A DNA stretch of 41,390 nucleotides. Origin: Desulfuromonadaceae bacterium. GTDB lineage: Bacteria; Desulfobacterota; Desulfuromonadia; Desulfuromonadales; JAHYIW01. The notes beneath the pieces were generated by a model. That model was not told the DNA's origin. It was given only the letters and a program-made list of their open reading frames with translations, and searched no databases. A program made the translations under genes and the position numbers. This document shows, in pieces, positions 1-41,390 of this stretch (position 1 is its first letter; each line of letters opens with the position of its first letter). The DNA lies in the NCBI GenBank assembly GCA_019429445.1, contig JAHYIW010000024.1, positions 1 through 41,390 of the forward strand, read 5' to 3'.

Positions 1-59
1 TTACACTTGGTGAATTGCCTGAACCGGTGGTCACCCACAGATTCTGCGGATGAATCGGA

Positions 60-620
60 TTACTCTAGCTGTTTAATTCCTTTGTATGTCTCAATAGGAG
101 TTGTTTTTTCTAAAGCGTCCCTTACTTTTTGAATGTCAGTCTCAACGACTTTGTATCCTGCGTGACTATAAGCAATATTCCCATATTTGTAAAAACCTAT
201 CAGTATAACATTTCCTTCATCGCCATATAAATAAAGCGCTTCAATATTTTTATCTATACTTTCAATTTCAACCTTCCCTTCAAGTTCTCTAATAGATGAT
301 GGATATTTGTTTTCTAAAGAATAGTATTCTTCAATCTTTCTTCTTAAACTCTCAACAGTATGTAACGCTAAATTTTCTCTTTTCTCTAAAAGACTTCTCC
401 TTACTGACGACAAATCATTAAGTGCCTCATTCGAAATTTCTGTATTTGAATTTTCAGTATGTATTTTTTCGAGTAAAATTTCCGCTTTTTCAAGCTGGTT
501 ATTTGCGATAAGAACCCTTGCACTATTCAGTCTATTTCTTGCTTCTTTGTCAGTGTTATCACAAGAACAGATTGTAATAAAAAACAACAATGAAACTATA
601 AAAGCAAAAATTTTCCTCAT
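60..620 (-). CDS. Putative exported lipoprotein, function unknown
   Basis: A 186-aa protein with an N-terminal hydrophobic segment ending in a lipobox-like site (residues about 5-20, ICSC), so it is probably a lipid-anchored envelope protein. Residues about 25-75 are helical and charged, with a TPR-like feel (LIANNQLEKAEILLEKI). Residues about 85-115 (LRRKIEEYYSLENKYPSSI) resemble the segment after the N-terminal helix in type II secretion pseudopilins, but no pilin cleavage site is present, so this may be only a local likeness. The start is supported by GGGAGA located 4 nt before ATG. The gene is clearly more AT-rich than the nqr and aro genes, which suggests recent acquisition. I do not recognise the family. 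Confidence 0.6.
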   Translation of the reverse strand: MRKIFAFIVSLLFFITICSCDNTDKEARNRLNSARVLIANNQLEKAEILLEKIHTENSNTEISNEALNDLSSVRRSLLEKRENLALHTVESLRRKIEEYYSLENKYPSSIRELEGKVEIESIDKNIEALYLYGDEGNVILIGFYKYGNIAYSHAGYKVVETDIQKVRDALEKTTPIETYKGIKQLE

Positions 621-670
621 GTTTTCTCCCAGTTTTTTTATTCATATTCGGTTAGTTTCTTACTGATAGA

Positions 671-687
671 TTTATTTATTTATTTTT
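671..687. repeat. (TTTA)n tetranucleotide run
   Basis: Four TTTA units followed by a short T run lie in the AT-rich intergenic DNA upstream of the lipoprotein gene. Nothing else is recognisable between 621 and 745. Confidence 0.5.
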
Positions 688-745
688 CATCCAACCATTC
701 ATCAACCGCACGAGCGACAGTTATAATGGTCACAGGTGGCAGTTA

Positions 746-979
746 CTATAGCTCTACATCATCAATATAAATAGAGGCGTCGCTGTTATCATCGTAGGGG
801 ATGTTTATGACCACAACCTTGCCTGACTCAGTAGTAACTTGTAGCCGCATTCTCTTAGGTGGTGGGCTGGTGCCGTCACCAATAAACTCGTGGATTAGGT
901 TCTTGCCACTAATTTCACCGTAGTGGGTATCAAGCAACTTCCCATTAACAAGAGGGAGTGAAATTTCAAGATTTTTCAT
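746..979 (-). CDS. Small hypothetical protein (77 aa)
   Basis: A short acidic protein with alternating hydrophobic strands (LQVTTESGKVVVINIPY) and an acidic tail (DNSDASIYIDDVEL). It has no signal peptide or membrane segment and would be cytosolic if made. A GGAT element lies 5 nt before the ATG, a weak ribosome binding site. The next landmark upstream is a transposase-end-like motif at 997-1016, so the gene may have been carried with mobile DNA. I do not recognise it. Confidence 0.45.
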   Translation of the reverse strand: MKNLEISLPLVNGKLLDTHYGEISGKNLIHEFIGDGTSPPPKRMRLQVTTESGKVVVINIPYDDNSDASIYIDDVEL

Positions 980-996
980 AATTCATCCAAGGAGTT

Positions 997-1016
997 CCGG
1001 GGACATTTATTTAACT
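997..1016 (+). repeat. REP-like transposase-end motif (solo copy)
   Basis: The sequence CCGGGGACATTTATTTAACT resembles, in the same orientation, the GGGGGACGTAGTTAA motif at the left end of the intact Y1 transposase (1460-1475). Its reverse complement resembles the TTAACAACGTCCCC repeats at that transposase's right side (2489-2560). It probably marks an old or minimal end of a related element. The stretch 980-1516 contains no intact gene: it holds this motif, a hairpin at 1081-1120, a transposase remnant at 1297-1407 and the left end of the next element. Confidence 0.45.
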
Positions 1017-1080
1017 CTCCGCCCATCCAAAACAAACCGAGACGCCAGCGTAGCTGATATTTTGACATTTAGAGCCAACA

Positions 1081-1120
1081 AAAAAGCCGCACTGTTGTTT
1101 ATCAACAGCAAGCACGGCTT
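1081..1120 (-). terminator. Terminator-like hairpin reading leftward
   Basis: On the minus strand, AAGCCG pairs with CGGCTT and an inner CTGTTG pairs with CAACAG around a 5-nt loop, followed at once by a T run. The stem has unpaired bases between its inner and outer parts. It could end transcripts entering from the right. The 63-codon open frame that spans it (1011-1202) is therefore unlikely to be a gene. Confidence 0.4.
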
Positions 1121-1296
1121 CAATCTTTCCTCCAGATCCCAACCCATTGCACACCCTCAACCGATTAATGTTCACACACCCTAATCCATTCCCGCCCGTC
1201 ACTCAAGAAAAATATCAACAAAATAACCTCCCCAGTGAATCTCACAAAAGGAAATCAATGGGCTTCCAAGATTGAAAGATTCGGATAATCTTTTGC

Positions 1297-1407
1297 ATGG
1301 CTGGTAAATCCCGCCTTCATTTTCCCGGCGCACTTTATCACGGCATGCAGTTTGGCAGTGGCAAGAACGATTTCGATCCCGATAGCGATTTCGATTTGGA
1401 CACATAA
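1297..1407 (+). pseudogene. N-terminal remnant of a REP-associated (Y1) transposase
   Basis: A 36-codon frame begins MAGKSRLHFPGALYHGMQ, which matches the conserved N-terminus of REP-associated tyrosine transposases (compare PRTARIDIPGLLQHVM in the intact copy just downstream). After about 18 residues the match stops and the frame runs into a degenerate 6-bp repeat (GATTTC, GATCCC, GATAGC, GATTTC at 1369-1397). It then reaches a stop at 1405. No HFH or catalytic tyrosine region remains, so this is a truncated copy. The start has no good ribosome binding site. The identification rests only on the N-terminal motif. Confidence 0.6.
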
Positions 1408-1459
1408 AACCAAAGGCAGCAAATATGGTGGAGTCTGGCTACCAAGTTGTCAATAAAAA

Positions 1460-1489
1460 AGGGGGACGTAGTTAAGTTGGTTGACTTAA
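1460..1489 (+). repeat. Left end motif and hairpin of the intact Y1 transposase
   Basis: AGGGGGACGTAGTTAA at 1460-1475 is an imperfect inverted copy of TTAACAACGTCCCCCT, which follows the transposase gene. Overlapping it is a hairpin: TTAAGT (1472-1477), loop TGGTTG, ACTTAA (1484-1489). Y1/HUH transposases recognise hairpins at their element ends, so this is a plausible recognition site. The distance to the gene start (about 28 nt) fits. Confidence 0.55.
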
Positions 1490-1516
1490 TTGCTTCCCAG
1501 TGCTATCCTCCCATTC

Positions 1517-2503
1517 ATGCCAAGAACAGCCCGTATTGATATCCCCGGCCTTCTCCAACATGTGATGGTGCGCGGCATCGAAAAGCGAAACATTTTTCTC
1601 GGTGACGATGACAAAGCACTGTTTGTTGAACGCTTGTCGAAGTTGCTTATCGCAACCGGAACCGAATGTCTTGCCTGGGCGCTGATGTCCAATCACTTCC
1701 ACTTACTCCTTCGCCCCCAGTCGACCAAACTTTCCCTATTCATGCGGCGCTTGTTGACAGGCTATGCCGTGGTCTTCAATCGTCGCCATCAACGAAGCGG
1801 GCACCTCTTTCAAAATCGCTACAAATCAATTGTTTGCGAGGAAGACGCCTATCTTCTTGAGCTTGTTCGCTATATTCACCTCAATCCCCTGCGGGTCGGC
1901 CTGGCTGAATCCATCGACGAGCTGGATTCATACCGATGGTCTGGACATGGTGTCATTATGGGTCATGCAGAATTTGCGGGACAGAACGCAGATGAGCTCC
2001 TCCAGATGTTCGACAGTAAAAAGGGACGCGCCCGGAAACAGTATCGAACTTTTATCGAGGACGGAATAAATCAGGGAAAAAGAGACGAATTGGTTGGTGG
2101 CGGATTGCGTCGATCCCTTAAACTGTCAGGCTCAAAAGAGCCGGAAGCATACGATGAAAGAATTCTCGGGAGCGGAAACTTTGTGGAACAACTGCAGCTG
2201 ATGACGGAAACCACCGACATCGCACTTGGCCGCGTATCACTGGAAGAAATTATCAGCGCCATTGCGCCAATATTTTCAATCGAACCGGCATCCTTGTGGC
2301 AAGGGGGGAAACGAAAAGAGGTGTCCGCTGCCAGGGGCGCATTATGCTATGTTGCTGTCGTTAAAATGGGGATGAGCGGCGCGGCGGTTGCGAGAATGTT
2401 GAACATCAGTCGCGCCGGAGTCAGTCTGGCCGCGCGAAGGGGCGAAGAGATCTATCAGCGGAGCCGGAACTTACAGGCCGTTGTTTCTGGTTTACAAAGT
2501 TAA
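1517..2503 (+). CDS. REP-associated tyrosine (Y1/HUH) transposase with C-terminal helix-turn-helix
   Basis: A 328-aa single-strand DNA nuclease/transposase of the IS200/RAYT type. The Y1 domain (residues about 5-130) has MSNHFHLLL with the HUH pair H60 and H62, and the catalytic tyrosine Y119 in the typical YIHLNPLRVGL context. The ATG at 1517 is chosen over an upstream in-frame start at 1490 because the family begins MPRTARIDIPG. The C-terminal part (about 225-325) ends in a helix-turn-helix like those of DnaA domain IV or other DNA-binding tails (GAAVARMLNISRAGVSLAAR). All catalytic residues are present, so it may be active. The stop codon lies inside the first unit of a 36-bp tandem repeat. 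Inverted end motifs lie on both sides, and a decayed relative lies just upstream. Confidence 0.9.
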   Translation: MPRTARIDIPGLLQHVMVRGIEKRNIFLGDDDKALFVERLSKLLIATGTECLAWALMSNHFHLLLRPQSTKLSLFMRRLLTGYAVVFNRRHQRSGHLFQNRYKSIVCEEDAYLLELVRYIHLNPLRVGLAESIDELDSYRWSGHGVIMGHAEFAGQNADELLQMFDSKKGRARKQYRTFIEDGINQGKRDELVGGGLRRSLKLSGSKEPEAYDERILGSGNFVEQLQLMTETTDIALGRVSLEEIISAIAPIFSIEPASLWQGGKRKEVSAARGALCYVAVVKMGMSGAAVARMLNISRAGVSLAARRGEEIYQRSRNLQAVVSGLQS

Positions 2504-2560
2504 CAACGTCCCCCTAATGTTCGTGGTTTACAAAGTTAACAACGTCCCCCTAATGTTCGT
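2489..2560 (-). repeat. 36-bp direct tandem repeat at transposase right end
   Basis: Two identical 36-bp units (2489-2524 and 2525-2560) begin GGTTTACAAAGTTAACAACG and end CCTAATGTTCGT. Each carries CGTCCCCC, the inverse of the GGGGGACG motif at the left end (1460). The transposase stop codon (2501-2503) is in the first unit. The second unit looks like a duplication of the right-end recognition sequence. Confidence 0.8.
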
Positions 2561-2600
2561 TGTTTGAAATATGCAGGGGGCCCCCTATTGATCTTCTCAA

Positions 2601-2858
2601 TTATTTCCAGAGTTCCTCATCAACCCGCTCGAAAACAGCCGTGTTGCGCTTGAACTCATCTTCATTCTCCTGGCTCCAGGTCCCGGCAAGGTGGTCGAGA
2701 TCGCTGTAGGTCGCGCAACGCTTACGTTTTTCCAGACCCAACGATTTTCGCAGCAGATGCAAAGTCACGGCATTGACGCTGGATCCTTCCTGGCTAGCGC
2801 GCTCCTTCAGGGCTTGGGCCATCTGTTCGTCGATACCGCGCAAAGTCATGTTGGCCAT
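2601..2858 (-). CDS. VapB/FitA-type ribbon-helix-helix antitoxin
   Basis: An 85-aa protein beginning MANMTLRGIDEQMAQALKER, a ribbon-helix-helix N-terminus of the FitA/Arc kind (residues 3-45, SVNAVTLHLLRKSLGL). The acidic, tryptophan-containing tail (residues about 50-85, ending ERVDEELWK) is likely to wrap the toxin. The start at 2858 is preferred over a longer frame because AAGGAG stands 6 nt before this ATG. It should neutralise the PIN toxin encoded 10 bp upstream and repress the shared promoter. The antitoxin comes second in this operon, the reverse of the usual order. Confidence 0.8.
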   Translation of the reverse strand: MANMTLRGIDEQMAQALKERASQEGSSVNAVTLHLLRKSLGLEKRKRCATYSDLDHLAGTWSQENEDEFKRNTAVFERVDEELWK

Positions 2859-2868
2859 GACGGTCTCC

Positions 2869-3264
2869 TTATTGGTTTTCGACCAGCAGCAGGCTGTCGA
2901 TGGATCGAAAATGTTCATCCAGGGTAGCGAGCGCTAGTCCGTGTCGCAGCGAGGTCGCCGCTATCCACAGGTCATTGGACGGAATCGGTCGCCCTTTTTC
3001 ACGCAGAGCACGAAAAATCTCGGCGTAGAATTCAGCTGTCTCTTCGTCGATGGCCAGCACCTTGACGCGGGGAGAATCCAGAAACTGGTCGAGCTCTCGA
3101 CGATTTTCCGCTTCGCGGCTCCCGCAACGAAAGCCAGCCAGTAACTCGCCGAGTACGACCGTGCTCACGCCGATATATTCCGCCTGACGAAACCGGGTCA
3201 AAACCGATTCCTGCTTCCGTTTGAAAGCCACGTAGAAGTTGGTATCAATCAGGATCTGCTGCAT
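2869..3264 (-). CDS. vapC: PIN-domain toxin, VapC/FitB type
   Basis: A 131-aa PIN ribonuclease. The four acidic metal ligands are visible: D7 (LIDTN), E40 (VLGELLAG), D98 (IPSNDLWIAA) and D116 (TLDEHF), so it should be catalytically competent. VapC-family toxins cleave tRNA or rRNA in the cytosol and are held inactive by a VapB/FitA partner, here the gene 10 bp downstream. The length is normal for the family. A promoter with TTGACC, a 17-bp spacer and TACAAT lies just upstream (3342-3314), followed by an imperfect inverted repeat that could be the operator. Confidence 0.9.
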   Translation of the reverse strand: MQQILIDTNFYVAFKRKQESVLTRFRQAEYIGVSTVVLGELLAGFRCGSREAENRRELDQFLDSPRVKVLAIDEETAEFYAEIFRALREKGRPIPSNDLWIAATSLRHGLALATLDEHFRSIDSLLLVENQ

Positions 3265-3284
3265 AGCTACTCCCTCGTCTCACG

Positions 3285-3342
3285 CCACCACAACGTGATG
3301 GCAATCTGGAATCATTGTATAACGGCACCAGCTACCGGTCAA
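3285..3342 (-). promoter_or_regulatory. Promoter and candidate operator of the toxin-antitoxin pair
   Basis: Reading leftward: -35 TTGACC (3342-3337), 17-bp spacer, -10 TACAAT (3319-3314). An imperfect palindrome follows at 3301-3285 (CCATCAC GTT GTGGTGG, 6 of 7 pairs), between the -10 box and the vapC start. This is where a VapB-VapC complex would be expected to bind for autorepression. Confidence 0.55.
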
Positions 3343-3379
3343 TGGGGTTATTGAGAAGGATGGTTTTCAAAGAGGGGGG

Positions 3380-3391
3380 CCGGGGACAGTA
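3380..3391 (+). repeat. GGGGACA-type motif, possible decayed transposase end
   Basis: CCGGGGACAGTA, preceded by a run of G, resembles the end motifs at 997 and 1460. It is the third copy in this orientation within 2.4 kb. No transposase gene is attached. The stretch 3265-3687 otherwise holds only the toxin-antitoxin promoter, an orphan 47-codon frame at 3457-3600 and the nqr promoter region. Confidence 0.3.
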
Positions 3392-3456
3392 CATCAGACT
3401 CGAAAAGATCTTTCTCTTGCCTTGCAGTTTCTGGAAATAAATTAAACGAACTATTC

Positions 3457-3600
3457 ATGATAGGCTGGTTTCTCCTCACCTGTCACGCGGTGATCGAAGG
3501 TACCCTGATCTTCGTCGCCATCGGCGGCAACGGCTGGCAAATGCTCGGCATCCAGGTGGTGCTGGCGCGCTTCTGGCGCTGGCCAACGAAGCATGATTAA
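3457..3600 (+). pseudogene. Orphan 47-codon frame with a hydrophobic segment, probable gene remnant
   Basis: The frame reads MIGWFLLTCH, continues with a hydrophobic stretch (VIEGTLIFVAIGGNGWQML) and ends ARFWRWPTKHD before a stop at 3598. Its base composition matches the coding DNA of nqr rather than the AT-rich left edge. The frame stays open upstream of the ATG to about 3380. No ribosome binding site is seen. It may be the tail of a membrane-protein gene cut by the rearrangements to its left, or a small membrane peptide. I do not recognise a family. Confidence 0.25.
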
Positions 3601-3611
3601 CACCTGTCCGG

Positions 3612-3640
3612 TTGCCGTCAGCCTCAGTTAAGGGTAAACT
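3612..3640 (+). promoter_or_regulatory. Candidate sigma-70 promoter for the nqr operon
   Basis: TTGCCG (3612-3617), a 17-bp spacer and TAAACT (3635-3640) each match the consensus at 4 of 6 positions. The position, about 48 nt before nqrA, is suitable. It is only a weak match. Confidence 0.3.
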
Positions 3641-3655
3641 GTGGTTGAATATGCC

Positions 3656-3691
3656 ATGACATCTGCTCACAACCAACGACGTAATCGATGA
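3656..3691 (+). CDS. Possible 11-aa leader peptide overlapping the nqrA start
   Basis: An ATG at 3656 opens an 11-codon frame (MTSAHNQRRNR) whose TGA overlaps the nqrA ATG as ATGA. nqrA itself has no clear ribosome binding site, so translational coupling from this leader is possible. The evidence is only the arrangement, and the leader's own ribosome binding site is also poor. Confidence 0.2.
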   Translation: MTSAHNQRRNR

Positions 3692-5049
3692 AAAATTGTA
3701 CCCACATCAACAGCCCTAAGGGCTACCAGCTGGCCATCTCCGGCGCACCGGCCACCACGGTGGAGCCTCTCGAAAAACCGGCAACGGTTGCATTGCTGCC
3801 AACCGCCATCCCCTTTATCAAGCCACGTCTCAAAGTCAAAGAGGGTGAGCGGGTCAAGATCGGCAGCGTGCTGATTGAGGACAAGCGCAATCCGGATGTC
3901 CGTTTCCTTTCCCCTGGTGGCGGCACGGTGGACGCGATCCGCTTCGGTCCGCGCCGGGCAATCGAAGCGATCATCATCAAGCTTGACACCACCGAGGAGC
4001 GGATTGATTTCCCCCCCTGCGACAGTGCGCAACTCGACCACCTTGATCGCCCGCTGCTGGTCCGGGCGTTGCTCGACGGCGGCGTCTGGCCGTTGCTGCG
4101 CGAACTGCCGTGGCGCGACTACCCACAGCCCGACAGCATCCCCCCGGCGATCGTTGTCACTCTCGGCAGCGACGAACCGTTTCAACCTGACCCCGCCATC
4201 TACCTGACAGGGCATGAAGAGGACTTCGCTTTCGGTCTGCACATCCTCCGGCGGCTAACTGACGGGCCGGTACATGTGGCTGCCCGCGCCAACAGCGCGG
4301 TGACGCAACTGCTCGCCGGGACCGTCAACCTGACCTGGAGTGGCCTCTATCCGGCGGGCGACCCCGGCACCCTGCTCTACCGTCTGAAAGAGGATGCCAG
4401 CGAGAACCGCTGCTGGTATATCGCCGGGCACGACCTGCTGCTGATCGCGGCATTGCTGCGCACGGGACACTACCCCATCGACCGGCTGGTCTCGGTCGCG
4501 GGATCGGGAGTCGCGCACCCCGGCCATCTGCGTACCCGCCTCGGAGCGCCGCTGGCCGACCTGGCCGTGACCACCTCAACCGAAAGCGCCAGCTTGCGCT
4601 GGATCCAGGGAGGACTGCTGACCGGCACCCGGAGCGAGCCGCAATCGCATCTGGGCCTCTATGCCACCGCCCTCAACCTGCTGCCGGAGGGGGACAGCAA
4701 GGGCGAGCTGTTCGGCCTCTTCCTTCCCGGCTACCGCAAACCGAGCTACTCGCGGGCCTTTCTGTCGGCACTCCATCGCCAGCCACTGTCAACCGACTGC
4801 AATAAACATGGCGGCGAGCGCGCCTGCATCGCCTGCGGCTATTGTTCGCGGGTCTGTGCCGTCGACATCCTGCCGCACTTTACCTACAAGGCACTTCACG
4901 CCGACGCAGTCGAAGAAGCCCTTGAGCACGGCCTGCTCGATTGTGTTGAATGCGGGTTGTGCTCCTACGTCTGTCCGGCCAAGATAGAGCTCGTGCAAAC
5001 GTTCAAAACCGCCAAACGTGACTATCTCAAGGAACAGGGGCAACGATGA
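3688..5049 (+). CDS. nqrA: Na+-translocating NADH:quinone reductase subunit A, with two 4Fe-4S motifs
   Basis: A 453-aa cytosolic subunit of the Nqr complex, homologous to RnfC. The N-terminal part (residues 30-85) has the barrel-sandwich-like PTAIPFIKPRLKVKEGERV and SPGGGTV region, and the middle has the family's Rossmann-like and SLBB-like stretch. The C-terminus is unusual. It has two complete four-cysteine motifs, C380-C383-C386-C390 and C419-C422-C425-C429, as in RnfC and ferredoxins; the well-studied Vibrio NqrA lacks these cysteines. It is nevertheless Nqr and not Rnf, because it heads an nqrBCDEF set including a flavin- and NADH-binding NqrF. The stop overlaps nqrB by 4 bp (ATGA). Confidence 0.92.
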   Translation: MKNCTHINSPKGYQLAISGAPATTVEPLEKPATVALLPTAIPFIKPRLKVKEGERVKIGSVLIEDKRNPDVRFLSPGGGTVDAIRFGPRRAIEAIIIKLDTTEERIDFPPCDSAQLDHLDRPLLVRALLDGGVWPLLRELPWRDYPQPDSIPPAIVVTLGSDEPFQPDPAIYLTGHEEDFAFGLHILRRLTDGPVHVAARANSAVTQLLAGTVNLTWSGLYPAGDPGTLLYRLKEDASENRCWYIAGHDLLLIAALLRTGHYPIDRLVSVAGSGVAHPGHLRTRLGAPLADLAVTTSTESASLRWIQGGLLTGTRSEPQSHLGLYATALNLLPEGDSKGELFGLFLPGYRKPSYSRAFLSALHRQPLSTDCNKHGGERACIACGYCSRVCAVDILPHFTYKALHADAVEEALEHGLLDCVECGLCSYVCPAKIELVQTFKTAKRDYLKEQGQR

Positions 5050-6227
5050 AATGGCTTGAGCTGTTCTTCGACCGGACGCGGAAGCATTTCGAGGCAGGGG
5101 GGCGCCTGGCGCGTTTCTGGCCGTTCTACGAAAGTATCGAGACGGTCTTTTACGCCCCGGCCAGCGTCACTCGCTTCGCCCCGAATATCCGCGACTATCT
5201 CGACACCAAGCGCTTCATGATGCTGGTCATCCTCGCGCTGCTCCCCCACTATCTGTTCGGCATCTACAATGTCGGCTATCAGTCCCAACTCGCCGCCGGG
5301 CTGTCGACCGAACTCCTGCCGGTGGCACTCAACGGCCTGAAGACCGCGCTGCCGATCATCGCCGTGGTCTTCCTCTGTGGCTTCGGCTGGGAGGTGGTCT
5401 TCACCACCATCCGCAAACATGAGATGAGCGAGGGGGTGCTGGTTACCTGCGCCCTTTTTCCCCTCACCCTGCCACCGACGATTCCGCTCTGGCAGGCGGC
5501 GCTCGGCATCTCGTTCGGTGTGGTGATCGGCAAGGAGATTTTTGGGGGCACCGGACGCAACTTCCTTAATCCGGCGCTGACCGGGCGGGCGTTCCTCTAC
5601 TTTGCCTACCCGGTGCAGAACTCCGGCGACGCCATCTGGGTCGCCAAGGTCGCGGGACCGGCGACCGTCGACAGTATCACCAGTGCCACGCCGCTGGCAC
5701 TGGCGGCGACCGCCGAGCGCGGCAGTGATCTCCACGCCGCCTTTGTCGACCATGGGTACAGCGCCATCAAGCTGCTCTTGGGCCTCTACCCCGGCACCAT
5801 CGGCGGCACTGCAACCTTGTTAAGTATCGCCGGAGCGATCTTCCTGATCGTCCTCGGGCTCGCCAGCGCACGAATTATTCTCGGCTGCGTCGGCGGCCTG
5901 CTGGTTACCGGATTCCTGTTCAACCTCGCCGCCGGAGCTGGAACCCCCGTTTACTATACCCTCCCCGCCTATCAGCATCTGCTGATGGGCGGGAGCATGT
6001 TCGCCTTCGCCTACATGGCAACCGATCCGGTGTCAGCGACCCACATGCCTGCGGCGAAATGGGTTTACGGATTCTGCATCGGCGCGCTGACGGTGCTGAT
6101 CCGGGTGATGAATCCGGCGTTTCCCGAAGGGATCGGCATGGCGATCCTGTTCATGAATCTCTTCGCGCCGCTCTTCGATCAGCTCGAAATCAGGTGGCAA
6201 CTGCGTAAACGGGTGACGAATGTCTAG
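5046..6227 (+). CDS. nqrB: Na+-translocating NADH:quinone reductase subunit B
   Basis: A 393-aa polytopic inner-membrane subunit. It carries the covalent FMN site: T215 in the TSATPLAL motif, equivalent to the SGAT threonine of Vibrio NqrB. Many hydrophobic helices run from about residue 58 to 385. Conserved stretches include GGTGRNFLNPALTGRAFL (about 167-184) and MATDPVSATHMP. NqrB forms the Na+ channel and binds FMN and riboflavin. The FMN transferase ApbE needed for flavin attachment is not in this window. The gene overlaps nqrA by 4 bp and nqrC by 8 bp, so the operon is tightly coupled. Confidence 0.95.
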   Translation: MKWLELFFDRTRKHFEAGGRLARFWPFYESIETVFYAPASVTRFAPNIRDYLDTKRFMMLVILALLPHYLFGIYNVGYQSQLAAGLSTELLPVALNGLKTALPIIAVVFLCGFGWEVVFTTIRKHEMSEGVLVTCALFPLTLPPTIPLWQAALGISFGVVIGKEIFGGTGRNFLNPALTGRAFLYFAYPVQNSGDAIWVAKVAGPATVDSITSATPLALAATAERGSDLHAAFVDHGYSAIKLLLGLYPGTIGGTATLLSIAGAIFLIVLGLASARIILGCVGGLLVTGFLFNLAAGAGTPVYYTLPAYQHLLMGGSMFAFAYMATDPVSATHMPAAKWVYGFCIGALTVLIRVMNPAFPEGIGMAILFMNLFAPLFDQLEIRWQLRKRVTNV

Positions 6228-6972
6228 CAACATCAGAACGCTGCTGATCGCGACGCTGCTCGGCGTCGTCTGCACCGTCCTGCTGACCGGCGTATCGGCC
6301 GGACTCCAGGAGCGTCAGGCGCGTAACGCCCTGATCGATCGCTACAGCAACCTGCTGCGCTCGGTCAATCTGCTCGACGAGGGGCGAGACTACCGTGGCA
6401 GCGAAATCGAAGCCCTCTATCAGGAAAATATCCACCGCTACTGGGTCAATAATCAGGGCGAGCTGGTTCCGGAGTCGATGCGGGGCGAGAGTGATGTACC
6501 GCTCTACCTTTACCTCCGGGACAATCGCATTGCGTCCTATATCGTCCCGATCAACAGCCGCGGCCTGTGGGGCCGGATTCACGGTTATCTGGCGATCGAG
6601 AAGGATGGTTCAACCATCGCCGGGTTTACAGTTTACAAGCATGTCGAGACGCCGGGGCTCGGCGGCGAGATTGAAAAAGAATGGTTCCGCAAAAACTGGG
6701 TCGGTAAAAAGATTGTCGATGTCGCTGGCAACTTCGTCTCGATCACCATCGCCAAGGGGAGCGTCCCGCCGGATCTGCCGGCGACGCGTCGCAGCCACAT
6801 GGTTGACGGCATCTCCGGGGCAACGATGACCGGGCGCTTTATGACCGACGACATCAGGAGTATCTTGCAAAACTATGAACCGGTGTCGATCCGTTTCCGG
6901 GGCAACCGGGTGGCCGTACCATCCGACCCGACCGGAAGTGACAACAAAAAAGAAGGGGAGGCCAAACGATGA
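6220..6972 (+). CDS. nqrC: Na+-translocating NADH:quinone reductase subunit C
   Basis: A 250-aa subunit anchored by one N-terminal membrane helix (residues 7-27) with a periplasmic FMN-binding domain. The covalent FMN attachment threonine is T202 in [24 protein letters not shown] (about 139-152) is the usual RnfG/NqrC signature. It receives electrons on the way to NqrB in the sodium pump. The length is normal. It starts inside the end of nqrB and ends in an ATGA overlap with nqrD. Confidence 0.95.
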
Positions 6973-7619
6973 GCTGTCAATCGCGTTCACCGTGGACCGC
7001 CATCCGCAAAAGCAAATCACTCAAGGAGATCGGCAAGGCGCTGTGGGAGACGAACCCGATCTCCAGGCAGATCCTCGGCATCTGTTCGGCGCTGGCCGTG
7101 ACCGTCCAGCTCAAGACCGCCATCGTCATGAGTCTGGCGCTGATCTTCGTCGTCTCGCTGTCCAATCTCTCTATCTCGTTGCTGCGACATCAACTGCCGC
7201 GCAACATCCGCATCATCGTCGAGATCACCATCATCGCCACGCTGGTCATCGTTGCCGACGAGCTCCTCAAAGCGTTCATGTATGGGGTCAGCAAGCAATT
7301 GTCGGTCTTTGTCGGCCTGATCGTCACCAACTGTATCGTCCTCGGACGGGCGGAAGGGTTCGCCCTGCAGAATCCGCCCTTCGCCTCCTTCATGGACGGC
7401 GTCGCCAACGGCATCGGTTACGGATCGCTGCTGATCGGGGTGGCTTTTTTTCGTGAGTTGCTCGGGTCGGGAACGCTCCTCGGCTACCCGGTCATGCCCG
7501 CTCTTTTCTACCAGTGGGGATATGTCGACAACAGCCTGATGCTGCTGGCACCGGGAGCGTTTATTCTGATCGGGCTGTTTGTCTGGCTGCAGAACAGCAT
7601 CATGATGAAACGGCGGTAA
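6969..7619 (+). CDS. nqrD: Na+-translocating NADH:quinone reductase subunit D
   Basis: A 216-aa membrane subunit of the NqrD/RnfE family with about six helices. The two family cysteines are seen at C39 (GICSALAV) and C122 ([10 protein letters not shown]). Together with the NqrE pair they ligate the intramembrane iron-sulfur centre. The polar N-terminus (residues 1-30) ends in the typical [19 protein letters not shown] stretch. It begins with a 4-bp overlap on nqrC and lies 3 bp before nqrE. Confidence 0.95.
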
Positions 7620-7622
7620 CGG

Positions 7623-8231
7623 ATGGAAAATCTCCTCGGCATCGCGCTTAATTCGATCTTTGTCGGCAACATTCTGCTCGCCTATTTCCTCGGCATGTGT
7701 TCATTCCTGGCGATCTCCAACAACGTCAGGACCGCCACCGGCCTCGGCGTTGCGGTGGTCTTCGTCCTCACCGTTACCGCCCCGGTCAACTGGCTGATTT
7801 ATCACACGCTGCTGGCACCGGGGGCGCTGGCGTGGGCCGGGCTGGAGGGCGTCGACCTCAGCTACCTGAAGCTGATCCTCTTTATCACCACCATCGCCGC
7901 CATCGTCCAGGCGCTGGAGATGGTCATCGACCGCTTTTCGCCGGGGCTCTACACCAATCTCGGCGTCTTTCTGCCGTTGATCACCGTCAACTGCGCGATC
8001 CTCGGCGTGTCGCTCTTCATGGTCGAGCGTGCCTACACCTTTACCGAAACGCTTGTCTACAGTGTCGGTTCAGGGCTGGGGTGGGCGCTGGCAATTATTG
8101 CCATGGCGACGATCCGCCACAAGCTGCGCTATGCCGATGTCCCGGAAAGTTTACGCGGGTTTGCCATCAATATGATCATCACTGGCCTGATGTCGATCGG
8201 CTTCATGCTGTTCGCCGGAATTTCACTCTAG
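7623..8231 (+). CDS. nqrE: Na+-translocating NADH:quinone reductase subunit E
   Basis: A 202-aa membrane subunit paralogous to NqrD (NqrE/RnfA family) with six predicted helices in inverted topology. Cysteines C26 ([10 protein letters not shown]) and C124 ([12 protein letters not shown]) match those that bind the membrane-embedded cluster together with Nqr[24 protein letters not shown] is laid out as in the family. It starts 3 bp after nqrD and is followed 18 bp later by nqrF. Confidence 0.95.
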
Positions 8232-8249
8232 TCGCCACGGGAGCACGCT

Positions 8250-9473
8250 GTGTTCGCAACCCTGACCATCGCCCTGGCCGTCGTGCTCGCTATCCTGCTC
8301 ACGCTGGTCGCCATACTGCTGCTGGTGGAGGCCAAGGTCGTCCCCAAGGGGGAACGGCGGGTCAACATCAACGACGACCCGGAGCACGAAATCACCGCCC
8401 CGGCGGGGAAAACGCTGCTGACCGCTCTGGTTCAGAACGAGATCTATCTCCCCTCGGCATGTGGCGGTAAAGGGAGCTGCGGCTACTGCAAGTGCCAGGT
8501 GCTGGCAGGGAGCGGCGAGCTGCTGCCGACCGAACTGCCGCATCTGACCCGCGCCGAACGGCTGGATCACGTGCGACTGGCGTGTCAGGTGAAGGTGCGT
8601 GAAGATCTGCGCATCCGCATCCCGGACGAGATTTTCAGCATCACCAAATACGCTGCCACCGTCGTTTCCAACGACAACGTCGCCTCCTTCATCAAGGAAC
8701 TGCGCATCAAGCTCGACCCCGGGGTGCATCTCGACTTCAAGACCGGCAGTTATGTGCAGATTGACATCCCGCCGTATCGCCGCTCGTTTCGGGATATCGA
8801 CGTGCCAAAGCGCTTCAGCCCGGTATGGGACCATTTCAATTTCTGGGAACTTGTGGCCGAAAATGACGAGGATCAGTACCGCAGCTACTCGATGGCCAAC
8901 ACCCCCGAAGAGGACGACCTGCGTTTCACCGTGCGCATCGCCACCCCGCCGCCAGGTGCCGAGCTGCCGCCGGGAATCGCCTCATCGTATCTCTTCATGC
9001 TCAAGTCGGGAGACAAGGTCACCTTCAGCGGCCCCTTCGGCGAGTTTTTCATCCAGGACACTGACCGCGAGATGTGCTTCATTGGCGGCGGCGCCGGCAT
9101 GGCCCCGCTACGTTCGCACATTTTTCACCAGCTGCTGACCGAAAACACCTCCCGCAAGATCACCTTCTGGTACGGGGCACGTTCAAAGATCGAAATGTTT
9201 TACGATGAAGAGTTCCGCGATCTGGAAAAGCGCTTCCCCAACTTCAGCTACCACGTCGCACTCTCCGACCCGCAGCCGGACGACCATTGGGGTGGTTCTA
9301 CCGGGTTTATTCATCAGGTGGCCTACGACGAATACCTCAAGGACCATCCCGATCCGACCGAGGTGGAATATTATCTGTGCGGCCCGCCGATGATGGCCAC
9401 GGCCGTTTTAAAAATGCTCGACAGCCTCGGTGTCGATCCGGTGATGATCCGCTTTGATGACTTCGGCGGTTGA
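8250..9473 (+). CDS. nqrF: Na+-translocating NADH:quinone reductase subunit F
   Basis: A 407-aa NADH-oxidising entry subunit, started with GTG. Domains in order: an N-terminal membrane helix (about 5-27); a 2Fe-2S ferredoxin domain with C71, C77, C80 and C112; an FAD domain with R211-SYS; and a ferredoxin-reductase NADH domain with GGGAG (279-283) and a C-terminal CGPPMM motif. It takes hydride from NADH and passes single electrons to the 2Fe-2S centre and then to the D/E cluster. It closes the operon; a terminator hairpin stands at 9587-9609. Confidence 0.95.
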   Translation: MFATLTIALAVVLAILLTLVAILLLVEAKVVPKGERRVNINDDPEHEITAPAGKTLLTALVQNEIYLPSACGGKGSCGYCKCQVLAGSGELLPTELPHLTRAERLDHVRLACQVKVREDLRIRIPDEIFSITKYAATVVSNDNVASFIKELRIKLDPGVHLDFKTGSYVQIDIPPYRRSFRDIDVPKRFSPVWDHFNFWELVAENDEDQYRSYSMANTPEEDDLRFTVRIATPPPGAELPPGIASSYLFMLKSGDKVTFSGPFGEFFIQDTDREMCFIGGGAGMAPLRSHIFHQLLTENTSRKITFWYGARSKIEMFYDEEFRDLEKRFPNFSYHVALSDPQPDDHWGGSTGFIHQVAYDEYLKDHPDPTEVEYYLCGPPMMATAVLKMLDSLGVDPVMIRFDDFGG

Positions 9474-9495
9474 GTGAAAATTGAAGAGAGTCCTT

Positions 9496-9588
9496 ATGCC
9501 TGAATTAAACGTGAACGACGTTGTTTACCAAAACCTGATCAAGGTCAGCACATTCAACTGGGCAACATCGGACGCTAAAAACAGCTAA
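9496..9588 (+). CDS. Possible 30-aa small protein after nqrF
   Basis: A frame begins MPELNVNDVVYQ and ends ATSDAKNS with a TAA that overlaps the first bases of the terminator stem. A purine-rich AGAGAG lies 5-10 nt before the ATG. It is 22 bp past nqrF in the same direction, so it would be co-transcribed. No family is recognised and it could be chance. Confidence 0.3.
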   Translation: MPELNVNDVVYQNLIKVSTFNWATSDAKNS

Positions 9589-9609
9589 ACCCGCATGGTT
9601 AGCGGGTTT
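9587..9609. terminator. Bidirectional hairpin terminator between nqr and tRNA-Leu
   Basis: An 8-bp perfect stem AAACCCGC/GCGGGTTT with a 7-nt loop. Leftward it is followed by a T-rich stretch (AGCTGTTTTTAG), which suits termination of the tRNA transcript. Rightward the T run is weaker. It sits between two converging units. Confidence 0.75.
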
Positions 9610-9643
9610 CCTGTACTTTCTTGAACGGTATTGAACTGTCTAG

Positions 9644-9730
9644 TGGTACCTGGGGCGGGAATCGAACCCGCACGACGTTTCCGTCAGGGGATTTTAAGTC
9701 CCCAGTGTCTACCAATTCCACCACCCAGGC
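9644..9730 (-). tRNA. tRNA-Leu (anticodon TAA)
   Basis: The minus strand folds as an 87-nt leucine tRNA with encoded CCA. The acceptor stem GCCTGGG/CCCAGGT is closed by a G-T pair, with discriminator A. The D-arm segment is TGGTGGAATTGGTAGACA. The anticodon loop CTTAAAA is in a GGGGA/TCCCC stem, and the long variable arm (TGACGGAAACGTC) is characteristic of class II tRNAs. The T-arm is GCGGGTTCGATTCCCGC. It reads UUA/UUG codons and lies downstream of mqnA on the same strand. Confidence 0.97.
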
Positions 9731-9784
9731 AAATGTGCTATTTTTTAGTTTATTCCCTCCACCCTGTCAATAAAATACGGCTTA

Positions 9785-10603
9785 TCAGCAGGCAAAACGT
9801 ATTTCCGGCACATCATCAAGCAATTGGTATTTTGCCGCCATCCGAAAATACAACTGCATCCCCTCCAAACAGGACGCAGGCAACCCGTACTCGATCAGGC
9901 GCCAGTACTCAACAAGTTGTTTTTCAGTCATGGCCGTTGCTTCGCCCGTCCGCCTGGCCAGGAGTGACAACTGCAAAAAGGCTTTCTCTTTGGCCTGCTG
10001 CAACTGTTTTCTCAATAAATCGAGCGCGACTGCGTTTTTTTCAGCAAATTCACGCCGGACAATCCATAAAGCAAAAACAAAGGGCAGGCCGGTTAAATCT
10101 TTCCACATCGCGCCCAGATCAAAGGCACGGCAATTTGTCGTATATGCACACCGCAGGGCACGATCCCCGATGAGAAGGGCAGGCCGTCCGGAGGCAACAA
10201 TCTGCTCAAGCGGCTCACTGGGGACATAGGTGCAAACATTAGCCCAGCCATAATATTCACGCAGGAGGATTCGCAACAAGTTGACAGATGATGCCGATTC
10301 GCCGGTAATCGCAATTTTCGTCAGCGGATCGAGCTGTTCAGGTGATTTTTCACTGAATAATAAAACGCTCCACACCGGACCATCAGCACTCACCGACAAA
10401 TCAGGCAGGAGAACATAATTGCGCCAGTTACGTGCATATTCGAACGACGACGAAGGGCTGGCATCGATCGCGCCGCAAGCGAGCAAGCGATTCAGTTCTG
10501 CGGGAACCCCTGGAATAATCTCTCCGCCGAAACCGGCCTCACGAATAAAGTGAAAAAACGGAACGCAGTTCGTGTAGATGATGCAACCAAGACGCAAGGT
10601 CAT
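9785..10603 (-). CDS. mqnA: Chorismate dehydratase, futalosine menaquinone pathway
   Basis: A 272-aa cytosolic enzyme of the MqnA family, which dehydrates chorismate to 3-enolpyruvylbenzoate, the first step of the futalosine route to menaquinone. The N-terminus RLGCIIYTNCVPFF and the stretch GVPAELNRLLACGAIDASPSSSFEYAR match the substrate-binding-protein-like fold. The later GLPFVFALWIVRREFAEKN segment is also typical. Other mqn genes are not in the window. It lies with chorismate-pathway genes (aroC, aroB, aroQ) on the same strand and near the quinone-reducing Nqr complex. Confidence 0.9.
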   Translation of the reverse strand: MTLRLGCIIYTNCVPFFHFIREAGFGGEIIPGVPAELNRLLACGAIDASPSSSFEYARNWRNYVLLPDLSVSADGPVWSVLLFSEKSPEQLDPLTKIAITGESASSVNLLRILLREYYGWANVCTYVPSEPLEQIVASGRPALLIGDRALRCAYTTNCRAFDLGAMWKDLTGLPFVFALWIVRREFAEKNAVALDLLRKQLQQAKEKAFLQLSLLARRTGEATAMTEKQLVEYWRLIEYGLPASCLEGMQLYFRMAAKYQLLDDVPEIRFAC

Positions 10604-10682
10604 CTTTGTTCAGAACTTTCGGGGGAATGCCATACGCTGTCGAACAGATGAAACAAATACAACCAGTGCCACAAGCCTCGAT

Positions 10683-11099
10683 TCAGGGGAAAACGATCTG
10701 CTTGATGTGTCGCGCATAAATCTGAAAAACACCAAAATCGCCCTTGCCATAAAAAATTGAGCGCCGCCGGATCTTCAGATCAATCGAGGTATCATCACGC
10801 AGCACACAGCGAACTTGCACATTATCCGCGTCAACATTGCCGAACTCGATTTTCTTCAAATCGCGCAACGGAACAGTTACCTGCCCCTGGCCCCGCATAC
10901 CAACCAGATAGAGATTACCGTCGATTGAAAAATTCTCAACGGCGGTAACGACCCCCTCACGATCAACGATTTGGGCAGAATAATTTTCTTTGACTTCGGG
11001 AATTGTTCCTTCAGGCACACCGCCCATACCACCCATGCCCAACAGCACCACAACCGAAAACAACAGGATCATCCGCGCTAATTGTGAATTCATAATCAT
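10683..11099 (-). CDS. Small exported protein of unknown function
   Basis: A 138-aa protein with an N-terminal signal or anchor sequence (LARMILLFSVVVLLGMGGMGG, in two halves around residues 8-27). The rest is rich in beta strands (VVTAVENFSIDGNLYLVGM, VTVPLRDLKKIEF) and ends HIKQIVFP. The repeated pattern ending in KKIEF and KQIVF suggests a small strand-rich fold. Its ATG overlaps the stop of the lipM-like gene upstream (ATGA), so the two are translationally coupled. The family is not recognised. Confidence 0.7.
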   Translation of the reverse strand: MIMNSQLARMILLFSVVVLLGMGGMGGVPEGTIPEVKENYSAQIVDREGVVTAVENFSIDGNLYLVGMRGQGQVTVPLRDLKKIEFGNVDADNVQVRCVLRDDTSIDLKIRRRSIFYGKGDFGVFQIYARHIKQIVFP

Positions 11100-11941
11100 T
11101 CCTTCTGTCTGGTAACTGCTTCCGCTTTGCCAACAAGAATCTTTGCGTAGCGTGTCGCTGAGAGCTGGCGCATCCTTTCCAGTTCAGCAGCGGTCGGGGC
11201 GCATTCAATCATGGGAAAATCGAAATGTCGCACAAATGCCGCAATCAGCGCCGTCTCGACCGCAGATACAGTTGTTGGGCAGGCAAGCCAGCGATTCAGC
11301 CAACCGATTTTACTCTTGAAGTGAACAGCAGCGGCATGGTGATCGCAATCATCCGGGTTAAGCGCGCAACTCAGTAAATAGGGATCAAGCATCAGCGGAA
11401 TCGACCCGTGTTGCAGAAAAGCCGAGCCGTTACGTTTTTGAGCGCTGCCGGTTATCTTGCACCCGTCATACACAAGTTCATAGCTGGAGGGGGTGATAAA
11501 GCAGGCACTGGAATATCTCAAGCTCGCGGTATGACGCTCACGCCCAGGAGACAGCGTCGCCTGCAACCCCAAATCATCAAGTGCATCGAGCAGTGCGTCG
11601 GCTATTCTTCGGTAACTGCCCAGAATATCGGCCGGAAACGAAGCACCTCGCTCCGGGGCAATGAGCGAGTAAGTGACTTCGTCGCCGTGCAAGACCGCGC
11701 GACCGCCGGTGCAGCGCCGCACAACATCAATCCCCAACCTGCGGCAGGCGGCAAGGTTAACCGTCCTGGACGGCTGCGCGTAGCCAATCGTCACCGCAGC
11801 AGGTGCCCATCGATAGAAGCGCAGCACCGGTTCAGAGATACCGGCAGACACCGACTCAAGCAACGCCTGATCGAGGGCCATGTTGTCACTGGCGGTCAGA
11901 TATCCGCTACGAATCAACCGCCAGGACCAGCGCGACATCAC
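11096..11941 (-). CDS. lipM: Lipoate/octanoate-protein transferase (LipM-like)
   Basis: A 281-aa member of the biotin/lipoate ligase-transferase fold. RRCTGGRAVLHGDEVTYSL (about 75-93) is the acyl-binding signature. The K162 region (CKITGSAQKRNGSAFLQHGS) holds the conserved lysine. C147 in SSACFITPSSYEL sits where LipM octanoyltransferases carry the acyl-cysteine, and the length (LipM about 280 aa, LplA with an extra domain longer) also favours LipM. It would move octanoate from acyl-carrier protein to the lipoyl domains of dehydrogenase complexes. It lies 12 bp after accC in a fatty-acid-related run, which fits. A lipoate ligase role cannot be excluded. Confidence 0.8.
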   Translation of the reverse strand: MMSRWSWRLIRSGYLTASDNMALDQALLESVSAGISEPVLRFYRWAPAAVTIGYAQPSRTVNLAACRRLGIDVVRRCTGGRAVLHGDEVTYSLIAPERGASFPADILGSYRRIADALLDALDDLGLQATLSPGRERHTASLRYSSACFITPSSYELVYDGCKITGSAQKRNGSAFLQHGSIPLMLDPYLLSCALNPDDCDHHAAAVHFKSKIGWLNRWLACPTTVSAVETALIAAFVRHFDFPMIECAPTAAELERMRQLSATRYAKILVGKAEAVTRQKE

Positions 11942-11953
11942 GACAAAAAAAGA

Positions 11954-13297
11954 CTAGAGGATGACATTTTCCAGAAAACTGGTATCAATGTCGCCATCGA
12001 TAAAATCTTTGTTCGCCATAATTTTACGATGAAACGGGATCGTCGTCTTGATCCCCTCGATAATATATTCATCAAGTGCCCGTGCCATGCGTTTGATCGC
12101 TTCCTCACGGGTTTCCGCATGAACAATCAGCTTGGCAATCATCGAATCGTAGTGTGGCAAAACGGTATATTGATCATAAACCGCGCTGTCGACACGGACG
12201 CCCATCCCGCCAGGGGTGTGATAACCGTTGATTTTACCCGGAAACGGAGTGAATTTGACCGGGTCTTCGGCGTTGACCCGGCATTCGATGGAGTGCCCCT
12301 GAATTTTTATGTCTTCCTGTTTGAAACGCAGCGGCAACCCGGCAGCAGAGCGAATCTGTTCTTTGATAATGTCGATCCCGGTAACCATCTCTGTCACCGG
12401 GTGCTCAACCTGAACCCGAGTATTCATTTCCATGAAATAAAAGTTCATGTCTTTGTCGAGCAAAAACTCGACCGTGCCGGCGCTGGCATAAGAAACAGAC
12501 CTGGCGGCAGCAACCGCCGCAGTCCCCATTCTCTCGCGCAGCTCAGGTGTCAGCACTGAACACGGAGCTTCTTCAATCAGCTTTTGGTGGCGGCGCTGAA
12601 TGGAACAATCCCGTTCCCCCAAATGAATGACATTACCATGTTTATCCCCCATGATCTGAATTTCAACGTGACGGGGACGTTCACAGTACTTTTCGATGTA
12701 GACATCAGCGTTACCGAATCCGGCCAGAGCCTCGGTGCGAGCGGCAGCAAACGCATTGGGCAGCGAAGCCGGAGAATGTACAATCTTCATACCGCGACCG
12801 CCACCACCCGCCGTTGCCTTGATAATAATCGGAAAACCAATTTCAGCAGCGACCTTCTGCGCTTCGTCAACACTGTTGACACCATCGGTCGTCCCTGGGA
12901 GGATCGGCACTCCGGCCTTGATGACGGTTTGTCGGGCAGTGATCTTGTCGCCCATCAAGCGCATGTTCCGCGGAGTTGGCCCGATAAAAGTGATCCCGCA
13001 TTTCTCACAGACGTCAGCAAACTCGGCATTTTCAGATAAAAAGCCATAACCGGGATGAATAGCGTCGGCGTCAGTCAATTCTGCGGCACTGATAATCGCC
13101 TTGATATTCAGATAACTGTCTGCGCTTTTAGCGGGTCCAATGCAAACGCTTTCGTCAGCGATCTTGACGTGCAGGGCCTCACTATCAACATCTGAGTGTA
13201 CCGCTACGGTTTTAATTCCGAGTTCTTTGCAAGCCCGAATGATTCGCAACGCGATTTCACCACGGTTGGCAATCAGAATTTTATGAAACATCGACAT
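11954..13297 (-). CDS. accC: Acetyl-CoA carboxylase, biotin carboxylase subunit
   Basis: A 447-aa ATP-grasp enzyme that carboxylates biotin on BCCP, the first half-reaction of acetyl-CoA carboxylase. The N-terminus [19 protein letters not shown], the ATP loop [11 protein letters not shown] and the active-site stretch [18 protein letters not shown] are all present. The length is normal. GGAG stands 5 nt before the ATG at 13297. It follows accB by 33 bp in the common accB-accC arrangement; accA and accD are not in the window. Confidence 0.97.
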
Positions 13298-13330
13298 TAG
13301 AACTCCTTCGATTGAGGCTGCAAACGAGAA

Positions 13331-13804
13331 TTAAATCCGCTCAACTTTGAACAACGCTTCACCGTACTCGACCGGAGCAGCATCTTCTTTCAGAATTTCA
13401 ACGATACGACATTTGAATTCCGCCTCAATTTCGTTGAACATCTTCATCGCCTCGACCAGGCAAACAGTGGCGCCCGCAGCAACGGTGGTACCGACTTCAA
13501 CATAGCAATCCGCATCGGGACCCGGCTTGCGATAAAAAGTGCCGACAATCGGGGAGGTAATCGTCTCATACTTGTCGTCGGCAGCGACAACCGGAGCCGC
13601 CGAGGTTGTCGCAACGGCAGTGGCGGCAGCCGGAGCAACCGGCAACGGAGCAGCGGCGAACTGCTGCGGCGCGGCCATGTGAATCACCTCAGGCTGCGAG
13701 CCACGTTTGATCAGAATCTTTTCTTCGCTGTTCTCGATTTCAAACTCCGTAATATCCGTATCAGTGACCAGCTTTATCAATGTTTTCAGATCTTTAATAT
13801 CCAC
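13331..13804 (-). CDS. accB: Biotin carboxyl carrier protein of acetyl-CoA carboxylase
   Basis: A 157-aa protein started with GTG (VDIKDLKTLIKLV) behind GAAAGGAG; the longer upstream frame is rejected because it has no family match and overlaps the peptidase gene. The N-terminal helical part (1-35) is followed by an Ala/Pro/Val-rich linker (about 45-75). The biotinyl domain carries K121 in the EAMKM motif. It carries carboxybiotin between AccC and the carboxyltransferase. The gene lies 56 bp after the peptidase gene; many bacteria have efp at this point, absent here. Confidence 0.95.
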   Translation of the reverse strand: MDIKDLKTLIKLVTDTDITEFEIENSEEKILIKRGSQPEVIHMAAPQQFAAAPLPVAPAAATAVATTSAAPVVAADDKYETITSPIVGTFYRKPGPDADCYVEVGTTVAAGATVCLVEAMKMFNEIEAEFKCRIVEILKEDAAPVEYGEALFKVERI

Positions 13805-13860
13805 GATGTTACTCCTTTCAGGATCAGTCGATGTATGCAAAAAAAGCGACTTGATAATAT

Positions 13861-14952
13861 TTACGCCACCCAACAACGAAATTTTTTGGGAATCCGGGTG
13901 AGCGTCCGACAACCGTCATCGGTCACCACAACCATGTCTTCAATTCTCACCCCGCCACACCCCGGAATGTAGATTCCAGGCTCAATCGTGAACACCATGC
14001 CGACTTCGGCCAAAGATTCACTGCGTGGCGATACCACCGGCGCTTCGTGAACCTTCAAACCAACCCCGTGCCCCAGACCATGACCGAAATAATCACTGTA
14101 ACCGGCAACGCCAATGTAATCGCGGGCAACCGCATCAATTTCACGCAGTGGCACTCCCGGAGCAACACATTGCAGCGCCCGGTCATGCGCTTCGAGGACC
14201 GTATCGTAAATCGTTCGCAAACGGGCAGATATATCACCAATGGCAACCGTCACCGTTTCATCGGAATGATACCCAGCGAAGCGACAGCCAAAGTCGATGG
14301 TCACCAGTTCACCGGCTGCCAGTCGTTTGGTTGACGCAACCCCGTGAGGGAGTGCGCCACGCTCTCCCGATGCAACGATAAATTCAAAGGCCCGAGCATC
14401 GGCACCCAGCCGTCTCTGCTCAATTTCGAGCTCCAGGGCAATGTCACGCTCAACTTGACCAGGGGTCAGCAACGGTTCAATGGCAGCGAAAGCCTGTGCT
14501 GAAATGGTTGTTGCAGATTCAATAGCAGCAATCTCAGCGGGGCTTTTCAAGGCACGCATTGCGTTGAGTTCCGCTGACATGCCGACCCAGGCAACGTCAA
14601 CTTGATTTTCAAGTTCTGCGAAGCTGGAACAGGTGATAGCGTTCGCCTCGTAGCCAACCCGCTGCGCCTGCACACGTTTGAGGCAATCAGCAATGCCGGA
14701 ATTTTTTTCGTTATAGCGGGTAATCCGCGTGGCGAGAACTTCTGCTGCAGCCTGAACGACGTACCGCGAATCGGTCAGAAATTCTACCCCTTCTGCAGAC
14801 ACCACCACAACGCCGTCGGTACCAGTAAAGCCACACAGGTAGCGCACTGAGTGGAGATCAAAAAAAACAACGGCATCCAGACCGTCAGTCAACAGTCGAG
14901 ACGCCCGCTGCTGGCGGTGCAGCAAATCTTCACGGCAATAATCTGACTTCAT
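13861..14952 (-). CDS. Xaa-Pro dipeptidase/aminopeptidase, M24B family
   Basis: A 363-aa cytosolic metallopeptidase with an N-terminal creatinase-like domain (about 10-130) and a C-terminal pita-bread domain. All five metal ligands are visible: D220 and D231 ([16 protein letters not shown]), H295 ([10 protein letters not shown]), E324 ([11 protein letters not shown]) and E338 (RIEDMVVV). It removes N-terminal residues before proline. Its ATG overlaps the aroQ stop by 4 bp. The pairing with aroQ upstream and acc genes downstream is a widespread gene order. PepP and PepQ roles cannot be told apart from sequence alone. Confidence 0.92.
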
Positions 14953-15383
14953 CGCAAACGGGAAAGCAACCCATCAAGAGCCAGTCGATACCCCATCGCG
15001 CCAAAACCACTGATCTGACCAACTGCCACCGGAGCAATAAACGACTTGCAGCGGAATGATTCGCGGGCATGGATGTTGCTCAGGTGAACCTCGACGGTAG
15101 GCATGCCGGTAGCGACGATTGCATCCCGCAAAGCAATGCTGGTATGAGTATAGGCACCAGGATTCATGATCAGCCCCGAGACACCTGAACTGGCAGCAGC
15201 GTGAATCAAATCGACCAGCATCCCTTCATGATTTGACTGATGAATCTCCACTTCCACGCTGCATGCGGCGGCATACGCCGTCAGCTCGGAGTCGATCTCG
15301 GCCAGGTTCCGTGATCCGTAGATGTCGGGCTCACGCGTTCCCAGTAAATTGAGGTTGGGGCCATGCAGGACAAGAATTTTCAT
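14949..15383 (-). CDS. aroQ: 3-dehydroquinate dehydratase, type II
   Basis: A 144-aa class II enzyme of the shikimate pathway, expected to form dodecamers. The start at [18 protein letters not shown] is chosen because the family begins there; a longer frame adds 13 unrelated residues. Active-site residues are Y22 (DIYG), N74 ([12 protein letters not shown]) and H100 ([12 protein letters not shown]). It sits 4 bp after the roadblock gene, with aroB and aroC further upstream, so three shikimate genes share one run. Confidence 0.95.
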
Positions 15384-15387
15384 TGAT

Positions 15388-15747
15388 TCAGGCCAGTGCC
15401 GAGAGTAGCTGTGGCACTTCACGTGTCAGCAGATAGCGTGCCTTGCCATAATTACCGTCGCGCTCAAGAGTCATAACCACAAAGTATTCATCGCCCACGG
15501 TGCGGATAATCACATAATATTTCTTGGTGCGGATAGAAACTTCCTCGGTTTCACCGGAACGTAAAATCTCGGCAGTCTTGCGAACTTCTTTGAGGATATT
15601 GGCGTATTCAACCGCAACGAGTTGCAAATCGAACTCTTCTCGCGGCAAAAAGTACTGTTCGACAGCAATGCCGTCATACCCCATCAGGACAGCACCGAGG
15701 CCACCTTTTGTTTCATCAACAATGCGACAAAGGATTTCATCAAACAT
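15388..15747 (-). CDS. Roadblock/LC7-domain protein
   Basis: A 119-aa single-domain protein. [32 protein letters not shown] at the N-terminus and the later [32 protein letters not shown] stretch follow the Roadblock/MglB pattern. Such proteins act on small Ras-like GTPases such as MglA in polarity and pilus-driven motility, but no GTPase gene is in the window. The start at 15747 has GGAGGG 4-9 nt upstream; the longer frame is not supported. It overlaps the TPR gene by 8 bp and is nearly joined to aroQ (4-bp gap). Confidence 0.85.
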
Positions 15748-16540
15748 GAGCCCTCCTCTGCTGAATAGCGTCCAACCAGCGGTTGAGCGTAGCGAGATAG
15801 ACGCCATTAATTTCAGGAATTGGTGTGGTCACCTGAGAGGGAGAAGCTTCCTGCCCTGGCGCGTTATCAGGCTTTTCTGCATTTTCGGTGCCCCCCGAAA
15901 CGGTAGACTGACAGTCTTGCAAGCGGGCAACCTTGCTCCGCAGCAGCTCGTTTTCAGGTTCCTTGTGCAAGAGATCTCGATACACTTTAAGCGCGCGTTC
16001 CACCAACCCCTGCCGTTCGTAGAGTTCTGCGATAGTCAGCGTCGCAATCGGGTCAAGATGCCCCTCGGTAGCAGGTTCTGCGGGAGGGGGCGGTGCGGGA
16101 GTAGCTGACGGCGGCGGCATTGCGGCATTCCCCAACGCCGAAAGAATTTTTTTAACCGTTGAATCGTGCGGATTGATCTGTGCGGCGCGCTGAATGACCT
16201 CGCGAGCGCGAAGCGTGTTGCCTTGCATCACCAAAACACGAGCCAGGCCGGTCAGTGCGGGCATTGCAGTGCCGTCAATAGCCACCGCATTGCTAAACAC
16301 ATCGACTGCACCGGAAAGGTCGCCCTGCTGAGCAAGAACCCTCCCCAGCGAAACCAGCCCCGGCACACTTTGTGGAACAAGTGCCAGTCCCTGCCTGGCA
16401 ACACTAGCGGCATCTTCAAGCATTCCCAGCTGTCGATATGCCTCACAGAGATCAACAAAAACCGGTGACTGGCGATTTGTTGCCAGCAGTTCGGTGCATT
16501 CGGCTATTTTTTTGTAGAGAATATCGTAATCAACGGCCAT
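15740..16540 (-). CDS. TPR-repeat protein
   Basis: A 266-aa protein built of tetratricopeptide repeats: residues about 5-140 (QLGMLEDAASVARQGLALVP; QGDLSGAVDVFSNAVAID; QGNTLRAREVIQRAAQINP) and another at about 175-205 (QGLVERALKVYRDLLHKEP). A Pro/Ala-rich linker lies between them and a Ser/Thr/Pro-rich tail follows. It has no signal peptide, so it is probably a cytosolic scaffold. The start at 16540 (MAVDYDILYKKI) overlaps the aroB stop by 11 bp. Its tight coupling to the roadblock gene suggests they act together, perhaps in pilus or polarity control; this is inference. Confidence 0.8.
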   Translation of the reverse strand: MAVDYDILYKKIAECTELLATNRQSPVFVDLCEAYRQLGMLEDAASVARQGLALVPQSVPGLVSLGRVLAQQGDLSGAVDVFSNAVAIDGTAMPALTGLARVLVMQGNTLRAREVIQRAAQINPHDSTVKKILSALGNAAMPPPSATPAPPPPAEPATEGHLDPIATLTIAELYERQGLVERALKVYRDLLHKEPENELLRSKVARLQDCQSTVSGGTENAEKPDNAPGQEASPSQVTTPIPEINGVYLATLNRWLDAIQQRRAHV

Positions 16541-17642
16541 GCATTGCTCCAGAACCTGACAGTACCTGCGCGAAGATCTGTTCGGGATGTTCGATATCAA
16601 CGATTGTACAATCGCCTATCCCCTTATTAAGGGCCATACGCAACACCCCGGATTTGACCTTCTTGTCTCTCATCATTGCCGACAGATATGTCTCCAGTGG
16701 GTAGTGCGGTGGAGTAACAGGCAGTTTGAGTTTTTCAAAAAACCTCTCGATCGTTGCCACATCGGCGGCGGTACAGAACCCCATCCGCGCCGAGATTTTA
16801 GCCGCAACCAACATGCCGACAGCAACCGCTTCACCATGCAGATAATCGACGTAACCCGTGGCTGTTTCAACCGCATGACCGAACGTGTGCCCAAAGTTAA
16901 GAATCGCGCGGAGTGACGTTTCAGTCTCGTCAAGTTCTACAACATTCGCCTTTATTTGGCAAGACCTCTTAACCACCGCAACCAGAACTTCCGGCTCACG
17001 GGCAAGGAGTCGTAACGCGTCGGCATCGAGCTGCTGAAAAAAATCGTGGTCGCTGATGATCCCGTATTTTACAACCTCTGCAATCCCCGCAAGATACTCC
17101 CTTTCCGGCAAAGTAGCGAGCGTAGCAACATCGATAAATACCAGTTTTGGCTGGTAAAAGGCACCGATCAGATTTTTTCCTGAGCGGTGATTGACTGCGG
17201 TCTTGCCGCCCACCGAACTGTCGACCTGGGCTAACAAGGTCGTGGGAATCTGCGCAAACGGAATACCACGCAAAAAAGTCGCGGCAGCGAACCCGGTCAT
17301 ATCCCCCACCACGCCCCCGCCGAGTGCAACAAGTCCGCAGTTGCGATCGAAACGGGCGGCGATAAGCTGATCATAAATCGACTCAAGCGTTGCCAGCGAT
17401 TTATAGATTTCACCATCTTGAACAGTTATCGTCAGCACATCAAAACCTGCCGAACGCAAACTTTTTTCCACCCGATCCTGATAAAAGGACGCCACCGTGG
17501 GATTAGTGATCAGCGCAACCCGGGACGGGAACGACACGGACTGGAAGGTCGCTCCAACATGATCAAGGGTACCGTGGCCAATAAGGATCGGGTAGCTTCG
17601 TTCAGCAAGCCCCACAACGACTCTTTCACCCGTCAACTGCAT
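16530..17642 (-). CDS. aroB: 3-dehydroquinate synthase
   Basis: A 370-aa NAD- and metal-dependent enzyme that cyclises DAHP to 3-dehydroquinate. GGGVVGDMTGFAAATFLRG is the NAD-binding glycine loop; TTLLAQVDSSVGGKTAVNH and NFGHTFGHAVE are metal and substrate motifs. The ATG at 17642 has GAGG just upstream. A longer GTG-started frame (17675) would overlap aroC by 11 bp and add residues not usual in the family, but cannot be excluded. It lies between aroC and the TPR gene. Confidence 0.95.
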   Translation of the reverse strand: MQLTGERVVVGLAERSYPILIGHGTLDHVGATFQSVSFPSRVALITNPTVASFYQDRVEKSLRSAGFDVLTITVQDGEIYKSLATLESIYDQLIAARFDRNCGLVALGGGVVGDMTGFAAATFLRGIPFAQIPTTLLAQVDSSVGGKTAVNHRSGKNLIGAFYQPKLVFIDVATLATLPEREYLAGIAEVVKYGIISDHDFFQQLDADALRLLAREPEVLVAVVKRSCQIKANVVELDETETSLRAILNFGHTFGHAVETATGYVDYLHGEAVAVGMLVAAKISARMGFCTAADVATIERFFEKLKLPVTPPHYPLETYLSAMMRDKKVKSGVLRMALNKGIGDCTIVDIEHPEQIFAQVLSGSGAMHGR

Positions 17643-17664
17643 TTGCCTCACTTCTTTTGTATGA

Positions 17665-18822
17665 TCAGCGTTCACTGACGTACCGTTGGTAATGCTGAAA
17701 GTTTGACATCATTTCCCCGATTGAATCACCACCAAATTTTTCAAGCATGGCATTGGCGATGTCTATCGCGACAACCGCCTCGGCAACAACTGCGGCGGCG
17801 GGAACAGCACAGGCATCGGAACGCTCGACGGTTGCTTCAAATGCTTGTTTAGACTGAATGTCAACCGACTTCAACGGCTTGTACAAGGTTGGGATCGGCT
17901 TCATCGCACCGCGAATAATAATTGCCTCGCCGTTGCTCATCCCCCCTTCGATGCCACCCGCACGGTTCGTTGTGCGCGTGTAACCTTCACCATCATGGAA
18001 AATTTCATCGTGAACCTGGGAACCAGGAGTCCGCGCGGCAGCAAAACCAAGCCCGACTTCGACGCCCTTAAACGCCTGAATACTCATGATTGACATTGCC
18101 AGTTTGGCGTCCAGCTTACGATCCCACTGGACATAACTGCCCAGACCGATCGGGGCACCAAGGACGACAACCTCAACAACACCGCCAAGGGTATCCCCCT
18201 GCTCTTTGGCCTGATCAATTTCAGCAATCATCTGTTGCTCGGCAGCAAGGTCAAACGTTCGGCAGGGAGATTCAGCGCTGCGTTTGATCTTCAGATCATA
18301 ATCAATGTCACGCCCCTGGGCTGCAACCGGGCCAATTTCTGTCACATACCCGGCAACCTTGATAGCAAAAGCAGCCAACAGCTTTTGACAAACCGCGCCA
18401 ACGGCGACGCGCACCGCAGTTTCACGCGCGCTCGACCTTTCCAGAATATTGCGGATATCGTCCTGACGGTATTTGATACTGCCTGACAAGTCCGCATGAC
18501 CGGGTCGGGGACGCGTTATCTCGATACCATCAATCCGGTCACCAGCCAACGGAGACATTTTCTGATTCCAGTTCACCCAGTCACGATTGATTATTTTCAG
18601 GGTCAACGGCGAACCAAGGGTCTTGCCCCACCGCACCCCCGACGTGAACTCAACCGTATCAGACTCAATCATCATCCGTCCGCCCCGCCCATGTCCCTGT
18701 TGGCGGCGCGCCAGATGACAGTTGACGTCCTCATGACTTAGTTCGAGATGCGCCGGAATTCCTTCAACAATCGCTGTCAGCTCAGGGCCATGCGACTCTC
18801 CGGCAGTCAAATATCTGATCAT
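17665..18822 (-). CDS. aroC: Chorismate synthase
   Basis: A 385-aa FMN-dependent enzyme, the last step of the shikimate pathway (EPSP to chorismate). [21 protein letters not shown] opens the protein, with RPGHADLSG, the [15 protein letters not shown] segment and [15 protein letters not shown] following as in the family. The longer upstream frame, which runs through the terminator hairpin, is rejected. It is the first gene after the pilQ terminator. The product feeds MqnA, encoded further along the same strand. Confidence 0.97.
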
Positions 18823-18848
18823 TATCTGGCTCCACAAGGATGACAATA

Positions 18849-18878
18849 AAAGGGACAGACTCCACGCCTGTCCCCTTT
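18849..18878 (-). terminator. Rho-independent terminator after pilQ
   Basis: The minus strand has GGGACAG pairing with CTGTCCC around a 9-nt loop, extended by AAAG/CTTT-type pairs with one bulge, then TTTTATTG. It stands 22 bp after the pilQ stop and 27 bp before the aroC start, so it separates the pil operon from the aro-acc run. Some read-through into aroC is likely because no promoter is obvious. Confidence 0.8.
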
Positions 18879-18900
18879 GTGTCAATCACAGCTGGTTTGC

Positions 18901-21615
18901 TTAATCAATAATTCTTGGCGTGATGAAAATCAATAGTTCGGAACGTGAGTTCTGTACGCTCTTCGATTGAAACAGATGTCCAATCATCGGGATATCTTGC
19001 AGCAATGGCACTCCGGCAATCGATTCAACCTCCTGCTCGACAAAAATACCACCAATAACTGTTGTCTGTCCATCCTTCACCAGCACCGTCGTATTTGCAT
19101 CTTTGGTATCGATACTCGGTGCGGTCCCGGCCCCGGTACTCACCGTCGAGCCGATCGAACTGTTTGACGCAGCGATTGTCAGAATAACGCTGTTGTCAGG
19201 GTTAATCACCGGCGTCACATTAAGGGAAAGGTTCGCGTCGACAAACTCGGTCTTTGCACTGCCACTGTCATCGGTCGACTGATAGGGGATTTTCGTACCA
19301 GAACTGATCTTGGCAGCCAGACCGTTCAGCGTGGTAATGCGTGGTGACGAAACGACCTTCCCCCGTCCTGATGACTCAAGGGCCGAAATACGCATGTCGA
19401 GAATGGTGCTGTCAATACCAAGCTGGCCAAAGGTAATCCCCGTTGCAAAACCAGCCTGTCCAACCGATCCGGCCGTCGGCGGAGCAATCAGGAAACTCCC
19501 CCCGAGGCCGACATTAATTGCACTTGGATTATTAGAACCGGCATTCGGATTGGTTTTTGACAGCCCCCATTTCACGCCGAGGTCCCGACTGAAACTGGCG
19601 TTGGCCTCGACGATACGTGCCTCAATCAGCACCTGACGTTCCGGTGTGTCAATTTTTGAAACCAGATCACGGGCCCTCGCTACTACGCTTGGAATATCGG
19701 TAATTATAATCTGCTTGTTTCGCGAGTCTTCATCAATTTTACCGCGCCCCGGCGTCAAAATATTCTTCAGCGGACCAATAACGTTTTTCAACTCGGTGTA
19801 GTTGACCTGAATATAGTCCGTCACCAGATTTTCAATCTTTTCCTGCGTCCGCGCAGCGGTATAGGCGCTCTGCTGCATTTCGGAAATCTTTTCCTTCGGC
19901 ATGACGCGCAGGATATTCCCCTGCGGGATCATCCCCAACCCCTGAATTTCCATAATCAGATCAAGGGCCTGATCCCAGGGAACATCGATCAACCTCAGCG
20001 TGACAGAACCTTTAACGTCGTCACTGGCAATAATATTCATCTCGCTGACCTCGCCGATCAGCTGAAGTATTTTACGAATATCGGCATTATCAAAGACCAA
20101 AGAGATTTTTTGCCCGATATAACGTCCCTCTTGCATTGCTTGCGGTGAAAGATCAGCTTTTTCTGTACCAGCGACTGGCACGGCATCCCCCACAACCGAG
20201 TTTTCATCAGCACCCGTTGATGCCCCCGACGGTGCATTCTTTGGGGAGTCTTCGCTACTGGCCACGCGCGCAGCCCTGGTGACGGTGTCGCGTGAGGTCA
20301 CCACATCCAAAGTGCTCGGCTGGGCAGGAACGGTCTCTGCAAAGGGACCATCCACAACCACCATCTTCAGGGAGTTGCCGGCCGCAGAAAATGAATATTT
20401 GACCGGGCCTTTCAACTCAACAGCAAAGCGAACATTTTGTTTGTCGCCGTCGGTGACTGTATAGGGGGTGATCAAGCGCACCGCACTGGGGAATGAAGAT
20501 GTATCGATCACACGTTTAATCAACTGAGAGATCAGGGCATTTTCAATACCGAACTGAACAATATTTCCATGCTGTTCAGGTTGACTGCTTTTGAACGGGG
20601 CCGACGATCTGATCTCCAGAATTGAATGGCCGTTGTCCACTTTAAAATCAACCGCCTCGATCGTTACCGGTGTCGCGGCCAAAGGGGCTGGCATGCGAAC
20701 CGTCGTATTTCTGTTTTCGCCCCAACGGACGCTCACCGCACCGGATGCCGTCTCCACAGAACTCGGTGGCACGCGCTCCGCTGCATCAAGAACCAGGCGC
20801 AGCTTATCTTTATAGACACCAACCCGGAGTTGCTTGAATCCCGATCCGAGCGGGAATTCACGTTCCTTGAAGGTTGGAGAAACACTGAAGAGATCGACAA
20901 CAAAGCGAGGCGGAGCCCCCAGGGAGAACGATTTGACCTCACTGGCAGAACCGTCCATGTGTACCACAAGCATCTGCTCGTCAATCTCTATCTTTGTCGC
21001 TTTGGTGCCTGGCGAAGAAGGGCTGCTCTGGTTTGAATCTGATTTTTTTTGGGTGTCGGGTGCGATCGTTTCCGGCGCCGGGATTGGGGAGACGGGCACA
21101 GCCGCTGCCGTTGTTTCAACCGGAAGGCTGGCAACAGGCACTGCGGCAGCACCAGCCTCAGCAACGGCATCAAACACGATTGACAAGCCACTCGGGCCGG
21201 GTTCTACCTGATAATGCACGCTCCGGGAAAGAAGCAGTTCGATACGTCCCAGTTTCCCCGAAGTCAGATCAAATGGGGTCGTGCGGATGCTTTCGACAAT
21301 GGGGGAATTCACGGCAGCAGGTCGAACCGCGCTCACATCGGTACCCGGCAAATCAATAACCACCCGGACCGGCTGCAAAGAATCATAGACGGTATAACGA
21401 TAGCCAATCGGCATGGCAGTGACGATATCTACGGCAGTCGCGCCATCCTGCGTGCTCACCCGGATATCCTCAAGAGTGTTCGTGGTCCCGCGGTCAAGAG
21501 CATGGCCACGCTCCGCCCCCACCATCAACACAAGTACAAGCAACGGCAGAAGCGCCAACTTACAGCACGTCAACACATCCTTTATCCGCCCAGAGAACAT
21601 CCCATAAATTGACAT
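18901..21615 (-). CDS. pilQ: Type IV pilus secretin
   Basis: A 904-aa outer-membrane secretin through which the pilus passes. After a signal sequence (about 15-40) come AMIN-like regions (about 45-130 and 205-300) that bind peptidoglycan, separated by Ala/Pro/Ser-rich linkers. An STN/N0 domain starts at about 504 (ISLVFDNADIRKILQLIGEV), an N1 domain lies at about 590-655, and the secretin domain runs from about 660 to the end, closing with VPLLQDIPMIGHLFQ and LLIFITPRIID. AAGGAGA lies 6 nt before the ATG. The start shares one base with the pilP stop (TAATG). Confidence 0.95.
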   Translation of the reverse strand: MSIYGMFSGRIKDVLTCCKLALLPLLVLVLMVGAERGHALDRGTTNTLEDIRVSTQDGATAVDIVTAMPIGYRYTVYDSLQPVRVVIDLPGTDVSAVRPAAVNSPIVESIRTTPFDLTSGKLGRIELLLSRSVHYQVEPGPSGLSIVFDAVAEAGAAAVPVASLPVETTAAAVPVSPIPAPETIAPDTQKKSDSNQSSPSSPGTKATKIEIDEQMLVVHMDGSASEVKSFSLGAPPRFVVDLFSVSPTFKEREFPLGSGFKQLRVGVYKDKLRLVLDAAERVPPSSVETASGAVSVRWGENRNTTVRMPAPLAATPVTIEAVDFKVDNGHSILEIRSSAPFKSSQPEQHGNIVQFGIENALISQLIKRVIDTSSFPSAVRLITPYTVTDGDKQNVRFAVELKGPVKYSFSAAGNSLKMVVVDGPFAETVPAQPSTLDVVTSRDTVTRAARVASSEDSPKNAPSGASTGADENSVVGDAVPVAGTEKADLSPQAMQEGRYIGQKISLVFDNADIRKILQLIGEVSEMNIIASDDVKGSVTLRLIDVPWDQALDLIMEIQGLGMIPQGNILRVMPKEKISEMQQSAYTAARTQEKIENLVTDYIQVNYTELKNVIGPLKNILTPGRGKIDEDSRNKQIIITDIPSVVARARDLVSKIDTPERQVLIEARIVEANASFSRDLGVKWGLSKTNPNAGSNNPSAINVGLGGSFLIAPPTAGSVGQAGFATGITFGQLGIDSTILDMRISALESSGRGKVVSSPRITTLNGLAAKISSGTKIPYQSTDDSGSAKTEFVDANLSLNVTPVINPDNSVILTIAASNSSIGSTVSTGAGTAPSIDTKDANTTVLVKDGQTTVIGGIFVEQEVESIAGVPLLQDIPMIGHLFQSKSVQNSRSELLIFITPRIID

Positions 21616-22166
21616 TAACGATCTCCTTCCCGCGCAGGAAGTCTTATTTCAACTATATTTTCATGCATTTCGCCGGTGAAATCCTGGTATCTCTCTCGAA
21701 CCAGAACGACCTCTGCGGCAATGTCAACAACCTCGCCATTGTTTTTCCCGACCTTGGTTCCTTTTTTCAAAATATACGATTTCCCATCAGGCGCATCGAC
21801 CATCGCGCGTGGCGCGTTTTTACCTACGATAATGCCCAGCAACCGCAATCTCTCAATATCGACTTTTTGTAACGGTGTCAGCTCATCCTCCGGCACAGCT
21901 GCAGACTCGCGCACTGGCGACTTTTGAGCCTTCTTTTTGACCTCGACCAGCGGCTTGAACGGATCGCGCTTGTCAATTCGTGGATAGCGATACTTGACGA
22001 TAACCGCTTGTTCCTGCTCTTCCTTAACAACCGGTGGTTTGTTTTTATTTACCGGCACCTTGTCCCCACCATCGGCAGATGGATTCGACACCGGGGCGTC
22101 ACCACAGCCACTCAGCGCGAAACACAGATATAACAATAAAAACAGCCTGTAATGAGTAGCACACAT
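21615..22166 (-). CDS. pilP: Type IV pilus assembly lipoprotein
   Basis: A 183-aa inner-membrane lipoprotein that links PilN/PilO to the secretin. The start MCATHYRLFLLL is chosen because it gives a signal peptide ending at lipobox cysteine C21 (FALSGCGDAP); the longer frame extends into pilO. A disordered Lys/Pro/Val-rich linker (about 25-70) follows. The C-terminal domain, with LQKVDIERLRLLGIIVG and GTKVGKNNGEVVDI, matches the PilP beta fold that contacts the PilQ N0 domain. GAAGAGG precedes the start; it is 4 bp after pilO. Confidence 0.93.
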   Translation of the reverse strand: MCATHYRLFLLLYLCFALSGCGDAPVSNPSADGGDKVPVNKNKPPVVKEEQEQAVIVKYRYPRIDKRDPFKPLVEVKKKAQKSPVRESAAVPEDELTPLQKVDIERLRLLGIIVGKNAPRAMVDAPDGKSYILKKGTKVGKNNGEVVDIAAEVVLVRERYQDFTGEMHENIVEIRLPAREGDR

Positions 22167-22170
22167 CAAA

Positions 22171-22788
22171 CTAACGCCTCTTCCCGCCCTTATTCCCTGC
22201 TGCCTGGGCAGCACTGTCAACAAAACGGAACGTCGTCGCCGTACAATCAACAGCCAGAACATCTTCCCGTTCCTTCGATCGACCTTCCTTGATGCTCAGT
22301 CCGCTGATATTTACAATGCGCGAGAGATCACCGACCGCCTGAAAAAACTCAGCAACATCATGATAAGCCCCCAGCAGTTTCAACGAAACTGGAACGTCGG
22401 CGTAAAAACCTTGTGGAACTTCCTTCCCCGGTTTAAACATCAAAACTTCCAGGCGATTATCCTTGGCCAACGAGGCAATGCTGGTAAGCAGAGCAGACAA
22501 CTCCTGCTGGTTGGGAAGCTCTTTCAAGGCATCATTAAGCTGTTCCTGCATTTTTTCGTATTCAAGCTTGAATTTGGACAGATTATTGGCAATGCGGCGA
22601 TCCTTGACCAGTTGTGTCTCCAACGCCTCATTTTGTTTTTGCAGCTTGTCGCACTCTTCAATCTGCGGCAGATAAACGAAATAGACCGTGGCCGCAATAA
22701 TCGCGACGCAGATCACACCAAGGATGATCCAGCGTTGATAAAGTGGCAGCTTGAGTAATTTTTCGATACGTGGGTCCATCGTTGTCAC
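22171..22788 (-). CDS. pilO: Type IV pilus inner-membrane protein
   Basis: A 205-aa bitopic protein with one membrane helix (about 20-43), a coiled coil (about 45-90, EECDKLQKQNEALETQLVKD) and a C-terminal ferredoxin-like periplasmic domain (PQGFYADVPVSLKLLGAYHDVAEFF). It pairs with PilN and PilP in the alignment subcomplex. The first in-frame start is GTG at 22788, giving a 4-bp GTGA overlap with pilN; an ATG three codons later is also possible. Confidence 0.95.
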   Translation of the reverse strand: MTTMDPRIEKLLKLPLYQRWIILGVICVAIIAATVYFVYLPQIEECDKLQKQNEALETQLVKDRRIANNLSKFKLEYEKMQEQLNDALKELPNQQELSALLTSIASLAKDNRLEVLMFKPGKEVPQGFYADVPVSLKLLGAYHDVAEFFQAVGDLSRIVNISGLSIKEGRSKEREDVLAVDCTATTFRFVDSAAQAAGNKGGKRR

Positions 22789-23339
22789 TTTTTCTTTGGC
22801 GGCGTCTCAGCCGCACAAATAACCTTAAACTGGTGGAGCACAACGTCCCCCTGGTTTTTCTGGTTGATCACCAGCAGGGAAACGTTCTGAAAATAGGGGG
22901 ATGCCTCCAGATTGCGCAAAAACACGGCGGCAGATTCCTGCGACAAGCTGATCGCCGAGATCGCTATCGCCCCCCCCTTTTCGTCGAAAGACTCCACCCA
23001 GACACCTTCAGCAAGAGCAGCGCTCAGTTCATCCAGCAGATGCACCGGACCGGAGCGATTGTCCTTCAATTTATCAAGGACATCCAGCTTGCCGCGCAAC
23101 TCTTTTTGCTTTTTCTCGAACTCCCGAACCTCGCCCAGAACTTTCTTGAGCTGGTTAATTTCTGCCTGTTTTTCATCGACCTGCCGTTGTTGTTCGTTAA
23201 CCTGCCCCTGTAACCACAGGTAACCGCCCAAACAGCCAAGGACAACGATACTCACCGCCAGGGCCAGGATCACCAGCTGACCAATCAGCATCTCTTTTTT
23301 TTGTGCTTCCTTAACCGGAAGAAGATTTATTCTGATCAT
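22785..23339 (-). CDS. pilN: Type IV pilus inner-membrane protein
   Basis: A 184-aa protein that starts MIRINLLPVKE; the short INLLP motif is the cytoplasmic segment that docks into PilM. A membrane helix (about 22-45) is followed by a long coiled coil (about 50-95, NEQQRQVDEKQAEINQLKK) and a periplasmic domain. It dimerises with PilO. It overlaps pilM by 4 bp (ATGA). An 8-nt C run (G on the coding strand) lies in its coding sequence at 22970-22977. Confidence 0.95.
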   Translation of the reverse strand: MIRINLLPVKEAQKKEMLIGQLVILALAVSIVVLGCLGGYLWLQGQVNEQQRQVDEKQAEINQLKKVLGEVREFEKKQKELRGKLDVLDKLKDNRSGPVHLLDELSAALAEGVWVESFDEKGGAIAISAISLSQESAAVFLRNLEASPYFQNVSLLVINQKNQGDVVLHQFKVICAAETPPKKK

Positions 23340-24394
23340 TTGTCCCCCAACCGCCGCATCGCCAAACCGACCGCGACCACGTACATCGGGGCAACATCTG
23401 CCACATAATCCAGATCAAAAGAACTCTCATCCACCGCAATCTGTTTGAATGGATCAATAACTTCAACGGGAACACCAAGCTTTTCAGCAAGCATCTCCAC
23501 AACATTTGGAACCTTGGCAACGCCGCCCGCGATATAAACCTTCTGCACCTTTTCATCGGCTGAAGTCGCTGAGAAAAAATCGATTGAGCGCTGGGCTTCC
23601 TGGGTCAGATTTTCTGTTGTCTCATCAATCACCTGTCTGACCTCGGCGGGATCAGCACCCCCAACTTCCTCCCCCAGTTTTGCCCGCTCTGCATCTTCGG
23701 CACTCAGTCCAAAGCGTTTCTGGATCTCTTCATCATATAACTTGCCGCCGGATTGAATATCACGCGTAAAGACCGAGGCTCCGCCCTTGAGGACATTGAC
23801 GTTCATCGCTTCACTGCCCATATTGATCAGGGCAACAATTTCATCTTCAGCAACCGAATAATTTGCTTCAAAAGCGTTTTCCAGTGCGAAACAATCAATA
23901 TCGAGAACCAGCGGCGTCAACCCGCACTCCTTGAAAACGGCCAGATAGTCACCGACAAAGTCTTTCTTTGCCGCCACCAGAATAACATTGATTTGTGAGG
24001 CATCATTCTCATCGGGACCGAGAACCTGATAATCGATATTGACTTCCGAGATTTCAAAAGGAATATACTGCTCGGCTTCCCACTGAATGGAAGACTCCAT
24101 CTCCTCCTCAGTGCGAATCGACATCTGAATTTTTCTAATGATAACCGAATGGCCAGAAACTGATGTTGCGATATTCTTGACCTTGATTGAATGGGTCGCG
24201 ATCAGCTCCTGCACGGCATCAACAACAGCACTCGAATCCATAATGGCGTTGTCGACAATTGCTTCGTCAGACAATTTTGCCATACCGAAATCAACCAGTT
24301 GATACGACCCTTTAGCCTCGCGTAAATAGACGAACTTAACGGAGCTTGAGCCGATATCAAAACCAACGATGTCTTTCTTCTTCTTAAAAAACAT
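23336..24394 (-). CDS. pilM: Type IV pilus assembly actin-like ATPase
   Basis: A 352-aa cytosolic protein of the FtsA/actin fold. DIVGFDIGSSSVKFVYL (about 8-24) is the phosphate-1 loop, and VYIAGGVAKVPNVVEMLAEKLG (about 290-312) is the adenosine motif. It binds the PilN N-terminus and ATP to organise the pilus base. The length is normal for PilM. The ATG is preceded by an A/T-rich stretch with no strong ribosome binding site, and the gene lies 43 bp after the small regulator gene. Confidence 0.96.
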   Translation of the reverse strand: MFFKKKKDIVGFDIGSSSVKFVYLREAKGSYQLVDFGMAKLSDEAIVDNAIMDSSAVVDAVQELIATHSIKVKNIATSVSGHSVIIRKIQMSIRTEEEMESSIQWEAEQYIPFEISEVNIDYQVLGPDENDASQINVILVAAKKDFVGDYLAVFKECGLTPLVLDIDCFALENAFEANYSVAEDEIVALINMGSEAMNVNVLKGGASVFTRDIQSGGKLYDEEIQKRFGLSAEDAERAKLGEEVGGADPAEVRQVIDETTENLTQEAQRSIDFFSATSADEKVQKVYIAGGVAKVPNVVEMLAEKLGVPVEVIDPFKQIAVDESSFDLDYVADVAPMYVVAVGLAMRRLGDK

Positions 24395-24437
24395 AACTTT
24401 TTAAAAAACCACCATAGTTATTCAAACAAAGGCCCCA

Positions 24438-24641
24438 TCAGCCGTCGGCAGGGAAAACCTGTTCCCGGTCTTCCAGTTTCAAACCAAACGCCAGAATCAG
24501 CTTGCGCATCGTCGCCATACGACATGGTGCCCCCTTCTCGATTCGATCAATCGTCAAGGGGGAAACACCTGCCTTACGCGCCAGTTCAGCCTTACTCATC
24601 AGCAGGGATTCTCTGATCTCTTTCACTTTGTTTGTCGTCAT
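24438..24641 (-). CDS. Small XRE-type helix-turn-helix regulator
   Basis: A 67-aa protein that is essentially one Cro/C1-type helix-turn-helix (KEIRESLLMSKAELARKAGV, then SPLTIDRIEKG) with a short C-terminal tail. It is the first gene of the pilMNOPQ transcript, so it probably regulates that operon or itself. The ATG at 24641 has ACAGG just upstream; a TTG four codons earlier is less likely. The promoter and a 15-bp inverted repeat stand directly in front. Confidence 0.85.
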   Translation of the reverse strand: MTTNKVKEIRESLLMSKAELARKAGVSPLTIDRIEKGAPCRMATMRKLILAFGLKLEDREQVFPADG

Positions 24642-24660
24642 TAGCCTGTCCAATTACACC

Positions 24661-24675
24661 AATTTAGGGTAAATT
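24661..24675. promoter_or_regulatory. Candidate operator (inverted repeat) of the pil operon regulator
   Basis: AATTTA-GGG-TAAATT is a perfect inverted repeat with 6-bp arms. It lies between the -10 box and the regulator start, around the expected transcription start, a natural place for autorepression by the XRE protein. Confidence 0.5.
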
Positions 24676-24682
24676 TTGGCTA

Positions 24683-24710
24683 ATTATAAGATAATTATAG
24701 GAAGTGTCAA
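24683..24710 (-). promoter_or_regulatory. Sigma-70 promoter of the XRE-pilMNOPQ operon
   Basis: Reading leftward: a perfect TTGACA (24710-24705), a 16-bp spacer and a perfect TATAAT (24688-24683). The region is AT-rich. It is the strongest promoter I see in the window and lies about 40 bp before the regulator gene. Confidence 0.8.
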
Positions 24711-24753
24711 GCAATTAATATTAAGTTATACGGCAAGAGATGCACAGGGATCG

Positions 24754-25536
24754 TTACGAATATCCGATCAAGCGCAGATAATAATTAAAAAGCAGCCCCC
24801 CCCAGAGCAGAAAAACAAGGGTTGCGCAAACGATAAACGGCCCGAACGGCAATGCCAGCCGTGCGTTTTCGCGCTGCACCAGCATCAGCGGAACACCGAC
24901 CAGCGTGCCCAGCAGCGAAGCCAGAAAGATGATCGGCAGCACCGCCTTCCAGCCCATAAACGCACCGACCATCGCCAGTAATTTGATATCACCCCCCCCC
25001 ATCCCTTCGCGACCGGTCAACAGCTGGTAGCCGGTCGCAATCACAAACAGACTGCCGCCACCAAGCAGAATCCCCAACGCCGAATCAGACCAGGACAACC
25101 AGGGGATAAGGAACGAACAAAGAAAACCGACCACAATGCCAGGCAGACTGATCACGTCGGGAATGATCTGATGTTCCAGATCAATAAAAGCAATCACCAC
25201 CAGTGCTGCAGAAAAAAGCCAGAAAACCGGTGTCAACCAACTCATCCCGAAGCGGTCAAAAATCACCCAGAAAAGTAGCCCGTTAAGAAGTTCAATCGCA
25301 GGATAACGCAGCGAAATAGGGGTCTTACACGCACAACAACGTCCCCGCAACACCATGAAGCTGACCAGCGGCACATTCAGATACCACGGAATCCGGGCAC
25401 CGCACTGAGGACAACTTGACGGGGGGGAAACGATCGATTGCTTGCGCGGCAATCGATAAATACACACATTGAGAAAAGACCCGACCACCGCGCCGAGCAG
25501 CCCGGCAAAAACCGGAAGTATCCACGTTTGTTCCAC
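24754..25536 (-). CDS. pilD: Prepilin peptidase / N-methyltransferase
   Basis: A 260-aa polytopic inner-membrane aspartyl protease that cleaves and methylates type IV prepilins. The N-terminal cytoplasmic loop has the zinc cysteine pairs C42/C45 and C67 or C68/C70. Catalytic aspartates are D119 (AFIDLEHQIIPD) and D183 (GMGGGDIKL), with the 64-residue spacing of the family. It lies just upstream of the pil regulator. The coding strand has G runs of 9 nt (24992-25000, inside the catalytic GxGD motif) and 8 nt (24796-24803), which could make the gene slip-prone. Confidence 0.95.
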   Translation of the reverse strand: MEQTWILPVFAGLLGAVVGSFLNVCIYRLPRKQSIVSPPSSCPQCGARIPWYLNVPLVSFMVLRGRCCACKTPISLRYPAIELLNGLLFWVIFDRFGMSWLTPVFWLFSAALVVIAFIDLEHQIIPDVISLPGIVVGFLCSFLIPWLSWSDSALGILLGGGSLFVIATGYQLLTGREGMGGGDIKLLAMVGAFMGWKAVLPIIFLASLLGTLVGVPLMLVQRENARLALPFGPFIVCATLVFLLWGGLLFNYYLRLIGYS

Positions 25537-25553
25537 GTTATAAAGTCCTTTTC

Positions 25554-26825
25554 CTAGCGCGCTCCGAATCCAGTCACAACGGTCCGCATCGTTTTAATAA
25601 AAATCAGAAAATCGAGCCAGAACGAGAGATGTTTGATGTAGTACAGATCGAACTCAACCTTGCGTAGCGTCGCATCCTTATCTGCCGCATAACCGTGATT
25701 GACTTGCGCCCACCCGGTAATCCCCGGTTTGACCAGATGACGATAATCGTAATAAGGGATTTCTTTTTTAAATCTTTCGACAAACGCGGTCTGTTCAGGA
25801 CGCGGCCCGATCAGACTCATCTCACCGCGCAAAACATTCCAGAATTGTGGCAGTTCATCAATCCGAAAGATACGAATCATCTTCCCCACCGCAGTCACCC
25901 GATCGTCCTGGCGCTGCGCAAAAGCGCTACCGTGCTGTTCGGCGGAAGCCAGCATACTGCGAAACTTCACCAATTGAAACGGTTGCCCGGCCTGGCCGAC
26001 CCGCGTCTGCCAAAACAGCACCGGCCCGGCGGAATCGAGACGAATCGCCAGCGCGACACATATCAACAGCGGCAGCCAAAGCGGCACGGTGGTAACGATC
26101 AGCAGCACATCAACCACACGTTTCAATGCAGCGTGCAGCGCCGCACCATGCACCGCCCCCAGCAATCCCTCTGAAAAATGAGCCAGCGACGCACGCCCGG
26201 TTTCGTTTTCAAAAATAACGGCGGAATGATAGATCGGTATCCCTTTCAGCGCGCAGTCGGACAAAAAAAGACTCCACTTAAAAGGTAACTCGCGGTGCAG
26301 ATCGACCGCCACCCCATCAACCGGTTCGGCAAGTTCCGGGCGTTTTAGTAACTGCCACGCAAAACCGGGCAAGGCCATCAGCGCCTCCCCCTGTCCGCCT
26401 GGAATGACCGCCATCCGGCGCACCGCCCCACGACCACCGTTGCGGCAGCCAACCAGCAGAATCACCAGACTTAGCGGATAAATCACCGCGAGAAACGTAC
26501 GCGAATAATATAGACGCCAAAAAGTGACAATAAAGATGACACACAAAAAGGTCACGCTCAGACACAGCACCGCCCCCCCCCAGCCTCCCGAACGCGGCAA
26601 CAACTGCAATCGTGAAACAACCCCTGCCGCGACCAAAAACGCCGTGGCGCAAAGGATGACCAGCGGCCAGCCTCTTTCAAAATGCCAGAACAACCACGTA
26701 CCCCAGGTCGCGCGTGACGCCACCGGCAACGCCAGCACCAACCACGCCCCGGCCATCAACCACAACTGGCGCGAGGGCTGCCGAACAGAGCGGTTAAGCG
26801 CGTGTAACAGATCACCACTATTCAT
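25554..26825 (-). CDS. Initiating sugar transferase (WbaP/WcaJ-type, polyprenyl-phosphate)
   Basis: A 423-aa membrane protein. The N-terminal half has several hydrophobic segments (about 20-130), then a nucleotide-fold-like region. The C-terminal 200 residues are the bacterial sugar-transferase domain: LKRVVDVLLIVTTVPLWLPLL, QTRVGQAGQPFQLVKFRSM, RIDELPQFWNVLRGEMSLIG and PRPEQTAF. This family transfers a sugar-phosphate to undecaprenyl phosphate to start glycan repeat synthesis. It is the last gene of the polysaccharide locus, 17 bp before pilD. A 9-nt C run lies at 26573-26581. Confidence 0.9.
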   Translation of the reverse strand: MNSGDLLHALNRSVRQPSRQLWLMAGAWLVLALPVASRATWGTWLFWHFERGWPLVILCATAFLVAAGVVSRLQLLPRSGGWGGAVLCLSVTFLCVIFIVTFWRLYYSRTFLAVIYPLSLVILLVGCRNGGRGAVRRMAVIPGGQGEALMALPGFAWQLLKRPELAEPVDGVAVDLHRELPFKWSLFLSDCALKGIPIYHSAVIFENETGRASLAHFSEGLLGAVHGAALHAALKRVVDVLLIVTTVPLWLPLLICVALAIRLDSAGPVLFWQTRVGQAGQPFQLVKFRSMLASAEQHGSAFAQRQDDRVTAVGKMIRIFRIDELPQFWNVLRGEMSLIGPRPEQTAFVERFKKEIPYYDYRHLVKPGITGWAQVNHGYAADKDATLRKVEFDLYYIKHLSFWLDFLIFIKTMRTVVTGFGAR

Positions 26826-27717
26826 CGTTGTTCACCGTCGGGGTGTGCTGTGTCACCGGTCGACAGGCCCAGCGCCGCACTGCCCCCTGATAAAGCCGCC
26901 GCACCAGAAACGCCGGTAGCAGACGGCTTAAATACCGCCCGACCGGCACTGCCAACCGCCAACTAAAGCCATGCAGATAATAAATCGCCGTCCAATAAGC
27001 CCGCAACTCACTACCCGCCCGTGCCATTCCCCGTCGTGTATAAAAATCCGGCGAGGTGCGCAGGCAAACTACCGGAACCTCAAGATTTGCCATCCTCGCG
27101 CCCCGCCGCAGGCTAACAACCCACAGCGCCAGATCCTGATTATAGCGGCAGCGGTCGGGATAACTGCCGACGCGTTCAAAAAAACGCCGAGTGAAACACA
27201 CGGTACTGTGCGCCACGGGGTTTGCTCTGGTGATATAGTGACAAATCTCGTCATGGGTTTGGGGATAATTCTTTTTCCAGGCAACAGCAGCCGTCGCGTC
27301 ATATTCCCAAATTGCACCGCCGACCATATCCACATCAGGGTGCGTACGCAGAAAATCGGTCTGGCGCAAAAAGCGTTGCGGCAGGCAGAGGTCATCGGCA
27401 TCAAGGCGAAAGATATAGACTTCATTCTCCAGTACCGCAAGCAGGCGATTCAGTGTTTTACTCAAACCAATATTCATCGAATTGCTGACAATCCGGTAAA
27501 AAATTTCAGCCTGTGTCGCGACCCATTCTTCCACATCCGCCGCCAGCGGACCATCCACCCCCAGATAGATACGGATTTCGCCGGGGTAATCCTGCTTCAG
27601 GATCGATTCAATCGCCGCTGCGAACCACGCCAGACGGTCACCGCCATAGACCGAGATCAGCACCGCGACCGGTTCAGCTACGTCACCATCAGCACCGACC
27701 GACAGCGCCTGCCTCAC
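26818..27717 (-). CDS. Family 2 glycosyltransferase
   Basis: A 299-aa GT-A glycosyltransferase. VAVLISVYGGDRLAWFAAAIESIL is the nucleotide-sugar N-terminus, VYIFRLDADDLCLPQRF (about 100-116) holds the metal-binding D-x-D, and AVAWKKNYPQTHDEICHYITRANP leads to the acceptor region. The GTG start overlaps the radical SAM gene's stop (GTGA), and the stop overlaps the sugar transferase start by 8 bp. The donor sugar cannot be told from sequence. Confidence 0.88.
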   Translation of the reverse strand: MRQALSVGADGDVAEPVAVLISVYGGDRLAWFAAAIESILKQDYPGEIRIYLGVDGPLAADVEEWVATQAEIFYRIVSNSMNIGLSKTLNRLLAVLENEVYIFRLDADDLCLPQRFLRQTDFLRTHPDVDMVGGAIWEYDATAAVAWKKNYPQTHDEICHYITRANPVAHSTVCFTRRFFERVGSYPDRCRYNQDLALWVVSLRRGARMANLEVPVVCLRTSPDFYTRRGMARAGSELRAYWTAIYYLHGFSWRLAVPVGRYLSRLLPAFLVRRLYQGAVRRWACRPVTQHTPTVNNDE

Positions 27718-29132
27718 CTATCCCCCTCCGTATTATGGCGATTGAACCGCGTCCGCAACAAGCGACCCAGGTTGTGCCCTGCCTTACGGGCGAACCGGCG
27801 CACGCCCATCCGGCGCAGATGCCCCCACAGAATGCGCGGTTGCAGATTAAATCGCAGTTCCAGCTGTTGTTTAAGCCGCAACTTCTCGGGGTAGGTCATG
27901 ATCTCGTTGTGCGGCAGGATCAACTGCTGCCAACGGCAAAAAATCAACTCCGGATGCGACTCCAGCACCTCATACAGCTCCGCCCCCGGCAACCCCACAA
28001 ACGCCGCCCAATAGACCCAGTCCGGTTTCAGCTCAAAGACCAGATCAATGGTCTGCTGCAATTCGGCGCGGGTTTCACCGGGGAGCCCCAGCATCACCGA
28101 AAACCCGACCTTCACCCCGGCGGCCCGACACAGTTCCACCGCCGTACGCACCTCGGCAACCGTCGTCCCCTTGTTGAGTCGTCTGAGCACGTCATCGGAA
28201 CCGGATTCAACGCCAAACCACATTGAGCTCAGACCGGCGGCGGCCATCGCCTGCACCAGTTCCGGGGTCAGATTATTCACCCGCGACTCACACCCCCACT
28301 CAAAATTAAGCCCCTCGGAACGAACCAGAGAACAAAACTCCATCACCCGCTTCACATCAAGGGTAAAGTGATCTTCACGAAAATAAATCGCGGTGGCATC
28401 CGTCGCCGTCACGGCATGGCGCACCTGCTCAATCATCCGCTGCGGACTCATCGCCCGGTAACTATTTGACCAGACGTGCTTGTTTGAACAAAAGGTACAC
28501 TTGAAAGGACAACCGCGCGAGGTATTAAGCACCTCGACCCGGTCAGCGCCAAACTCGGCATAGCTGCGATCATAGCGCTCAAGCTCAAGCAGATCATAGG
28601 GAAGCAGTGGCACGCTGTCCATGGCGATCCACGGGCGGCGGTCGTTGCTGACATAGTTACCGGTGCGCTCATCACGAAACGTCAACCCTGCCACCGACTC
28701 AAAACGTCGCTCACCGGCCAGCTCCCGCAGCAGCGCCACTAAGGTCTCCTCCCCCTCCCCGCGCACGGCAAAAGGTGCCGGAATCTGCTGCAACACCTGA
28801 TTGCAACCAGCTGTCACCTCCGGCCCGCCAACCACCACCGGAATGTCCAATGCGGTCAACTGTGCAAAAATCAGCGCAGCAGTAGGCACCGTCGCCAGGT
28901 TGATTGAGAGGCCGATGACATCGGCCTGCCAGTCGCGCACCTGCGCCGCAACCCAGGCCGCCCCCCGCTGCTCCAGGTGGTCATCAATAATAACTACATC
29001 GCACCCGGCCTCACGCAGACAACCAGCAAGCACCAGCAGACCAAGCGGCACGGTGGCGCGCATACGTCCGAGGGGGAAATCAGCGGGAACATCGGGACGG
29101 ATCAAGGCGATTTTTTTATTAAGCGGATTCAT
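27714..29132 (-). CDS. B12-binding-domain radical SAM protein
   Basis: A 472-aa protein with an N-terminal cobalamin-binding-like Rossmann domain (about 8-135, PLGLLVLAGCLREAGCDVVIIDD; GLSINLATVP; VVVGGPEVT) and a radical SAM barrel. The cluster motif is C208-x3-C212-x2-C215 (SRGCPFKCTFCSN). The classic DxHxxG cobalamin ligand is not exact. Such proteins often catalyse methylation or other radical chemistry, including on lipids and sugars. Within a polysaccharide locus it may modify a sugar or the lipid carrier. The start is uncertain: an ATG six codons earlier is also in frame. Confidence 0.88.
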   Translation of the reverse strand: MNPLNKKIALIRPDVPADFPLGRMRATVPLGLLVLAGCLREAGCDVVIIDDHLEQRGAAWVAAQVRDWQADVIGLSINLATVPTAALIFAQLTALDIPVVVGGPEVTAGCNQVLQQIPAPFAVRGEGEETLVALLRELAGERRFESVAGLTFRDERTGNYVSNDRRPWIAMDSVPLLPYDLLELERYDRSYAEFGADRVEVLNTSRGCPFKCTFCSNKHVWSNSYRAMSPQRMIEQVRHAVTATDATAIYFREDHFTLDVKRVMEFCSLVRSEGLNFEWGCESRVNNLTPELVQAMAAAGLSSMWFGVESGSDDVLRRLNKGTTVAEVRTAVELCRAAGVKVGFSVMLGLPGETRAELQQTIDLVFELKPDWVYWAAFVGLPGAELYEVLESHPELIFCRWQQLILPHNEIMTYPEKLRLKQQLELRFNLQPRILWGHLRRMGVRRFARKAGHNLGRLLRTRFNRHNTEGDR

Positions 29133-29181
29133 TATTCCCGTCATCAAGCTGAGAAACAATCTTTTGGCCAGCAGTCCTCAT

Positions 29182-30096
29182 TCATCGAGAACAAAGAGCG
29201 CGCAAACGAATCAGTAAAACCGGATGCAGCAGACACACACCCAGCATCAACGCGACCTTCAATTCAAAGCGCGAACGCAGCGACTTCATATAGTATTTGC
29301 TGCCATCTGTCTTGAGTCCAACCGTGACCGCCTGGGCCGCGAGAAACTGGCATTGCTTGCGATAACGCAATGTTCTCAGCTCAGGACTGAGCGTCTGCTC
29401 AATCAAAACCCGGTGTTTTGAATTCAGCAATGCGATGGCCTCTTCATATTTTTTTATGTCGGACGAAATGCGCAAACGTCGGTTCAGTGAGCGGTAGGCA
29501 ATCGAAAGCGGCTGAGCAACAATTCCGACCCGTGCGCCAACCTGCACCAGTCGTATCCACAGGTCATATTCTTCTCGGGCACGAAAATTCAGATCAAACC
29601 CGCCAACCGACAAAAACACCGTGCGGCGGATCATCGCACTGATTGTTCCACCAATAAAATTTTCAATACAGATCGCCTGCCGTAAGTTCTGCGGCAGACG
29701 CGCATTGGTCAGGTAATGAATGTTCGTCCCCTCATAAACAATCTCAATTTTTGAGAAACACACATCCAGCGACTGAGCCTCAACCAACTGCAGCTGCTGT
29801 GCTATTTTGTCTGCACGCCACTCATCGTCATCATCCAGAAAAGCCACAAATTCACAGCGGGCAACCTGAACACCATAATTGCGTGACGCGCTTGCTCCGG
29901 CAGTATTCTGCCGGCAATACCGCAATTGATCCTGCTGAAAAGAGTGCACCAGATCGCGCGTCACATCACAGGCGGCATCATCAACAACGATGATTTCATC
30001 GACCGGCACCGACTGCTTCAGCACACTCGCAATTGCCCGTTTCAGCAACTCCGGTCGCTTATGCGTCGGAATGATCGCAGCGACAGTCATGGCCAT
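29182..30096 (-). CDS. Family 2 glycosyltransferase
   Basis: A 304-aa GT-A enzyme. AAIIPTHKRPELLKRAIASVLKQ at the start, VDEIIVVDDAACDVT and CEFVAFLDDDDEW (about 85-98) show the nucleotide and metal sites; REEYDLWIRLVQVGARVGIV is the usual acceptor-side helix. A hydrophobic patch near the C-terminus (VALMLGVCLLHPVLLIRL) suggests membrane association. It lies 11 bp after the preceding glycosyltransferase and 49 bp before the radical SAM gene. Confidence 0.88.
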   Translation of the reverse strand: MAMTVAAIIPTHKRPELLKRAIASVLKQSVPVDEIIVVDDAACDVTRDLVHSFQQDQLRYCRQNTAGASASRNYGVQVARCEFVAFLDDDDEWRADKIAQQLQLVEAQSLDVCFSKIEIVYEGTNIHYLTNARLPQNLRQAICIENFIGGTISAMIRRTVFLSVGGFDLNFRAREEYDLWIRLVQVGARVGIVAQPLSIAYRSLNRRLRISSDIKKYEEAIALLNSKHRVLIEQTLSPELRTLRYRKQCQFLAAQAVTVGLKTDGSKYYMKSLRSRFELKVALMLGVCLLHPVLLIRLRALCSR

Positions 30097-30107
30097 CGGT
30101 TGGCACC

Positions 30108-31001
30108 CTATACCCTTTCAACTTTCTTCAAAGACAACAGCAACAGCGCTTTTTCGCCGTGCACGATGACTCGTAGCACGTAGCGTAAACCGATCGCAAT
30201 ACTTCTTTCTCTCAGCGTAAAATTCTTGTTGAAGAGCACTTTTCCTATCGAACGGAGCGGAGGCAAAAACCCCGACAGTACATCAACCAGTCTGGCCGCA
30301 AAAGGTGCATCGGCATTCAACTGGAACTGACCACCAACTTCGCGACGGCTCTTTTGTACTACCGCAGCAAAACTGGCGCGCGGTGGATGGTGAACAACAC
30401 AGTCGTCGCAGTAGATAATTTTACTTCCCGCCCGCTGAGCCCGCAGTCCCCATTCGGCGTCACCGCCAGACATCAGACCTTCGTCGAACTCCCCCACCAG
30501 ATCAAAAACTGACCGTCTGGCGATCATATTCGCCGTCGCCGCCATGCCCTGCTCCTTGACATAATCTTGCTGACGAAACCCAAAGACTTTTTCGTACATC
30601 TGAACCGCTGAAAGCGCCTGGTCGGTCGGCAACATCAGCTCTACCTTGCCACCAATCCTGGTCACCTCCTGATGTTCCTCCAAACAACGCAATACGCTGG
30701 CCAGCCAGTCGGGTCGGGGTTGGCAATCGGCATCAGTAAAGGCCAGAATGTCCCCTTTAGAAGCACTCACCCCCCGATTACGGGCCGCATAAGAGCCTGG
30801 TCTGACTTCAGTCAACAACGTGGCGTTAACAGGAAACGCATAACCGGGCGGGAGCACATCCGCAGGGTCATTATTCACCACAATAATCTCAAACCTGTCA
30901 GGCGATAACGTTTGCCCGCGCAGGGCATCAAGACACAACGCCAACCTTGCCCAATCGCGGTACGTTGGAATAATGACCGACATGACCAAATTTTTGTTCA
31001 T
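30108..31001 (-). CDS. Family 2 glycosyltransferase
   Basis: A 297-aa GT-A enzyme. SVIIPTYRDWARLALCLDAL, FEIIVVNNDPADV and GDILAFTDADCQPRPDW (about 90-106) give the donor and metal motifs. The later SGGDAEWGLRAQRAGSKIIY segment is typical of the GT2 acceptor region. It also has features of the mycofactocin- or succinoglycan-type GT2 family, but this cannot be settled. It follows the fucosyltransferase-like gene by 37 bp. Confidence 0.88.
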   Translation of the reverse strand: MNKNLVMSVIIPTYRDWARLALCLDALRGQTLSPDRFEIIVVNNDPADVLPPGYAFPVNATLLTEVRPGSYAARNRGVSASKGDILAFTDADCQPRPDWLASVLRCLEEHQEVTRIGGKVELMLPTDQALSAVQMYEKVFGFRQQDYVKEQGMAATANMIARRSVFDLVGEFDEGLMSGGDAEWGLRAQRAGSKIIYCDDCVVHHPPRASFAAVVQKSRREVGGQFQLNADAPFAARLVDVLSGFLPPLRSIGKVLFNKNFTLRERSIAIGLRYVLRVIVHGEKALLLLSLKKVERV

Positions 31002-31038
31002 GTGTTAACTGTCTCATGATTAAACAAAGAGGACGGCT

Positions 31039-31995
31039 TCAAAGGATACTTGTTTTTTTGGAAACACTCAAACTGGCAACCGGCTGCAATCCTTTATCAA
31101 TTCTGCGCAATATCTTGCCATTCAAATTGTAAATATAAGATTGATCTAAATTTAAAATTACGGCTCGTTTTAATGAAATTAAATTTGAATAACTGCTTCT
31201 TGATAAACCAATAAAGCGTTCGGCATTACAGCATATTTCAAAATTTATCGCGGCGTTGATTTCATATTCGAAATCCGGGTTGTAAAAGTAGCACGGTTCA
31301 AAACCTGCTTTCAGTAATTGATCGAATATGTCTTCATGGTTTTGTCCTGATGTAAAAAAGAGCGTCCCATCAACACCAAACTCTGAAACCAGCATAAGTA
31401 TTTTATCAAGAGGCACCAGAACATCTTCATCTTTTTCAGCCACCTTATCTTTAGCATACTGCACCCAATCAGATTCTGTTCGCACCTGGAGCGCCGTATA
31501 TGGTCGATTCTTAAAATATTTATCTACGATCCGCTCATACCTTGAATTTAACCTTAGGGCACTCAGAACTCTTAGTGTTGTTGAGTCTCGACTGATACCG
31601 AAACGTTCACGCTCTTCCCTTAACTTAAGTTCTGAATAGTCCCAAAGATCAATGTTGTTTTCTACTGTTAATTCCTTTATTTTTTTATCTTCAACTAGAT
31701 TTTTGGGGATGATTATTTGTTTACCATGATTGTGTTTTTCCATCTCATTGTTGAAAAAATCGATATCATAAATATCCGAAAAAAGGATTCTTTTTTTCCA
31801 ACCAAAAAAAGGCTCAATGATCTTAGCTTCATTATTTAATGCAATATCACATGCGCTAACAAGACAATGGAGCTTGTTGCACAGCCCTCCCTTCAGGGTA
31901 ATACTTAAATTCTTCCCTTTATAATCAGTTATTTTTTGAGGCCTCGTGAGTAGAAATCGAGACAATATTTTATTTAATTTTCTTCTGCCGTTCAC
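31039..31995 (-). CDS. Putative fucosyltransferase-like glycosyltransferase
   Basis: A protein of about 318 aa. ITLKGGLCNKLHCLVSACDIA resembles the GGLGNQ donor-site motif of fucosyltransferases, and TALQVRTESDWVQYAKD resembles their H/RxRxxD region. The GT-B fold is inferred. The GTG start at 31995 has AAGG 6 nt upstream; the longest frame begins 72 bp earlier inside the upstream gene. The coding sequence is far richer in A/T than its neighbours, which points to separate acquisition. Another GT-B activity is possible. Confidence 0.6.
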   Translation of the reverse strand: MNGRRKLNKILSRFLLTRPQKITDYKGKNLSITLKGGLCNKLHCLVSACDIALNNEAKIIEPFFGWKKRILFSDIYDIDFFNNEMEKHNHGKQIIIPKNLVEDKKIKELTVENNIDLWDYSELKLREERERFGISRDSTTLRVLSALRLNSRYERIVDKYFKNRPYTALQVRTESDWVQYAKDKVAEKDEDVLVPLDKILMLVSEFGVDGTLFFTSGQNHEDIFDQLLKAGFEPCYFYNPDFEYEINAAINFEICCNAERFIGLSRSSYSNLISLKRAVILNLDQSYIYNLNGKILRRIDKGLQPVASLSVSKKTSIL

Positions 31996-32030
31996 AAAAA
32001 ACCTTGATAACAAAACAAGACTTAAACCGT

Positions 32031-33002
32031 TCAGTTGGCCAGAACATCCTTCAACGCGCTTTTCCACCCGCTAAAACAGCGATAACCGCCGCGCCCCCAG
32101 AACATCAACACCGGCACAATCCGCCGCCATCTGCTCATAGCAAGAATCCGGCAGCGCGCCGTGATGCGCTCGACCTTGTGTGCCTGGTGAGCGATTGCCT
32201 CGTCGATGTCGGTGGCGGTAGTGCACCCGAGTTGAATCAAGGCTTCGCGCTCTGCACACAACCATTCGTACAACACACGACTCTGCGCTACCGAGAGAAA
32301 CGTTCTGTTTTTAAGCGCACCGGCCTTAAAATGCCGGGCATCGGTCACAAAATCGACATTCAAACTGTCCGCAGCGGTCGCATTCACACCATGACGACGA
32401 TAGCGGGCCAACACCTCATACAGGATGCGTTTTTTATTCAGTACCTGCGCACAACCGTGCAACCACGCATCATGCGCCAGCCCGTCCACTCCCGGAACCG
32501 GCAGGCAACGCCGTAAAAACGATCCGCGCACCGCCGTCGCCATGCCGACAACAAATTTTTCATGCAGATCAAACTGGCCCTGCATCCGCTCAATTTTAGT
32601 CTGACCAATCGGCGTCAAGTCGGCTTTGCAGTATTCCAGATCATGAATCAGAAGTTGCGTCTGCGGCTCTGCGGAAAAACAGTGCATCATCCTTTCAATC
32701 TTATCCGGCAGCCAGACATCGTCCTGGTCGCTGATAAACACGATATCACCGGTGCATCCCCCGAGAGCACGGGAAAAATTCTGCGCATAGCCGAGGTTTG
32801 CCTCGTTAGTCCAAAACCGTACCTCAAACGGTGCTGCTTCAGCAAATTTTTCGACAATTGAAGCCGTCGCATCGGTTGACCCGTCATCACAAATGACCAG
32901 TTCGTCAGGAGTCTGCGTCTGGGTCAGAAAACTCTGTAACTGTTCAGGAAGATATTGTCCACCATTAAAGGTGGCCAAGGCTATCGAGACGCGTTCTTTC
33001 AT
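32031..33002 (-). CDS. Family 2 glycosyltransferase (rhamnosyltransferase-like)
   Basis: A 323-aa GT-A enzyme. VSIALATFNGGQYLPEQLQSFL, ELVICDDGSTDAT and CTGDIVFISDQDDVWLPDKI (about 84-103) are very typical of the rhamnosyltransferase branch of GT2. LAHDAWLHGCAQVL and YEVLARYRRHGVN follow in order. Transfer of rhamnose or another 6-deoxysugar is a guess. Its 3' end overlaps the longest frame of the fucosyltransferase-like gene. Confidence 0.88.
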   Translation of the reverse strand: MKERVSIALATFNGGQYLPEQLQSFLTQTQTPDELVICDDGSTDATASIVEKFAEAAPFEVRFWTNEANLGYAQNFSRALGGCTGDIVFISDQDDVWLPDKIERMMHCFSAEPQTQLLIHDLEYCKADLTPIGQTKIERMQGQFDLHEKFVVGMATAVRGSFLRRCLPVPGVDGLAHDAWLHGCAQVLNKKRILYEVLARYRRHGVNATAADSLNVDFVTDARHFKAGALKNRTFLSVAQSRVLYEWLCAEREALIQLGCTTATDIDEAIAHQAHKVERITARCRILAMSRWRRIVPVLMFWGRGGYRCFSGWKSALKDVLAN

Positions 33003-33045
33003 CGCACCCTGTCTTGAACCGCACTTTCATTGTGATGTGATGCCT

Positions 33046-33756
33046 TCATTTATTTTCCTGAGCCTTTGTAATCACGACAAGCCCATGACTAATGACCATA
33101 TTTTCAAATTTAGACCTTCTTTGCCGGGAGAATTTGGTCACATCGAGTGCGCCTTGTTCATCAACCAATTGTTTCACAAAACCAACCATGCCAAAGTTAT
33201 GACCGCGCATGGGAAATTTAAACCCGATCCTCCTCATCAGCTTGACAATAAAAGAATGCTGGTTTGGGGTCAAAGGAGCATATCTGTCTAAATCCAAACT
33301 TTTTCCATCAATCCACCTGTCCCAATACCCGGTCCCCCAATCTTCGATGACATAACAACCGCCGGGAACGAGATGATGATCAAAAAGGTGCCAGAATGCC
33401 GTTTTCGTCAGATTACCGACATGTGACGCATCATCAATAATGATATCGAAACCAGCAGGAGCGACCTTGGTTGCAACCTCTGTCAAAAAATGAGTATCCG
33501 CTTGTGATCCTTCAAAGACGTTAATGCGCTCAGAAGGAGTAAAATCCTTTGGCACGTTGATGTCGATACCGGTCACTGTGGCAGCAGGAAAGTAATCACG
33601 CCACAGCTCCAAAGAGCCCCCCTTTTTGACGCCTAATTCAAGTAAGTTAAATTTCTTGTCGAACCAGGGTGCAAAAAACTTGTCGTAGTGCTCAAGATAA
33701 CGGCTTTCAATTTTATCCGTATCGTATTGGCTTAAATCCAGCTGCAAACTTCTCAT
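33046..33756 (-). CDS. SAM-dependent methyltransferase (macrocin O-methyltransferase-like)
   Basis: A 236-aa class I methyltransferase. YDTDKIESRYLEHYDKFFAP and NLLELGVKKGGSLELWRDYF form the SAM-binding start, VTGIDINVPKDF the ribose-binding acidic strand, and FDIIIDDASHVGNLT the metal/active-site stretch known from sugar O-methyltransferases of macrolide pathways. In this locus it most likely methylates a sugar hydroxyl of the glycan. The coordinates leave an 83-bp gap to the CmcI-like gene upstream, in which I see nothing. Confidence 0.82.
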   Translation of the reverse strand: MRSLQLDLSQYDTDKIESRYLEHYDKFFAPWFDKKFNLLELGVKKGGSLELWRDYFPAATVTGIDINVPKDFTPSERINVFEGSQADTHFLTEVATKVAPAGFDIIIDDASHVGNLTKTAFWHLFDHHLVPGGCYVIEDWGTGYWDRWIDGKSLDLDRYAPLTPNQHSFIVKLMRRIGFKFPMRGHNFGMVGFVKQLVDEQGALDVTKFSRQRRSKFENMVISHGLVVITKAQENK

Positions 33757-33839
33757 CGTAACTCACTTCCATTGAGATTAACTTGGGATTCCAATACATA
33801 TCCAGGTAACCGGCCCGCAAAGAAGCCCATTGAACCTCA

Positions 33840-34514
33840 TCATCCAACCCGCTTCAACCATCCCCCCTGGTGAAACGAAAACTTGTTCCGCTTCCACAGT
33901 TCATCATCACGAACAAACCTGGTATCGTCTTTTAGAAGATCATTCACCGCTTCATATGGCCCAGCCCCAAAAGAGCGATGTACAGGGTGACCGTTGATGT
34001 TGGTATCCTCAACGACCAGGTACGAACCCACACGCACGAGCTCTTTATAGGTAGAGATTTCCTTCAGCACATGCTGATGACTATGGTCAGAGTCGAGAAT
34101 CACCATGCCACCAGCTGCGGGAAGAACCTTTTTGATCTGACACACTAATTCAGGATCGGTTGAACTTCCTTGAAACAGGCGAATGCGTGGATGCGTGAGC
34201 GTTTTAGCATCTTCAGACAGGGAAATATCGATACCGACAACAATGGCGCTTGATGGGGCATCGATAAGGTCGAGCAGTGAGGCAAAGTATAGCAGCGACC
34301 CACCTCCAGCAACACCCGTTTGCAATATGAATTCTGGTCTGTTTCTGGCGATCAACTCTTGGTACAGTTGTAAATCAAAAGGGCACTGCTGGATTTTATA
34401 GCCCAGAAACGTGTTACGTGGCCAGGTATCGTGCGATTGATACCATAAGTAGTGAAAAGCTGAAACGATCAAAGGCTCGGCAGCTTTTTTTAATAATTGT
34501 TTGATATTTTGCAT
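33840..34514 (-). CDS. CmcI-family (cephalosporin hydroxylase-like) methyltransferase
   Basis: A 224-aa class I SAM-fold protein. [20 protein letters not shown] and [23 protein letters not shown] are the CmcI signatures, with [31 protein letters not shown] and [14 protein letters not shown] following. Despite the family name, members are mostly methyltransferases, often in polysaccharide or antibiotic loci. A sugar O-methylation role is likely here, next to a second methyltransferase. The 154 bp upstream hold no convincing gene. Confidence 0.85.
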
Positions 34515-34668
34515 TTTTTGACCTTTTCTTCATACCCTGAAGTTTGTATGTGCACCATTTTGGCGCAGCTTCGAAATGGTTATAAACCGTAGGCGCGGGC
34601 AAAGTCCAGCCGTCTTCATTCATCCTGTTTTCCTCTCGCCTTGAAGCAACCAATCTTCATAAAAGACG

Positions 34669-35526
34669 TCAAAAAAAGTTCTTTAAAGACTGAAAAACCC
34701 TTCTATAAACAGGGCGACTGACCAACCTCAGTCGATACAGGTTCGACATTTCAGCCCGCTTGGCACGCAAAACAGCTTTGAGTTCCCTCTCGTGTGTTGC
34801 GCACCGGAGATGTTTATCAATGGCCTGCAAAAATCCATCCTGCATGTGCAATCTTTTACTGCTCATGGAACCGCGATGACAACGGTAGACAGCAAGTTCT
34901 TCAGCGGAATAAAAAACGTTTTGTGTTTTTGAGAAGATCTGCATCCAGCAATCCCAATCTTCGTGATTAGGCAATTCTTCATCAAACCTGATCCCCTCAT
35001 CGAAAAAGATCCGATTAAAAAGAAAACAGTGGGCGGGAATTGACAACCGTGTCTCCCAGTCCGCAGCAATTTCATACACAGATGTCGCTTCGTTAATCAG
35101 AACAGGGAGCTTGTTTATGATGTCGGGGGGGGGGACATAAACGTCATCTTCCTCTCCATAGCGGTAGTTACAATAAGAAAGGGCGGAGGTCGTTGCGCCG
35201 GAAAGAGACTGAAGTTGCTGTTCTAATTTTTGTGGCAGAATCACATCGTCGGCATCCAGGAACTGGATATAGCGCCCTTTTGCGTGATCAAGACCAAAGT
35301 TTCTGGCCGATGAAAGACCTCCATTATGCTTATAAAGGTAACGAAAGCGTGAGTCTTTGTCTGTCCATTCTTTTGCAACGGCGGCGGTTGAATCGGGCGA
35401 GCCATCATCGACAATGAGACATTCCCAATCGGCGCAGGTTTGCGACTGAACGCTGGCGAGGGCGTCTGGCAGAAAGTGCGCTTGTTGAAAACATGGGATG
35501 ATGATACTTACTGCTGGAAAACTCAT
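34669..35526 (-). CDS. Family 2 glycosyltransferase with a 10-nt C run
   Basis: A 285-aa GT-A enzyme. VSIIIPCFQQAHFLPDALASVQ, WECLIVDDGSPDST and GRYIQFLDADDVILPQKL (about 86-103) show the donor and metal sites; LPNHEDWDCWMQIF is the acceptor-side motif. The stretch DVYVPPPDII is encoded by ten consecutive C (G at 35125-35134 on the plus strand), a possible phase-variation tract. It overlaps the upstream capsule-like gene by 4 bp (ATGA). Confidence 0.9.
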   Translation of the reverse strand: MSFPAVSIIIPCFQQAHFLPDALASVQSQTCADWECLIVDDGSPDSTAAVAKEWTDKDSRFRYLYKHNGGLSSARNFGLDHAKGRYIQFLDADDVILPQKLEQQLQSLSGATTSALSYCNYRYGEEDDVYVPPPDIINKLPVLINEATSVYEIAADWETRLSIPAHCFLFNRIFFDEGIRFDEELPNHEDWDCWMQIFSKTQNVFYSAEELAVYRCHRGSMSSKRLHMQDGFLQAIDKHLRCATHERELKAVLRAKRAEMSNLYRLRLVSRPVYRRVFQSLKNFF

Positions 35527-36686
35527 ACCCTATTCCGCTGAACAAGCCTCGTCATAAATTCATACAATCGATAAAAGCGTCCATATTTCACCAAAAAGTC
35601 ATTATACCTTTTAATCTTACGCCTCCGATTAGATTCTGAAGTCGCAAGATACTTTTGAATATCTAAAAGAACGTGTTCACAATTATCTTCGATTCCGTCC
35701 ATTCTTGAAAAATCTTTGTCCATCCACATCGATATTAAATCCACAGCTTTTTGCACATCGTCACATTGTAAGCAGTAGTCATTGACGTAGTATTTGAGCA
35801 TTTTTGCTATTTTTTCTGCATCTTTTTCAAAAATCAGCGTGGGGTTACGGTACAGGTCTTCAACACTGGTGATCTCGTTTGTCACAAATGCGTAATCACT
35901 TCTTCCAGCGGTTGTTACCGGAACACCGAGCACGAGCGCCTCAAACCCGACTCCAGAGTTCACTGTCACTACAGCCTTTGCGCCGGAAATGAGTTGATTA
36001 ACTGAGGCGTTAGAGACCCATACGCAACGGTGCTTTTTAGTGAGTCGAACCAACGTACGTTCAACCAAACGATCACGGCATAAAGGATGACGCTTGATGC
36101 AGAGCTTCATCTCCAATGCCTCGGCCACCGTTGCCAGGGCTGACGCTAGCGCAAGTTGATCAACTTGCGCTAGCGTGACAACCAAATCGTCGGATGTCTG
36201 TAACGGCAGAAAGATGTAAGGATCAGTTCCCAGCAGGGAGCCATGTGCGGTGCTTTCTGATTGCTGATATTTTGACGAATTTATCTCCAATTTATGCCTT
36301 TTAAGTTCTGCAACAAACTTTTCGGCGGCACATAAATCAACGGTTGCGGTCTTCTGCTGCAAGTCGATATTGAAGGCAAGCTCTGCCCAGCCGGAATATC
36401 CTGTCCGGTCAAAATAATACAATCCCGGCAGATATGATTCCTTCAACCTGACAACATTTTCGGCCACACCAACACTATGCACTGAAATCAAAAGCGTATC
36501 GCCAGGCGCAAAACGTTGCGCGAAGTCAGCCATTCTCAAACTGGTTCTGGTTACAAAGCCGAGGTTCAGATGGCGTGCCGCAGACCTTATCGTCTCAAGA
36601 CATCTACGGTGCTGAAGCGCAAGCGGGTCTGCATCAGAATCGATCCAGCCTTCAGGGTATTCAAAAATTATTTTAGAAAAATTCAC
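35523..36686 (-). CDS. Capsule-polysaccharide-synthesis-like protein (GT-B)
   Basis: A 387-aa protein of the capsular polysaccharide biosynthesis type. YIFLPLQTSDDLVV, LCIKRHPLCRDRLVE and VVTVNSGVGFEALVLGVPVT (about 237-256) are the family's C-terminal nucleotide-binding motifs, followed by GRSDYAFVTNE. Members such as KpsS-like proteins transfer Kdo or other sugars. The start is GTG. Its middle part (TLAQVDQLALA) is coded by a 34-bp perfect palindrome. The donor cannot be named. Confidence 0.75.
   Translation of the reverse strand: MNFSKIIFEYPEGWIDSDADPLALQHRRCLETIRSAARHLNLGFVTRTSLRMADFAQRFAPGDTLLISVHSVGVAENVVRLKESYLPGLYYFDRTGYSGWAELAFNIDLQQKTATVDLCAAEKFVAELKRHKLEINSSKYQQSESTAHGSLLGTDPYIFLPLQTSDDLVVTLAQVDQLALASALATVAEALEMKLCIKRHPLCRDRLVERTLVRLTKKHRCVWVSNASVNQLISGAKAVVTVNSGVGFEALVLGVPVTTAGRSDYAFVTNEITSVEDLYRNPTLIFEKDAEKIAKMLKYYVNDYCLQCDDVQKAVDLISMWMDKDFSRMDGIEDNCEHVLLDIQKYLATSESNRRRKIKRYNDFLVKYGRFYRLYEFMTRLVQRNRV
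36143..36176. repeat. 34-bp perfect palindrome inside the capsule-like gene
   Basis: Two 17-bp arms with no spacer, centred between 36159 and 36160; each half reads ACGCTAGCGCAAGTTGA from the outside in. It codes for TLAQVDQLALA on the minus strand. A perfect spacerless palindrome this long is rare in coding DNA. Confidence 0.9.
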
Positions 36687-36699
36687 ACGCTATCCGTTT

Positions 36700-38088
36700 T
36701 TAATGGAAGTTGCCATTTTTTACAAATTTTTCAATCACCTCACCAGACATTGGCCGCATAGCATCAACCGCAGCAGCAATTTCACGCGACCGCTTATCGC
36801 GTGACAAAAATGTTTTTTCCATCGCAACAAGAAGATCAGAATCCACATTTTCCGCAGTTCCATGAACCAAGCATGCCTCTTGGTTGAAAATTTTCATGGC
36901 ACCGTAGTTTTTATGATAGTAGTAAGGGTCGAACGTCATAGATACTGTCGGCACGGCAGCCGCCAGGGCAAAAATAATGGGGTGATGTTTCATCGTGACA
37001 CACAACACCGCGCGCTGGATAATTCCCACCGCAAGGTCTGGACGATAGTCATGATCCGGTCTTTGCGCCGATGTTTTCATATTCTGCATCGTGTTTTCAA
37101 TGGCTGGCATATCTGTCTGATGCATCGGGACGAAAACTGCTTGCAGAGAAAACTCATTACAAATGTGATCCAATACTTTCGCCACACCCGCCATAATGGT
37201 TCGCGAGTCCTCTGGCTTCTGGCCCCAGTAATGCACATTGACGGCAATGTAGGGTCTGGCCAGATCAACCCCCGAGTCAGTTAAAATTTCGTTTACTTTG
37301 ATTACCGGTGCAGCTTCGTAAAAGAGGGCGTCATCGAAGGTACTCTTGTAACGCTGCGCCGGAATCCCTATCGCAGCAAGTGCCGCAGGAGACTCTATCG
37401 GGTCGCGCAAATAGATACTCTCTGCTTTTTTCAACCCCCAGTGTGCCAGAAACCGGCTGATACGATCATTAAACACGCCGACGGTTTGACCGGATAGAAT
37501 CGTCGGCACGCCAAAGATGTGCGCAAGCCGAATCAACAGCATGTTGTCCCATAACCGTGTCAAGGTCATGCCAGTCAGATAACCACCGCCGGATAGAAAC
37601 AAAACGTCGCTATGAGACAATTCATCCAGCAAGCGCGCCTGGGCCGCAGTTAAGAAAAAGGTCGGCAGACCGGCACGAACCAGCGTGGCGTTGATCAGAC
37701 AAAGAACGGCAATCGGAAAATAGCAAAGTTTAAAATTTTTATCATGCCCGCAATATTGACGACCGCGCCAACCAAACAGCGACTTCCGTGGGGCCAATTC
37801 AACCCGCACACCATCATGAGCCTTTTGCGTATAGGCCAGATCAGGAGTCAGAACTGTCAATTGACAGTTCGGTTTCAATCGCCGCCAATGCTGTAAATTT
37901 GCCGCTAATTGCGCCTCATCGCCAACATTACCGTAGCCGTACCCCCCGGCGATCAAAACCCGCAGACGGTCACGATCAATCACCTTTGCACATTGACGCA
38001 CGCCAACAACAAGGGCCGCAGCACGCAACATCGGGCGAAAAATCTTACGCCACGGCAGAAGTATTATTTTAACTATTCGTGACATCAC
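36700..38088 (-). CDS. Polysaccharide pyruvyl transferase family protein
   Basis: A 462-aa protein of the WcaK/CsaB type. VLIAGGYGYGNVGDEAQLAA (about 44-63) is the family's N-terminal glycine-rich motif, with SHSDVLFLSGGGYLTGMTL and FALAAAVPTVSMTFDPYYYHK later. Members add ketal-linked pyruvate to sugars from PEP. The start is GTG-ATG at 38088/38085, immediately after the stop of a 10-aa leader frame. The next gene upstream is an FrhB-family protein, a pairing seen in many glycan loci. Confidence 0.88.
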   Translation of the reverse strand: MMSRIVKIILLPWRKIFRPMLRAAALVVGVRQCAKVIDRDRLRVLIAGGYGYGNVGDEAQLAANLQHWRRLKPNCQLTVLTPDLAYTQKAHDGVRVELAPRKSLFGWRGRQYCGHDKNFKLCYFPIAVLCLINATLVRAGLPTFFLTAAQARLLDELSHSDVLFLSGGGYLTGMTLTRLWDNMLLIRLAHIFGVPTILSGQTVGVFNDRISRFLAHWGLKKAESIYLRDPIESPAALAAIGIPAQRYKSTFDDALFYEAAPVIKVNEILTDSGVDLARPYIAVNVHYWGQKPEDSRTIMAGVAKVLDHICNEFSLQAVFVPMHQTDMPAIENTMQNMKTSAQRPDHDYRPDLAVGIIQRAVLCVTMKHHPIIFALAAAVPTVSMTFDPYYYHKNYGAMKIFNQEACLVHGTAENVDSDLLVAMEKTFLSRDKRSREIAAAVDAMRPMSGEVIEKFVKNGNFH

Positions 38089-38089
38089 A

Positions 38090-38122
38090 TTATTGCTTCC
38101 TAAAATCTTTATTGATCGCCAT
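38090..38122 (-). CDS. 10-aa leader peptide upstream of the pyruvyl transferase
   Basis: A frame MAINKDFRKQ starts 4 nt after a perfect AAGGAGG. Its TAA lies directly before the pyruvyl transferase start (1 bp from GTG at 38088). That the best ribosome binding site here serves a 10-codon frame suggests coupled or regulated translation. No product family is expected. Confidence 0.4.
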   Translation of the reverse strand: MAINKDFRKQ

Positions 38123-38193
38123 GAATCCTCCTTACCCTTACAATCTCATGAAAAAAACATCCCAATCTTAAAATTGACAACATCAGACAAAAC

Positions 38194-39564
38194 TCAGTGA
38201 CGGCGTTTCATTAAAGAGGTTTTCAATTTTACGCCGACTGAACGAATTTTTTTCATAACGTCTCGCGGGAGCGGAGAAAAAAGAACGTTCAACAAAGTCA
38301 CCGGAACCTTCTCAAATCGCGCAAACAATCTGTTAGAAAGGCTCATCAAACAGAATTTCCGCCAGTAATCAATGCTGTCGAGAGAGAACCAGCGTTCCTG
38401 CCAACTCAAATGTCGATAGTTTATGTTCAAGCGTCCCTTGAGACATTTTTTCCAGACAATCCGATACCGAACTTTTTCGTGTTTGAAAATTGCAGTTGCT
38501 TTTTGGGAGTCAAAAACTTCTTCCCACGGACAGCTTTGTAAAAACAACCGCCGAGCGTGCTTGAGTCGAACAAGGTGCTGCTTAATTTCGGGGTTGTTGA
38601 CAATAAGCAAAGACGTGCCAAGTGGATCAGTGCTCAGCCTCCCCCACGCATCTTTAATCGCGATATCAGCATCGACCCCATAAAAATCAGGGCAGTAGAG
38701 ACAACATTCCGGCAAAAAAAAGTAATTGCGCCACATCTCTGTAAACGCCGTGGCGAAACGGCTTTTTCTGATCCACCGGTTCGAAAATTCAAACAGGTTG
38801 TTGTAATGGTTGGCGTCCGGGATACCAACTTTATCCCGAAACTTGATCCGGTAAGGGACGTCTGCGGCAATGCCCTCTTTGCGAGCCAGACAGTCAGAGA
38901 ACGCCCCATTTGCATTTCGGCCACACACCAGGCCTATTTTATATTTGATCTTTTCCTGAAAACGTTGTGGCAACCGGACCAGACCGCGTAATACACAGGG
39001 TACGCCGACAACGGCATAGACTCCTGGTCCCGCTGACACCTCAGCCAAAACCTGCGCATAATTCATGGGGTGATAATGCGACCCTCGGCCCCGATCAAGA
39101 TCCTCCGCCGAGCGAAATACTCTCATTTCAAAATGGGGCTGGCCCGCACACGCTGTGAGTGGCAAGGCAGCAATTACTCCGTCGACGGCTCCGGTCAAAA
39201 GAAGGTACTCTGTCAACGCTGTGGTTACCCCTCCCGAGGCAGATAGAATCCTTCTGGCCGGATCATTGTCATAGGCAACAAAATAGTCGGCATCAGTTGC
39301 AAGGCCAAATGTTACTCCCTGCAAAGATGCCGCCGTCGCGTACTGGGCAATACATTCAGGGGAGTTTGGACAAATATTGAGACAGTCGCCGCAGTGGGTA
39401 CAGGTATCGACATCAACTGTGGGCTGCCATGTACGACGAAATTGCCACCTCATACTGATTGTCGATTGCGGACACCCTGCTGAGCAAAGACCACAACCGA
39501 TACAAAGGCTATGAGCTACAATTTGGGTTATATTGTGTCCACGGTCATCAAGTGACGCAGCCAT
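38194..39564 (-). CDS. FrhB/FdhB-family iron-sulfur protein (coenzyme F420 hydrogenase beta-like)
   Basis: A 456-aa protein. The N-terminus has a double 4Fe-4S ferredoxin domain: C21-C24-C27-C31 and C55-C58-C61-C65. The FrhB N- and C-terminal domains follow (ASGGVTTALTEYLLLTGAVDGVIA; VVGVPCVLRGLVRLPQ; PECCLYCPDFYGVDADIAIKDAWG). True FrhB uses F420; relatives in polysaccharide loci have no proven reaction and may perform a redox step on a sugar. It overlaps the methyltransferase stop by 17 bp and is separated from the pyruvyl transferase by about 105 bp. Confidence 0.88.
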   Translation of the reverse strand: MAASLDDRGHNITQIVAHSLCIGCGLCSAGCPQSTISMRWQFRRTWQPTVDVDTCTHCGDCLNICPNSPECIAQYATAASLQGVTFGLATDADYFVAYDNDPARRILSASGGVTTALTEYLLLTGAVDGVIAALPLTACAGQPHFEMRVFRSAEDLDRGRGSHYHPMNYAQVLAEVSAGPGVYAVVGVPCVLRGLVRLPQRFQEKIKYKIGLVCGRNANGAFSDCLARKEGIAADVPYRIKFRDKVGIPDANHYNNLFEFSNRWIRKSRFATAFTEMWRNYFFLPECCLYCPDFYGVDADIAIKDAWGRLSTDPLGTSLLIVNNPEIKQHLVRLKHARRLFLQSCPWEEVFDSQKATAIFKHEKVRYRIVWKKCLKGRLNINYRHLSWQERWFSLDSIDYWRKFCLMSLSNRLFARFEKVPVTLLNVLFSPLPRDVMKKIRSVGVKLKTSLMKRRH

Positions 39565-40492
39565 TTATATCACTTTCAGGCTTTCTGATCACAATCGACA
39601 GGTGCGTACCGCCGGCAATTTTTGACATGACCGTATCACCGATAAAGGAATATATCTTTTGTCTCGTCGTTTTCGCCACATAATAGGGCGAGTAAACAGG
39701 ATCCGTCAGAGAAAAAGTTTTAACTGTGGCGTGGATGTGATTGTCATCAAGAAACTTCTGCATTCCCTGACGTGAAATCGCCCAGAGGTGCCTGGGAGGG
39801 TCCATGCCGTGCAGCATTTTCCCGGTCAAAAGTTTGCGGATAACAGCGAGTTTGCTAAGTTGACTTGAATCTTTAATTCGCTGCACACGATCCTTCAAGT
39901 TCGAATTCGGGTAAGCAAAATATTCCAGGGAGTCACCGTTTGGGCAAACAATCAGCAGAGTACCACCCTTCGCCAAAATTCGGATTAATTTCAGGATAAA
40001 CGCGGAGGGATCGGTCAAGTGTTCAAGAAGGTGGCGGCACATAATGAAGTCGTACTTTTGAACGTCAGCTATGAGTTTGGACGCATCCAGGTTTAAAACA
40101 TTGCTAAGCCCTACTTTTTCGCGTGCAAAAGCACAAGCTTCACTGTCAAGATCAACATAGACACTGCGGCCATAACCAAAATGCTCAAACGCCTTCGCAT
40201 AAAATCCGCCACCGCCGCCAATGTCAAGCATTGTCAACTGTGCATTTTTTTGCAATTTAAGCGATGAAAACATTCTCGGGCTGCTTTCGAGAATTGTTTC
40301 CAAATTTCGAATATTGGCCGCGAAAAGAAATCCTTTGTAAAATCCCTCCAATTCCGAGGCACTAGGCATCGGTGCAGCCACCCCGGTTTTACAGTCAACA
40401 CATTGGCATATGGTGTAATCCCTCATAGAATAAACCGGCGTTGTCGCTCCGCCGCAAAAAAGGCAGTTACTGCCTTGTACAGAGACAATCAC
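39548..40492 (-). CDS. SAM-dependent methyltransferase with N-terminal zinc-ribbon
   Basis: A 314-aa class I methyltransferase. The N-terminal 40 residues have paired cysteines (CLFCGG and CQCVDC) that suggest a zinc ribbon, as in many glycan-locus methyltransferases. MLDIGGGGGFYAKAFEHFGYG is the SAM-binding loop, YDFIMCRHLLEHLTDPSAFI the middle, and LRILAKGGTLLIVCPNGDS the later strand. The GTG start at 40492 overlaps the Wzt-like stop (GTGA); a longer frame is less likely. The target is probably a sugar or a nucleotide-sugar. Confidence 0.82.
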   Translation of the reverse strand: MIVSVQGSNCLFCGGATTPVYSMRDYTICQCVDCKTGVAAPMPSASELEGFYKGFLFAANIRNLETILESSPRMFSSLKLQKNAQLTMLDIGGGGGFYAKAFEHFGYGRSVYVDLDSEACAFAREKVGLSNVLNLDASKLIADVQKYDFIMCRHLLEHLTDPSAFILKLIRILAKGGTLLIVCPNGDSLEYFAYPNSNLKDRVQRIKDSSQLSKLAVIRKLLTGKMLHGMDPPRHLWAISRQGMQKFLDDNHIHATVKTFSLTDPVYSPYYVAKTTRQKIYSFIGDTVMSKIAGGTHLSIVIRKPESDINGCVT

Positions 40493-41390
40493 TGTTGGCC
40501 ACCATCGCCAACATGCCACCGCCCCGAATACTGGAGAGCAGCCCCACCACAGAATTCACCTGTCACTTCAAACTTCTTGGTGGCATAAAGCCACAGCAGT
40601 TGCCGATTATTTGTTTTGTCGTAAACAATTAGATTAAAATAATATGCTCCCGGGTTCAGGTTCAGTCGGTCAATTTCCAATCGAACCCGGTTGCGAGTGT
40701 AAGTATTATGAACGGTGAACTCATTAAATGAAGAATGACATTGTGCAACCGTCGCTCCGTCCATCCCCATAAAAGTCACTGAAAGAGCAACTTCCTCGTA
40801 TTTACGCGAAACAAACAAATCCAACTCAGCGTTCAGAGAGTCACACCAGCCAAAGGTATCCGTGACTCGTTTGTTCTGATCCAGCAATATTAAGTTTTGG
40901 ACAAATGTCTCCTGATCTCCACTGACAACTTTGCTCTCATGGCTGAACAATTTATTATATTCAGCAATCGTCTTTGCCGGGGAACCAATACAGATTTTCT
41001 GGCCGGATTTGAGGAGTATTGCTGACGAACAAAGGCGATTAACAAAATACATCTGATGTGAAACGAAAATAACCGCTGATTTTTCAATCAGTTCGGTTAA
41101 TTTCGCGTAGCATTTTGATCGAAAGCCCATATCCCCAACTGCCAAAACCTCATCAATTATCAATATATCCGGTTCCATCTGAGCAGCAATCGCAAAACCA
41201 AGTCTTACTCTCATCCCTGAACTGTAACTTTGCACCGGAGCGTCAATAAACTCGTTGAGTTCCGCAAAAGCTATAATTTCATCAAGCTTACGATCGATTT
41301 CATCTTTAGAAAAACCCAGCACCGACCCATTAACATAAACATTCTCGCGTCCGGTCAAAACCGGGTTAAATCCCGCCCCCAGTTCGATCA
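40489..41390 (-). CDS. Wzt-like ABC transporter ATPase for polysaccharide export (N-terminus outside window)
   Basis: The C-terminal about 300 residues of an ABC ATPase, open to the window edge (IELGAGFNPVLTGRENVYVNG continues past 41358). The signature SYSSGMRVRLGFAIA, Walker B ILIIDEVLAVGD and switch histidine FVSHQM are present; Walker A lies beyond the window. After residue about 170 there is a Wzt-C-like carbohydrate-binding domain (VHNTYTRNRVRLEIDRLNL). It would export the finished glycan on undecaprenyl carrier with a Wzm permease, expected to the right of the window. Confidence 0.92.
   Translation of the reverse strand, partial: IELGAGFNPVLTGRENVYVNGSVLGFSKDEIDRKLDEIIAFAELNEFIDAPVQSYSSGMRVRLGFAIAAQMEPDILIIDEVLAVGDMGFRSKCYAKLTELIEKSAVIFVSHQMYFVNRLCSSAILLKSGQKICIGSPAKTIAEYNKLFSHESKVVSGDQETFVQNLILLDQNKRVTDTFGWCDSLNAELDLFVSRKYEEVALSVTFMGMDGATVAQCHSSFNEFTVHNTYTRNRVRLEIDRLNLNPGAYYFNLIVYDKTNNRQLLWLYATKKFEVTGEFCGGAALQYSGRWHVGDGGQQ

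Follow-up and report, generated by a model that had tools for sequence, protein, structure and literature searches.

The stretch of DNA analysed here (the window, 41,390 nucleotides) encodes an Na+-NQR operon whose NqrA subunit carries two complete 4Fe-4S motifs at its C-terminus. Judged from its sequence, this NqrA retains a full set of Fe-S ligands, and hence it is outside the canonical cofactor-free NqrAs. Proteins of this kind, which we call Cys8-NqrA, mark a separate lineage of Nqr (Cys8-Nqr), which is common in our sample of the class Desulfobacteria, and as far as we found, this lineage with complete cluster sites is undescribed. We propose, with moderate confidence, that ancestral cysteines have been retained in an NADH-driven Nqr and that the clusters they bind would give the riboflavin of NqrB a redox side port, the port being deduced by analogy with related complexes.

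According to the available sections of a 2025 review (PMC12174285), NqrA carries no redox cofactor and has not been assigned a function, and the accessible parts of that and two other papers say that its redox cofactors were lost (PMC12174285, PMC4014512, PMC11889175). Papers that describe genomes of sulfate reducers do record nqr operons, and the portions of two of them that were available make no mention of a cysteine-complete NqrA (PMC2702500, PMC4046663); one calls the complex identical with that of Vibrio (PMC4046663, in part), and D. multivorans is given as having no nqr in the available text of PMC5109826. Among the open literature, judged by title and the start of the abstract and with supplements and subscription papers aside, no published NqrA with Fe-S ligands was found. 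A sequence-only reading of this DNA had made the novelty of the eight cysteines depend, among other things, on their being absent from the literature, and within the literature searched, that novelty holds. The Cys8 lineage would be a natural comparison for asking what NqrA was for.

The nqrA gene and its operon

The window NqrA has 12 cysteines (positions 4, 111, 242, 371, 380, 383, 386, 390, 419, 422, 425 and 429), the last eight of which form two C-x2-C-x2-C-x3-C motifs, at exactly the positions in the translation that the sequence-only reading had given (Table 1). The pair of motifs that is used to recognize RnfC is therefore present. The C-terminal 84 residues align without gaps to the RnfC of three solved Rnf complexes with all eight cysteines matched, and four Pfam 4Fe-4S dicluster models exceed their gathering scores within residues 378-433, other 4Fe-4S models being below theirs. 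The remainder is covered by NqrA domains, all above their gathering scores: NQRA_N at 10-100 (82.5 bits, cut-off 25), NQRA_2nd at 123-261 (104.7, cut-off 25) and NQRA_SLBB at 268-316 (37.9, cut-off 27). An AlphaFold2 model, which contains no cofactors, has a mean pLDDT of 87.9 (mostly about 75-85 in the cysteine domain) and a pTM of 0.90; a fold search with it returned NqrA first (Z 44.2, 2.2 Å over 438 residues) and RnfC second (Z 29.7, 3.6 Å over 405 residues).

Table 1. Positions of the nqr genes, the two cysteine motifs and the adjoining tRNA gene in the window
Feature	Position	Strand	Remarks
nqrA (Cys8-NqrA)	3688..5049	+	453-aa open frame from ATG; both 4Fe-4S motifs
First 4Fe-4S motif, C380-I-A-C383-G-Y-C386-S-R-V-C390	4825..4857	+	Ungapped to RnfC of PDB 9eri, 8ahx and 7zc6
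Second 4Fe-4S motif, C419-V-E-C422-G-L-C425-S-Y-V-C429	4942..4974	+	Ungapped to RnfC of PDB 9eri, 8ahx and 7zc6
nqrB	5046..6227	+	Over two NCBIfam nqrB cut-offs; N-terminal segment absent from RnfD (alignment); SAT block
nqrC	6220..6972	+	Over TIGR01938 cut-off; SGAT motif
nqrD	6969..7619	+	Over two NCBIfam nqrD cut-offs
nqrE	7623..8231	+	Over TIGR01940 cut-off
nqrF, NADH dehydrogenase module	8250..9473	+	Fer2, FAD and NAD domains; 572 bits, cut-off 295
tRNA-Leu	9644..9730	-	Directly beyond the operon

nqrA is the first gene of a complete nqrABCDEF operon (3688-9473), so that the gene set of an Na+-NQR complex with NqrF is present. The window complex resembles the canonical Na+-NQR of V. cholerae (PDB 8a1y, 7xk3) in its electron input through NqrF, in the N-terminal segment of NqrB and in the whole fold of NqrA, and its gene order is that of the canonical operon, as compared with Enterobacter (locus L154). 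The N-terminal helices of NqrB serve quinone binding in V. cholerae, according to the available parts of two papers (PMC12174285, PMC10643135).

The genome to which the window belongs also encodes an ApbE flavin transferase and a separate rnfC that is over its cut-off. We take the SAT block of NqrB to be its covalent FMN site and the SGAT motif of NqrC to be its flavinylation site. A profile for NqrM matched none of 20 genomes, including those with a canonical Nqr, and no control matched it either. One short stretch of NqrB varies among the complexes, being CGFGWE in the window, VGGFWE in gammaproteobacteria and VGLGIE in a Bacteroides; we assume that its second Gly is perhaps the quinone-contacting G141.

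The eight cysteines are invariant in seven proteins, six of which are 41-58% identical to the window NqrA, and in an alignment of 59 rows made up of the window and 58 of 80 named loci. The named loci were found with patterns on C390, C419 and C422; the search itself thus partly dictates the presence of these three, but not of the other five. As far as sequences can tell, the conservation of all eight is more than chance. Canonical NqrA is different: it has no redox cofactor (PMC12174285, in the sections available), and the 51 proteins compared from the window's class (loci L002-L031 and L159-L181) have six of the eight positions replaced in every case. The equivalents of C425 and C429 are kept in 49 of the 51 and in all 51, respectively, and this pair is also all that is left in the V. 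cholerae NqrA, the best match in the PDB.

The residues around the cysteines are conserved as well. Among the 59 Cys8 proteins the mean identity of the cysteine domain, with the cysteines themselves excluded, is 66.9% versus 46.8% for residues 12-349, and the corresponding values for the 51 canonical NqrAs are 62.7% for the cysteine domain versus 57.0% for the rest. Relative to the rest of the protein, the domain is thus more strongly constrained in proteins that have the cysteines, and working clusters fit this better than decay does. This unusual constraint, seen at the level of sequence, argues for working clusters.

Distribution of Cys8-NqrA and origin of the window operon

The eight cysteines are not a general trait of the window's class. 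NQRA_2nd is found in 55 of the 194 genomes in the class sample, with 57 matches besides the window, 56 of which were read (a 227-aa fragment, G159:C38, was left out). Fifty-four of these reach the cysteine region, L015 and L179 ending before it, and the motif is present in none of the 54. This bears on a point made in the sequence-only reading, that the find would lose its novelty if most NqrAs of the organism's own order carried the cysteines and were described; the rest of this class sample shows no such cysteines. Among the 395 genomes of the phylum sample, the NqrA hits above 150 bits include seven with both motifs (the window among them) and seven with neither, one further hit (G553) being a fragment.

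A scan of named genomes gave 109 relatives, and the best 80 of the 109 all have both motifs, a figure that is partly built in by the search patterns on C390, C419 and C422. A fairer count comes from 291 genomes of one class (that of genome G513), which were searched with a domain lacking the cysteines; 215 of them match, 187 over the cut-off. From the best 150 rows, 49 distinct loci were inspected (the 30 best rows and 19 hand-picked lower ones), and 45 have both motifs. The four loci with neither are exactly the four rows above 180 bits. Twenty of the 49 share their last 200 residues with a named locus, including those of Desulfonema magnum, a Desulfatibacillum and various Desulfobacterales, and we therefore take the class to be Desulfobacteria; by the same token, the counts of 80 and 49 overlap. 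Named carriers include Desulfonema magnum, Desulfosarcina widdelii, Desulfosarcina alkanivorans, Desulfosudis oleivorans and a Desulfatibacillum sp., and D. oleivorans belongs to the Desulfobacteria by taxonomy. Cys8-NqrA is the usual NqrA type among the inspected loci of this sample of sulfate-reducing Desulfobacteria, and the single odd protein that the sequence-only reading implied has given way to a whole group.

Where 6.5 kb or more of sequence follows nqrA, as it does in 42 of the 80 named loci, all six nqr genes are present in 39 and not in the other three; the remaining 38 loci are too short to judge. Split operons, with nqrABC or nqrAB separated from the rest, were seen in L071 (Desulfonema magnum), L076 and L093; the nqrF of D. 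magnum is elsewhere in its chromosome. Two genomes (G675 and G802) each have one match in the score range of the canonical proteins and another in the Cys8 range, and so both NqrA types may occur in one genome.

The window copy itself looks acquired, since the other readable NqrAs of its class sample do not have the motif. Several features suggest, and indicate rather than prove, that the operon arrived by horizontal transfer. The GC3 of the nqr genes is 0.74-0.82 versus 0.52-0.60 in three flanking genes, a tRNA-Leu gene adjoins the operon and is a possible boundary of acquired DNA, and NQRA_2nd has no match in the sole genome of the same genus in the class sample. The trees described below, together with the GC3 values, also suggest such a transfer. 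One GC-rich stretch (0.61) occurs on another contig of the genome too. No attachment repeat of the tRNA-Leu gene was found among the 20 repeat families listed of at least 60, and the first 20 kb of the window have no near DNA match on plasmids. The window NqrA matches 64 plasmid records, and those among the 20 matches listed are less than 37% identical to it; a few of these organisms also served in the comparison with canonical Nqr.

Some of the neighboring genes were classified by eye. To the left of the operon (1490-3264) there is a REP-type transposase-like gene and a VapBC-like toxin-antitoxin pair. On the other side, an MqnA-like gene of the futalosine menaquinone pathway (9785-10603, minus strand) adjoins the operon, which would fit menaquinone as the electron acceptor.

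Possible roles of the clusters

We predict that two [4Fe-4S] clusters assemble in Cys8-NqrA and that, if the subunit docks as its relatives do, they would lie beside the riboflavin of NqrB, as in RnfC. Riboflavin in Rnf passes electrons to an RnfC cluster 11.7 Å away (PMC9588780, in the part available), and the quinone in V. cholerae Nqr is 11.6 Å from riboflavin (PMC10643135, likewise in part). Cys8-Nqr, in which the quinone site is apparently kept beside the putative cluster port, appears to retain both of these endpoints, so that the electron path would fork at riboflavin. The FMN that passes electrons on to NAD+ in Rnf is missing, and thus the branch would have to end in a partner, in storage or nowhere. 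With the FMN gone, the clusters would presumably be a redox side port, in which electrons are stored or conducted to a cytoplasmic partner, in parallel to the quinone site. This raises the possibility that sulfate reducers have a sodium pump with an additional port for electrons.

The port is opposed by the neighborhoods of the operons, in which no partner gene is common to most loci. None was found in most of the 83 neighborhoods when gene families were called by eye, without profiles. The commonest neighbor other than nqr genes is citrate synthase-like and is absent from the window; it occurs in at least 34 of the 83 loci, followed by genes that resemble Fur/PerR (at least 18), glutaredoxin (at least 13) and the catalytic subunit of ferredoxin:thioredoxin reductase (at least 12), all these counts being lower bounds because many loci are short. 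It also counts against a redox port that clusters of the RnfC type may have too negative a potential to be reduced by riboflavin.

The strongest rival is that the clusters form and are structural, i.e., that they secure the small C-terminal domain to NqrB and take no part in electron transfer. We give this a smaller, though still appreciable, chance. It would explain why no partner gene is conserved and why the FMN site that receives the electrons was not detected (neither by alignment nor as a match to Complex1_51K), and the canonical NqrAs, which retain two of the cysteine positions (in 49 and in 51 of 51), have the same fold with no clusters. This last fact can be turned around, however, because a fold that needs no cluster would hardly require the eight ligands that were kept through wide divergence. 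In addition, clusters placed as in RnfC would be within electron-transfer distance of riboflavin, and [4Fe-4S] clusters of this kind are usually oxygen-sensitive, which does not favor a purely structural role.

Alternatively, the clusters might be an entry point for ferredoxin, as the sequence-only reading had supposed in suggesting a ferredoxin-like donor to NqrA. Electrons would then flow from ferredoxin through NqrA and riboflavin to menaquinone in a bypass that pumps no ions. A cluster may be exposed where there is no FMN, the rnfC of this genome would imply that low-potential carriers are presumably present, and the ferredoxin:thioredoxin reductase-like gene occurs in at least 12 of the 83 neighborhoods (by eye). 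However, neither rnfB nor a ferredoxin gene was found in the operon or in the gaps that flank it, where frames of at least 25 aa were inspected. Moreover, the homologous subunit of Rnf is an output module, 25 to over 30 Å from the RnfB carriers, in the available parts of PMC9588780 and PMC11889175, and a donor acting there would therefore enter after the pumping steps. We consider ferredoxin entry improbable and prefer the side port over the supposed donor.

Descent from Rnf and identity of the protein

All trees used were built with the cysteine columns excluded. A first quick tree (18 Cys8, 18 canonical, 3 short alphaproteobacterial, 2 hybrid and 14 Rnf rows) left open the order of Bacteroidota, Cys8 and proteobacterial Nqr. 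The later trees leave out the alphaproteobacterial rows, whose composition is odd, as well as several of the Rnf and canonical rows, and keep 8 to 10 Cys8 rows. In the tree of NqrB, NqrD and NqrE (35 rows), Rnf forms a single clade, two hybrid operons branch next toward Nqr, and a Cys8 clade (100/99) stands beside the canonical clade of Bacteroidota and proteobacterial Nqr (91/89); adding the Rnf of Bacillota, Bacteroidota, Gemmatimonadota and Gammaproteobacteria (36 rows) left the topology unchanged (92/85). Cys8 is also beside the canonical proteins with NqrA lacking its C-terminus (96/89), a tree in which the hybrid A subunits are inside RnfC (80/70) so that Rnf is not one clade, with NqrF (93/79), where the Cys8 clade itself has only 61/31, and with the six subunits joined (93/91). 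Five of the six trees, which overlap in their data, thus place Cys8-Nqr beside the canonical Nqr sampled (bootstrap 91-96); four of the six (the quick, NqrB+D+E, extended-Rnf and six-subunit trees) share NqrB, NqrD and NqrE and are not independent. As sequence evidence, this is good but not closed: AU tests rejected neither a grouping of Cys8 with Bacteroidota (p 0.115) nor one with proteobacterial Nqr (p 0.277), and the sampling did not include Chlamydiae, Planctomycetes or Chlorobi.

The eight cysteines are present in all eight Rnf rows and in both hybrids, and this pattern is most simply explained by an ancestral origin of the cysteines, followed by one or two losses. They are probably a state kept from Rnf and lost toward canonical Nqr, which the sequences indicate rather than prove. 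The sequence-only reading had seen in the window protein an intermediate form between Rnf and Nqr. The ancestral appearance bears this out, with cysteines common to Rnf and two hybrid operons and a place beside canonical Nqr in most of the trees; that a lone protein of this organism is the intermediate does not hold, since 45 of the 49 Desulfobacteria loci are alike and the window copy looks acquired.

The hybrid operons, L191 (G270:C106:1-11197) and L190 (G235:C299:1-5153), come from two genomes of the phylum and are the only two in their order sample. Like Cys8-Nqr, they have all eight cysteines, with matches to 4Fe-4S models; unlike it, their A subunits resemble RnfC, with RnfC_N and Complex1_51K over the cut-offs. 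The L191 operon ends with an nqrF whose product is over the equivalog cut-off (311 versus 295), and the L190 contig stops before that position. By NCBIfam the core of L191 is nearer to Rnf, its B subunit being over the rnfD and below the nqrB cut-off and its D subunit over RsxE and below nqrD, and on the trees of B, D and E the hybrid core is between Rnf and Nqr. The FMN motif of the L191 A subunit looks altered by eye in the alignment. Genes with eight CxxCH motifs each are present on both sides of the L191 operon.

Because Cys8-Nqr and one hybrid operon pair NqrF with a cysteine-complete A subunit, we have an indication of the order of events, which suggests that NqrF joined before the A subunit had lost its FMN site and its clusters. 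A 2014 study proposed that RnfB was lost first, that RnfC decayed as a consequence and that NqrF was then recruited; in its available text the timing of the cluster loss is left open (PMC4014512), so Cys8-Nqr bears on a step about which that scheme is silent. The same study found the Nqr of Desulfobacteraceae to be anomalous and early-branching (PMC4014512, in part), and this branch is plausibly the Cys8 lineage, a link made through organism names, not through the sequences of that study; Desulfosudis oleivorans and Desulfatibacillum sp. carry Cys8-NqrA in our data. The passages available differ from the present finding in saying that NqrA has lost its cysteines, with retention unmentioned, and in having a second branch of sulfate reducers (PMC4014512). 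Cys8-Nqr may preserve an early stage in the evolution of the pump. A bolder proposal, which we find tempting and rather unlikely, is that Cys8-Nqr would be a sodium pump whose function differs from that of other Nqr complexes, with one port each for NADH, menaquinone and a cytoplasmic carrier of low potential, and with the NqrA clusters as a second electron branch at the NqrB riboflavin. Together with the RnfC-like/NqrF operon, it would then be what survives of a series leading from Rnf to Nqr that began with the gain of NqrF, continued with the loss of the FMN site from the A subunit and ended with the loss of the clusters.

The cysteines could also have come back through recombination with the part of an RnfC gene that encodes the C-terminal domain, and the genome of the window does hold an rnfC. 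This domain swap is judged very improbable. With the cysteines set aside, the domain resembles canonical NqrA (mean identity 34.0%) more than RnfC (26.2%), the linker ahead of the motifs is present, an NqrA trait that RnfC does not have, and the Cys8 operons are one clade on NqrB, NqrD and NqrE alone.

Finally, the name of the protein rests on its domains, the tree and the operon, not on the NCBIfam cut-offs. The window NqrA is below the cut-offs of all five NqrA equivalog models that it matched (408.5 bits versus 450, 289.9 versus 505, 277.8 versus 321.05, 226.4 versus 819 and 100.2 versus 850). The rnfC model TIGR01945 gives 99.3 bits versus a cut-off of 245.95, its best stretch (375-447) being the cysteine domain only. 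RnfC_N and Complex1_51K, the FMN domain, are not among the 18 Pfam families that match the window NqrA at E up to 1, and the same search found both of them in both hybrid A subunits. In the tree made without the cysteine domain, Cys8-NqrA and canonical NqrA are joined at 100/100, apart from RnfC and the hybrids. RnfC itself has an FMN and an NAD site and works with RnfB, in whose place the window has NqrF. By all these sequence characters the protein is an NqrA and not an RnfC, as the sequence-only reading had named it, and its place outside RnfC removes the other doubt raised there about its novelty. That an RnfC has been misnamed, which the two motifs and the low NqrA scores might have implied, is ruled out by the NQRA domains, the low rnfC score confined to the cysteine domain, the tree, and an operon with nqrF and no rnfB.

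Other unusual Nqr operons were seen in the course of this work. In L192 (G539:C108:52000-70000), nqrA and nqrB are apparently fused in a 778-aa frame (locus 7323-9656, minus strand) that has no cysteine motifs. Two alphaproteobacterial plasmids (L150 and L151) have Nqr-like operons with a short NqrB of about 260 aa, which in L151 aligns without the SAT block, and both operons adjoin a cytochrome gene and a CBS-domain gene.
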